Below are positions 1-64,000 of a stretch of DNA of 64,000 nucleotides, piece by piece. The stretch is taken from assembly GCA_026874595.1 (NCBI GenBank), contig CM049308.1, positions 79,406,124 through 79,470,123 of the forward strand. The letters are read 5' to 3'. Both the position numbers and the translations under genes were made by a program. Within the stretch, counting starts at the first letter, position 1; the number at the start of each line of letters is the position of its first letter. A model generated the notes under the pieces. That model had not been told where the DNA came from and did not search any database. It worked only from the letters and a program-made list of their open reading frames with translations. This stretch comes from Sipunculus nudus. Taxonomy: Eukaryota; Annelida; Sipuncula; Golfingiida; Sipunculidae.

Positions 1-645
1 AGATTAGATCCACATGTATCCGGGCTGTGAAAAATAAATTAAATATACTTACTAGACAAAAAAAGCCGTGGTAAAATTTTGGGCAAAATTTAAGGTACCA
101 ATTTTATATTTTTGCCAATTTTTTTAAAATTTTAAAAGATTTTGATCTAATTTTGGGTATACAATTAAATTTGGATTAATTAAGTTATATTACTGAGAAA
201 AAGTCCCTAGTTTTAACATTTTTTTTGTTAAGTGACCAAATATTTTTCCTGATTTTTTACAAAGTGCAATATGTTTGGGCCCATAACTTTTTTAAATTAT
301 ATAATACAGACCTAATTTCTGGCATGTACATAGGAACATATAGAAGAATATTTATAGTAAATATGAGGAAAAACAGGTGAGTGGTTTTGATATTAGTCAG
401 TCCTGGAGTGTGAAAATAGGTTTTTAATAAAAAATTGAGGTTTTCCCTTAATTTCTCAAAGGAACGAAGTCGCAAAGACCCAGTTTTTGGCGTGGTAGGA
501 AATCTTGGGGACATCTAACATTATGCCGAATTTTGGATTCCTAGGTCTAACGGTTTCAAAACGTGCCACATCTACAGATCGACAGATGGAAGATGGACAA
601 TGGACCACGACTATAGCTCAGATGACTTATAGTCAGCTGAGCTAA
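1..645 (+). mobile_element. Family A (Helentron/HINE-like), 3' part
   Basis: This is the 3' portion of a dispersed element also seen complete at 38817-40738 and 42001-44610; its head lies outside the window. It runs from a core beginning near GGGCTGTGAAAAATAAAT, through conserved text such as GGGCAAAATTTAAGGTAC and CAAAGGAACGAAGTCGCAAA, to a terminal palindrome at 615-643 (arms AGCTCAG and CTGAGCT, inner arms TGACT and AGTCA), finishing CTAA. The (ACGG)n tract of other copies is reduced here to CGACAGATGGAAGATGG. A weak opposite-strand frame (257-514) is also open in other copies but is not called as a gene. Assignment to Helentron-associated elements rests on structure only. Confidence 0.72.
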
Positions 646-1408
646 AAATGGCATTATACATTTATAATAATGTCACAGGCAATGTCAAGTTTGTCAGTAA
701 AATGCAGGGACAAAGAAAGGTTACCTTGCTTACCACATTGAGAGAACAAAGTAAATGTATAATATTGACAAAATGTCTCCAGGGCACAGATATTACAACC
801 TTGGGGAACCATTAATTGACAAAGAGATCTAAAATGTGGTTAATGTGTATCAGCCGGTACAATACATGGATATGACTTAAATCCTGTGTCCTTCCAATTT
901 CTCTCCAAGTCAGATTAACAAAAACACAAAGTACAGGCTGTCACTTTCCACAAAATCGCATAAACAAAGTCAGGGCCACTGTGAAGGTAGTAGATGTTTA
1001 AATATGCAGCATTCCACAGGTGCAAAATCCAAGCAATATTACTTTAGAAGACAACTATATGCCAAAGATAATTCTCAACAAATAATAATTTACCATGTCA
1101 ATATTTACAATAAATTATAACTGTTTATTAATTAAACTGATGTAGCTTTTATACTTGATTACTTATTACAAGTTCATGATAGTACATCATTCTTTAATAC
1201 TTCAATATATTAATTTTATTTTGATACATGGTTCACATATGATGTAATTGTAACCTCAAGATCCCTTTTTGAAAAGACTTTCAGTTTCAACAGAAGTGCC
1301 AAAAACTAAATTAGAACAATTAAGCACAAGGTGTCATATATGGTTATTAACATATGGCAATACTGAATAATTCAAACTGAATTCAATTACAAAATTATGA
1401 TTTAAATA
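646..1408. other. AT-rich, no gene seen
   Basis: I see no exon, RNA gene or recognisable repeat here. Confidence 0.5.
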
Positions 1409-1640
1409 AATATTATATTGTTCTCAATTTTATAAGTCACTCTCAATTAGTTAGTTACAAATGTCCGAATTTTAACTTAGAACAACAAGTTTGTATTTGT
1501 AAGGCAAGGATGCCTGCCACACTTGACAAGTGTTTACCTAATTATGTTTTAATCAGGCAGGACCAGACATGCCAATCATTTCTAATTAATAGTTTCCAGG
1601 GAGTTACAGTTTGTATACCTTGCCAATAGCTGACTAATTT
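1409..1640 (+). repeat. Dispersed repeat E, copy 1
   Basis: This segment aligns by eye with 34044-34175. Shared blocks include TTAGTTAGTTACAAATGTC and TTTCCAGGGAGT-ACAGTT, followed by GACTAAT. The copy here has an extra insert of about 100 bases between the two blocks. No terminal structure was found, so the class is unknown. Confidence 0.55.
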
Positions 1641-1769
1641 AGGTTTCATTTGGTGAATTTTGTAGACCTCACCTAAGTTATTATTCTAGAATTATAGATA
1701 TGTTCAGATCTGTATTTATCTGATAATAAAGAATATATTTTTTTGAAGTTACTTTACCTCAACCCCCTT

Positions 1770-1929
1770 CCCCCTTTTTTCATCCTAAGAAACCTTTTTT
1801 TAAAGGCCAGACAAAATTTTGCAGTATTGGCCCCCCTTTTCCAAACCTGGGGACCTAAATTTAGATTTATCATTAGTCCCCCTAAGTTGGACCCCTCCCC
1901 CCTTTTCCAAAATCCTGAATCCGCCCCTG
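1770..1929 (-). mobile_element. One end of a hAT-like MITE
   Basis: On the minus strand the sequence from 1929 begins CAGGGGCGGATTCAGGATTT, followed by G-rich text. Such CAGGGGCGGAT-CAGGATTT termini are common at hAT-type MITEs of animals. I could not find the matching second end or an 8-bp duplication, so this is a truncated or degraded copy. Similar degraded ends lie near 16190 and 24525. Confidence 0.35.
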
Positions 1930-1932
1930 GTG

Positions 1933-2650
1933 TGCATGGCCAAGCTTACCTTTACACTGGACAGTGTGCATGACCTGGCTTACCTTAAAACTAGACAGTG
2001 TGCAAGGCCCGGCTTACCTATACACTGGAGAGTGCATGGCCCAGCTTTGCTATCCACTGGACAGTGTGCATGGCCCAGCTTGCCTGTACACTGGACAGTG
2101 TGCATGGGCCAGCTTACCTTTATACTAGACAGTGTGCATGGCCTTGCTTACCTATATACTGGACAGTATGCATGACCAAGCTTTGCTATACACTGGACAG
2201 TATGCATGGCCTAGCTTACCTTAATACTAGACACTGTGCATGGCCCAGCTTTCCTATACACTGTACATTGCATGGCCTGGCTTACCTAAACACCTGACAC
2301 TGTGCATGGCCCAGCTTTCCTATATACACTGTACATTGCATTGCCTGGCTTACCTAAACACTGGACACTGTGCATGGCCCAGCTTTCCTATATACACTGT
2401 ACATTGCATTGCCTGGCTTACCTAAACACCTGACACTGTGCATGGCCCAGCTTTCCTATAAACACTGTACATTGCATTGCCTGGCTTACCTAAACACTGG
2501 ACACTGTGCATGGCCCAGCTTTCCTATACACTGTACATTGCATGGCCTGGCTTACCTAAACACTGGACACTGCATGGCCCAGCTTTCCTATACACTGTAC
2601 ATTGCATGGCCTGGCTTACCTAAACACTGGACACTGTGCATGGCCAGTTT
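1933..2650. repeat. 34-bp minisatellite with 68-bp higher order
   Basis: About 21 tandem units of 32-36 bp, each containing TGCATGGCC-AGCTT-CCT-TACACTGGACA with variants. From about 2230 the units alternate in two types, giving a 68-bp period. The period is not a multiple of three, so the overlapping frames that stay open are by-products. About twelve units contain TTACCT; read on the minus strand these give AG|GTAAGC, a consensus 5' splice donor. The array directly abuts the exon-like block at 2620-2778 and its last unit may supply that exon's donor. Confidence 0.93.
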
Positions 2651-2778
2651 CTCTATGGTGGCGGCCCTGATGGTGATGCCAGGGAGAAGCTGCTTTTCGT
2701 CCGCCATATATCCCAGCTTACAGAATGTGTTCCTCATGTCCTTGCTCTCAGGTTTCCGTTTTGGGCTCTTACTGGCTT
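2620..2778 (-). CDS. Candidate internal exon, minus strand
   Basis: Read on the minus strand, a TTATGTTTTGCAG acceptor precedes 159 nt that stay open in one frame (phase 1 to phase 1). Residues in order are a basic linker (ASKSPKRKPESKDMRNTF) and then CKLGYMADEKQLLPG and ITIRAATIEKL. The donor AG|GTAAGC lies at 2614-2619, inside the last minisatellite unit, so the final residues (AMHSVQCL) are satellite-derived if that donor is used. The ITIRAATIEKL stretch resembles the opening of RasGEF N-terminal modules, from memory only. No other exon of this gene was identified. The composition (balanced charged residues, GC-richer than the flanks) argues for real coding sequence. Confidence 0.45.
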
Positions 2779-3254
2779 CTGCAAAACATAACATTCATTT
2801 CAGTACACTTTTGTTGCTCAATCGATCCATTTCTTCACACAAAAAGCTATGGTTTCTCTATTAGTTTTTAAACTAGTGGTATACCTTTAATTGTGACATG
2901 TATGCCACATGTGACATCCAGGTTTTAATGTGTACATAAAATGGCAACCCCCATGAGTAGTGGGGGCTGTGTCATGGTTCAACAAGACACAGCAGAATCA
3001 CAGGTCAGTTAGCCTGCCAGAACAAAGGTGGTCCCTAATTCCAAAGAATGATTCCCAGACTAAGTGCAGAAAAATAAACAGCCCTATTTCACAATAGCAG
3101 AGAAACCTGTATACAAAAAATAAACTGTGGTGATCAAGTTTACCTAAAAATCTAATGGACCCACTTGGGAGTTTGTCATGTCTTTTTTAAAGTTTGTCAC
3201 AAACACACCAACATAATAACAAACCAATGACAACAAAACAATACTTCCTTGCAG
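2779..3254. other. Non-coding, probably intronic
   Basis: No repeat or RNA gene recognised. It would be upstream intron for the minus-strand exon at 2620-2778, and could also be intron for the weak plus-strand block that starts at 3255. Confidence 0.4.
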
Positions 3255-3345
3255 ACATATGAAGACTTTTGGGTGTTCTGCTACATCCCTCAAGGACTAT
3301 GTTTTTTAATGCAAGACACAAATGAAGAGGCTGAGTTCTATGTGG
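3255..3345 (+). other. Weak exon-like stretch interrupted by a MITE
   Basis: A pyrimidine-rich acceptor (ACTTCCTTGCAG) is followed by an open frame starting TYEDFWVFCYIPQG and reaching EEAEFYVV, where the hAT MITE at 3346-3809 is inserted after an 8-bp target. If the insert is removed, the frame continues for about 12 more codons before a possible donor. There is no strong donor before the insertion and the protein is not recognised. This could be an exon broken by the transposon or simple chance. Confidence 0.22.
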
Positions 3346-3809
3346 TAGAGCCCAGTGCTGCTGCCAGCTGAGTTAAAAATAAGCCAAGCCGAGTTTATCA
3401 GAAGGTGCAGCCGATATTTCATTTAGCCAAAGTGAGCCGATTTTGTGCAGCTTAATTTGGCTTGAGAAAAAATTAATACAAAACAATAAATCTGTTACAA
3501 TTAAAAATGCCTAAAACAAAGGTTTTGTTATTTTTTGGTTCTTGTCGCTTGTTGGCTTATGAAACCACTAAATAAACTATTCTTGATATCTAATTACAAA
3601 CTAGTTAAAGGTAAAATGGATGCACTATGTCCCCAATAACATAAAACAGGTATTTTAACATTGTTTTATCAATAGGCTTTCAGATCTGTTTAAGCCAGCC
3701 GACATTATGCAAGCTGAGTCAAGCCATGAAGCTCTGTGTATTATTAAAGTTTGCCGTCTTTTTGTCCAAGCCAGCCACATTTGTGTGACTAACACTGCTC
3801 TGGGCTCTA
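3346..3809. mobile_element. hAT-type MITE with 8-bp target duplication
   Basis: The 464-bp element starts TAGAGCCCAG and ends CTGGGCTCTA, a 10-bp perfect terminal inverted repeat matching the hAT YARNG start. The flanks are CTATGTGG (3338-3345) and CTATATGG (3810-3817), an 8-bp target duplication with one difference, as expected of hAT elements. The interior is repetitive in AGCC(G/A)A motifs and has no coding capacity, so it needs a transposase in trans. Confidence 0.75.
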
Positions 3810-3930
3810 CTATATGGTCAAAATGCTATATATTGTATGGTAACTGATAAGTTAGGTAAGACTTCATCACAAATAGGAAATTAAGCTGAGAAGAAAAGGC
3901 TGTGACACTGAGACTTATTAATTAACTAGA

Positions 3931-5750
3931 ATACGGGTAGTCGACAAGCGACTACTTGTATCCGCCTAAATCAGAGTGGAACGGGTGAAGTGTTGCATAT
4001 TAGCATGGATGTCTGCAGCCAAATTGTGTATGTAGGTTGCGCTACCTACAAAAAAATCCAGAAAGCTCTATACACATGCAAAACTTTGGCCCAATCGGTC
4101 AAACGGTTCCCAAGATATGAGCTTGGATATCTGCTGCATAAACTAGAATGCAGGTGGCGCCACCTGTCATAAAATCAAGAGAGCTGTCGGGGAAGTATAA
4201 ACTTGCAAAATTTTAGGCAGATATGTCAAACCACTGCCGAGATATGAGTGATTTTATCCCATGGCAGACAAACAGATGGGAGCTGTGCAAACATGGCTGC
4301 AGGTGACGCCACCAGTTTTGCATATGATAAAGAGCTATGTGAGATTTATACACATGCAAAATTTTGGCCCAATCAATCAAACGGTTCCCTAGATATGAGC
4401 TTGGATGTCTGCAGCGTAAACTTGATTGTAGGTGGCGCCACCTGTCATAAAATCAGAAAAGCTATCCAGGATGTATAAGCATGCCGAATTTCAGGTGAAT
4501 TAGTCAAACCACTGCAGAGATATGAGTGATTTTAACCCAAGGCAGACGAACAGATGGACACTGTGCAAACATGGTTGCAGGTGGTGCCACCATTTTTGGT
4601 GTATGTTATAAAGCTCTCCAAGGGCTACATTTGTGCAAAAAAATTTTCCTGATCGGTCAAACGGTTCCTGAGATATGAGCTTGGATGTCTGCAGCGTAAA
4701 CGTGAATGTAGGTGGCGCCACCTGTCATAAAATCAGAAAAGCTATCCAGGATGTATACGCATGCCAAATTTCAGGTGAATTAGTCAAGTCACTGCAGAGA
4801 TATGAGTGATTTTAACCCAAGGCAGACAAACAGATGGACACTGTGCAAACATGGTTGCAGGTGGCGCCACTGTTTTTGGTGTATGTTATAAAGCTCTCCA
4901 AGGGCTACATTTGTGCAAAAGAATTTTCCTGATCGGTCAAACGGTTCCCAAGATATGGGCTTGGATGTCTGCAGCGTAAACATGAATGTAGGTGGCGCCA
5001 CCTGTCATAAAATCAGAAAAGCTATCCAGGATGTATACGCATGCCCAATTTCAGGTGAATTAGTCAAGTCACTGCAGAGATATGAGTGATTTTAACCCAA
5101 GGCAGACGAACAGATGGACACTGTGCAAACATGGTTGCAGGTGGCGCCACCATTTTTGGTGTATGTTATAAAGCTCTCCAAGGGCTACATTTGTGCAAAA
5201 GAATTTTCCTGATCGGTCAAACGGTTCCCGAGATATGAGCTTGGATGTCTGCAGCGTAAATGTGAATGTAGGTGGCGCCACCTGTCATAAAATCAGAAAA
5301 GCTATCCAGGATGTATACACATGCCGAATTTCAGGTGAATTAGTCAAGTCACTGCAGAGATATGAGTGATTTTAACCCAAGGCAGACGAACAGATGGACA
5401 CTGTGCAAACATGGTTGCAGGTGGCGCCACCATTTTTGGTATATGTTATAAAGCTCTCCGAGGGCTACATTTGTGCAAAAAAATTTTCCTAATCGGTCAA
5501 ACGGTTCCCGAGATATGTGGGTTTATGTGTGGAAACAGACGCACAAACGGACGCAGAGCGCAAAGGAAAGGTCAGAGGTCAAAACAAAATCACGGCGCAG
5601 CAGTTCACATGTGACCCGAACATAATCCCGGGTTTCGGAAAATTCCGCCCAGCAGTTACGGAGGAGTTCTCCGGACACCTACGCGGCGGCCGCGGCCGCG
5701 GCCAGCTGAAAACATAGTATCCGCAAAACTCTGTTTTGGCGGATACAATT
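3931..5750 (+). mobile_element. Family B (pearl/HINE-like), complete copy 1
   Basis: Left end: a hairpin at 3937-3955 (GTAGTCG-ACAAG-CGACTAC), followed at once by TTGTATCCGCC (3956-3966). Right end: a hairpin at 5717-5746 (GTATCCGC...GCGGATAC) containing the reverse complement GGCGGATACAA (5738-5748), so the element has subterminal inverted repeats plus a palindrome at each end. In between are about five 280-bp core repeats (see the tandem repeat entry), a short degenerate ACGG-type stretch (ACGCACAAACGGACGC, about 5538-5553) and a very GC-rich run of GCGGCCGC at 5683-5703. This order of parts is that of bivalve pearl elements and Helentron-associated HINEs. No protein is encoded. Confidence 0.78.
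4006..5515 (+). repeat. 280-bp core tandem repeat of family B
   Basis: The motif ACTGC(A/C)GAGATATGAGTGA recurs at about 4233, 4511, 4791, 5071 and 5351, with exact 280-base spacing in the last three steps. Each unit is itself a dimer of two related halves of about 140 bp, both carrying a GAGATATGAG block and a TAGGTGGCGCCACC palindrome. Adjacent 280-bp units are nearly identical, suggesting recent amplification or homogenisation. Several opposite-strand frames stay open in the repeats but change with them and are not genes. Confidence 0.9.
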
Positions 5751-6141
5751 AATGTTCCTGTGGGAATGAACCAACTGCCAAGAGGTTCTTAACAAGAAAA
5801 CGGCTTCTTCACTTAGCCAATACCTTGTAACTTTACTGTAACATAAGCTGTTTGTAAATATCCTGCTCCATCAATGGGGACGATGTGTGATGGAAAACAT
5901 TACAGCAAAGACATATCACAAATCAAAGATATGTACCCTATATAATGTGTAATATGGCCTATGCCTTATTCTGTTATTTCAACATATAAGAAATTATATA
6001 GCACACATTATTTGTAAAAATACTGCCATATATCAGCTGGTATCTGATCCTGGAAAAAAAAAAAAAAATTGACACATACCAAATGACTCACAGGTTAACC
6101 ATTAAGAGTGTTCATTACAAGATATTTTATTTTCCTTGTAG
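5751..6141. other. Non-coding
   Basis: AT-rich sequence with a 16-base A run near 6054. The last 30 bases form a pyrimidine-rich acceptor (ATTTTATTTTCCTTGTAG) for the exon that follows. Confidence 0.5.
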
Positions 6142-6273
6142 ACTGGAAAGTATATCATTAACAGAGGTGTGAAAATCAGAGATATCATAAGAAAACTTTG
6201 GCCTGAAGGGAATGATGCTCCAGGTAACGATATGCTGATCCAGTTTAAGCCTGATCTTGATCAATACCTGTCA
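6142..6273 (+). CDS. Candidate internal exon, plus-strand gene
   Basis: The acceptor TTTTCCTTGTAG is followed by 132 nt open in only one of three frames. The peptide begins TGKYIINRGVKIRDIIRK, continues LWPEGNDAPG and ends near FKPDLDQYLS at a donor TCA|GTAAGC. A second donor, CCAG|GTAACG, lies at 6223/6224 and would give an 82-nt exon. The longer form starts and ends in phase 0. The next exon recognised (8359) needs phase 1, so at least one intermediate exon is missing or a different donor is used. The product is not recognised. Confidence 0.5.
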
Positions 6274-6980
6274 GTAAGCTGGTTGGGTCAAGGCTGTCAC
6301 AGCCCAGGGTCTTACTTGTCTAGGCATCTAGTCTTGTATATATGCTAAGTACACCTAACTAACACTGACTGACCCTTGCACCTTTTGGAATACCTTGCAA
6401 TGAAACAATTTTTAAACACTCTTTCAACAATACTAACTAGAACCAACGTCTCAGCGGGGTAACATCCTTTTAACTGTGTATATACATGCCTTTAGCAATT
6501 TGTGTTCAAGTTAAAATTGATAATTTGTAGATTGCTCCAAATTGCAGAATCTGGATAGAAGTTTCTGCATGCAAATTCTATGAAATAAGAAAGGTACAGT
6601 TAATTCACTGTTTTTCTTTTACCTTAAATGATGTGTTGATCTGGGACAGAGTATGAGAAATAAGCTTTAGATTATTGTAACAAGTTTAATGATGTTAACT
6701 AGGATGTTGTAAAATATACTGAAATGAAACATTAGAAGTTCATAGCTCAAATGATTACCAAACATTTCAATATATAAAACCAAAAAGATCTAAAATTTAT
6801 CATTAACAGCTTAATACTTAGTGAGGTAATTTGACAATACTGCTATCAAAATAGCCTTCACTTCTAGATTTTTTTGTTTACGGCGACATGGCCAGCTGAT
6901 GGGACTGTGTATTGAATGCTGATTGTGACAATCATAAATTCATATATTATTTTTCCTGATATCAAGGTGGTCTCACATAC

Positions 6981-7029
<49 letters not shown>

Positions 7030-8358
7030 TATATATGCATGTGAGAAAAAAAGGTGCTTGAGTAATTTTCAGTACATTTCATTTACTTTTCATCATATTT
7101 TCATGATCTACTATAACTTTACTGAGAGTCTAAAAGAACTTTAAGGTAATTTTGAGTGTTTTCATGAACTTTTATTTACAGTTTTAGTATATTCAATAAA
7201 TTTTTGGTAACTTTTCAGTACTTTTGGTTTACTTTTTGGTACTTTTCAGTAATGTTTTGAGACTTTTCCATACTTTTGGCTGTTAAGCAAGACCCAGCTT
7301 TGGCAACCTTGACCTTTCATGGTTTGTTCCTGTAACTTACGGACAATGTCATTCTTATAAATGCTGTAGTGAAAGACCTTTTTAAAAAGGGAAGTGTGAT
7401 TCCTCACATGAATCAAATTAGTATCGTTACTTCGTATCAACTGCAGGGGTGTAGTTTCAATAACTAAATGAGATCAGCTGCTGTATGAATTGCATTACTG
7501 ATCCCCTGAATCTTATTTTAATGTCATTTACAAATTTCATTTTGTAAAGCATTCTTTGGGCCAGTACTGAAATATTAAGATATATCTATTCATCATCTGA
7601 ATCTAGCAAGTAATCATTATCTCATTTTTATCTCTTTTTTTATCTCATTTTTTAGATTTATTTCTAGGCATATTGCCTAACTCCTCAAAGACATCTACTG
7701 TTTTTTTTTCTGACAACAAATATTGAAAACTAAATTTATATTTTTATATATGGTCATATTCAAAGTCAAACACAGGCAGCTAGTACTCTCATGACTATAT
7801 ATTTTAAAAAAATATATTTATATGTTTAGTCTAAATATATAAACCTATGATTTCTGAGGGAAGCAATATATGTCTTATTTAATATAATATCAAACTGCAT
7901 GTACCTCAATATTACATTATCTACTTAATCCACCAAAACAAGAATTTGTAATAAAACACTTCACAATTGATATGATAAAAATGATATAAAATCAAAGATA
8001 AAACTCTAAATATAATAAAAGAGCTAAACTGTTACGTTTTTTGCTAACCATGTCAATTTATCTTAGCAGTGCAACTGGAAAATTCTTATTTAATACAACA
8101 AGTAGGTTACTGATTTTGATTTTTTTTCAACAAAGTTAATCATCTGAAGTAATAAATATATCAAAGTTGATGTGAAAGCATCAATACTGACCTCTGACCT
8201 TGCACCATCATGGATTTTTTTAATCTTAAAATGCAGAGGAGCACATTATAAATCCCTTGAAGGAGGCCAGTCTTTCAGCCACTGTTCGTGGTAAGACAAC
8301 TGATATTGACTGGGTGTGTCACATGACAGTCTGACATCATGAATGCTGTTCATTTCAG
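6274..8358. other. Probable intron
   Basis: AT-rich, with a TA microsatellite and runs of TTTTGGTAC-type text near 7140-7260. A short block at 6548-6593 has AG and GT flanks, but its only open frame does not fit the phases of the neighbours, so I do not call it an exon. Confidence 0.45.
6981..7036. repeat. (TA)n microsatellite
   Basis: An imperfect TA run with two AAATAT interruptions. The frame open across it is an artefact. Confidence 0.95.
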
Positions 8359-8469
8359 ATGACCACAGCATGACCATCAGTGGTGGGCAAGTCTACTGGC
8401 AGGTCCTGGGGGTGACAACTGTTCAAACTACCTGTCACCTGGCATCAATATGGAATGATCCAAACACAG
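8359..8469 (+). CDS. Candidate internal exon, plus-strand gene
   Basis: The acceptor CTGTTCATTTCAG precedes 111 nt ending at donor ACAG|GTGACA. It opens at codon position 2 and closes after one base (phase 1 to 1). The peptide includes DHSMTISGGQVYWQVLG, TTVQTTCHLASIW and NDPNT. The next exon at 8589 supplies exactly the two bases needed to complete the split codon (Asp). The intron between is only 119 bases. The family is not recognised. Confidence 0.62.
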
Positions 8470-8588
8470 GTGACAGAATACCAGCCTTGTCAGGTTTCAC
8501 ACTGCATGCCTGCTCTCAGTGCACCTGCACTAAAAACAGCTGGTAACAGCCTTGTGTGATCAACTGACTGTCTCTTTTTTGAGTTCAG

Positions 8589-8683
8589 ATATCCTTATTG
8601 CTCACTGTCACAGATATTACAACTCCCCTTACCTGATCTTTAATGCTGAAAATGACACTAAAGATTATATTAAACTGACCAAG
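8589..8683 (+). CDS. Candidate internal exon, plus-strand gene
   Basis: The acceptor TTTTTTGAGTTCAG is followed by 95 nt ending at donor AAG|GTATTT. It starts at codon position 2, matching the phase left by 8359-8469, and ends in phase 0, matching 10112-10189. The peptide includes ILIAHCHRYYNSPYLIFNAE and NDTKDYIKLTK. The balanced polar and aromatic composition and the phase agreement support real coding. Confidence 0.65.
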
Positions 8684-10111
8684 GTATTTCCTTTTTAACG
8701 TATCTATTTTTTTTTTATTTAAAATTAATTAACAGGCTGCAATATGAATTACTCATTTCTAAATTTATTTTATTCAACTGCCATGAACTGATTAAAATAA
8801 AAGATATTATGACTTCTACTCTATTGCTCTTCTTCCATCTTAAAAATAAAAACTGACTTTTAAGGTGTCAATCTTTGAGTCATAATTCAGAAGAATGATA
8901 AATAAGATATCAAATGCTGCAAATCCTTAAAAAAGAGTAAAATCTTGGTAAATATCCAGGTGAACAACCAGTATTCTATGACCTGTCATTCACTTTAACT
9001 TAAATCAATCAGCCAATGTCAGAAATAAATAGTGATCACCTTTCAAGATTTAAAGGAGTTTAATCTCATGTTTTTCAAATATTTTTGAAGGATGCCACAT
9101 TGTATGGTACCAAGCAATGTGTTATGAATCAGAGGTTCTTAGCTTATATTATGTATGTGTGTGCATGTATGGTTATCCCCTAATAATTTTCTTGGCATTT
9201 TTAACATGTTTATGAAATATAAAGTTAATACACCTGTTGCAAATTACTTCAGTTGGACACCTTTCTGGGAAGGGATGGCCAGAATTATTTCCTTCTTGTT
9301 TTGTTTTCATACATACACTCTGACTTTATCTGTGTTTAATGTATTATTATTATTATCATTATTATTATTATTATTATCTATTTAAATCAACCTGCCTTGT
9401 AAGTTAACATAAAAATTCACTTAATGGTCTATGTAGATAATGTAGATACAGAAGTAAAGCTGATTGAAAGTATCTATGTGGCAACAGACCATCTCTGAAA
9501 ACTCAATGCTTGTGAAAATGTCACACTTTCCTGATGTAATCCAATTACCACAAACACCTAGTTAGTTTATTCTCTTCTTAAGGATAAGAAAATACTAATT
9601 AAGTGAAAGATTAATAAACATAATCAGCGCCAATACGATCCTGAACTCAGTAATGAGTTTGCATGAACAAGATGCCATAGAACTTACAGATATATTTAAC
9701 AGTTATATTTGGAAATCAAATAAGTCAGATTTGAGAATTTGAATAAATAACCAAAAACACAAATCAACAAATTAATAACAAATGTGAAAATAAAAATTTG
9801 TATTTTGTTGGTATGAACAAAATGGACACCATATTGGTAGTGTTATTTGTTCATTTATAGTTGAAAAATATAATTATGAGAAATAATCTATTACCAACAT
9901 TGAATCAGCCAATGTTATACATATGTTTATATTTGGGAACACAGTCTTTGAATACTGGCATTAGATAAGTATTTTGATATATTGCAAGAATCTTATTTAA
10001 ACTGTTAATAAGAATTATGAGTAATACCATTTTTTGCAGCATATTTCCCAATTTCACATGTTTCATTATTTGAAATAAAGGGAATTTTATGTATATATAT
10101 ATATATTGCAG
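8684..10111. other. Probable intron
   Basis: AT-rich intron-like sequence. It holds an (ATT)n microsatellite at about 9341-9378 and ends with a TA run plus TTGCAG acceptor at 10089-10111. No other feature seen. Confidence 0.5.
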
Positions 10112-10189
10112 TTTCACTTGGTGGACTCTACTGACCATCCAGTAGTGGGACTTATCTATGTTTACCTGCTATTACAGTGGTTATTTTCA
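10112..10189 (+). CDS. Candidate internal exon, plus-strand gene
   Basis: The acceptor ATATATATTGCAG precedes 78 nt (26 codons, phase 0 to 0) ending at a good donor, TCA|GTAAGA. The peptide starts FHLVDSTDHPVVGLIYVYLL, with the alternating hydrophobic pattern of a beta-strand edge, perhaps the end of a C2-like domain (inference only). It joins in phase to 8589-8683. No later exon was identified with confidence. Confidence 0.55.
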
Positions 10190-12639
10190 GTAAGATCCTC
10201 CATTGGTCACTTTCAGTGGACACATGATGGTTTGTGCATTTCAGTAGTGAGATGGACCATACAGAGTAGTTGCAGATTATGTATCTGGACCGTGTCTCTG
10301 CACGGCAGCATCCTACCGTGTCTCCTTGCTGCAAACTTTGATGATTTACACAGACAGGTGGCAGGCCAGGAAGAAATTAGCTATTTTGGTCTTGTCTCAA
10401 CACTTAGCCCATGACTGTGCAATGCACAAGTAAAGGCTTCTCAGAGTGATCAATAATTGACCCCTTTCTACAACACCATACCTTTATATCTGTGCTGACA
10501 GCAAATCTACTCACTGAGCTTTGCATGGTCTAGCGTTCTCCCTGGGACATCACAACCGCAAAAATATAACAGTCCCATAACAGCAAAGGTAAAAAGCCTC
10601 TAGCAACCAGTAGCGGCTGTCACCACCAGTGGAAGCCACAACAAGCAGTGACTGCCATCAAAGAACTGTGTTCGATGTAAGCTAGCAAGGTCCTAGTTTA
10701 TACACACATGAATCAATAGAGTAAACAGATGCTATCAACACAGTGAGTCCATACGAACAGAACTTTCCCAATCACATCCTGTTGCCATCGCAAACAGCAG
10801 TGTTTTTTTGGGACAATACTTGTTTATGAGTAATTATATATAGAAACATTAATGATGGCACCAACATATCTATCTAAAGGCAAGGATTGCTTACAAGTTA
10901 CAAGCAATACTTTATCACACAAAAGCGCCTTGCCGATCTTCCAGTCACCTATAAATAATACTTCATGTTATGTTTAGAAAGCAACAGTGCTAAATATAAC
11001 CTGCATCAGTTAAGGCATATCATTTTCATTTTTCCCCAACTATAGTTATTGATCTTCCCTGCAGCCAATGCTGCACTTCAACAGTCAATAAACAGCCATC
11101 AAGCAACTAGCTACAAAACGAGCTTAATCTATTTATAGCTCTCTTCAGCTGCTTACTATAAACAGTCCCCCTTTGCTGTTTAAAATAAACAAATCCTCTC
11201 TAGCCCCTGTAGCAGTTCTCTGCTCAAACCAAGGCAGACATTACTGAGTGAATCAGCAATGTTTATCCTCTGTTTGCTGACATGCTAATGAGCGTGAAAC
11301 AAAAAGTGATGCTAGTAAAATGAATAATTAACCTAGATAGCCCACCTGTCATCCCACCTTTATTTTACGTTTCATCAAGTGCAGCAGCAAATAGCCTCAT
11401 CATGCAACAGACTGATTTAAGAATCTGGGGCCAAAGTTCAATTTAACATGTTCCAGTAGACTGACAGGTAAGAATTCACAGTATTCTGAATAAGAACTAG
11501 CTGAATATGTTGTAATGGACTCAATTTTATAAATTTCCTGGTTATCATGACTAATAGTACTGTATAACTTTCACATTTATTTTATTTAATTACTTTTTTT
11601 CTAAATTTAAAGCAAGTTAAGGTTAAGAAAGTACTTTCAATCTGTGTGAAAACATGAAAAAGGAAATTTTATTCCTGAGTCAAGCAACTGAAAGAAGGTC
11701 GTGTAAAATGACTGGTATTCGCTCCTTCACCAAAGGCCTCCCGAGGAGACCAATTTATCTTTATTAATCATTTAAGAAAAATTCCACAGGTGAAAAAAAT
11801 ACAAGAAAGAAACTTTTTATATGACATCTCAATAAAAAGACAGCATATGCCCATTCAATTTTCTGATTTTTCCCTCTCAGTGAATTCACAAACTAGAAAT
11901 AAATAAAATCATGAAGAGGTCATAACTTTCGCATATTTACAGTATTACAAAGAAATATCTGTAAAAATTAATTAAACACATTTACACTTTTCATTATGGT
12001 CCATTTGTTCAGAAAATGGCAGATCCCTTTTACTATAATTTTCTGTTTAAATTTTAGAGTCCAACAGAAAGAATTACTAAAAAGATAACCGTAAAACCAC
12101 AAATACAACAATGTCTTTCTTAAATTAATTGAAATAAATCCTTTCCATCCAAATCTCTGAGTTTTTGCTGTTTGAACAGTCATACCAGAAAAAATTACTT
12201 TACATAAAAAAATACAAATTTTACTTCATTCAAGGGGAATCAGTTTGAAATGAAAATTTATATTCATTGAACCTTTGGCCTTAAAATCATAAAATTCATG
12301 AATATATAACTAAGGATAATCAGGTTGCATAAAGCCTACACCTACAAGTGACGGAAAAGATATTCAATACATACTGAAATAGTTATTAAGCTGTAAGCAA
12401 CAGCAGTAAAACCAGAGTGGCCACAGATATTACAAATTACAATTCAAATACAGTTGTGAGATATAATTCCATCTGTTCATTCTCCTTTAATAAACATGTG
12501 GACTTACGTCTACCCTAGTTGTCTGACCATCATTGATTTGCAGTCTCAGTGGCTAGTTCTGTCTTTGTCCGCGTGTATGTGCATGTGAGTGGATGACCGG
12601 GCGGGCAGGTCTCCAGAAACAAACAACACTTCACAGGGG
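10190..12639. other. Non-coding, no confident feature
   Basis: The frame of the exon at 10112-10189 stays open for some distance past the donor, but the composition is not coding-like. The rest is AT-rich, with tRNA-free, repeat-poor text. This may be the continuing intron of the plus-strand gene. Confidence 0.4.
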
Positions 12640-13112
12640 TGGAAATACAGCCTTTCTGCCTGTCTCAGACAAGCAAAAGTGCATGGAGTGGCATTTTTCA
12701 TTGTACCAAACAGTTGGAAAGGTTGTGTTCCACATTGGCAGCTGATCAGTTGTAACATGCATGACACAAAAACCAAATATTTTACAAGTGCATGTGTTCC
12801 ACCGACTCCTCATTTTTCCTATATTTTCCTATAAGAATGGTCTATAAATTCTTCTACTCTCCCATTTAGGCCCTCATCTCTTATATTTTCCTGTTTTGTT
12901 TCACTGCACAATCGTGAATCTGATATGTTACTATTGTTCTTTTTGCAAGCAAGTGAGCATGTAGGATGGCATGTAAAATGGCAGGATGAGGTAAACATTG
13001 AGGGAACTGTGACTGAAAGTTTGATATGATGGTAGGATGCACCTTTTGCAGAAAGTTTTTTTTTCTGCGGAAAGGCAAACCTGTATTAATGCCTTTCCAT
13101 TGGAAAAATGAA
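12640..13112 (+). repeat. Dispersed repeat F, copy 1 (uninterrupted)
   Basis: It aligns with 23560-25400 after removing the TTAA-flanked insertion there. Shared landmarks are CTGTCT-AGACA, GTTGGAAAGGT, TTTAGGCCCTC, TATATTTTCCTGTTTT, GCATGTAGG-TGGCATGTAA and AATGCCTTTC-ATTG. This copy shows the empty site at TTGCACAAT or its equivalent (CTGCACAATCGTGAA). No open frame or clear terminal repeats, so the class is unknown. Confidence 0.72.
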
Positions 13113-14286
13113 AACTTCAAAATACTTATACCCCTGCTTCAATATTTCTTCCTGCACGACCTGTAAACAGGACGATTCATATGTAAGGTTCCTCCATGTT
13201 ATCAAAATGCCTGTTTCCATGACAAGTAGTGTACAGCTACAAGGTTGAGCTACCTGGATGCCAGGTTGAGCAGTATCTGTGACAGGAGGGTTGTCTGACA
13301 ACCAATTCCCAGGCAGTAAATCATATTCTTCACACAGTCCATATGGAAACATCTAAAGTTCTTGCAATTTCATTAATTCTTCACATAATTTATGAATTAC
13401 TGAGAAAAGTTCTCTTAATTTCGACAATTCTTCACATAATTTATTCATGACTAAGAACCTGCGGCCATATCACCCAAGTCTTATCCAGTAAATGCAATGA
13501 TGAAATGATGCCACATGCTGGGCTGTCAAACATACCACAGCACAAAACTAAGAAATATTAAAAAAGTAAGACATAAGTTGGAAAATAAAGGGGAAAATTA
13601 GAATTAACAAAAGTAAGACTAAAACCACAAATAAAAACATCACATATTCATGAAGAATTATTCTTGATGAATCAATGTGATATAGAAATCATGATTTAGA
13701 GTGCATATATAACCCCTTAAAGCTAGTGTATAAGAACCTACACAAAGCTCATCTTCATAAAGGTTCAACCATTTATAACACTTTTTTTGTAAGAAACAGA
13801 ATAGCACAGCAATTGAAAACTTTACATTAAGCAAATTTTATGTGGCCTTCTGCTTGTAACTGCAGTTCTGAGATCACATGGTGCTCAAAACTGCCAAAAA
13901 ATACTTTACCTATAATAACACAGGAACATTTTTACAGTAATTCCTAGCATTTTGACACTGCATGTTTCAGTGCAAAAAAAAGCAAGAAAAAGTAGGATTA
14001 TTCAAGAAAATTTAGGAGAAACAAGACAGAGACCAAAAAAAGTAGGAAAAAGTAGAACCACTTGACAGCCTACACATGCTGAAATTATCTGACCTGTACC
14101 ATTCAGGATAAAAAAAGGCAAAAACTAAGTGCTTACCTGAGGCTTGTGCAAGAGTTTTGTGAACACTGTATTATTAATCATAGCTCTCTCTTCAAGCAGT
14201 TACAAATTTAAGCATCCTCCATAAACTTTTTTTTTCTAATTTTTTTTTTGTGGTGGTAATTGCCTCCAATTATTTTTTAAATGCTT
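13113..14286. other. Non-coding
   Basis: Contains a small local direct duplication near 13366-13450 (CAATT-CATTAATTCTTCACATAATTT and a variant 60 bases on) and AT-rich text. An open minus-strand frame at 13086-13352 has no splice support and no recognised content. Confidence 0.4.
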
Positions 14287-14640
14287 GCTTTACTAAGCAC
14301 TATGAACATCTGCAGAATTCAATTTTGGTTTCTGACTACATGACAGGGGTTTACAAGTGATAATCTTGGTGTCAACCAGGCTGAGTGTGTACTACTCCTG
14401 CTGGTTCTGTGTGTGTGACATCCCCATTGCTGGATAATAACAACGAGGAACCCTGAAAGGTGCACTCTTTGTGAGTGAAACATGACTGTTTGGCATTGGC
14501 TCCCCTTTAAGCCTGCAGAGAGTTCACTCTGGGTGGGGGCCAACTGTGAAAATTCTCAACGCCTCCGCTAAGATTTGGACTCACAATCCAAGCTTTGAGC
14601 CCTATGCTCTACTGTTAGACCAAGGAAGTAGGTCACCCTC
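14287..14640 (-). mobile_element. tRNA-derived SINE (SINE-1), copy 1
   Basis: On the minus strand the 5' end (about 14633) carries a degenerate tRNA head: an A-box-like TGGTCTAACAGTAGAGCA and a B-box-like GTGAGTCCAAATCT. The body contains CACAGTTGGCCCCCACCCAG and ends near CTGCAGATGTTC. Sister copies are at 33668-34025 and 35135-35475. The tRNA part is too decayed to be a functional gene. Confidence 0.65.
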
Positions 14641-15725
14641 CATAAACTTAAACAGTATATGACTTATATATGACAAGAAACCTATGACATATAGTTTCCA
14701 TGCTTTCATAGTCATATCCCTGCCAGGCTGTTCACAGGGGTGTCTAACTTCTCAGTGGTCTGACTGATCACATACTCAACAGGTTTCTCCACTATCTATC
14801 TACTCTCACCCATTAGTACAAACAATGTGTTTAGCAGTTTGGTTGGTGGTCACCTGAATAAGTATAATGATCCAAAATATGAATTGTAGGTACTTGAAAG
14901 TCCAACCTTCAAGTAATATATGACTGGCTCCTGTATGGTAAAAGATTATTATGTAACTACCACCTATGAGCTGGATTATATTTCCTTACTATTCAGGTAG
15001 TGTACAGACTTGTCTAACAACAGGTAATATTGTTTATTCTCACTAGCATTCTCATTAAGCTTCACAAGTACTCTATAAGCCTCTCCAATATAAATTTAAC
15101 CCAAATGAAATATAATCTATACCTCGTTATAACATGTATTTATTATATAAGGCTATCCAACCTTAAGTCAGCATCACCATTAGAAGGTTTTGAGGAAGAA
15201 TATGTTCCTTCCTCATGATCAGGGAGTATGTATTTTAAACTTACTGATCAAAGTCTAGGGTTCCCTGTGTAGTCATCTATGATGGTCAGAGATTTTTCAT
15301 ATTCTTCATAGACTGAGCACAATTTATAAATTAATCTGCAATATTTAAGTTATTCAAATCTTCAGTCGGCAAGATTTTTAAAACTCCATTTGCAAAGTTC
15401 CCAGGATGTATAAATACTGATGGGTAATGTAAAGGGTTGTCCTGTACATTACAATGATAAAAAAGTATTTCTTATTGTTAACATACATACTACTAAGTTA
15501 TCATTGCATAAACCAGTATAATACCTCAGCAGCAACAGTCAAGGATGTCCTACCTGTTGGTAGAGTGTATCACAGTATTGCATAGGCTGCAAGACCACAG
15601 AGCTGCAAATCTGTGGGTATCTTCTGTATGCTTGCGGAGAACTGATTGCATACCTATAGTGCATATGACATGGTCCATGAGTGTGTGGGCTGGAGATTGC
15701 CCTGGATAATGTGTTGCTTTAACAG
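14641..15725. other. Non-coding
   Basis: No repeat or exon recognised. The final bases (GTTGCTTTAACAG) are a plausible splice acceptor for the block that follows. Confidence 0.4.
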
Positions 15726-15953
15726 GCAGCCCTACAAGACCTGCTGGCTCAGTGCTTGACAGGTATTACAAGGCACCAGCAGGACCCTGGAGCAGCATGC
15801 ACCAGTCTGGGGGAAGTCCCACTTTGCCGCTGTTCCTTTGGATCAGGCCCATGCACTGCATCTTGCACAGGTCTCGGATCAATAGTTGAACAGACTATTA
15901 CACCAAGCAGATGGCTGCCATCATTGAACGTTACAGATATCACACCACAGATG
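15726..15953 (+). other. Possible exon, unrecognised
   Basis: After the acceptor TTGCTTTAACAG one frame stays open for 228 nt to a donor ATG|GTAACA. It starts AALQDLLAQCLTG, which looks protein-like, then becomes cysteine- and glycine-rich (CRCSFGSGPCTASC) and less convincing. A CAG|GTATTA donor at 15762/15763 would give a 37-nt exon instead. The end of the stretch is duplicated just downstream, which is unusual for a coding exon. Confidence 0.25.
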
Positions 15954-16165
15954 GTAACACTAGACTTAAGGGTACCAAAAGATACTGTTAAATACCCAGT
16001 ATTTTCTGAAAAAAATACCTAATATAACACCCTCTTTGATCCAGCTCATGGCTGCCATCATTAATTATACCAATATCACACAATAGATGGTTACACAAGG
16101 CGTATGGGTATTAAGTGATAATATTTAAATGCCAAGTATTTTCCTAATATAAATATCACACCCTG
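15908..16165 (+). repeat. Local tandem duplication, about 140 bp
   Basis: Text from ATGGCTGCCATCATTGAACG to CCAAGTATTTTC-type sequence recurs from about 16048. Shared blocks are ATGGCTGCCATCATT, AATATCACAC, AGATGGT-ACAC and CCAGTATTTTC. The two units have diverged by several small gaps. Confidence 0.7.
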
Positions 16166-16949
16166 TTGGACACTGGCTTAAAGGACAGAGCCAGGATTTT
16201 GGAAGAGGAGGAGTCCAATCCAGATAAAAACCAATGAGAAAGCCTTTAAGGGGCCTATTCTGATTTCTGATGTGTATTAACTAAAGACAATTCCTTGAAT
16301 TTTTATATCAAATTATGTCCAAAAATGTTGATTCCACCACACAAAGGCGCTTTGTTATGTTTATATCCACATGTTTATAACATGGGGGGGGGGCTGACAA
16401 AATAATCCAGCCCATACATCTATCAGACAGGTGTTATAAGAACTTTTCTTAACAGGACTCACCTTGAATTTAGAGTATGCAAAGTAAGCCAGAAATCACA
16501 TAAACATGATCTTGAAAGTTATCTGGCGTTGGTTGCATGCATATGGGCTCTCCAAGTGCTCTTTAGTGTTATATACGTAAGTGGCAATTTAATCAAGGAT
16601 GCCTGGTGGGTCTAGTGCATTGTCTTGAATGTAATCTGGTGACTGCAATTATCTCATGTGTAAATGACGTAAATCAGGTCTACAATCCAATGTCACCTAG
16701 CTGTTAACAGCCTTTCAAAGCAAATTAACCAATAATATTCTATATATATTTGCATTTTGTATGAAATACAGGATGTTTTTCAGTAATATTCAAGTTTACG
16801 TCACTACCCACCTTCTACATATATGACAAATATTTTTATTTTCACTTGCGGATACACCAGCATTACTCATAGTCACTGTATGAGACAGACACAATAATAA
16901 CAAGGATGTGCATCATCCCTTTACAAATCTCTGTCATAATAAAATGTCA
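16166..16949. other. Non-coding, degraded repeat scraps
   Basis: Near 16190 the text GAGCCAGGATTTTGGAAGAG resembles a degraded hAT-like terminus. A 9-10 base G run lies at about 16384-16393. Nothing else identified. Confidence 0.35.
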
Positions 16950-17330
16950 AAATAACAAGGCCTACAGGCTTATGCCAACCAACATGTGCAATGAAATATG
17001 TAGTATGTGTAATCCTTGTTGATAATACTTGAACATTATTTATATGTTACATGATTGTTTATTCCAGTACATGTGTGACATGTACAAGTACAATACCAGA
17101 TTCAGCTGTGAAATGAAAATTAACAGGTTACAAGACACCAGTCTTGTGCACAAGAAAGCAAAAATCCATGGAAATGCAAATTTTCAGGCCAATAAGTCAA
17201 CCACTCCTGAGATATGAGCATGGATCTAAAAAAAATTGTGGGTGGCAGCAGCAGTCTTGTGTACAAGAAAGCTTTCCAAGATGCATGGACAAGCAAAATT
17301 TTGAGTAAAACCACTATAAACATAAACTGC
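16950..17330 (+). mobile_element. Family D (HINE-like) fragment, copy 1
   Basis: The head AATAACAAGGCCTACAGGC (16951-16969) matches 54752 onward. Downstream lie two degenerate core repeats with CAGTCTTGTG-ACAAGAAAGC, a GAGATATGAGCATGGAT block and GGGTGGCAGCAGCAGTCTTG. These core blocks are relatives of the family B core. No clear 3' terminus; the element fades at about 17330. Confidence 0.55.
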
Positions 17331-17560
17331 ACTTGCCATGAAAATGCAACACCTTCAATTCTCGAGTAGCAGCTTTATGGTATGACATGTTTTTCTTTCG
17401 ATTCCTGGCATATTACCAACACTATTAATTGGTAGTACTGACAAAATACTGGAATTTTGCAAAACATGGAGTGTTGGTAATGCCAAAGCTATTTATACAT
17501 AATGATAAAATTTAATTTTTTTTTGTATATCATTTATAAGTTTTTTATCCATATACTTAA

Positions 17561-17968
17561 AACAAGGGCACCTCAAAGCGGAGGATCCCCTCGCATTGAA
17601 GCATAATTATACTGGGTGTATTACACAGTGTGAAAATTATGAGGGCAGCTCTGTGACCTTGACCTTTGACTCTGTGTACCTAAAAAAATTTGGGCAAATG
17701 GTTAAGCTTAAAATGGGTCCATAAACTTTTTCAAGAAGTAGGTCCTGTGGCCTTGACCTTTGACCCTGTGACCTCAAAATCAATAGGGTTCTTCATCTGT
17801 GGGCAGGTAAGCCATATGAGCAAGATGAAAGGTTTCAGTCAAATAATTTGGCTTAAAATGGGTCCACAAGCAATTCCGGATGGACAGACAGATGGACAGA
17901 TGGAAGGACGCATAGACAAACAGAGGCGTTACTGTATCCCCTCTGGCAACTTCTTTGTGAGGGTATAA
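17561..17968 (+). mobile_element. Family C (HINE-like), short copy with nuclear-receptor-like sites
   Basis: The head AACAAGGGCACC resembles family A heads and is followed by GGATCCCCTCGCA. The tail is a short tract of GATGGACAGA/ACGG-like units and an imperfect hairpin at 17935-17967 (TATCCCCTC...GAGGGTATA). The body carries two copies of a module with TGACCTTGACCTTTGAC (17654-17670) and TGACCTTTGACC (17754-17765). The latter is a direct repeat of AGGTCA with one-base spacing on the minus strand. No protein is encoded. Confidence 0.62.
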
Positions 17969-18463
17969 TGATAACATATCTCTACTGAAAGCAAAATCAG
18001 AATACAGATATATATTTTATTTATGGATTAAATTTACACATAACTTACGAAAACCACTTTTATAATTTAGCAATTTATACTGCTGGTACATCTCGGTTAT
18101 ACCCATAGAGCTTCATATATTATATATTACAATTATAATACAAGTAACTTCTTCTGGCTATGTTAACCAAATTACCTCACAGTTCCTTCATTTTAAAGAT
18201 TTCCCAAAAATATTTTTGTTGATATTAACCATGCAAGGATTACTGGAAATCCAAATATCTCTTGGCCTGATGTAATAAATGTTGATGGATGTGAGCCATG
18301 ACAGATGTTACAGCTTCACACAGCAAACTTACACTTGAGGTAAATATAATTTAGCCAAAAAAAATCATTCTAGCAGAACCATTGGACAAATCTGAACAAG
18401 GACCACCTAATAATCATACTTTTAAGTAATACAGAAAATGGCACAGCCCTGATGCAGAAGAAA
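17969..18463. other. Non-coding
   Basis: AT-rich, with no feature recognised. Confidence 0.45.
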
Positions 18464-19315
18464 TAAAGGGACCCATGAGTCACACCTCTCTGCTGAATTT
18501 TGGAAAATATTAGTAACTGCAAAATATTATTATTTCTTTTTGTTTTTCATTTGAAAAGCTATGAGAAAACGGCCCTGCTAAAATGAAACTCTGTAAATTA
18601 TAGAATAATGGACATGAGCAAAACCATTTAGTGATGCACCAAGAGAAAAAATGGGCCTATGGTAAGTGTTATATATAGTAACATGTCATAAACAATAATG
18701 TGTGAAGGTAATTAAGTTTTCAAATGTTAAATATATGGCCATATGAGTTAAAAATTAATCCCACAAAAGTTTGACCAATATTCCTAATTTTAATACTAAG
18801 TTAACAGTGTTATTCACACCTAGGCCCCGCCGACTTTAAGAGATATGAATGAAATGCTACAAAGTATTTATATCTTCTTAAATCTTGTCAGTTAGCACTT
18901 ACATTAGATCCTAATATTTTATCACATTTGAATATAAGGTTTAAATTCCTGAAATTTTTTTCTAAAAAAAAAATCAAAATTGTCCAAGTCTCATCAAAAA
19001 GAATTTATTTAACATTGAAATTATAAGATTCATCTTGTTTATTAGTCCTGTGTATTGAAGGGGTGTTAATTATAAGATTCATCTAATTGGTTTTTCCTTA
19101 ATTTCTCAAAGGAACAAAGTCACAAAGACCCAGTTTTCGGCTTGGTAGGAGATCTTGGGGACATCTTACATTATGACAAATTTTGGATTCCTAGGTCTTA
19201 CGGTTTCAAAACGTGCCACATCTACGGATGGACAGACGGACGGCTAGACAGACGGATGGACGACGGACAATGGACCATGACTATAGCTCAGATGACTTAT
19301 AGTGAGCTGAGCTAA
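18464..19315 (+). mobile_element. Family A, short complete copy
   Basis: The head at 18464 (TAAAGGGACCCATGAGTCAC then CTGCTGA) is a degraded version of the family head. The 3' end has the conserved block CAAAGGAACAAAGTCACAAA, ACGTGCCACATCTACGG, a short ACGG-type tract (19225-19268), a 29-bp terminal palindrome at 19285-19313 and a CTAA finish. At 852 bp it lacks most of the interior found in the 1.9-2.6 kb copies. Confidence 0.68.
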
Positions 19316-19394
19316 TGATTGATTATATAAACTCATTTGCCGTAAATCAAATTGCATGATATATACCATAACCTTTCCTTTTCATATCACTGTT

Positions 19395-19810
19395 GATGGT
19401 ATGATGGACAACGGACGACGGACAATGCCACACCATCTCATAAGCTCACCATGTTCGAAATGAAGCATGTAGGCAGTTTGTGAATATAAGATCTATACCA
19501 TGCTCACTGGTTTGCTTTTTGATAAGCTGTTGACAATTCAGCAGTTTACACATTTGTTCAGTTGATCTATTTTTTTATACAACCAATTTTTTTTTTTTTC
19601 AATTTTATCAAATGTGATCAGTTGCAATAAAGTTCCCAGTCCACAGGTTGAAGGACTTGATAGCAGGTGTGGTGGGGGGGGGGGGGGGTTGCTACATACC
19701 TCTGTACCTTTGTATATATTTTTTTCTGTTTCTTGAAGATGTAAAGAAATGTTCTTTAATGTGCTGGAAGCAGCACTGAAAATAACTGGTTCTGATACAC
19801 TGTAAGTACA
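19395..19810 (+). repeat. Family A interior fragment with G15 run
   Basis: The segment GAAGCATGTAGGCAGTTTGT to ACAGTTTACACATTTGTTCA-type text matches 39010-39130 and 51180-51250 inside longer family A copies. It is preceded by GGACAACGGACGACGGACAA. A run of 15 G at 19674-19688 sits at the same place as the G14 run at 51341-51354, so the run is part of the ancestral repeat. Confidence 0.65.
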
Positions 19811-22800
19811 TGACAAAGCCTAAATTATGTTGTCCATCTTATACATTAAATTAACATGGGATAATAAGGAACATGTCTTTCGGGATTTATTTCATTTGCC
19901 AGACCTGTAATCTAAAAGTCGATTCTGTAGACAATATTCTTGGAATGGTCATGATGAGACATTAGTTTCAGAGTAAATGTTAATATGAAGTTATAGACAG
20001 TCTGGCTGTACCTGCATTGTCTATGAATAACTCAAACCAAAATTAAGATTACTAAATACAAATGTGTAGTCCGTCCTGGTGGGCATAATTGGTATCAAAA
20101 AGGTTTTAAGAGCATCATCACAGTAGGAAAGGAAAACAAGATGTACCCTGGTATCTTCAGAGAGTTAATACCAGGCCATCATGCAAACTGTTGACTCAAT
20201 TATTTTGTGGTTTATTCTTCAAAAGAATTTGTTAGGTGTTTAATTCCTTGGCTCTCACTTTGAGACTTACCAACAATAAAGCACAATTTCTCCCTTAATT
20301 ATAATTCATGTAAAACTGAGCCTTAAAAGGTATGTGATCCATGATTCATGTACATGTGGGCTGCTTGTTTTCTTATTGCTTGCAAGATTTGTTTCATTCT
20401 GCAAGTGTATTTGTTAGTTCTGTATGTTTGTCTGTTTGCCCAACCTCAACAGGCCACAATTTAAGGAAATTATCTTGAACCTAGAGTAAATGATGCCAAG
20501 ATAACCATCGAAGCTTACTGTTTTTTACCATAATAAAATATAGGCAAAGGTCATTGAAAATCACAAAAGCTTTTATACTTGTGAGCTCAACATGTTTCAT
20601 GTTTGTATTTTGTATGTTTATTTTGAAGAACTACAGAGGCAGATTATATTTATATAATATATCATCCTAGTGTCATGAGGAAGAGTAACAGTTGGTGAAA
20701 TCTGCTGAAGGAAACTAAATAAATGATGCTTCTAGTTCTAGGTAATCCATATTTGGATCAAATTGTTTGTGTGTTTGTTAAGGTATGGATTCTGAGAATG
20801 CTTTCTAGTTCTTACCATTCGCATGCTTAATATCGACCTACATGTTTCTCTCTAGATTGGGGCATTAATATTAAATTTATCTTTCAAAATATTGACACAA
20901 ATACCATGATGATATGCAGGTCTTACTGCTATGCAGTGTCCAAAAGAGTAGCATCTCTCGTGAAAATTCTGACAAACAATGGTTTTTCCCATGATTATCA
21001 ATTTAACAAGACAATCCTTTTTATGAAGTTTCATTCATGATCTGAAGGTTACAAATATTCTTCTAATGGCTGAAAATAGCCTGGTATGCACATGATAATG
21101 CATTAAACCATATCCCCAGGGCAAAGTCTAGAGATACAAATTAATTTTTCAAGGTACACAATTTTACAGAACCAAAGGATTATAATGATATTCATTTCAT
21201 CAAGTAGTAATTAAGGAATATCAAGCCAATACATTTAAAAGGTTTTTACAAAAATATTGCACATATGGGTATAAAAGAATTTCATCTTCATAGACTTTCC
21301 TCCATTGATTCTACAAATCTGTAAAATCAAGGACTTTCAAAACTTTTTAATGAAAGACTCCTTTCAGCAACATTTATCCATTTTTGAAATATGACTTTAA
21401 CCTTATTTGGGGGGACAAACTGAATAGCAGTTAGAGATTATGCATAAAATCATGCATGGGCTCCGGTTAAATTATAAACAGCTGAAAACTTCATCTTCTT
21501 GACAGGCTTAGGTATATTCTAGATACTTATAATTTTGTTATCTCAAACAATCAGTGATAATTCATGGCACACATGAGGTTCTATTCCCTGAAGAAGCTCT
21601 TTGTGGTTGTGTTTGATAGGATGATATATGCAGTCTTGAAGCAAACTCTTCCAGACTTCCATTGGCTGGTTCCTGTAAGCTCAAGACTTGTCTGAGCACT
21701 GTCAGGGTGTCCCAGTATCCTGCTTCAAGGTCTGGGAGGCCTCCTATTGACAGGCAGGCAGCACTGAGGGAGGCCTGGGACCAGCTTCACCGTCATTGAT
21801 TAATGAGTCCCTAGCCATGATCACTCAGCCATCCTGACTGACTCAGTATGACCATGCTAATAAAGAGCTCTGTAACATTGGCTTAAATTATTGATAGCAA
21901 GAGACCACATCCCACTTCTGACCCCAAGTGCCATCATACTGGAACAACCAGGCACTTACTGAGTCCACATTGGGAATTTCTTTCCATGTGCAAAAGGCAG
22001 TGTAGCTACCAAGCCATGAAATGTGGCATCACCCAGTATAAAAGGATTGTCAAACCCCTGGCAGGTAACAGGCACGCTGCAAAAGAAAGGACGAAACTAG
22101 GCCAGTTCAATGCGGCAGTACTGGTCCAGGGGTGAGCAGCCAGGGTCCTGGTGCTAGTTGTCCCTGAAGCTCTGGTCAAACAATGTATCTGCCATCTAAA
22201 TGTCAGAAATGTATGCCTGAAGCTCTCATCTATCCTCTCACTTCCATATCCATGTCTCATGCTTCATTCATCTGACGGAGTGATTGCTAATTTCTGCTGA
22301 TGGCAGCAGAAAAGGTTGTGGACTTTGGCATTTCTTGTTTCCCAATCACCTACATCCAATCAGCCCTATGTTCACTTCCAGTCCATCTAGCCTCTTCTAT
22401 AAATTTTAAATTTCCATGGGATATAATGGCCTAGTGTCTCACAGGGTGGACAGACTGTTTAACCATAGACATTCAGGATTCTTGGCAGTGGGTGTTCAAA
22501 CCAATGACATTTCAAGGCATTCAACCTTATTTTTTTACAGATATGATCTGTAAACATTTCACTAACTATCCATTAGAATAAGAATCCAGAAAAGTTGAAC
22601 GAGAAAACAAGTCCGAAATCATCATTATATCTTAAAGTTAAAATCTGTAACTTAAGTTAAACAAAATAGAGTTGCAAATGCTATTTAATATGGTTTAACC
22701 AATAGAGAGAAAAAGAGTGGTAGCTGGTATGACTACATGCATAATAGGGTCATAATAGTTGTTAATATTAAAACTACATCATTAAATATAACCAAATATC

Positions 22801-23559
22801 AGTGGTGGTATTAAGCCTGCATAATCTAATAAACATATATCACAGACATATCACAACAAATGTACGGTTATGCACAATTATAAATAAAAAATCAATGTGT
22901 ATAATATTAAAAACAAAATTCCTGAATTAAGGCAAACACATTTTGTAAAGCCTTGAATGCTATTTGCCATTTTAAAATTCAAGTGAATGGTAAGGTTAAA
23001 ATATCTGTCAATAGATAATAACAATGGCTCAGATGACAACATTTGCAAAAGTCTGGTGTATTGATGGTGACATTCAGATGTATGGTCAAAGCATCTAGAT
23101 TAGCCACAGGCCAATGCATAATTTAAATTGTGAAAATTTAAAAAACTTCATGGTATGATATTAAATGCAGTTGTCAAACCAAGAGTTCCAAACACAGTCA
23201 TTTTCTTTAAATCTGCTGTTTATAACTTGTTCTGTGTGATTTTTGAAGTTTAAATTATTTTTAGCATTCCCAGTTTAGCCGACTAATGCATTCTATTTTA
23301 GTCTGTATTGTGTAACAATAGAACTGATTTATATTAAACTTTACATAAAAACACAGGTCTGAAACCTGGCACATGTACACTTGTCAACTTCATTCATTAG
23401 AAAGAATTTTGGGAAAGATTTCCACTACCATTATTTAAACATTAAATTTGAGAACTGAAACTGTGAACATTTCTATCTAGAATGTTCATGAAACTTCTTT
23501 TGGGGCAACAGATCTGATCATTTGTAGCTTCTCACAGACCTGACTGACTACTTGGGGGT
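19811..23559. other. Long non-coding stretch
   Basis: No exon with splice support, no tRNA and no recognisable transposon end was found. An open minus-strand frame at 22006-22260 lies in GC-richer text (21650-22260) but has no recognised motif and no splice sites. It is not called. Confidence 0.4.
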
Positions 23560-25400
23560 CATAATAACGCCTTCCCGTCTGTCTTAGACAGGCAAACACA
23601 TGCACAGAAAGCATTAATTTTTTATTTTGTACTAATCTGTTGGAAAGGTGAACATCTCAATGTTTTCCACATTAGTAGCTGATAAGTAGTAACTAGCAAG
23701 ACACAAAACAAAATATTTTACAGGTGGTCTTCCACCAACTTCCTATATTCCCCAATATTTACCAATAAAAATGGTCTCTAATTTCTTATGCTTTCCAGCA
23801 TTTAGGCCCTCCTATATTTTCCTGTTTTTTATTGCACAATTAAGGCGGTTTCACACCGGATGAAATCCAAATGAATCTGACACGAACGAATATTTCTGTT
23901 GTTCCGAATAAAAAACCTGTCGCATCTGAAATTTCATTCACACCAAATCTGAACGATATTTTTGGTTTCCGACCTAGAAATTTTTGTCTCCGAAATTTGT
24001 ATTGGACAGTTATATGAGCAATATATCGGATGCACTACAAAATAGGCTTTATGGCCATATATATATGGGCCTTTCTAGGTATACCAGCTATAGTCATGAG
24101 TTCACAGGTGACAGATATTTACCAGTGACTGGACCCAGATTCCCGTTTCAACATGCCTATAAAAATAATTGCGCAACCTGTGTTTCAACAGAACAGATTC
24201 CATTGTAACTCCTGCATTTCAAGTTAGTTTGAATCACTAGTTTCGTTTGATTTATATTTGATTTTCAAATCTGCCAATATGATTTAGGAGCCTAGATAAG
24301 TCTGTGTAAAGCTTTGAAACTTGTTTATATGCAAAACGTTTAACTAAAAATAATACTTTTGTTATAATTAAAATGACACATGAAAAAAGTTATTGTTTCA
24401 TGATTTTTTTTTCTAAATTTATCGCGGTACATTTCATTTTCGGGGAGGGGTTGGGTAATGAACACCAAGTCCTGGATAATGTTGCTTATTTGTGTACATA
24501 TCACTTATACAGCTGACTTATATTCAGGGGCGTCAATATAAGGGGGGCCTAGGGGGATGATAAGTGTAATCACCCCCCCCCCCCTTTCAGAGAATAATTG
24601 TATAATATATCGCAATGATATATTAAGAATTAGAATTTACCATGAAATATTGTCTTAACCTGGTTTAAAGGTCTAAATGTTTTGTCCTCAATTGTAAATT
24701 AAAATAAGTGGCCAAGCGAGGATTGAAATCCCCTTTGGTTAAAATATAATTTCCCATAGGAAATATAAATATTATATAAAAAGAAGTCTGATTTTAATGG
24801 AAAAATCATTGGAGCTAAAACAAAGTTATAAATACCTGTTTAAATCAAATAAATTTGATTGAAATAAAAATAATCCCTGTTTTTTATATTTTTTATCACA
24901 TAAATTTAAAACAGTGGACAAGGAAACAACATTTCCTTGTTGTACATTATTATATATCAAATTGGTATCGTGCAAATGAACCAGTCTGGTTATAAAATGT
25001 TCCAGCTCTTTTGTGTTAAAGGTGAAAAGTAGCCATTCTTGTCCAATGCAAACGACATTAAATAGAACATGTTCTATTTTTTTTCGTTCAGATAGCATCA
25101 TTCAGATTAGGTGTGTATGCACCAACATAAAATAAAGAATTTTATTTTTTTGTTCGTATAGCATCGGACGCATCCGGTGTGAAACCGCCTTAAGGTTCTC
25201 TGACATAACGGTTTTACTATTGAAAACCTTCAGTTCTTTTTTTTTGCAAGTTTGCATGTAGGGTGGCATGTAAGACGGCATAATCACATTTACACGGAGT
25301 CAAGTGTGACTGAAAGTCTGATGTGATGGTCAGATGCATCTTAGCGTACAGGCAAATTTTTCTGGGGAAAGCAAACCTGTTATTAAATGCCTTTCTATTG
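23560..25400 (+). repeat. Dispersed repeat F, copy 2 (split by an insertion)
   Basis: The left part (23560-23843) and right part (25190-25400) align with 12640-12908 and 12909-13112 respectively. They are separated by the TTAA-flanked element at 23844-25189. The break is at GCACAA|TTAA, equivalent to GCACAAT|CGTGAA in the other copy. This gives a relative age: repeat F was in place before the transposon arrived. Confidence 0.75.
23844..25189. mobile_element. TTAA-flanked DNA transposon, non-autonomous (Kolobok- or piggyBac-like)
   Basis: Perfect 19-bp terminal inverted repeats, GGCGGTTTCACACCGGATG at the left and its reverse complement at the right, are flanked on both sides by TTAA. The 1346-bp interior has no transposase; the frames present are short. 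A TTAA target with GG...CC termini fits the Kolobok superfamily better than piggyBac, which usually starts CCC; this is inference. Inside, near 24525, is a CAGGGGCGTCAATATAAGGG start with C-rich text, the trace of a hAT-like MITE inserted in turn. Confidence 0.82.
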
Positions 25401-26489
25401 AAATGGCAAACAGATCAAAGTTTCACAATTTCTGGTACATATACTGCATCTGTACTTCTCTAGCACAGCTGAAGGCCTGGGTGTGAAAACATGCACAACC
25501 ACCCCTCAGTTCATAAAGTCTCCTATGTGTATCACTTAAACTGTCCATGTAGTATCAACTGTCAAAACCATTGGGCATAACTTAAACTGTTATACAAAAG
25601 GACCAATTCATGATATGCATCCATTTCAAAATTATCTTTTCCTTGCCCTTGAAGGCTTAGCATCTTGGAGACTGGCCACCAAGGTGACTTAAATGTTATT
25701 TGAGAGTAAACATAGTCTAGTTGTGTGCCTATTAATCAATGATTGGTTGTATGCACATGCACAGAATCTATTCATGCTGGATTGATGGTTTCATTATGAA
25801 TACCAATGTACATGTCACACTATTTACTGGGGTCAATATTTCAGGCTCTAGTATACAGCAGACTTCAAGGTAATATAGAAAGCACATTAAATAATCAATT
25901 AATAATCAATCATCAGTTGTTTTTATTTTTCAATCATCAATTATGGGTTTAAAATAAATTCCTACAACAAATATAGTCACCACCCCACATATTCACTTGA
26001 TTGGGATTCTGAGCTCCATACAATCTGTGTTTGTGAAAGGGAGGAAATCCATAATGAGGCAGCAATGGTGTAAAGTTAAAGAGTCAGTCACAGACTAAGT
26101 TTGCTGTTATTTCCTAAAATGTCTAATCAGTCACAGAAATGTCCAATGCACATGCATTTGTAATTTGTTTATCAACCAATAGAGGGTAGCACTGAGGACA
26201 ATACACAAATTGTGGCAATCTGCAGTAAAGCATTATAATATTGGGATCTTGACAAGGAATTTGATATTACCATTCTGAAATCCAAGTACAAATATTCTTT
26301 ACCACAGGGGATGATCACATTAGATCTCGTTGATGAAACTGATGCCATCACAGTATTTCATATCCAACCATTTATCCTAATGTTTGTTCATCCGACCAAA
26401 ACATTGTCTTCTGAGAAATCTAGATAAAGGGCCCTCTAATAAATTAATAATATGTACCAAATCAATACAAAAAAAAGTAGAAAGAACAC
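25401..26489. other. Non-coding
   Basis: AT-rich, with a short local repeat of AATAATCAAT-type text near 25885-25945. No gene or transposon end seen. Confidence 0.4.
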
Positions 26490-26700
26490 AAAAAGCAAAT
26501 ACTGCACCTCCATGGGGTAGGACACAGCCAAGTTGTTGAGATGTTGCACTATAGAAGGTCAAGGGTTCAAACCCCACCAGTGCCTCACAAACAAAATGGT
26601 GAAATCTTGATAAACCTTCAGAAATTTGTGATAATGTATTAACAACAGGTTATGACTTCTCAGGATGATTCCTATCCCAGTGCATATAAGATGCTAAAAT
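26490..26700 (+). mobile_element. tRNA-derived SINE (SINE-2), copy 1
   Basis: A tRNA-like head includes GCCAAGTTGTTGAGATG (A-box region) and GGGTTCAAACCCC (26563-26575, B-box), followed by CACCAGTGCCTCACAAAC and AAATGGTGAAATCTTGAT. The T-stem pairs only partly, so this is not a functional tRNA. The post-tRNA text matches, inverted, 46205-46300. Confidence 0.6.
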
Positions 26701-27450
26701 CTAGAAGGCTTGATAATTATATATCATACTTATTGCATGGTTAATCCATCCTCATACAACAGATAGTCCAACCAACAGGCCATACACCTAGCCTTTAAAT
26801 AAGAAAAAAAAAGAAAGAGAAAAATATTTCTCCTCCTAAATATGTTTATGATTCAAGCCACTGTACCATGGATCAATCAGGGCAATTTAATTTCTAATAG
26901 TACAAAATGTCTCCACATGATGTCAGCACCGGAGGCAGCACCTTTTAAGTTTTGGGATGTCTAAAAACAAGTTCAGAATTATCCTGCACCAGTCTCTTCA
27001 TCAGAGTAAAACTTAAAAATTTAATCAACCCTTCCTTGCCCCAAGATCCACCAAAATATTGTGACACATCAGCAAAATTTTGAGTCATTTTGTAGAAAAA
27101 TGAACATACAGAGATCGACACATGTAAAATCATATCCCCTATCATACTATACTGGTGGAGGTTATGTTTTAACCAATGTCTCTCTGTCTACAAGATACAT
27201 AATTATTCAAAAGTTATTTATCAACACTGATGTCCATCTTCACTGGCAGAATTTACAGTGGGGGAAAATCTTCTTTTTAAGGGTAGGTTTGTGGCTTGTA
27301 GTGGCCAATGTCTATTGATTTACGATAAAGGGAGGCAGATAGGTAATATGACAAATGTTATATGTAATTGCCGAATCTTCCAGATTTTCAGTGTTATACA
27401 TTTGGAGCAAAGAATAACCATTATATTGTCACTAGTCAAAAATACATAAC
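26701..27450. other. Non-coding with a hairpin-element fragment
   Basis: At 27153-27185 the text GGAGGTTATGTTTTAACCAA with CTCTCTGTCT is related to the element at 34872-35100, without its left hairpin arm. Nothing else recognised. Confidence 0.4.
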
Positions 27451-27829
27451 AGTGACTCCCTGTGGTTCTATCAAGATTACACCTAGTCTATGAGGATCAA
27501 ACCGGAATCATTCAGGACCAGTTACAGTACAATACTCTTAACCGCATGGCAACATCCTACACCAAACGATGAAGAAAAACAGTCGAATACCTGGCTCTGA
27601 AATGGAGTCCACTGTTGTCATGGTGTTAATGTCTCTCAGAGGCTGAAGGCTGTTACCAGTGGGACGTGGACTCACACCTCCCCTGTAGCCAGCCGAGATC
27701 TCCTCACCACCGCCCCCAAATTATATCCAACATCCTCCGCCACCCCTGTCATAAGCTTCTTCTACTTGCCATGCTACATCAGTATGACCTCCTGAAAAGA
27801 GCAAATATTTTGAAAGCATAATTTCTAAA
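27451..27829. other. Coding-like, GC-richer stretch, no clean frame
   Basis: This block has higher GC and CpG than its surroundings and several protein-like stretches on both strands. Examples are LHLVYEDQTGIIQDQL on the plus strand near 27479 and, on the minus strand, GGHTDVAWQVEEAYDRGGGG ending in a stop and then SLQPLRDINTMTTVDSISEP in the same frame. No frame stays open throughout and no splice pair resolves it. It may be a decayed exon, a pseudogene or an old retroelement piece. Confidence 0.25.
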
Positions 27830-28760
27830 ATGACTCTAATTTCGCGACTGCCAGCGATGTTTTCTGTCGACGATGTTAAAGTGAAATGTTTCCGTCTGTC
27901 ACAGGCACCGCAGTTTGTATCTGACTAGATTCTTATTACATTGAGCATCCACATCAAACTTGTTTCCAATAAAATTCTGAAGATACAAAGATGTGTTTTT
28001 CATAATATATAAACATGATAAAGCGTTCAAGATCAAAATGGGTGTCCGTGACGAAGCTAACTCGTGTACCATTCCTGGTACTCACGTGCCTCATGTGCAA
28101 TTCACGTGGGATCTTTAGTAATTATATTTACAGCATATGGGAAAGCACGCGCGGTGGAACAACTGAGACACAGTTGGAACTGTCATCTTATTTAAGTTTA
28201 AACGACCCCGGTTAGTTTTTGGATGGGTGACCGCGCCTACCAAACAGGGCCCGATCGAGGGCACACCAGCTACGACCATTATTTTAACGCGCCTTTACTT
28301 TCCTATATTCATTACGTATTATGCAAATAAAAGTTATCTGATAATAGGCAGTTATTTTTTATAAAGTCTTCTTCCAACTTCCGTGCAGCTGCTTGTCACT
28401 TTTCGGCCCGCCGATATCGCCGCCTGGTGGGTTAACTTGAAACAACTGGTAGTTACATGAGCTGCCGTCTATATCAAGTGATCGTACCTATACGCGAAGT
28501 AGTGATCATTTTGTGAAGTGATTGAGCTCAGTTTGATTAATCATTTGCGGACTCCATATAATTCATGTGACGGTTGGAAGCCCGTTTGTAGGAAATACTG
28601 TTAAGCTAACATAACAAACTTATACACGACCAAATTATCACTCAATTCATATGACCGCTCGAGTGTCAGAGCGGCTCTGCGTCTCTACGGAAGGTTATCA
28701 AACCGCATGCCTCTAAAATCTCGACCACCGCAAATTCTGCAGGAAGATAATTTTCAAATA
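27830..28760. promoter_or_regulatory. CpG-richer block, possible promoter region
   Basis: CpG dinucleotides (TTTCGCGAC, GTCGACGATG, CGCGCGGTGG, GGCCCGCCGATATCGCCGCC, CGCTCGAGTG) are much denser here than in the surrounding AT-rich DNA. Outside the GC-rich tails of families B and C it is the clearest such block in the window. That is the pattern of an unmethylated promoter or first-exon region in molluscs. No TATA box or transcription start can be assigned. A 5S-derived fragment lies inside it. Confidence 0.35.
28186..28282 (+). pseudogene. 5S rRNA-derived fragment
   Basis: TTTAAG...CCCCGGTTAGT..TTGGATGGGTGACCGC matches the 3' half of 5S rRNA, including the box C part of the internal promoter (GGATGGGTGACCGC). 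The start of the gene is absent before it. After a scrambled 3' end, GCTACGACCATT (28270-28281) resembles the 5S rRNA 5' start. This looks like a broken 5S copy or the head of a 5S-derived SINE rather than a functional gene. Confidence 0.6.
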
Positions 28761-28829
28761 CTCCATTATCTCAACCTCTGAGAAAATTAATTATTTTTAA
28801 GTGGTTGCCAAATTAGAATAAATAAGGTA

Positions 28830-28880
28830 CTTTAATTGCTTTGCTGGGGATTGAACCCAGTTTTCCAGCCAAGAGAGCAA
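28830..28880 (-). other. tRNA T-arm-like fragment
   Basis: On the minus strand CTGGG-TTCAATC-CCCAG forms a perfect 5-bp T-arm with a B-box loop. It is flanked by TTGCT and AGCAA, which could pair. There is no room for D and anticodon arms, so this is a tRNA relic or SINE fragment. Confidence 0.35.
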
Positions 28881-29518
28881 AATTGTTTAAAAAAGATGAC
28901 AAAAATATTATATCAAAAATTTTACTTGATAAATAATATAGCTAATCAAACATGTTGTATACACAGCAGAATACTGATTATCCAAAAATGGATATATCTC
29001 TGGAATTGTACAAATCTATGCTCTTTACTCAACAATACCATCTACAACTTATGCTTCAAGAGGAATGATTTTGCTAGGTTTACAGGGTCTGACTGTAAGA
29101 AGGGGGTACAAGGTGCTAGGCAAATCCCTTTATGTTTTGAGATTGGTTAGCTGATCAAAAACAATATAGATATAACCATATGAAACCTCATCTAAATACA
29201 ATAAAGATCACAACTACTGGATCAGAGTTTGTCCTGTGACATACATATGTATGTATGTATGTGTGTATGTTCAGACCTGTAACTCAAAAAATACACCACA
29301 TTAGAAATGAAAATTTAAAACCTATACATTGGTAGGTCTGTCTGTTTCCCTCAAAGATCATCCTGAACACACACTGCAGAATCACAGGGTCCAAAATATA
29401 CTGCAGGTCTCTTCTTTGTGGTTCTCCTTGATATATCTTTTACAAATGCACGCTCATCTAGATTTTGCAGAGCTATACCCTTAGTACTCAAGGCATTTGT
29501 AGGTCTGTATATATATAT
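28881..29518. other. Non-coding
   Basis: Includes a (GTAT)n microsatellite at about 29245-29272 and a short TA run (29508-29517) that is the insertion site of the following element. Confidence 0.5.
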
Positions 29519-30497
29519 GTCGAGGGAAGAATGAGAATCTGGGAAGATCCGGAATCCTCCCGGGAAAAATGAGATTTCTGATTTTTCCCGGGGAAAAGTG
29601 AGAATTCTAATTTTTCCCGGGAATAAGGGGAATTCCCATTCTTCCGGGGGAAAATCAGAATCATTTCCCACTTTGATTTGATTCTCATTTTTTCCGGGAA
29701 GAATGAGAATTCTGATTTTTCCCAGGGAAAAAACAGAATTCTTATTATTCCCAGCCAGCTCCAATTTGTTAATTGATATCCTTTTAATATTTAAGGTGGG
29801 TTAAGTTTGCATATTTTACTACAGTATCTGGTTAGTCAACACTCTAAAATCCAACATAAATAATTGTGTATCATCAAGATTTAGAGAGGTTTTTTTTTTG
29901 CCCAACAAAATATGTAATATCAGGAAATCATTTAATATGAACTGTCCATTTTACTGGTAATAAAACAAACCAGTGTGTGCATTCTTTTTTTAAATGCAAT
30001 AAAGTTCAGGTAATTGTCTGTCGTTAGATATCCATCAGATATTTGAGAAACACATTGTGCCAAGGTGGTCCAATACGGTGACACAATCATCTAAAACTTA
30101 TTTAATTTTAACTTTGAACAGTTAATAATTAATGTGAAAGAAAGATGATCAAAGTTTCTTTCTGAAAAAGAGAAATAAGTATGAAATAAATTTAAAGAGT
30201 TAGGTTGGCATCAATAATTCCCATTCTTCCTGGGAAGAATGAGAATTCTCATTTTTCCCAGGTTTGAATTTCAAAACTGAATTCCAATCTCTCAGAGGAA
30301 AAATGAGAATTCTCAATTTTCCTGGGAGAGACTGGAATTCTCATTTGTCCCAGGAAGAATGAGAATTCTCATTCTTCCTGGGAAGAATGGAAATCCCTTC
30401 ATTCCATTTCTGGATTCTCATTTTTCCCGGGAAAAATCAGAATTGTAATTTTTCCCGGGAAATTCGGATCTTCCCAGATTTTCATTCTTCCCTCAAC
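29519..30497. mobile_element. TIR element built of CCCGGG/GAATTC palindromes, in a TA run
   Basis: The left end GTCGAGGGAAGAATGAGAAT and the reverse complement of the right end (GTTGAGGGAAGAATGAAAAT) match for over 40 bases with few differences. Both ends are bordered by TATATAT. Each inverted-repeat region (about 29519-29755 and 30215-30497) is an array of short palindromes, TTTTTCCCGGGAAAAA and ATGAGAATTCTCAT in many variants. The centre is AT-rich and non-coding. The apparent 137-residue minus-strand frame across the left arm is a consequence of the repeat. Superfamily unknown; the structure is foldback/MITE-like. Confidence 0.78.
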
Positions 30498-31377
30498 ATA
30501 TATATACATGATTACAGTAAAAGATTGTACTTTCAAGTTATTTACATTTTTCATGATCTGCACAACCCTTAAAAATGCCTTGAGTGGATTATGGCCTAAA
30601 TAAAATTGTGAATATATGGGTCTGAGTTAGTAAAAAGGAAAATTTGTATTTCCTCATATGAGTAATATCCATGTGTTTATGTATATTAAAAATTATTCAA
30701 GTTAACTTTTATATTTAATTTTTAAATAATCCTGCTCACTAATTGACAATATTTTCATGATATATTACCAAGCTATCTCATTTTTCCTGCCATCAAAACC
30801 AAAACTATGACCAGAGGCTGAAGACCCTGGATGCTTGTGACACTGTTATACATATGTTGTACATATATGTATGTGATGTATGGTATTGTACATAACAAAA
30901 ATACTGAGTCTGATTACTGACTATCAGTCATGTTCACAAATACTGGCCTATACCAGGTCTGATTTATTATAACAAGTCATGTCAACAAATACCGGCTTGT
31001 TTGAGTATAAATCTGCTCCTGCCATATATGTGCAGCAAAACTCTAACACTAATGCTGGCTGACTGTGTAACATAACCTTTAAATGCAATATGAGTGACAC
31101 CACTCTGGTTACAAACATATGTTCATCATGCAAAGCAAGGAGGACAGATATCTGTCAAACCAACCAGTACAGTAAAAAACACACCCCAAGTACAGTGAAA
31201 CTTCTTCATCTGAAAATCTGTTGCTTTATTATGTACAACGTTTGTTTACAAATCAAATTTTGCAAAAGTTATAGTAGGTCATGGTGACATGTTTACTAAC
31301 ATTTCATATAAATATACTATTTGCAACTAAATGGTGATGAAAATTAATCTTTAAACTTTTTTTGGATTAGCACTGTA
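30498..31377. other. Non-coding
   Basis: Contains a small direct repeat: GTCATGTTCACAAATACTGGC near 30928 and GTCATGTCAACAAATACCGGC near 30977. Otherwise nothing recognised. Confidence 0.4.
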
Positions 31378-31632
31378 ATTTGTTGCTGAGGGTGGGGTCA
31401 TCCCAAAAGCGTTCCTCCCGCTTCTACCAGTAATATATAATGGTCACCAAACTGTCTTCGCAGATAAATTCCCACCCAGAGAATGTCCTTGAGTATTTTC
31501 CTGTCATATTTTCATGCCCTTATCAAACCTGACCTCACACAATTTTTATACTATTCATGGGGCCTGTCATTTTGCATAGGCCTTAAAAGCAGATGTCACA
31601 AGTCACATGTCAAAGTATGGGTATAACGCTAG
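31378..31632 (+). repeat. Dispersed repeat G, copy 1
   Basis: The right part (31549-31632: CATTTTGCA, CAGATGTCACA, CATGTC-AA-TATGGGTATA-CGCTAG) aligns with 47705-47787. Both copies stop at CGCTAG. The left portion is only weakly alike. Class unknown. Confidence 0.45.
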
Positions 31633-32519
31633 AATTTAAACAATTCACAACAAAGTGCACACACAATGACAACCAGTTTTAACTTGATTCAACCTCTGCA
31701 TGAGACTGGAGGGAAGAACCAGAAACAGGGATGTGCGTGATGACTGGTTGGGAAGGTCCAACCTTGTTTGTTTATAAGCACAGACACGCTGTATTGAGGG
31801 GGTTGTCCTTGACACAGGTGCTTGTATGCTGCTGCTGACACCTGCAGGCCTGTGTATTGACCTATGCATGACTAACGGTGGCTACTGAAAGACTGATTGA
31901 TCAGAGCCTGGTAAGTCCTGGCTGCCAGCTGCTGCCTGGTACAGTCTCTTAAATAACAGCAACTCCTGTTATAAACAATGCTTTCTCAGCCCTGATCTAC
32001 AGCTGTCACTAACAGAACACACAGATAGAATATGTTCAGACAGCTGAAGTACACTCAAAGATTTTAAAGAAGAGGACTTCTAACTATTTAGTTATCTAAA
32101 TGTGTGATTACATATATGTTAGAAAAAATTCTAAAAAAAGCACTTCTATTTATACTCATATCTACATATGTGATTTAATATAATAAAAGTTCCAGGATTT
32201 TAACATGAGAACATTTTGGTGTATTTTATGATCTGAACGTGTGATTATATATATAACCCAAGAACACTGAACTACTTATATTATAAAAAGATAATGAAAG
32301 GTAAAAGATAATGAAAGACAAAAAGATAATGAGTTGAATGGTGCACTGGGGTATCTTAATTACATCTGAGGTCTTTTGAGATAAGTAAAGCCTAAGCATT
32401 TAAGTTAATAAGACACAAACAATGTATGATTTTGACTGTTGTATGATCTTAGCAGAGCTAAAGAGGTTTTTTTATAATTTCTTCACATATAAAATATATG
32501 TTGTATGATGGTCATGGGA
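31633..32519. other. Non-coding
   Basis: GC-moderate text at 31640-31960 with no supported frame, then AT-rich DNA with a local repeat of AAAGATAATGA near 32286-32330. Confidence 0.4.
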
Positions 32520-33085
32520 AAATTGGTCAGGGCTGTCTAAGTGTATGGTACGCTCTTCCTACAAAGGTTGTATGAGGTTGCTACGATGGTTGTAATACAA
32601 AAGAAAAATTTCCTCCATTTTCTGTTGTGGACCTGTCATATATGTGTTATGTGATGTATGTGATTGAGCCTTAAGAAAAACCCACAGCAGTTGAAGGAAT
32701 GACCTGCAATGGTAGATCATTCGTAGGACCATCACAGGTAAAACGTGCGCCAATCGTTGGGCTGTCCTAGGAAAGTCCTTTGATTTGCAGGGCCTCAGAT
32801 AACCAAGAAATTGTATGAAAGTCTTAGGTTTATTGTAACACAGTAACACAGTTACAAGGCAACGTACAACAGACCTAGGAGATCGGTCTGCAATAAAGAA
32901 TAACCAGGCTATGAAATAAATTTTGACCATGTTCAAAATTCTAAGACAAGGGTCTGTGACAGTTTTTTTCGTCACAAAACACCTGAATATCATTTGACAC
33001 ACCCACGACTATCCTAGGAAGTTCCCCAATTTTCTGTTATAGACCTGTTGTATATGTGTTGTGCGATGTATGTGTCTTAGGCTTA
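32520..33085. repeat. Segment with 75-bp direct repeats at its two ends
   Basis: The block ATTTTCTGTTGTGGACCTG...ATGTGTTATGTGATGTATGTG (about 32616-32676) recurs at about 33028-33085 (ATTTTCTGTTATAGACCTG...GTGTTGTGCGATGTATGTG), followed by AGGCTTAA-like text in both. Between them a 147-codon minus-strand frame (32559-33002) is open, but it has no splice sites, no recognised motif and low-complexity neighbours. It could be a chance frame or a relic inside an unknown repeat. Confidence 0.45.
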
Positions 33086-33667
33086 AACTAATAATTTCCA
33101 CATTGGTAAATGAAGGAAACTAAAAATATGAAAATTTTACTGAAAAATGTAACAAGAATGAATACTTTCTAAATTTATTCAGGAATTTTTTGGGAAATAA
33201 AACATGTAAATCTCTCTCTCTCTCTATTTTGAGACTGTTGTGTTTCGTGTACATGTCTGATCAGCTTCCAGTATTCCTGTCATACAGAAAGACAGGCCAA
33301 CTATCACATGGGGTACTTTGCCAACATTCCTCATCATATTTAAAAAAGGTCCTTGATTACTTGCATAAATCATAGTTATAAATCCCTGATCCCCGCAATA
33401 ACCTTAAAGTTATATGTTCAAGAAGAAAATCAAAGATATAAATAAACTTATAACTAAATAGAACAAACTTAAAGCCTAGTAAAGGTAGTAGTCAACAACA
33501 ATAATGGACAATACTTATAAATGGTGGCTATTTGCTCTATGAGATGGCATATTAAGACTTTTTACTGGTACTCATATTCCTGGCTTTTTACTTATGTTAC
33601 TTCCATTATTTCCTGCTGGGGCAGAGATCTTTCAAGGTGACCACACCTCTCACTTTTTAGTATAACC

Positions 33668-34025
33668 ACCTCCATTTTTAATGCTAGCTTACTTAGTATA
33701 TGTATACATCTGCAGAATTCCATTCCAGTTTTGGACTACGTGACAGGGCAGTATAACAAGCTTCCTCTCATTTTATATCTTGGTGTTAACAAGGCCCAGT
33801 GACTACTGCACCTGGGGGCCCCGGGTATGTAATTGTCCACATTTTTGGATCATACCACTGAGGAACTCCCAAAATTAAAGGCACACTCATTTCTGAGTAA
33901 AACATGGCCTTTCCCATTAAGCCTGCAGAGCACTCACTCTGGGTGGGTGAAAAATCTAACCACCTCAGCTGAGATTCAAAACTCATGATCTCCTGGCTTT
34001 GAGTCCTGTGCTCTTGTGACAGGGT
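33668..34025 (-). mobile_element. tRNA-derived SINE (SINE-1), copy 2
   Basis: It aligns with 14287-14640 and 35135-35475 through CATCTGCAGAATTCCATTCC, GAGGAAC-CCC, AAAGGCACACTC, TTTC-CATTAAGCCTGCAGAG and the tRNA-related end (TGAGATTCAAAACTCATGAT, about 33970-33990). The 3' end on the minus strand is TTAATGCTAGCTTA reversed, as in copy 3. Confidence 0.65.
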
Positions 34026-34043
34026 AAAGTTCTTATTTCAAAT

Positions 34044-34175
34044 AGATATTATATTGTTCCAAATTTTATAAGTTGCTCTGAATTAGTTAGTTACAAATGT
34101 CAGGGTTTAACTGAGAATAACAAGATTGTATTTCCAGGGAGTCACAGTTGCACACCTTGTAAATAGTTGACTAAT
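34044..34175 (+). repeat. Dispersed repeat E, copy 2
   Basis: Matches 1409-1640 at TTTTATAAGT-GCTCT-AATTAGTTAGTTACAAATGTC, TTTCCAGGGAGTCACAGTT and TGACTAATGATT, and lacks the middle of copy 1. It begins shortly after the 5' end of SINE-1 copy 2. Confidence 0.55.
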
Positions 34176-34871
34176 GATTATGCTAATGGTAACATATAAA
34201 TATCCATGTCCTTGTAAAGAAAGTAAGATGGTGCTGTATGCTTGAGCCACCGATACCTGCTTTGTAGCAACCATCTGTAGTTAAGGTCAGCATTACTGCC
34301 ATTTGTTTGTACTGTGTAATATTATATGTTGTATAATATATTGTTATCAGAGTAGAAGTAAGGTCAACTAAACCACCAGGAGTCTCATCTTCACATGGAA
34401 CTAGTTCCCCAGTTAACTGTCCGGTGACACTCTACCCCTGGGCCACAGAAGCCAGTTACCATTTCTCTCACTTGTGTGTTCTATCTTTTTCTCCTTGTGT
34501 TAAGCCCTTAATTTAAGCCTTAAAAGTTAATAGAGAATAATATATTATCCCTATTCATCAATATTCCCAACCATCTATTGACACTTAGAAGACTAGTTCT
34601 CACAAGAATTCTGTGACAATCTGTCAGCTGCCTGACATTTAACTGAACTGTATATAAACCTATAATAGATCCACATGTGAAGACTACTTAAAGGTCATAC
34701 CATGAGACAAATAAGAATATTTACAAATATTCCATACATTTAACTGACAGCACGTGGATTTGCAATATTATGGCCGTGCACATGACCATGCTATAAGTGA
34801 CCATCTGGTTGGTCCAGAGGTGACTGACAGTGCTATTCCCACAGACTGCCTTCACATATCCCTCATTTTTT

Positions 34872-35100
34872 TATAACCTCTCCCAAGGAGGTTATGTTTT
34901 CACCAATGTTTGTTTGTTTATTTGTCTGTTCCCCGGATTCCGATGAAACAGTGTGGAAGGGTGGCCCAGGAAGGAAACTATGGAACTTTGCTGCAAATCT
35001 AGATACAAGGGAGGACCTGGTAAGGATCTGTTTTGCATTGACAGAGGTGCGAGCTCTAATGAATGCCCTTCTAGTTATACATGAACCAGACAAATTACAT
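34872..35100 (+). mobile_element. Short element with perfect left hairpin (GAGGTTATGTTTTC type)
   Basis: An 8-bp perfect hairpin, ATAACCTC-TCCCAAG-GAGGTTAT (34873-34895), is followed by GTTTTCACCAATGTTTGTTTG, TGTCTGTTCC, a GATTCCGATGAAACAGTGTGG block and a 3' part GCGAGCTCTAATGAATGC then CCTTCTAGTT. This combination (GAGGTTATGTTTT start, GCGCTCT..GAGTGC..TTCTAGTT end) is a dispersed repeat seen in many marine invertebrate genomes, from memory. Frames open in both directions here are incidental. Confidence 0.6.
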
Positions 35101-35134
35101 CTGGAAACTGCTCTTTACCTTTTGGTGGAGGTAA

Positions 35135-35475
35135 GCACCTCCCAATTTTTAATGCTGGCTTAACCAGGTGCAATGTACATCTGCAGAATTCCATTCCAGT
35201 TTCAAACTTCATGACAGGAAGGAAACGCATGATGATCCTGGCATCAGCCATGCTCTGTGTACCAAACCTGCAAGTTCTGGGTTTGTAAAACTGAGGAACC
35301 CCTTAAAAGGCACACTCGTTTGTGAGTGTGTTGTACAGTTTTCCCATTAAGGCAGCAGAGCGCTCATCCTGGGTGAGGACCAACTGTGAAATATCTCACC
35401 GTTCTTCGGGTGAGATTCGAACTTATAATCTCCAGGTTTTGAGTTCTGTTTCCTAGCTCCAGACCACAGAAGCCA
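35135..35475 (-). mobile_element. tRNA-derived SINE (SINE-1), copy 3 (best head)
   Basis: The minus strand starts near 35475. The B-box region AGTTCGAATCTCACC is intact (35410-35424), followed by GAAGAACGGTGAGATATTTC and CAGTTGGTCCTCACCCAG. It ends with CTGGTTAAGCCAGCATTAAA. It abuts the hairpin element on its left and gives the clearest RNA polymerase III-type head of the three copies. Confidence 0.7.
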
Positions 35476-37102
35476 GAAGGATACAGCTTTTCTGGCATCT
35501 CCCAAATTTTCTGTGGTTTTGAATCCAGCTTGCATTAGGTAAACTGGTCATTGATTAATTTGTTAGGTTTAAGCCTATGCATAACCAATTACAGCAGATA
35601 GGTGCAAGTTGACATGACAGTCATTCAACAACAGGACTAGACAGGCATGAATGCTTGGAAAGTTAAATGAGTTCTGAACTGCAAGCTACTTTGTCAAGAG
35701 TACATGCATGCAATATTCTCTTAGCTATATGTGAAATAATGGCACATATTATATCACAAAGGCGTATGGTTACAGTTCTTATGTAAGACATGTTAACGTC
35801 AAAGTGAAAGTACTCACTAATATTGATGTTCCTCCAGGTACCAATCATAATCGTCCTCGGTAGATTTTGACAGTGAAAGTATTCAGAGTTTTTCTCTAAA
35901 GCCTTTGCTCGATTTCACTTTCTACCATGAAACATGGCATCTCATAAATTTGTCAATACTGCCTTTGATACTAAAACTATGTAATGGACTCTTTTCATCA
36001 CTAGGATAAAATATATTACAATATACAACTGCTTAAATTCAAACTTTCTCAATATTGTTCAGCTGCACTTTGTATTCAATACTCCATGCTGAAGCAGATG
36101 ACTTGTGATTGATGGCTAATTAATTTTTTGAGTTTTATTCATTTATTATTAATCTCACACCCATGAGGATCTACATTTATAGCTAGCTGAGGATCTATAG
36201 ATTAGTTACCCCTTTTAATTTCCCAATCAGCTACCAGATGGTGCTCTGTGTTTACATGACATGCCTCTAGATCAGCATTACAGGTCAAGCAAACATATTC
36301 CAGATCTCATTATATTATCATAAAACACGCTGAAGTTTAAGCTAAACCTAGTTTTTACTATTTATTTTCCCACCAAAAAATATAAGGTTGTGTGATTTGT
36401 TTTAAAGTTATCAGCATATCTATGAACACTGTCAATTTGGAAGTGACATACTGGTAAGACACAGGGAAAACCTTGTGACTAAAAATTCTAGATATCCACC
36501 AAAGCTTAGTATTTCTGACACTGTCGCACCAAATATTCAGGGAAGAGTAAAACAATATGCATTGCTAAATTTAAGTCTATTCTAATTTTTGTCCGTCACT
36601 TCACACTTTGCAGCAGCCAATCACATCAGGGCCCAGTCTCTCTTCTGGATGCAATGCTTCCAACACAAAACAAACCCACATACTACCTAACCTATAAAGT
36701 GATGCAAATTTTGATTTTGATGAAATAATATGATTGACAGCAAGTAATATAACTGTAAGCAAATAATGGCAGATTTTACTAGTAAGTGGAAACTGTAAAG
36801 CATGAATTTAAATGTATCTGAAACCAATTTTAGGAATAACAACAACAAACATCAAATATATACACAAGAGTAGAAAAACTATGAGCATAATTTAATTTAA
36901 ATGTGTCTGAATCAATGTTTAGACAATTTAATTTAAATGTGTCTCAATCAATTTAAGGCCTATTAAATTATAACAAATAAATCAAATTCATTAAATAGGA
37001 GTATCTTTATATGTCTGACATGAGTACACACCTTAATTCAAGCCCAGACTAACATGTTAAACAATAACATGTAACTGGGAAGTACTGGTAGTCAGATATC
37101 AC
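35476..37102. other. Non-coding
   Basis: AT-rich. A minus-strand stretch near 35826-35870 reads STEDDYDWYLEEHQ before a good GTGAGT donor, but a stop lies just upstream and no acceptor is convincing, so it is not called. Small local duplicates of AATTTAAATGTGTCT near 36893 and 36928. Confidence 0.4.
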
Positions 37103-37175
37103 ACACACACACACACACACACATATATGTATATATATATACACATATATATATGTATATATATATACACACACC
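37103..37175. repeat. Compound (CA)n(TA)n microsatellite
   Basis: A CA run, then ATATATGTATATATATATACAC in two near-identical units, ending in CACAC. Confidence 0.95.
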
Positions 37176-38816
37176 TTCACAAGGTTTGCAAAATTTAAGC
37201 ATCTCATCCCACCAGAACAATAAAAGACAGTACCTTATACCAGTAATTGACCTTTACCTTCAACAGGAATCAGGAATCCCACAATGCTAGAGAATCACCT
37301 TAACAAAAAAATAATATGGTGATCCAGATCCAAATGACCTCTAAAATTAAATATAATGGGTTGTTCCTTGAGTGTTACTCTTACCCTGTTTTGAGTAAAG
37401 CTGCTAACAGACAAGCCAGCCAAATAACTAACCAAGTAATCAACCAACCAATTCAATGATAATAAACATTATACCTCCTGGTGGAAGAAAAATTGCTCTG
37501 GCTGGAATACTCAATTACTCCTTTCAGCATAAAACACCTTGAACATTTATCAAAAATGAACTTACTTCTTGGTGTGGTACAGCTTCCATCAAAATTTGTT
37601 AATCAGTTAAACTTAGTATAAATCTGCCACTCCTGCCGAGTTACATAAATGGTCTGACAATAACTGATGCCAATACTAGATGTATATATGTAGAACACTG
37701 CTGAATATTAATTCATGCATACTGAAACTTAAAGAATAATATACATACCTGACAGTAATTTACCTATATTTATGTTGAACCTCTTTTGGTAAAAACAACT
37801 CTTGGGACAAAAAGAGCTGCCAAAGCTGCTTGTGGTGACATTAATTGTAGTGACATGCTTAAAGTTGGTTACACTGAAAAGCTTCCTAATCAAGACTGAA
37901 CTTGATTGATTTACTTTAGCTGACAACACTTCCCTTTGATATGAGTCCTGAATTATTTTAAAATGTTTCCTGTATCAGTGCACAGTCACTGGGTACACTT
38001 TCTATATATCAAGACAGGTATTAAGGTATACTTTCAGGTCCTATATATAGACAGTCTGATGTACATCATATCTGGGATTTCCCTCTCCAAGGTCGAACAA
38101 ACAAAATGGCAGCCTTATGGCCAGGTTAAATTTAGAAATTTTTTAAACAGGGAATTTAAAAAAGATTATAATTTCCCTTATCAGCATTATGGCTAATTAA
38201 CAATTGAAACTATCAAAATGAATAAATATGAGATGAGTTCATTAACCTGTACAGATACGGGCTGTTTTTGTACTTGCATATATACAGAACCTTTCTTTAC
38301 AGTCATCTCTCCCTAGCGGACACCTATCATTTACACACACCAGAAGCAGTCCCTCGGAAATAAAGACTTGGCAGGTTTGTAACCTCTGTACATTAGGCAA
38401 AAACTTGCTTGAGACTGTAATTGAGAAATTCCAATGTATTATCATTTCTACTGTATACATGAAGAACTGTGTACATAAATATAAATACTAAGGGATTATA
38501 CTGGAGGGTTGCTGGAGGTATGCATTTATTTCAGAAAAAGGATTATTTCTCATCATATTTTTTGCAAGTAAATGTTATCAAAGTACTTATAACTCCCATA
38601 TGATATCTCAACAATTTTTTTTAATATAATCTGCAATTGATTATTAATGAACCCATTTTTATTAATTTTGATATTTCTGCATTGTGTCGATATATCAATA
38701 CAAATAAAATACTACAAAGTCCTCTCCTCCCCACTGCTTGATCATAAATTGTTCTATACATTAATATTTACTGGTTTAAAGCAAGTATGTCTTCAGTGAT
38801 GATTAAAATTGAAGAA
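37176..38816. other. Non-coding
   Basis: No repeat with a recognised partner and no supported exon. A minus-strand frame at 38242-38460 lacks splice support. Confidence 0.4.
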
Positions 38817-40738
38817 AACAAGGGACCTATGGGTCACTGTGCTCAGCTGACGTTAACCTTGAAGGTAAAAATCTAAAATAATATCAAATGGAGAGAAAGT
38901 GTAAGAGGAAGAGGTAATAAAGGCCATGGTTGGTTTATATGATTGGTTTGTATTGATGAGCAAAAATTGTTGCAAATAATATTTTGTGACCTGACCATGT
39001 GTTTCCTAATGTTGAAACTGAAGCATGTGTGCAGTTTGTGAACAAATGATCTGTACAATTACCATGATGATCATTAGTTGGCTTTTCGATTAACTATTGA
39101 CATTTCAGTAGTTTACACATTTGTTCAATCAAATCTTTTTTTTGTATAATATATATTATTAAATATATGTTTTTTTTTATGAAATGTATACAGTTGAAAT
39201 ATAACTAATTAACAACATTAAACATGGCAAACAAAGCCTGATCTCAAATTCTGCTGATGCAAGAAAATAATGAACAAATGTTTGTAATAAATCCTCATTT
39301 TTTTATCACATCAATTTTTTTTTAATTTAAGTTTATATTTCTATACATTTTCAATATAACATATATATCTGAATATAAAAGTTGATTCATAATTCTCAAT
39401 TGCATCATCATAAATCTCAATCTTGTCAGATAACACCACATCATGCATACAAATGTTTATTTATTTTTTATCACAAAAATATATCTTTTAAATCTGCAAA
39501 AAAATAAATATCTAAAAAAAATACTTGATTTAGATTCCACAATTTTTAATTGTGTCTTTATTTATCCATAATGTGCTTCATATTTTATCATAATTTAAGC
39601 ATACTGATGGGTTCCATTATGATCGGTAAAATCATTTAAAAGAAAAATGATTTCTTTAAAAATGCTACATTACACAACATTGCATCTTCTGGATTACACC
39701 TTGAATTACTTTTTCAAGGAAAGTTTTTGCATATCAGAGTGGAAACAGCATTACAATTAAGGAGATACAGTGAAAACAATAACAATACTGCATAACACTT
39801 GGTGGGTTGGGTTTGCGGGGGGGGGGGGGGGGGGGAAAGGGTGATTGGGGTGGTGATATGAGAATAACTGTACACCTGTCACAGCAGGGGATCTCCCCCA
39901 GTGACTGTAACAAATCAGAAACCCTGGCATAGCTGACTTCCAGTGACCTAGAGTGGGACCCTGCATCTGTAATCTGTAATCAAAGCAAATGACTACAATA
40001 GAGCCTCAAGTAAAAAAATCAATAACTAGCTTAATTTTCAAGCTTTTACTTCTAAATTTCAGATTTAAACAAATTAAATATTTATGTTTACATGCTGTGA
40101 AAATTAAATCAATGGTACTTACAGGAAAAAAACGTGCCATGGTCAAAGTAGGGCAAAATTTAAGGTACTGATTTTATTTTTATGCTAATTACTTAAAAAA
40201 TTTACAAAATTCAGATCTAATTTTGGGTAAACAATTGAATCTTAATTAAACATAGTTATATACTTGGGAAAATAGACTCTAGTTTCAAAATTTTTCATGT
40301 TAAGTGAGAAAATATTTTTCCTGATTTTTTACAAAGTCCATTATGTTTGGGCCCATAACTTAAAGAATTTATGCTTAACAGACTTAATTTCTGACATGTA
40401 CATAGGAACTATATAGAAGAATATTTATGGTAAAAATGAGGAAAAATAGATGAGTGGTTTTGATATGAGGCAGTCCTGAAGTGTGAAAATAGGATTTTAA
40501 TAAAAAATTGAGGTTTTTCCTTAATTTCTCAAAGGAACGAAGTCGCAAAGACCCAGTTTTCGGCTTGGTAGGAGATCTTGGGGACATCTAACATTATGTT
40601 GAATTTTGGATTCCTAGGTCTTACGGTTTTAAAACGTGCCACATCTACGGACGGACGGACGGACGGACGGACAGACGGACGGACGACGGACAATGGACCA
40701 CGACTATAGCTCAGATGACTTATAGTCAGCTGAGCTAA
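38817..40738 (+). mobile_element. Family A, complete copy (1.9 kb)
   Basis: Head AACAAGGGACCTATGGGTC (38817-38835) with a GACC-TATGGGTC near-palindrome and subterminal GCTCAGCTGA (38841-38850). Interior text matches 19440-19620 and 51050-51250. A 19-base G run lies at 39817-39835. One core unit runs from about 40088 (CATGCTGTGAAAATTAAATC) through the CAAAGGAACGAAGTCGCAAA block. The tail is (ACGG)n at 40647-40690, a palindrome at 40708-40736 containing TCAGCTGAGCT (the inverse of the head's subterminal repeat) and CTAA. This is one of the clearest copies for defining both ends. Confidence 0.78.
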
Positions 40739-40747
40739 AAAACTATA

Positions 40748-41754
40748 ATACGGGTAGTCGACAAGTGACTACGTGTATCCGCTTAAATCAGAGTGGAACG
40801 GGTGAAGTGAGGCATGGATTGAGTAACAAGGGGAAATAGAGTGTAGTGTTGCATACAAGCATGGATGTCTGCAGCCGAACTCCCACAAAATCCAGAAAGC
40901 CATCCAAGTTGTATACATATGCAAAATTTAAGGCAGATAAGTCAAACCACTACATGTATACGAGTGATTTTAGCCTGTGGCAGACAAACAGACGGACGCT
41001 GTACAAAAATTGTTGCAGGTGGTGCCACCTGTTTTGCGTATGATAAAGAGCTATGTGAGATCAATATACATGCAAAATTTTGGCCAAATCGGTCAAACAG
41101 TCCCTGAGATATGAGCTTGGATGTCTGCAGCATAAACTAGAATGTAGGTGGCGCCACCTGTAATAAAATCAAGAGAGCTGTCTAGGATGTATAAACCTGC
41201 AAAATTTTAGGCAGATATGTCAAACCACTGCCGAGATATGAGCGATTTTATCCCACGGCAGACAAACAGACGGATGCTGTGCAAAAATGGTTGCAGGTGG
41301 CGCCACCAGTTTTGCGTATGATAAAGAGCCATGTAAAATCTATACACATGCAAAATTTTGGCCCAATTGATCAAACCGTTCCCAAGATATGAGCTTGGAT
41401 GTCTGCAGCGTAAACTAGAATGTAGGTGGCGCCACCATTTTTTGTGTATGTTATAAAGCTCTCCAAGAGCTACATTTGTGCAAAATATTTTTTCCTGATC
41501 GGTCAAATGGTTCCCGAGATATGTGGGTTTATGTGTGGAAACAGATGCACAAATGGAGGCAGAGCACAGAGGAAAGGTCAGAGGTCAAAACAAAATCGGG
41601 GCGCAGCAGTTCACATGTGACCCCAACATAATCCCGGGTTTCGTAAAATTCCGCCCAGCTGTCACGGAGTTCTCCGGACACCTAAGCGGCAGCCGCGGCA
41701 GCGGTGGTGGGCTGAAAAAAATAGTATCCGCATAACTGTTTTGGCGGATACAAT
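40748..41754 (+). mobile_element. Family B, complete copy 2
   Basis: Left hairpin at 40754-40772 (GTAGTCG-ACAAG-TGACTAC, one mismatch to copy 1), TGTATCCGC next to it, then two to three core half-units with TAGGTGGCGCCACC. An ACGG-like stretch lies near 41548, a GGCAGCCGCGGCAGCGG run near 41687, and the right hairpin at 41724-41750 (GTATCCGC...GCGGATAC). It begins 10 bases after the CTAA end of the family A copy, so the two elements are joined tail to head. Confidence 0.78.
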
Positions 41755-42000
41755 AATATTTATATAAACACAATGTATACATTTAAATTTAGAAGCACAC
41801 AAACAGAATATGTTTAAATATAATTGCACAAATTTTATGCACTAATTAAGAAACTGTGGACATATCTGTTGAATTCTGACAGTATAGTTATAGTTTGTTT
41901 ATGCCATTAACACAAGTAAAGCTCTAATGATAAACCAACAAACAATACATAACAATTAACACACATGTAGTCAGAAATTGTTTCAGTATTCTTGGATGTA

Positions 42001-44610
42001 AACAAGGGACCTATGGGTCACGAAGCTCAGCTGTTATATATGATAAAAAAATATTATTTAGAAATGAGGCACATGCTGGTTTTGTGTGGTAATAAATATA
42101 AGCTGTATTATGAGTTGTTGTTTAGCTTATGTATGATTTTGATAGTACCTTTGGAGACAGGGAAGAGGATTGATTTCATTTATTTTATTAACAAATGGAG
42201 TACTACTGTCACACAGATTTTGACTTGGCCATATAACTTATAAGCAGAACATATAATATAAGAGTTTAACTATTTATTAAAAAAATTACAAATATTGTCC
42301 CAAATATAATTTTTATTTAAAATAATAAGAGAATCATATGATTTTTTAAAATGAAATATAACTGATATGATTATTAAAATAATATTAAAGAATATATTCA
42401 TGAATGCATTCATGAATACATTTTGAAAGTATTTGCACGAGTATTCATATACTTTCATTTTTACCTGAATTCCCATTCTTTATGCAAGAAATTTTATAAT
42501 GGAGTACATAATCATATTCGTATTTAAATACAATTACAAAGTATTCGCACCATGTCTGGTATTTATTCAGTTTTCACCAAACAATGATGTTGAGAATCCA
42601 GAATATACAAAATTCACACATTTAAATAATGATCATAAGTACCTGGTTTTATGGCTTTTATTTATATTAAAAAATAACTGTAAAAAATTCATTTTGGACT
42701 AATTTCACATCAATGTACACACTAGACACAGTAGGAATCTAGATTAATACTATCAACTGCATCTTTGTCTATCATTAATTTCCTTCATATAATCCTTAAT
42801 GATTAGTAATGAATAATATGATTTACTTCTTTATCATTAAAAATGAACTGAAAAATGCCATAGGTGACTGCATGGTGTTATTTGGAATATGTGACATTCT
42901 ACCCATCGATACAAGATTCTTATATCATCAGTAACTGCAAGTTAATTTCCTGTTATTATAAACTAACAAATTCCTTTTCTATTTTTCTTTAATTTGTTAT
43001 TTAAAACCAATAAAAATTTATTAATTTATTGTTTATTGTTATGTTGTTGGTTAAAACTACTAGATGAGTTGGGTTGAACACCTGGATCAACTGTGGCTGG
43101 CCATAAGCTGCCTGGATTCTCCCCTCAAGCGTGCATAATTTGATGAAAGGTCAACAAGGTCAACATACAGGTGACTCAAGAGGGGCTGGAGAGAGCCAAA
43201 GTCTGACAGGGTCTCATAAAAAACATTAATAAAAGCTACAATATTTGGCAAATTTCTTTTAGCTTTCTAAACTAAAAAGCTGAAATCCTTATGTGTGCAT
43301 GATATGAAAATTATATCAACAGTGCTCACGGGAAACAAACGTGACATGGTCACAGTTGGGCAAAATTTAAGGTACTAATTTTATATTTATACTAATAACT
43401 TATAAAATTTGAAAAATTCAGAACTAATTTTGGGTATTCAATTGAATCTTGATTAAATAATGTTACATCCCTGACAAAAAAGATCTCTAGCTTCAGCAAT
43501 GCCCTTGTTAAGGGAGTAAATATATTTCTTGATTTTTTACAAAGTGCATTATGTTTGGGCCCATAACTTAAAAAAAATACACAATACTGACATCATTTCT
43601 GGCATGTGCATAGTGAATGTATAGAAAAATATGTATATTATATATGATCAAAGTCAGATCAGTGGTTTTGATATTAGGCAGTCTTAAAGTGTAACATTGG
43701 GTTTTTAATGGAAAAATGAAGTTTTTCATTGATATCTTGAAGGAATTAAGTCCTAGTGACCAAATTCTTGGCATGGTAGGGGATTTTGGAGAAATCTAAC
43801 TGTATGCCAAATTTAAGGAACTTAGAGCTGAAGCTCGGGAGCTGAGCTCTAGCAAACTGCATAACACTAGCAATATGTGACATGGTGCTTGAAAACTTGA
43901 ATAAAATCTACAGTTTTTGATCAACTGGTTTCAAATTTTTGGTGTTAACAGTTGAAATGCTAACAAAAACATGCTGTGAAAATTAAATCCACAGCAGTTA
44001 CAGCAAAAAAAACGTGCCATGGTCAAAGTTGGGCAAAATTTAAGGTACAAATTTTTTATTTTTGCTAATATTTTTAAAAATTTAAAAGATTTTGATCTAA
44101 TTTTGGGTATACAATTTAATTTTGATTAATAAAAGTAATATTACTGGAAAAAAAGTGCTTAGCTTTAACAAGTTTTGTGTTAAGTGATAAAATTTCTTTC
44201 CTGATTATTTACAAAATGCATTATGTTTGGGCCCATAACTTTTTTAAATTAAATAATACAGACCTAATTTCTGGCATGTACATAGGAATTATATAGAGGA
44301 TTATTTATAGGAAATATGAGGAAAAACAGATGAGTGGTTTTGATATTAGGCAGTCCTAAAGTGTGAAAATAGGTTTTTAATAAAAAATTGAGGTTTTTCC
44401 TTAATTTCTCAAAGGAATGAAGTCGCAAAGACCCAGTTTTCGGCTTGGTAGGAGATCTTGGGGACATCTAACATTATGCTGAATTTTGGATTCCTAGGTC
44501 TTACGGTTTCAAAACGTGCCACATCTACGGACGGACGGACGGACGGACGGACGGACGACGGACAATGGACCACGACTATAGCTCAGATGACTTATAGTCA
44601 GCTGAGCTAA
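42001..44610 (+). mobile_element. Family A, long copy with two core units
   Basis: Head AACAAGGGACCTATGGGTCA at 42001 with subterminal GCTCAGCTG. The interior at 42030-42720 is the same sequence found inverted in 58550-59410. A middle segment at 42720-43260 is shared with 52620-53150 and 63700-64000. There are two tandem core units, a diverged one (43295-43850) and a well-conserved one (43970-44515). Then (ACGG)n (44527-44560), a 29-bp palindrome (44580-44608) and CTAA. No protein with recognised motifs is encoded. Confidence 0.78.
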
Positions 44611-45449
44611 AAATTGACCATCCAATGGAATGCAATGTCTGACAAATAATGAAAGTCTTTTAACATCATACATGGTGAAACTTTGTCTGACAATTAAATC
44701 AGTCTTTAATCACCATATTAGATAATATAAGGCAGAGTGACTGCATCTGGTTGGCTGATTGTTAAGTTTTATTGAAGTTATGGAGATAAATCATGTCAAG
44801 AAATTTGTCATATTTCAATAAACAAGGCATCAAATAGGCTTGGAATTTAAAATATTATATGTATTTTATGTTAACAAAATAAATAATTTAAGATGATCTT
44901 TCAACATAACCTCACAACAACATGAAAATTACAGTGATGAAGAATAATTGAACATCCTAATTATAAAAAGACTGTACTATATATTAACTGTTCTACAGTC
45001 AAATGCTTAATTACTGACAAATATAAAATTATATAAATGAAATAAAATTACACCATAAAATTAATATGACAGAAATTTTTACACAGACTATCTAACTTTC
45101 TAATGTTCCTGGAAAGGATTGGATAAGAATGAAGATAAAACTTAAGCCAATTTAAAAGGTGGATCCATCCCCCCCCCCCCCCCCCCCCCCCCCCCCAACT
45201 CATTGATATCCACAGATGACTTGCGAGAAGTGGGCACATACACATTAAAATTTGTCACAATTACATTATATTGGAAAAAAAAAATAAAACCAGGTGTCTG
45301 ATAATTATAACCTTGATATATGTACCATATAACCTATATTTAATGTTCTGACCAGCACTGGTCATTTAAACAGTAACAGTACAACCTGCCTCAGGGTTAA
45401 TCATGAGTTCATCTGGTGGTCTTACCTTGTTATATATTTAGCTACAGCT
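44611..45449. other. Non-coding with a 28-base C run
   Basis: AT-rich. The C28 run at 45169-45196 is the longest homopolymer in the window and would form a G-quadruplex on the minus strand. Confidence 0.6.
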
Positions 45450-45980
45450 CCTAAATAAGACTGTCAGGGGCCTGGAACCAATACTTAAAATGTCTCACTA
45501 GCATCCATTCTGGCTGCTGAACCTGGCTTCAGAGCTGCAATCCTCTCTATAATAAGCCCCATCGGCTTCAGGGAACTGACATGCTAAATGTAAACCAGCG
45601 TGGATTATCTATGACGTAGGGCTGTGGTGAGTCTGACTGCTGCTGACGCAAGGCCGTCATGTGCTTCCACAGCAAGGTCTTTCACTTCCATGGTGGACAC
45701 ATGGCTGGATCAATATGAATCATAGCCTGGCATGGCCAGCACTGTGACCATTTGCAAGGCATTAGGTCTGGCCAGCTTGACCTGCCTGGCCAGCAGCTGA
45801 CAGGCTGCTTTACTGCTGCTTCAGTGCTGCTGAACATCTAATTGTCTCCAGAATCCTTCAGGCCAAGGCTGCTGCAGCAGCAACAACAGCATCAGTCACA
45901 TGCTGCCAGTAATCACAGTCAAGACTGTGTCACAGCACATCTGAACAGCACATGACTGGTCTCTTCCATGCTGCGCCTAA
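45450..45980. other. GC-richer, CTG/CAG-rich block without a gene
   Basis: Dense CTGCTG/CAGCAG and TGGCCAGC motifs (for example GCTGCTGCAGCAGCAACA near 45870) set it apart from the flanks. Neither strand keeps a convincing frame. It may be regulatory or the trace of an exon or polyglutamine-type repeat. Confidence 0.3.
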
Positions 45981-46204
45981 CATAGTTTATCTGTCATAAC
46001 CCTTATTGTTCCCCCCCCCCCAACCTTTTTTCCTTTCCTTTTCTAAAGGTGCAAGTCTATGGCATGTAGATTGCCAAGCTAAATGTTAAAAGATAACTGT
46101 CTTATCAAAAGACCTATATATATTTTATCAAGCCTTGGTCTCATGGTCTCTATGTACAGGGTTGGGAATCATGATCCATAATTCAGACTTTGGAGTAAAC
46201 CTAT

Positions 46205-46300
46205 GGTTTTCCACATTGAGATTTCACCATCTTGTCTCTGAAGCACTGGGTGGGACTGAACTCAAGACCTTTGGCTGAAGAGTCAATCCAAAAAGCTATG
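46205..46300 (-). mobile_element. SINE-2 fragment, copy 2
   Basis: On the minus strand CTTGAGTTCAGTCCCACCCA then GTGCTTCAGAGACAAGATGG and TGAAATCT match the B-box and downstream part of 26560-26610. The A-box side is decayed. Confidence 0.55.
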
Positions 46301-46339
46301 TCCTACAAAACAACTGATTCACCGACTCATCACTTTATT

Positions 46340-46460
46340 GTCAAACACATCACTGGGTAGCCAAGCAGGATGTCAAGGGTTCAAAGCAAAGCTGAGGCAT
46401 TCATGAGTCAGAAACAATAATTATTCTTATCTCCAGCAAGAGACTGTTCTGAGTGTAGAA
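46340..46460 (+). mobile_element. SINE-2-like fragment, copy 3
   Basis: GGGTAGCCAAGCAGGATGTC then AAGGGTTCAAAGCAAAGCTG resembles a tRNA A-box/B-box pair with a shortened middle, followed by GAGGCATTCATGAGTCAG. A related scrap with AAGGGTTCAATTCTCAGC lies near 46856-46875. Confidence 0.4.
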
Positions 46461-47632
46461 AGGCTGTGTCACACCACACCTGTCACACCACACCTGATCC
46501 ACAGGTGACTGGTTTCTTCCAAGTATTACTGGCACCTTACCTTTACAAGGATTTCAACTGGAAGAAAAAACTGAGAGTCTGGGATTTGCAGGCCAAATTT
46601 TGGGAGGGTCAAATGGGATTATAGAGTGTCCCAAGGGGAGGGGACCTGTGTCAAATTCTGAAAGGGTATGTAAAACTGAATAATTTTTTTGCATAACGTA
46701 TACAACCTTATCATGTCATTATATTCCTGAAAGCCCTGCTTTTATTATTTTTTTTACTGAATCACTCTGATTCTTGCAAATAATACTTGAACTTAGAAAC
46801 CTTTACACTTTAGCCTAATGTTTATAATGTACGTAGGAAGCCAAAAAAATAAGGTAAAGGGTTCAATTCTCAGCTAAGGGATACAAAAACCAGGAACTAT
46901 GATTATTCTTATCTCCAAAATGAGGGCCACAGAAAAACCATAATCATGATCAATCATACTCAGCCTTTTTTCAGTCAAAATTAAATTAAACAAATCATGA
47001 CTGTCTTGGGAGGGAATGAAATGTTTTACACAATTGTGGAAAATATATAATGCATTTAATGTGCTGGGTCTTTAACATCATAAATGGTCTAAGTATGACA
47101 TCTACAAGTATTAATATCATGAAGTGTGAATTCACAGATGTCCAGGTGATTAAAGGAACATAAGCATTTTGGTTTAGCATTTTTCTTATTATGACCCTAA
47201 TTCATAAAGTTTTCTCTAATTCTTTCAAAAGAGAGATTGCCCTTTAGATAATTCAACAACTCCAGATTTATTATGTTATTAATTACATAAAGGTCAAGGT
47301 GGAATTTTAATTGACTACAAACAATATCTCCAGTGTAATTGATTAACATTTATGACTGCAAATATTCCCAGTGCTGTGCATAGGAACCCTAAAACCCAAA
47401 AGGTTTCCCAATAACATGTAATCAAATATTACATAATTTTCTTCACTTTGACCTTAAAGACACCGCCATTATGCACCATCTTAAGCCCGTGAATCTGACC
47501 ACTGGTAAGAACATTTCTACTTCCAATAGTTCTGAATCCTCACCCAAGTCTGTTCCAGAACCAATGAATATATTTTTAAGGCAAATTCTGTGATAATATT
47601 TTGAATAAATCAGGTTATCAATCTGTCAGGTG
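46461..47632. other. Non-coding
   Basis: No supported gene. Contains a small SINE-2-like scrap near 46830-46920 and a degraded G-rich hAT-like scrap near 46590-46650. Confidence 0.35.
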
Positions 47633-47790
47633 ATCAACACTTTTGCGTTGTATCCCTGCATCCTTATCTAACCCTGGCAGGTTAATTTCTCCCAGTTACT
47701 GTAAACTGCTCATGGTGGCTACCATTTTGCAAATACACTAAAACCCAGATGTCACAGCATGTCTAAATTATGGGTATACCGCTAGTACTG
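47633..47790 (+). repeat. Dispersed repeat G, copy 2
   Basis: Aligns with the right part of 31378-31632, ending CATGTCTAAATTATGGGTAT then ACCGCTAG. No terminal repeats found. Confidence 0.45.
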
Positions 47791-48526
47791 TTAATTCATA
47801 CTTTAATTTAACTTTAATACAGCTAGGGTATCAAAGCCAAGCACAAGATAAACTTAATCTCAAAGAATAAGCTCACACTCTGTTGCAGTCCTGTACCAAT
47901 GATCTTTGTTCTAACTTATTTATTTTTTACAAAATCTGTAGCACTAACAACCATATACTGCTTGCATGAAATATATACTGCTGACAGCTGTAAAGAATCT
48001 AATTTGTCAAGGAAGTAATATGATATTTTAATATAAAGCTTAACACTTTCTAAAGTTAATGGACTTACTATTCTTAGCTATAAGGAAGCATTCATGATGA
48101 CCTTAAATGAGAGTCAATACATGTTTAACTCAGTTACCCAGTTTCACAATATTTGGTAATGAGACACTTGGCAAGTCACCCAGGTAATACCAGACAAACT
48201 GCATAATTTTGTCATATTAACTCTTATGACAGGGATGGGAAGGGTTCATACAAATTCAAATTTTTTTAAAGGATAGGTCCATGGCCTGCTGGGCATTAGA
48301 ATGAGGATAACCCATATGATATATTATATTATTATTATACCTTAATGCTTATCCAGTGAACATAACCTGCGTATCAGGCTTTAATGGTAATCTCCAAGGT
48401 ACTGCTGATATTTACCTACTTTACCTTCAAGGCTAGACCTATCACGGACTGAACTAGGGACTTTCAGCTCTTAAGAAATAAACCTTAACCACACAACTAC
48501 AGTACATCTTACTGCAGGGTTCATAG
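47791..48526. other. Non-coding
   Basis: AT-rich, with no recognised feature. The last eight bases are the target site of the following element. Confidence 0.4.
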
Positions 48527-48910
48527 CAGTGATTTAGGTCACAAGTCTGACTCAAGTCAAGTTTATCTGAGACTCAGACTCAGACTTGAACTCGGTGGTC
48601 CTGGGCTCACGATTTGTACTTGGAGTCAGAAATATGGACTTGAGAAATCATGCTGAGTTCAGATTGAGTCAAGACAAAAAAAATCTGCCACATACATTCT
48701 GTCCATCATACACTTTCAACATACACTTTTTTTCAGATTAAATGAGTAATAGTTGGATTTTGACTTGTACTTAAGGCTTGATTTTTCTAAAGACCAAAAA
48801 CTGAAAGGTGGTGGACTTGTACTCGAATTCCAAGGACTCGGGCTTGAATCTGACAGGTCTGGACTTGGACTTGAACTCCAATTGACTGTGTGAACATGAC
48901 TACAACACTG
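48527..48910. mobile_element. hAT-type MITE made of degenerate GACTTG repeats
   Basis: The left end CAGTGATTTAGGTCAC and right end (reverse complement CAGTGTTGTAGTCATGTTCA) both start CAGTG. The 8-bp flanks are GTTCATAG (48519-48526) and GTTCGTAC (48911-48918), a decayed target duplication matching at 6 of 8. The interior is full of degenerate GACTTG/GACTCG hexamers (for example GGACTTGGACTTGAACTC), a style seen in hAT MITEs of other animals. It is 384 bp with no coding capacity. Confidence 0.7.
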
Positions 48911-49173
48911 GTTCGTACAAATGACAAATCTCAGTACTTACTTCCCATCTGGATCTTAACAAAGTAATGGTTGGGTTTATAGTCCAATATCACTGACAAC
49001 AGCCAGCAGCGATCCTGCCTGAGTTGAGAGGGTGTATACTCTTGTAGTCAAGACTTTAGACCAGGAATTTTGAAGTCAGCATGGAAGCTAGCCAGTCTGA
49101 ACAGGATACAAACCCCAACTTTGTGGCCACAAGCCAATGATCATAATTTTTAGCCTAACATGATACTGAAATA

Positions 49174-49330
49174 CAGTGGAACCTGTCTGAAAGAACATCT
49201 GTCTATTAAGACCACCCTTGAGTGAACCAAATACATTGGTTATATAACTATGCTGTCTAATAAGTCCACCTGTGAATTAAGACCACTTTTGGCCAGTCCC
49301 ACTAGTGGTCTTATAATACAGGTTTCACTA
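49174..49330. mobile_element. MITE with CAGTGGAACCTGT ends, copy 1
   Basis: Starts CAGTGGAACCTGTCTGAAAG and ends ACAGGTTTCACT, an imperfect inverted repeat. The body contains TTAAGACCAC repeated in both orientations (TATTAAGACCACC, AGTGGTCTTATAA). Sister copies are at 50285-50455 and 54548-54727. A TA precedes the left end. Confidence 0.6.
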
Positions 49331-49975
49331 AATATTTTGGAGGACAAATGTTTAATTTAGTAATATAATGATCAAGCACATACATAGAAAAATTATACAG
49401 AAAAAAAATATTAAAAATTAAACTAAGTAATTAAAGAAGATGAAATTACAAACAATTTTTTATACACACATGATATGCCTATTACATAAATGACATCTGG
49501 GTGAACCTCAATGAGTCCAGCTATTAATAACTTGTGTAGATTTAATATTCACAGAAATGATTCCTATTAATTATTCTTATCATTTACCTGTGCATATTCC
49601 TGACTAAGCTTCTGACTAATTCAACATATCTTACACGTGTGTTGTGAAAGCTAGATATAGTAGATAATATAATTTAAATACCTGCTCAATGCACTGAATA
49701 TAATAAACAGTTTGCCTTACTGAGAGCCCCCAGGGCTGTGCCTGTAATTTAATATGACCTATAAATTAAAGTTTCTAAATATAGTGGTCATATTTAGTCA
49801 GTGGGACTATTATCTACGTTCTATCGATACAGGTACTAAATATAGATCACCACACTATCCGGTATATCAGCATGAAATGAGTGAACCAATCGACTTATGG
49901 ATTATTCTTGTGGTATTATATACCTGGAACACTAAGATTATTGGGTTCATGTGCAAAATGTAAGATAATTTGTAC

Positions 49976-49978
<3 letters not shown>
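49331..49978. other. Non-coding
   Basis: AT-rich. An open plus-strand frame at 49754-49963 has no splice or motif support. Confidence 0.4.

Positions 49979-50046
<68 letters not shown>
49979..50046. repeat. (TA)n microsatellite, about 34 units
   Basis: A perfect TA run, the longest in the window. It is the same kind of site that hosts the palindrome-TIR elements elsewhere, but it is empty here. Confidence 0.97.
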
Positions 50047-50048
<2 letters not shown>

Positions 50049-50284
50049 TCTTATTTACAAAAACTTGTCTTGGTATACTGTGTATCAGTATTTTGGATAT
50101 AAATATACCTCAACTGACTTCACATTACCTTGCATTACCTTGTCTTAAATTAAATATTCTTTAAATCATGTAAACTATTAATGTAATTGTATATTCATTG
50201 GATCTGGACTTAAATACAATTTTACTGTATTCCAATCTCTCCCTTTTCCTAACTGTTCACACTGTAGTCAGACTGTTCAATGCA

Positions 50285-50455
50285 ACCACTGGTTTGGAAC
50301 CTGTTTAAAAGACCACCTTTCTCATAAGACCATCCCCAAAGTGAACCAAAAGCATTCACATTGGTTGTAACTGACCTGTCTCTTTAGACAACCTGTACAT
50401 TAAGACCACTTTTTGCCAGTCCTGCAAGTAGTTTTCTTACACAGGTTTCACTGTA
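50285..50455. mobile_element. MITE with CAGTGGAACCTGT ends, copy 2
   Basis: The right end ACACAGGTTTCACTGTAT and internal TAAGACCA, GTGAACCAAAAGCATTCACA and GCCAGTCCTGCAAG match the sister copies. The left end is decayed (GGAACCTGTTTAAAAGACCA). Confidence 0.55.
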
Positions 50456-50499
50456 TAAGAGCAAAAAACACAAACCTTGTGTGGTAAAGCTTAATTAAG

Positions 50500-53400
50500 A
50501 ACAAGGGACCCATGGGTCACGGCGCTCAGCTGATCATGATTGGACTATAAATGTATCACCATTAAGATACTATATTGAGTAGATAAAGCTTAGAATATCA
50601 TGGTCATGTTGGGCTTTTATTAAGGAATATAATGTAATATGTGAGTAAATGATATATGAAATAACCTGACTGATGGATTAATATGGAGTAAAATATAGTG
50701 GTTTATTCTTTATTTATTTGGGAGGGGTCGAAAAAAGCAATTTATTTGAGCAAATATGAATGCAATGACAGTATGCCAAGCAGTGGTATAATGATGATAA
50801 GGCTATTTGTTGAAGGATCTATAGTGTATGGAAAACTGTAAGCTTTCAATTTGACAGATACAAGGTTATGATTAACTATACTGATGAGGGGATTTATGAA
50901 TTTGTGACTGTATGACATAATATCTTGACAGGATCGGTCTTGACAAGGTGCATTATTTTGATGCCCCTCACGTCTACATATTACACAATATTGACATAAT
51001 TTCTGGCATGTACATAGGTACCTATGGACAAATGGTCAACAATACTGAACCACCTGGAAGGTTAAAATCTTAAAAATATGATGAAATGTAGATAATGTTT
51101 GAGAGGAAGAGGTAATCTGGGCCATGGTTGGTTTATATGATTGAACAAAATGTTGCAAATAATATTTGAGACCTGACCATGCCTTTCCATTGGTTACCTT
51201 TTTGATAAGCTGTTGACAGTTCAACAGTTTACACATTTGTCTGATGAGATCCAAATTATTTGGTAAACCTTTTTTATCAATTTTATGATATGTATACAGT
51301 TGCCATAACGTCCCCATTCCACAGGTGCAATGATTTGATGGGGGGGGGGGGGGGAGGGGTGTTGTGTTATAATCAGAGTTACAATGCCTCTGTCTCTCTG
51401 TAGATATTTTTATTAATTATTAAATTTTATGCTATAGCCATAGAACTATTGATCACAGTGCCAAGGAGCAAAGCCTCAGTGGGATGAAGAAGGGGATGGT
51501 GAGAGTTACAACACCCTTGCATATACATACAGGATATGAAATTTAATTCAACAGTGCTTATAAAAAAAGTTTATTCATGAACATTAAATATTTAAAACAG
51601 ACAGAAAGATGGAGAAACAAAGCAAATAATTTTTTTCCCCATTCTACTGAGCCAAGAAAAAATTAACAATATTTGCATTTATTCCTTTTTTTCATTACAT
51701 AATTTTAATCAAAGTTTCCGAATGTTGCTATAAATTTACAGTATAACATACATTTGATTGTGAATATTTCAGTTGATTCACATTTCTAAATTGCATCAAC
51801 ATTTATAGCTAATGTATCTAGTTTATAGTACCTGTCAACAGAATGGGATGGAGGAAGGAAGGGAGGCAATTAGGGAGAGAGAGAAAGAGAGAGAGAGAGA
51901 AATAGAGAAAGAAAGATGGAGAAAGAAAGAGAAAAAGCACAGGAGAGAGAGAGAGAAAGAGAGACCTAGACTGCTAGAGAGAGAGAGAAAGAGAGGCTCT
52001 CTGGTAATTACTGCCTGACCCAGCCTGACCCAGACACTCACAGTTGCAGTAGGTCAGACCTGAAGGTGTCATGTAACTGCCCAGTACACTGCATTTATAC
52101 TGATCTGATGCAAACAATGAAGACATGGTACCTGGAAACTTGAATAAAATCTACAGTTTTTGATCTATTGGTTTCAAATTTCAGATTTTAACAGATGAAA
52201 TGTTAATGTGTACATGCTGTGAAAATTATATCCACAGCACTAACAGGAAAAATTTGAATATTTGTATTTTTTTAAATGGTATCAGAAAAAAAGAAAAGTA
52301 TTCTCAGCTATAAAACTAATACATGTGTTAAAATTAATCCAAGGATCAAAACACCCAATATATCATACCAGGAGCAAACTGGAGTTGTGAATGTTTAATT
52401 TTATGAACTGAAATAAAGGACCAGCAATATAAATTTTGATTATTTAGCCAGTCTCATGTAACAACTGATACAACCATGAGTTATAAGTCAAACAAATTAA
52501 AATCTTTAATGAACACTTGTCTGAGTAATATTTTAAAGTTTTGACATATTTATTCATTATTTTAATTTTGTAATAAATATAAACCAACAAGTTAAAGACC
52601 TGGAAAAGACCTGGAAATTTAGATTAATTTAATATAATCAACTGCATCCTTGTCTATCATTATCTTGCTTCATTTAATCCCTAATAGTAAACAACAATTT
52701 ATTTTATTTATTTATTTTTCATTTTTATGGTTGAAATGAAAAATACCCAATGGTGACTGCATGGTGTCATTTGAAATACAATTTTGGCCATCCATGGAAG
52801 ATCCATAAATGATCAGTAATTGCAAGGTAATCCCCTGTAACTCATTAACTATAAATTCCTTTTCCATTTATTTTTTTTAAGTTCTTATCATAAACCAAAT
52901 ATTAAAAAAAAAGTTTATTGTTATGTTTATGGCCTAAACAAATACTAGTGGAGGGAGTTGGACAGTTAGATCCAGTTGAAGCCACCCAAGAGCTGGCTGG
53001 CTGCAGAGTGCCTCGCTTCAAGCATGCATAATTGGCCTGAAAGGTCAATGTGGGGACATCAGAGAGGGGCTTCAGTACAGCTAAGGTGTGATATGGTCTC
53101 ATTAAATCTTTCATAAAAGCTAGTTTTTGACCAATTCCTTTTATAACTTCAGAATTTAGAAGCTAAAATCCTTATGTGTGCAAAATATGAAAATTAAATC
53201 AACAGTGCTTACAGGGAAAAAACATGCCATGGCAAAAAGTTGGGCAAAATTTAAGGTACTGATTTTATATTTATGCTAATAACTTATAAAATTTGAAAAA
53301 TTCAGAACTAATTTTGGGAATACAATTGAATCTTGATTAAATAATGTTATATCCCTGGCAAAAAATGTCTACCTTCAGCAATTTTCATGTTAAGAGAGTA

Positions 53401-53690
53401 AATATATTTCTTGATTTTTTACAAAGTGCATTATGTTTGGGCCTAGAACTTAAAACAATTACACAATACTGACATCATTTCTGGCATATGCAGAGCGAAT
53501 GTATAGAAAAATATGTATATTATATATTATCAAAGTCAGATCAGTGGTTTTGATATTAGCAAATTTAAAGTGTAACAATGGGGTTTTAATGGAAAAATGA
53601 AGTTTTTTCTTAATATCTCGAAGGAATGCAGTCTTAGTGACCAAACTTTTCGTATGGTAGAGGATTTGGGGGCCATAATAATTATTCTTT
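50500..53690 (+). mobile_element. Family A, long copy lacking its 3' tail
   Basis: The head at 50500 has a perfect 12-bp palindrome GACCCATGGGTC (50507-50518) and subterminal GCTCAGCTGA (50524-50533), the best-preserved head in the window. The interior matches 38860-39150 (51050-51250), a G14 run (51341-51354), a middle segment (52620-53150) and a diverged core unit (53180-53680). The (ACGG)n tract and terminal palindrome are missing; similarity is lost after GGTAGAGGATTTGGGGG. A GA-rich tract at 51850-51990 and part of another core start (52130-52230) lie inside. Confidence 0.62.
51850..51990. repeat. GA-rich simple sequence
   Basis: Imperfect GAGAGAAA repeats. The charged frame (arginine/glutamate) and its opposite (serine/leucine) are by-products of composition. 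Confidence 0.95.
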
Positions 53691-54050
53691 AAGTTACTCA
53701 GAATTATACACATTGGCTTCATATTTGGAACACTGCAAGATTCTTATACCTTTGATTTCCTATACCTTTTATTTACTTTGAAGTTTTCATCATTGTATCT
53801 AATTTAGTAACTCAGCAATTATGATTAAGTGGAATTTCTATGCCAACTTATGTTCTAAACTTTGTAATAACTTTTACAGTAAGAATATCATTATATGTAT
53901 ATTAGTTTTATACTATTTTCTACATGTATAATCTTTGGGTAACATTTTATGTGTATGTGATGTTTCATTTCATTTCAAAAAGTAGTTTTTGTAAAATGTA
54001 TAAAGTCAGTTACATGAAGAAACACAAATTAAGGTTTACTGCTGTCAAAG
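53691..54050. other. Non-coding
   Basis: AT-rich text following the family A copy. It ends in a weak acceptor region (TTTACTGCTGTCAAAG). Confidence 0.4.
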
Positions 54051-54197
54051 TATGTAACTGAATCTCTGCATGATGCCAGTGTTAATGAGGAACCAATCAG
54101 CGTCAGGCTACAAGCTTCAGAGTTAGGGTCTAATGAGGCTGCCAGATGTCTGGGCAGGGGGAGATTTAAACTGACTGCTGAGCTGGATAACAACTGA
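54051..54197 (+). CDS. Candidate terminal exon, plus strand
   Basis: One frame is open from the CAAAG acceptor to a TGA stop at 54195-54197, giving about 48 residues. It reads YVTESLHDASVNEEPISVRL, then QASELGSNEAARCLGRGRFK and LTAELDNN. The GC content and amino-acid mix (balanced Glu, Arg, Ala, Ser) differ sharply from the AT-rich flanks. The acceptor is weak and no polyadenylation signal stands out. The alternating Ala/Leu/Glu pattern suggests helical repeats, but no family is recognised. Alternatively it is a decayed exon. Confidence 0.4.
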   Translation, partial: YVTESLHDASVNEEPISVRLQASELGSNEAARCLGRGRFKLTAELDNN

Positions 54198-54547
54198 CCA
54201 GCATGTGTGAACATGTATTTCTTAACATACTGAAGTCTCTAATAACTGATGACTTATTGTTTGTGTTTTGCAAATTCCCCCCACACAAAAATCCCACTAC
54301 CACTACAATAACAGTCTACAGTACTCATAAACTGGTGCGAGTGTAGGATACCTTGTGATACCTGTCACATCAGTGTAGGACTCCCAAGGTACAGACCATG
54401 ACATAAAATATCAAAGATTTACATTCTAGACAGACAAGGAAACAAGAAGTTCAAATCTCTCTTCCTTATAATGTTCTGTGAAATGTTTACAGATAATATA
54501 TATTTCCACGAAGAAAAACATCCTTAAGGCATGTTGTCTTCCCCATA
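54198..54547. other. Non-coding, possible 3' UTR
   Basis: Follows the stop codon of the candidate terminal exon. No clear AATAAA signal and no repeat until the MITE. Confidence 0.3.
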
Positions 54548-54727
54548 CAGTGGAAACTGTCGGAAAAAACATCTCTCTTTTAAGACCACTTTGTCTATTA
54601 AGACCATCCTTGGGTGAACTGAAAGCATTCACATTGGATATGACTAACCTCTTTTATAAGACCACCTGTGAATAAAGAACACTTTTGTCCAGTCCAATGG
54701 ATGGTCTCATAACACAGGTTTCACTGT
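54548..54727. mobile_element. MITE with CAGTGGAAACTGT ends, copy 3
   Basis: Starts CAGTGGAAACTGTCGG and ends CACAGGTTTCACTGT, giving inverted ends of about 14 bp with mismatches, with TA on each side. The interior has the family's TTAAGACCA and TAAGACCACCTGTGAAT blocks. It is the most complete of the three copies. A TA-flanked Tc1/mariner-type MITE is possible, but CAGTG ends also occur in hAT elements. Confidence 0.65.
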
Positions 54728-54751
54728 TATAATAAATTTACACATTTTTAT

Positions 54752-55290
54752 GATAACAAGGCCTACAGGCCTAATGCGAACCTGTGCAATGAGATTACAC
54801 CAGGTTTAATGCTTCAATGCTGGACCATTACTTTTCAAGAACATGTGTAACATGTATATGAACAATGCAAGTACTAAACACTTTAAACAAGAAACAATTA
54901 CACAAACATCACTGCTGAAATTCTGGCATGGATGCACACAACACAAAAATGATTGTAGCTGGCACAACCAGTCTTGTATACAACAAAGAGATATATAGTA
55001 CATATGCCCAATGTCAGACTGATATGTCAAACCCCTCCTGAGAAATAAGCAGGGACATACACTGTGCAAAAATTATTGTAGGTTGCGCCACAAGTGTTGA
55101 CACGATAAAGCTACCTGATATGTATAAATATGCCAAATTTCAGGCTGATGTATCAAATTCCTCTGTAGAAATAAGCAGGCGCATACACTGTACAAATGTA
55201 AATGTAGGTGGCGACACCTAACTGTAAACGAGAAAATCATCAAAGACACATAGACAGGTCTAAATATCAGGCAAATACATCAAACTTCTT
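54752..55290 (+). mobile_element. Family D (HINE-like), copy 2
   Basis: The head AACAAGGCCTACAGGCCTAA (about 54759) contains an AGGCCT-AC-AGGCCT inverted repeat and shares AACAAGG with families A and C. It then carries three core repeats of about 135-140 bp with AAATTTCAGGCTGAT-type text, GAGAAATAAGCAGG and TAGGTTGCGCCAC or TAGGTGGCGACACC (related to the family B core). The 3' end is not defined; it fades near CATCAAACTTCTTGAG. Confidence 0.6.
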
Positions 55291-55359
55291 GAGTTTGATG
55301 CACTGGGCTGACCAGGCTTAGGTGAGTAAGGCAGTTGTCCCCAAGTGAACTGTGACAAA

Positions 55360-55620
55360 TTGCTGCCTCAAGCTACTGCACTGAGTGAACTCTTGACCTG
55401 CAGCTGGCTAGACTGAGTGAACTTTTGACCTGTACCTGGCTGCACTGAGTGAACTCTTGACCTGTTGTATAATCTGACACAGTTTGCAGTCTGCCAAAGC
55501 TATAAATAGATCCAGGCTGAACTTTGGTGCCATATCTGATGCAGTAGGCAGTCTGTCACAGCTATAAATAGAATGCAGCTACTGCACTGAGTGAACTCTT
55601 GACCTATACCTGGCTGCACT
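55360..55620 (+). repeat. Short local repeats (CACTGAGTGAACTCTTGACCT)
   Basis: The unit CACTGAGTGAACTCTTGACC with CTGGCTGCA recurs four times at irregular spacing (about 35-140 bases), together with a duplicated CTATAAATAGA-AGGC-GA segment. Confidence 0.75.
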
Positions 55621-55889
55621 TCTTCCAATGCTGGCACTGTGCCAAAACTATTTATAGAGCTGACATCATCTTGGCTAATGGCCAACATCAAGGCACTAGT
55701 AATCTGCCAATGGTAATTGGTAAGTGCTGCCATCTGTACACAAAAGTGGTCTGTACTAGAAATAACTTTGAAATTAATTTTCCCAATACAAAATGCTTTT
55801 CAGCTGACTTTTATAAAAAAAGAAATCTGGAATATATGTAAAATTATATACTGTTATTTTGCCTGGTGGTTCATCTACACTAGCAGCTT

Positions 55890-56990
55890 ACCTACTCTAC
55901 AACTCCAAGACACTGTTTGAGGGTGGTGCACTTACACCAGAAAATGTTTTGCAACCTAATCTGCAACTTTTTTTGTGGATCATTAATGCTGTCATCAAAC
56001 AGCTCTGCCCCTAAAAGACACTGCTTCACCGGTAATTCACCTACTGTAGCCTCCCACACAGTATATTGGTGGTTCAACAATGTGGTAGTTAAATAACTAT
56101 GATCTTTATTCACCTGCACTGATAGTTCACCTACACAACATCTTACACACAGTTTCATATCCCCTACCCTGCCTCACAGACAATGTTTAATTGATGGCCC
56201 ACATACACTGGCAGTTCATCTACTCTGACCTCCTAGACACTGTTTCATCACCTGCTCTGTACCCACACACAGTGTATCTGATGGTCCACCTGACCTGGCT
56301 GATCACCTACTCTAACCTCCTAGACATTATTTCATCACCAACCCTACCTCACAGAAATTTGTTTAATTGATAGCCCACATATACTGGCAGTTCACCTCCT
56401 TTGCCCTCCTAGGCACTGTTTCATCACCTACTCTGCCTCACAGACAATGTTTAATTGATGGTCCATGCACACTGGCAGTTCACCTACTTTAACCTCCTAG
56501 ACACAGTTTCATCACCTGCTCTGTACCCGCACAGAGTGTATCTGATGGTCCACCTGTACTGACAGTTCACCTACTCTAACCTCCTAGACATTTTTTCATC
56601 ACCAACCCTACCTCACAGAAATTTGTTTAATTGATAGCCCACATATACTGGCAGTTCACCTACTTTGCCCTCCTAGACACTGTTTCATCAACTACTCTGC
56701 CTCACAGACAATGTTTAATTGATGGTCCATGCATTCTGGCAGTTCACCTACTTTAACCTCCTCAACACTGTTTCATCGCCTGCTCTGTACCCACACACGG
56801 TGTATCAGATAGTCCACCTGCACTGACAGTTCACACACCTTAACTTATAGACATGGTTTAATCACCTGCTCTGTACTCACACACAGTGTACCTGATGGTC
56901 CACTGCACTGACAGTTCACCTGCTCTTACCTCTTAGACAATGTTTCATCACTTGTTCTATACCCACACACAGTGTATTTCACTGTCCACA
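55890..56990 (+). repeat. 88-bp satellite with 264-bp higher-order period
   Basis: Monomers of 87-89 bp start CAGTTCACCTACT, then CCTCCTAGACA, TTTCATCACC and a TTGATGGTCCA or TCTGATGGTCCACCTG ending. Three monomer types alternate: starts at 56212, 56476 and 56740 are exactly 264 apart. The array is regular from about 56150 to 56840 and decays on both sides. No frame is conserved across monomers. Confidence 0.9.
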
Positions 56991-57796
56991 TTCAGGTTCA
57001 GGTTCAAGAACCGACACACATCACATTTTTGTACCCTTCATGGAAATTGGCAAAATTTCACATATTTTGTTTCAATGGCAAATTTTCAGAAAGAAAAGAT
57101 AGATGGTCCCTAAGTGTGTAAAACATTTTTTTGGTAGTGGCCTGAACAAAGCAGTGACCAAAGTAATGAAGGATGTAAAATTACAGCTCAAAATAACCCC
57201 AACTGGCCATCCCTCACACATTCTGTCAAAAGTGCTAACTTGGTAAATATCTGTTCATAGACAGAGTTAATTTTAGAACAAGAGACAATGTATGTGGCAG
57301 TTGTAATGACGTTAGATACCTGGGTGTGACACACAAAAAGGACATCTATATCAATTTATCTTGGGTTCTGTTTGTGCGTCACACCACTCAGTTGTGTCAT
57401 TCACACATGCAAACTATACATCTGTAATATAAATGCCCACTTCACACCATTGTGTTAACCATGTCATGTCCTGTCTACTGACGCTGATGTTGCATTTAAT
57501 ACCTATTCCAAATGACTTTTGTTTCTTTTAACATCTTAAGTTTATTTGCATTCCATATTTCACACTTGAAAAGGCTGCAAAGTGTACATATTTATATACA
57601 ATGCAGTGTTCGAAATACTGGGTGCCTAGGTGCACAGATGCACCAAAAAATGTTTTTTTATGCACCCACTGTATCACTTCAAGGTGCGCAGTGTGCACCT
57701 GAGGCTGGTTACTAGGACAGATCAGCAGGATATAGACACTTGCACATCTGAAAGTATAGATGTTCATATCCTGAACTTCAATCTCGTCTGTGACAT
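56991..57796. other. Non-coding with one hAT-like end
   Basis: At 57604 the text CAGTGTTCGAAATACTGGGT is a familiar hAT-type start. No matching second end was found before the TA run. The open frames near 57528-57767 follow the GTGCACC/GGTGCA repeats next to it. Confidence 0.35.
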
Positions 57797-57805
57797 ATAT
57801 ATATA

Positions 57806-57850
<45 letters not shown>
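57797..57850. repeat. (TA)n microsatellite, left flank of a TIR element
   Basis: A TA run with one TTTA interruption, ending exactly where GTCAAGGCCC begins. Confidence 0.95.
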
Positions 57851-57853
<3 letters not shown>

Positions 57854-59860
57854 AAGGCCCAGATTGCGATCTGGACAGATCTTAGATCTGTCCAGCCCAA
57901 ATTGCGATCGCAGTTCAGGCTGGCCCAAACTGCGATCGCAATCCAGGCTGGCCAGATCTTAGATCTGTCCAGCCTATATTGCGATCGCAGTTTAGTCCGG
58001 CCCAGATTGCGATTTTGTCTTTTTTGCTTCAGGATCGCAATCTGGACTGGACAGATCTAAGATCTGTCCAGTCAAGATTGCGATCCTAAACTTGACCAGC
58101 CCATATTGCGATCCATGCGATCCAAGTGTTTCAGCTTGTTAATTTATAGTTATTTTAAAATTTAAAAAAAGTAAAATATTTCAAAATTTTAAAATTTTAC
58201 TCAGACAAGTTCTGATTAAATATGTCAATATGTTTTACTAATAATATTAAGACTCGTGGCTGTATCAGCTGTCACAAGACTATGTAAACAATCAAAATCT
58301 GTATTGCTGGTTCCTCAATTTATGTTAATAAAATTAAACTTGCCCATCTCTAGTTTTCTCCTTGTACAATTTATAGGGTGTTCTTATGCTTGAGTTATTT
58401 TTTATTCTTATAATGGTTTCATAGCTGAGATTTCTTTTAAATTTTTTTTACATTTTTTTTAATAAAAATATTTAAATATGATAAAAAATCAGATCTTAGA
58501 CAAGTTCTCTTTATGATTTCTGTAATGTTGATAATTGTCATAAGACTTTTGCTATGTCTAGTGCTTAGATTGATGTGAAAGTAGTCCAAAGTGAATATAA
58601 TAGTTTTATGTTTAAATATAAATTAAAGCCATAAAACCAGGTGCTTATGATCATTATGATCATACTTATGATCAATTTGTGAAATTTGTAAATTCTGGAT
58701 TCTCAAGAACTTTGTTTGTGCTGTAACTGAATAAATACCAGACATGATTAGAATACTTTGCAAATATATTTGAATGCGTATATGAATATATTTACTCCAT
58801 AATTTCATGCATAAAAATAGGAATACAGGTATTAATGGAAGTATTTGAATACAGATGCAAATACTTTCAAAATGTAATCATGAATGTATTCATGAATATA
58901 TTCTATAATATTATTTTAATAATCATCTATTTCAAATATATTATTAAAAGATCTTTTCATATGATGCTGTTATTATTTTTAATTTAAATTATATTTGACA
59001 CAATATTTGTTATTAATTTATAATAAATAGTAATTATATTTAAGTTTTATTCTTGGGTAGGAATAACCAGTAATTATTAAATAAAAGTTCTCATTTGTAA
59101 AAATCAGAATTACCATGACTGATAATGGACAGGTTTTTTTTTTCAAATAATTCTACTGCAATGTAGATAAAGTTATATGGCCAAGTCCAAAGCTATGAGA
59201 AAACAGCACACCATTTCCAGCTGTATATAAAATAAATGACATCAATCCTCTTCCCTGTCTCCAAGGATATTATCATAATCTTACATAACTTGAGTTAAAC
59301 ACCATCAGCTCATAATGCAGCTTATATTACCACACAAAACCTGCACTTGCCTACCTCCTCTTCCAAATCATATTTTGTGAGCATATAAAACCCATGGGTT
59401 CCTTGTTACCTTTTTTCAACAACCATGCAATACTAAATGAGTTGGTGAAACATCCCATGTTTCACTCCTGTGATATGAAGGAGTGAAAATTGCCTTTCTG
59501 TATTATAATTGTATTTATCATGGGAAAATGGTACAATGCAATACCAAATGAGTTGGTAAAACAACCAATGTTTCACTCCTGTGATCGTAAAAGCATGGAT
59601 CGCAATATGGGCTGGTCAAGTTTAGGATCGCAATCTCGGCTGGACTGATCTTAGATCTGTCCAGACCAGATTGCAATCCTGAAGCAAGAAAGACAGGATC
59701 GCAGTCTGGGCCGGACTAAACTGCGATCGCAATCTAGGCTGGACGGATTTAAGATCTGGCCAGCCTGGATTGCGATCGCAGTTTGGGCTGGCCTGAACTG
59801 CGATCGCAATTTGGGCTGGACAGATCTAAGATCTGTCCAGATCGCGATCTGGGCCTTGAC
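57851..59860. mobile_element. TIR element built of GCGATCGC/AGATCT palindromes, complete copy
   Basis: The 268-bp terminal inverted repeats (57851-58118 and 59593-59860) start GTCAAGGCCCAGAT and are nearly identical to each other. Each is an array of palindromes: TTGCGATCGCA, CAGATCTTAGATCTG and GGCC-centred blocks. Both outer ends sit in (TA)n. The 1.47-kb interior is AT-rich; 58550-59410 is an inverted copy of the first part of family A (42030-42720), including the ATAAAACCCATGGGTT head remnant. There is no transposase. Frames in the arms come from the palindromes. Confidence 0.8.
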
Positions 59861-59880
59861 ATATATATATATATATATAT
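59861..59880. repeat. (AT)10 between two TIR elements
   Basis: A pure 20-base AT run separating the inward end of one copy from the outward end of the next. The two arms around it form a near-perfect inverted repeat of over 240 bp with only this loop. Confidence 0.95.
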
Positions 59881-61581
59881 GTCAAGGCCCAGATTGCGAT
59901 CTGGACGGATCTTAGATCTGTCCAGCCAAAATTGCGATCGCAGTTCAGGCCAGCCCAAACTGCGATCGCAATCCAGGCTGGCCAGATCTTAAATCCGTCC
60001 AGCCTATATTGCGATCGCAGTTTAGTCCGGCCCAGATTGCGATCTTGTCTTTCTTGCTTCAGGATCGCAATCTAAGATCTGTCCAGTCAAGATTGTGATC
60101 CTAAACTTGACCAGCCCATATTGCGATCCAAGCGATCCAAGTGTTTCAGCTTGTTAATTTATAGTTATTTTAAAATTTAAAAAGAGTAAAATATGTCAAA
60201 ATTTTAAAATTTTACTCAGAGTACTGATTAAATATGTCAATATGTTTCACTAATAATATTAAGACTCGTGGCTGTATCAGCTGTCACAAGACTATGTAAA
60301 TAATCAAAATCTGTATTGCTGGTTCCTCAATTTATGTTAATAAAATTAAACTTGCCCTTTTCTAGTTTTCTCCTTGTACAATTTATAGGGTGTTCTTATG
60401 CTTGAGTTATTTTTTATTCTTATAATGGTTTCATAGCTGAGATTTCTTCTAAATTTTTTTTACATTTTTTTAAATAAAAATATTTAAATATGATAAAAAA
60501 TCATACCTTAGACAAGTTCTCGTTATGATTTCTGTAATGTTGATAATTGTCATAAGACTTTTGCTATGTCTAGTGCTTAGATTGATGTGAAAGTAGTCCA
60601 AAGTGAATACAATAGTTTTTATTCAAATATAAATTAAAGCCATAAAACCAGGTACTTATGATCATTATGATCATACTTATGATCAATTTGTGAAATTTGT
60701 AAATTCTGGATTCTCAAGAACTCTGTTTTGCTGAAACTGAATAAATACCAGACATGATAAGAATACTTTGCAAATATATTTGAATGCGAATATGAATATA
60801 TGTACTCCATAATTTCATGCATAAAAATAGGAATACAGGTATAAATGAAAGTATTTGAATACAAATGCAAATACTTTCAAAATGTAATCATGAATGTATT
60901 CATGAATATATTCTATAATATTATTTTAATAATCATTTATTTCAATTATATTATTAAAAGATCTTTTCATATGATGCTGTTCTTATTTTTAATTTAAATT
61001 ATATTTGACACAATATTTGTTATTAATTTATAATAAATAGTTATATTATTTAAGTTTTATTCTTGGGTAGGAATAACCAGTAATTATTAAATAAAAGTTC
61101 TCATTTGTAAAAATCAGAATTACCATGACTGATAATGGACAGGTTTTTTTTTTCAAATAATTCTACTGCAGTGTAGATAAAGTTATATGGCCAAGTCAAA
61201 CCTATGTGAAAACAGCACACCATTCCAACTGTATATAATATAAATGACATCAATCCTCTTCCCTGTCTCCAAGGATATTATCATAATCTTACATAACTTG
61301 AGTCAAACACCATCAGCTCATAATGCAGCTTATATTACCACACAAAACCTGCACTTGCCTACCTCCCCTTTCAAATCATATTTTGTGAGCATATAAAACC
61401 CATGGTTTCCTTGTTACCTTTTTTCAACAACCATGCAATACTAAATGAGTTGGTGAAACATCCCATGTTTCACTCCTGTGATATGAAGGAGTGAAAATTG
61501 CCTTTCTGTATTATAATTGTATTTATTATGGGAAAATGGTACAATGCAATACCAAATGAGTTGGTAAAACAACCAATGTTT
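59881..61581. mobile_element. GATC-palindrome TIR element, second copy, right end missing
   Basis: The left arm 59881-60131 and interior 60132-61581 repeat 57851-59580 with few differences (a small deletion in the arm near 60070 and scattered substitutions). Similarity stops at ACCAATGTTTCA, where family C text begins, so the right arm was lost or replaced. A conserved tract near 61445-61500 (GTTTCACTCCTGTGATATGA) is shared with 59460. Confidence 0.8.
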
Positions 61582-62608
61582 CATATAAGTCAGGTTTGAA
61601 ATCTATATATTAATCCAAGCTTGAATTATCATCTCAGGAACTAATTTTTGGACAGATGGCTCCTGTGACCTTCACCTTTGACCTTGTGACCTCACAATTG
61701 ACAGGCGTCTTCCTCTATTGGCAGGGGAACTGTATGTGCAAGATGAAATGTCTGAGATGAAATGTTTGGCTGAAAATGCATCCACAATCTTTTTAAAGAT
61801 GTGTCCTGTGACCTTGACCTTTGACCTCATGACACCAAAATCAATTCAAGTCTTGCTTTTTCAATGGGACATATATAAGTCAAGTTTGAAATCTATACAT
61901 CAATAAAAGCAGGAATTATCATCCAGAAACTAATTTTTTTACAGATGGCTCCTGTGGCCTTGACCTTTGACCTTGTGACCCCAAAATTGATATGGATCAT
62001 CCACTATTGGCAAGTGAGCTATATATTCAAGATGGAAGACCTGAGATGAAAGTTTGGCTTAAAATGCATCCACAGTATCTTTTAAGATGCAAGTCCAGTG
62101 ACCTTGACCATGACCCAAATGTAAATAGACCTCATCCCATAACCCATCTCTCTACATGTGCATAATATGAAAGAAATCTGTCCATTAGTTTTTGACTTAT
62201 AATGCTTACAGTACTGTCAAGTGGCAATTAGGGGGTATTAAAAGGCGTAAAAACAAGAAAAGGATAATAGGTGGCGCCACCAGTTTCCGGTATATCACAA
62301 GGCTATCCAAGATCTTTGGTCACCTTGATTTTTGGACCAGTCCATGCAAGCTTACTTAAGATACTTAAGAATTTGTGTTATTTTCAGCAAAAATGGACCT
62401 ATTCAAGGTCAAGGTCACTCTCCTAGCATAGGTCATGACCCCATTTTAAATAGGCTTCGTCCCCTTACCTATATCTATACAAATGTAAAGTTTGAAAAAA
62501 ATCAGTGAAATTTTTTTTAGTTATCCTGCTCACAAGGTTTTTCTGCGGCGGCAGCGGCGGGACCGTCGTGAAACCATAGTATCCCGACTTTGTCTGGGGA
62601 TACAATTA
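61582..62608 (+). mobile_element. Family C (HINE-like), long copy with tandem nuclear-receptor-like modules
   Basis: The head is missing, cut at the junction with the truncated TIR element. Tandem modules of about 140-280 bp start TATAAGTCA-GTTTGAAATC and carry TGACCTTGACCTTTGACCT (61809-61827), TGACCTTTGACC (61961-61972), ACCTTGACCATGACC (62100-62114) and CAAGGTCAAGGTCA (62404-62417). One TAGGTGGCGCCACC palindrome (about 62268-62281) links it to family B. The tail is GCGGCGGCAGCGGCGGGACC, then the hairpin GTATCCC...GGGATAC (62579-62603) and CAATTA, much like the B tail. No protein is encoded. Confidence 0.68.
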
Positions 62609-62999
62609 TAACCAGCTAAAACAAATATGGCTACTCATGCAGGACACATCGTATCTACCAGATCATTGTGAAGAGAAAAACTGTTGTGAAACATAAACTG
62701 GAGATTCATTGTAAAATTCTTAACTGCCATATTAGGTTTTCACTTCCATATGTTGTTTTCTAAGAAATTATGGGAAAATATAAACTTTTTAGAAAATTAT
62801 CTACAAATAAACAGGTGGACAGCAGATGGTGAAATGAACTTTAGTGAAAACTGTTGCAAGCTCTGTTTGAAGTGAAAACTCAAGAATACACACAACAAAC
62901 CTATAAAGCCAGCTATTCACCTGCTTTATCATAGGAATTTATGTATTTTCTGGCTTACTCTGGATACGTTTTGATGAACTCTAGGTGATTCCTGTTAAA
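62609..62999. other. Non-coding
   Basis: AT-rich, with no feature recognised. Confidence 0.45.
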
Positions 63000-64000
63000 A
63001 ACAAGGGATCAATGGGTCAAGGCGCTCAGCTGTTACATATGATAAAAAAATATGATTTAGAAATGAGGCACATGCTTGTTTTGTGTGGAAATAAATATAA
63101 GCTGTATTATGAGTTGTGGGTGTTTAGCTTATGTATGATTTTGATAGTACCTTTGAAGACAGGGAAGAGGATTGATTTCGTTTATTTTATTAACAAATGA
63201 AGTGCTATTGTCACACAGATTTTGACTTGGCCATATATAAGCAGAACATATAATATAAGAGATTAACTATTTAATAAAAAATTATAAATTGTCCCAAATA
63301 TAATTTTTATTAAAAATAATAAGAGAATCGTATGATTTTTTCAAATAAAATACAACTGAAATGATTATTTAAATAATATCGAAGAATATATTCATGAATG
63401 GTTTCATTAATACAATTTGAAAGTATTTGCACTGGTATTCATATACTTTCATTTTTACCTGAATTCCCATTCTTATGCAAACAATTTTATAATGGAGTAC
63501 ATATTCATATTCGTCTTCAAATACATTTGCAAAGTATTCGCACCATGTCTGGTATTTATTCAGTTTTAACCAAACAATGATGATGAGAATCCAGAATATA
63601 CAAAATTCACACATTTAAATAATGATCATAAGTACCTGGTTTTATGGCTTTTATTCATATTAAAAAAAAATAAATGTAATATATTCATTTTGGACTAATT
63701 TCACATCAATGTACACACTAGACACAGCAGGAATCTATATTAATATTATCAACTGCATCTTAGTCTATCATTAATTTCCTTCATATGATCCCTAATGATT
63801 AGTAATGAAAAATATGATTTATATTTTTATCATTAAAATTGAACTGAAAAATACCATAGGTAACTGCATGGTGTTATTGAGAATACGTGACATTCTATCA
63901 ATCGATACAAGATTCTTATATCATCAGTAACTGCAAGTTAATTTCCAGTTATTATCAACTAACAAATTCCTTTCCCATTTTTCTTTAATTTGTTATTAAA
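63000..64000 (+). mobile_element. Family A, 5' part, running off the window
   Basis: The head ACAAGGGATCAATGGGTCAA with subterminal GCTCAGCTGT is followed by about 1 kb closely matching 42010-43010 (for example GAAATGAGGCACATGCT, TTTGACTTGGCCATAT, CTGGTTTTATGGCTTTTATT). It continues beyond position 64000, so its tail is not seen. Confidence 0.75.

Follow-up and report, generated by a model that had tools for sequence, protein, structure and literature searches.

A foldback element of TA repeats in Sipunculus nudus, probably a non-autonomous relative of Ginger2 transposons

Element A, a complete non-autonomous foldback element with the termini TGTCAAGG...CCTTGACA, occupies 57850–59861 on the plus strand of the window, the 64,000-nucleotide stretch of Sipunculus nudus DNA analysed here. 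It is probably a cut-and-paste DNA transposon of the Ginger2/Tdd type with foldback arms. Its termini, the length of its target duplication, the target itself and the length of its inverted repeats all match Ginger2, and a non-autonomous Ginger2-like element is therefore the best explanation for it.

The start at GTCAAGG directly after (TA)n, which the first-pass annotation had pointed out, is present at 57851, and there is a TA flank on the right too. The arms are 268 bp long as it had reported, the left at 57851–58118 (plus strand) and the right at 59593–59860 (minus strand), and in the alignment of the left with the inverted right they are identical at 253/268 bases (94.4%). Both are palindrome arrays, in which the blocks GCGATCGC, AGATCTTAGATCT and GGCC named earlier are found. 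The 14 bases 3′ of GTCAAGG form a terminal unit that occurs 12 times in the left arm (the terminal one counted, both orientations, at most 4 mismatches); the maximum in shuffled sequence is 2. With arm positions numbered from the G of GTC, a feature whose position is common to other families is a 25-bp dyad with an 11-bp stem and a 3-nt centre; it lies at 57871–57895 (plus strand) in the left arm and, as derived from the arm alignment, at 59816–59840 (minus strand) in the right. The folding energy of a single A arm is −83.3 kcal/mol, where shuffles average −33.1 (z −15).

The left TA tract is at 57795–57849 (no strand assigned), and on the 4-bp duplication model its last four bases, 57846–57849, are the left TATA duplication. 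Its other side abuts the end remnant of a third family, a 25-bp family-C-type end at 57770–57794 (minus strand) that reads GTCACAGACGAGATTGAAGTTCAGG outward from the tract. By a by-eye count 22/25 bases of this remnant agree with the end of a complete C element at locus L015, and over the first 45 positions 27/45 agree, a level reached by 0/2000 shuffles. On the right, a tract at 59862–59879 (again without strand) is common to A and to a second copy, A′, the two being joined at this single tract of 10 TA units. What had been described as one element at 57851–61581 is thus two units, the complete one at 57850–59861 and A′ at 59880–61582 (plus strand), which is without a right arm and has 15 bases missing from its left arm. 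A′ matches A at 95.9% from 59880 to 61582. Besides the 15 missing bases, 10/253 aligned bases differ between the two left arms, and the interiors differ by 2.8%. The left arms of unlinked A copies differ by a mean of 2.6% and a maximum of 4.1%. Since the divergence of A and A′ is that of unlinked copies, a fresh tandem duplication is not favoured; more probably this TA tract received two separate insertions. [A′ terminates where a repeat begins (61583–62131) whose units of ~290 bp contain TGACCTTGACCTTTGACCT-like motifs. Tandem arrays of 34/68/202 bp and 89/176/264 bp, with higher-order periods, are present elsewhere in the window, at 1930–2645 and 56111–56977.]

The middle of A had been taken for empty AT-rich DNA, and much of it matches a repeat family, here called R. 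The interior is a mosaic: 58119–59408 (minus strand) is largely R, with matched stretches at 58121–58438, 58527–59034 and 59170–59391, all to the other strand, and with an R-end-like AACAAGG near 59407, seen by eye. Next to it, at 59409–59592 (plus strand), lies a block in which a 53-bp direct repeat occurs twice (59422–59474 and 59533–59585). The R stretches that match the A interior are also at 42000–43005, 52252–52604 and 62999–64000. [Repeat family R as a whole is present in the window at 42000–44614, 52122–53667, 62999–64000, 24–648 and 40090–40741. Its ends are AACAAGGG..AGCTCAGCTG at the 5′ side and CAGCTGAGCTAAAAA at the 3′ side, and we take it to resemble a Helentron-type non-autonomous element. 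R-like pieces are also inside the loci L057 and L078.]

The genome searched was the 1.43-Gb assembly that contains the window. The A arm yielded 1,234 first-look candidates, and the best 40 that were scored, window copy included, are all 96–100% identical. The 39 best-scoring copies besides that of the window were fetched; because they are the best matches, their flanks and ages are biased toward young copies. Those with two ends (n=33) are 1,463–3,481 bp long, with lengths clustered near 2.0 kb. Their arms are 1.4–1.6% from consensus, a small distance that marks the scored copies as young, and the left and right consensus sequences differ at 10 positions. The habit of seeking TA repeats, for which absence of TA flanks from most copies would have been fatal, holds in these copies: the left flank is TATAT, or once TATGT, in 39/39 best-scoring A copies, and the same kind of flank is present in the B ends read in 7/8 loci of family B, introduced below.

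Within TA repeats the length of a duplication is ambiguous. The duplication model takes the element as TGTC...GACA, and the leading T rests on this model. With it, the 4-bp flanks are identical in 35/38 two-ended elements (33 A, 4 B, 1 C) and in 19/21 copies in which the left TA run is shorter than 12 bases. TATG is on both sides in L048 (family A) and L054 (family B); in L018, L037 and L043 the left flank is TATA and the right one TATG. Among 85 flanks read the core is TATA in 78 and TATG in 7. The base before the site is R in 44/44 (37 A, 7 G) and the base after it Y in 41/41 (32 T, 9 C); since A and T there are mostly a consequence of TA runs, the information lies in the 7 G and 9 C. Two A copies (L026 and L035) and, by eye, one B copy (L053) share a single insertion site in a 280-bp satellite, and in empty copies of the satellite within the window this site reads GTATAC or GTATAA. 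These data fit a target R-TAT(A/G)-Y with a 4-bp TATA or TATG duplication. [The 280-bp satellite-like repeat, with its GTATAC-type site, is at 4094–5517 and 40884–41757 of the window. Several of its units are also within a long A copy of 3,481 bp (L010, oriented 1932–2992), so these elements may disperse the satellite.]

An element of the IS630/Tc1/mariner kind that duplicates just TA, or one of another superfamily with short AT duplications, would account for part of this, as 2-bp models fit 19–21/21 of the short-run copies at trims of 0–2, and at a trim of 2 bases the model of a 2-bp AT duplication agrees with 21/21. That last model requires a different terminal base in L048 and L054, where TATG on both sides calls for more than TA, and the R...Y context surrounds a 4-bp core. 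Tc1 termini are usually of the CAGT type, and those here, TGTCR, are unlike it. Such an origin is very improbable.

The same short-run copies bear on the possibility that the foldback is a non-autonomous Mutator-like element (MULE), which in an animal would parallel Medicago MuTAnT or the SaTar elements of guayule and rice. The resemblance of habit to MuTAnT is very close, with foldback arms, (TA)n flanks and one-armed defective copies in the portion of its description available (PMC4486113); SaTar, as far as the accessible text goes, is likewise in end-to-end, non-nested arrays at common microsatellites (PMC5907723), and most foldbacks seem to be Mutator elements according to the available part of PMC4079207. 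Against this, duplications of 9, 10 or 11 bp were found in 0/21 short-run copies at trims of 0–4 and 8-bp matches in at most 5/21, while the accessible parts of the two reports give 9 nt for MuTAnT outside TA runs (PMC4486113) and 10 bp for SaTar (PMC5907723). MULE membership was rejected on this length, 8–11 bp being expected from what is available of PMC5907723. Duplications of 4–10 bp are given for the IS256/MuDR group as a whole (PMC10045372), and length by itself thus leaves room for a MULE relative. Overall we regard a Mutator-like origin as unlikely.

For Ginger2, the accessible text of its description gives TGTNR termini, a 4-bp duplication, inverted repeats 45–297 bp long and RTATAY as a 6-bp target, and includes one family in a mollusc, the snail Littorina, as well as a non-autonomous family (PMC2836005). 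Across the families read, A, B and C among them, the termini are TGTCA or TGTCG, with TGTTG at the right end of B in the window; these ends all follow TGTNR. The 268-bp inverted repeats of A fall inside the Ginger2 range. The earlier proposal of an undescribed class is weakened by this agreement in termini, duplication length and target with a published group, and the microsatellite habit follows from the TATA target. Could there be an undescribed superfamily with a transposase of its own, with just target and termini in common with Ginger2? Two things speak for it: no autonomous partner was seen, and palindrome-array arms are without mention for Ginger2 in the part of PMC2836005 available. 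Termini, duplication length and the whole 6-bp target would then all have to coincide with those of Ginger2, and we give the idea little credence.

Against the Ginger2-like reading, no transposase-bearing partner with these ends was found among the elements examined; such a partner would be expected to encode an H2C2 zinc finger and a DDE integrase-type transposase. Two long candidates, L057 of 6.3 kb and L078 of 8.1 kb, are respectively an A and a C copy, both with other repeats inserted; the longest open frame has 123 codons in L057 and 134 in L078, and both were dropped as autonomous partners. Ten frames of the window gave no Pfam match above the curated cut-off. A scan for inverted end pairs over the 39 A loci and the window recovered element B and one further complete element, C, and its other rows, judged by eye, were AT-rich or internal repeats.

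Element B, at 29518–30498 (plus strand), belongs to the CCCGGG family and is a relative of A. A single boundary rule and design is indeed common to several families, as had been suggested from these two. Family B gave 898 candidates; the 39 scored besides the window copy are 88–93% identical to that copy, and by this measure the family looks older. Element C is complete (2,124 bp) at L015, where 60 bases of AT repeat separate it from a preceding A copy and more AT repeat lies beyond it; it has the ends GTCAGAGACGAGATTGAAATC and palindrome-array arms. An end motif built from families A, B and C has 2,771 matches in the genome (1,384 + 1,387), against 72 (41 + 31) for the reversed control, and this excess and the folding z of −15 rule out a chance origin. 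A scan of bacterial and archaeal genomes with the motif gave 0 matches. [The sole match in a viral collection, L001, was dropped: it is GC-rich DNA in which no arm is visible in 700 bases.]

The first 100 motif places, all on C1, give an idea of diversity. At 94 of them the sequence is within three mismatches of one among seven prototypes, with 8 of the 94 tied between the A and E prototypes; the remaining 6/100 include further types and chance. With H and I added to the seven, there are at least nine end families by the analyst's grouping of sequences. Among these 100 ends, plus–minus end pairs less than 10 kb apart have the same family at both ends in 28/30 (A and A/E counted as one), while 9/12 of the other neighbouring pairs within that distance join different families, one of them separated by just the TA of the joint. 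Ends of different families appear to meet at common TA tracts. It is rare for exactly one TATA to be common to two elements: this occurs at 2 places (2 + 2 with both strands counted), the control giving 1 + 1. [At C1:24928718–24932371, in genome G000, a G-type end is enclosed by F ends and may be nested; it is the sole hint of nesting among the first 100 ends.]

These features suggest how such elements would spread. Another locus of the genome would supply an integrase-type transposase like that of Ginger2; this enzyme would bind both the terminal dyad and the 14-bp units that alternate along the arm, and its insertions at RTATAY would be staggered by 4 bp. A TA tract would be an overlapping run of RTATAY sites and so a landing zone; every ATATAT in it is an RTATAY, which explains the microsatellite habit. 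Each insertion would leave TATA on both sides, and further insertions there could build arrays. The arms probably grew via inverted duplication of the unit adjoining the end, unit and dyad then changing in concert within each family.

The ends of A and the CCCGGG element had been thought unrelated in sequence. They match in register and have a dyad in common. Over 45 bases the in-register matches are 31 for A/C, 24 for A/B and 21 for B/C, reached by 0, 2 and 20 of 2,000 shuffles respectively. For positions 8–100 of the A and B left arms, offset 0 is the best of 180, and likewise for the A right arm with the B left arm; for the A left arm with the B right arm over these positions it is not the best (28%). 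The A and B left arms have palindrome centres at 32.5, 57 and 71 in common; at shift 0 their complete palindrome profiles correlate weakly (0.135), and this is not the highest value. For A with C, offset 0 is the best of 160 in 8–45 and again in 46–110, with both C arms; for B with C it ranks 2 and 10. The A unit positions that recur in C are 8, 46, 56 (reverse), 74, 123, 133 (reverse), 151 and 183 (reverse); of these, 46 is confined to one C arm and both 151 and 183 to the other arm. So the register common to A and C is strong, and that with B partial.

A palindrome centred at 32.5 (at least 7/10 at its centre) is present in 16/23 ends examined, and in G1 the centre is at 32.0. There is no centre at 32.5 in six of the 23, namely H2, J, C2, B2, ctl1 and ctl2, the last two of which look like chance matches. 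For covariation, 11 representatives were chosen from the 16 dyad-bearing ends, C, D1, D2, D3 and F being omitted as near repeats. For the stem, 21–31 with 35–45, pairing holds in 89.3% of cells, 28 cells carry a change in both partners and covariation scores 0.618; shuffles give 71.4%, 9.9 and 0.250 (0/500 reach each value) and slid partners at most 50.9%, 6 and 0.193, a comparison to be read with the rows being related (E/ER and G2/G3 closely) and chosen for having the dyad, as relatedness alone can beat shuffles. Two measures are not above shuffles in these rows, the number of pairs with change on both sides (7; 174/500 shuffles reach it) and that of further pair types (14; 341/500). The analysis shows a 25-bp dyad at 21–45 kept by compensatory changes in the 11 chosen ends, compatible with protein recognition or with folding.

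The arms, then, look new in that palindrome positions are kept while sequence turns over. A broader proposal, which we put forward tentatively and at somewhat less than an even chance, is of a foldback clan whose arms serve as a positional code. Across families the dyad and about a dozen 14-bp units per arm would keep their place and orientation and their letters would change together, as if the DNA-binding domain of the transposase and its sites co-evolve or the single strand must fold, and TA tracts would become growing arrays of different families. Should all this be right, microsatellite seeking needs no special mechanism: with RTATAY as target, any TA repeat serves as a landing strip, and fresh TATA is left at both ends by every insertion. 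The arms would be a record of a transposon end whose binding or folding pattern persists through sequence turnover, and co-evolution of transposase and site would be testable family by family. It would also provide an animal counterpart to the microsatellite-targeted arrays of plants, by what looks like a different enzyme.

Micron MITEs are elements of rice, a plant, that sit in (TA)n. The likeness to them proposed earlier is one of habit. The best-ranked literature matches, from coverage outside which most subscription journals fall, contain no animal TA-targeted foldback clan of this kind. Galileo and Tetris of Drosophila are alike in having long arms with internal repeats, which are proposed to be extra transposase-binding sites; they differ, in the portions of their descriptions available, in duplications of 8–10 bp and, for Tetris, in 220-bp tandem units as against the alternating 14-bp units here (PMC3688188, PMC4079207). 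MuTAnT, known from 218 copies, is also a foldback in (TA)n of which some copies are without one inverted repeat, and is set apart, in the accessible text, by a MULE transposase and by its 9-nt duplications outside TA runs, none such being seen here (PMC4486113). The end-to-end meeting of different families at common microsatellites, known from SaTar, appears to recur here; its MULE-type 10-bp duplications and its use of non-TA microsatellites, as given in the part available, are distinct from the TATA/TATG cores of the 85 flanks here (PMC5907723). Ginger2/Tdd is alike in TGTNR termini, 4-bp duplication, RTATAY target and inverted-repeat range. What sets the present elements apart from the accessible description of Ginger2 is that no transposase was seen, that the 268-bp arms are made of alternating 14-bp units with a compensated dyad, that there are at least nine end families by the analyst's grouping, and that arrays occur at TA tracts (PMC2836005).
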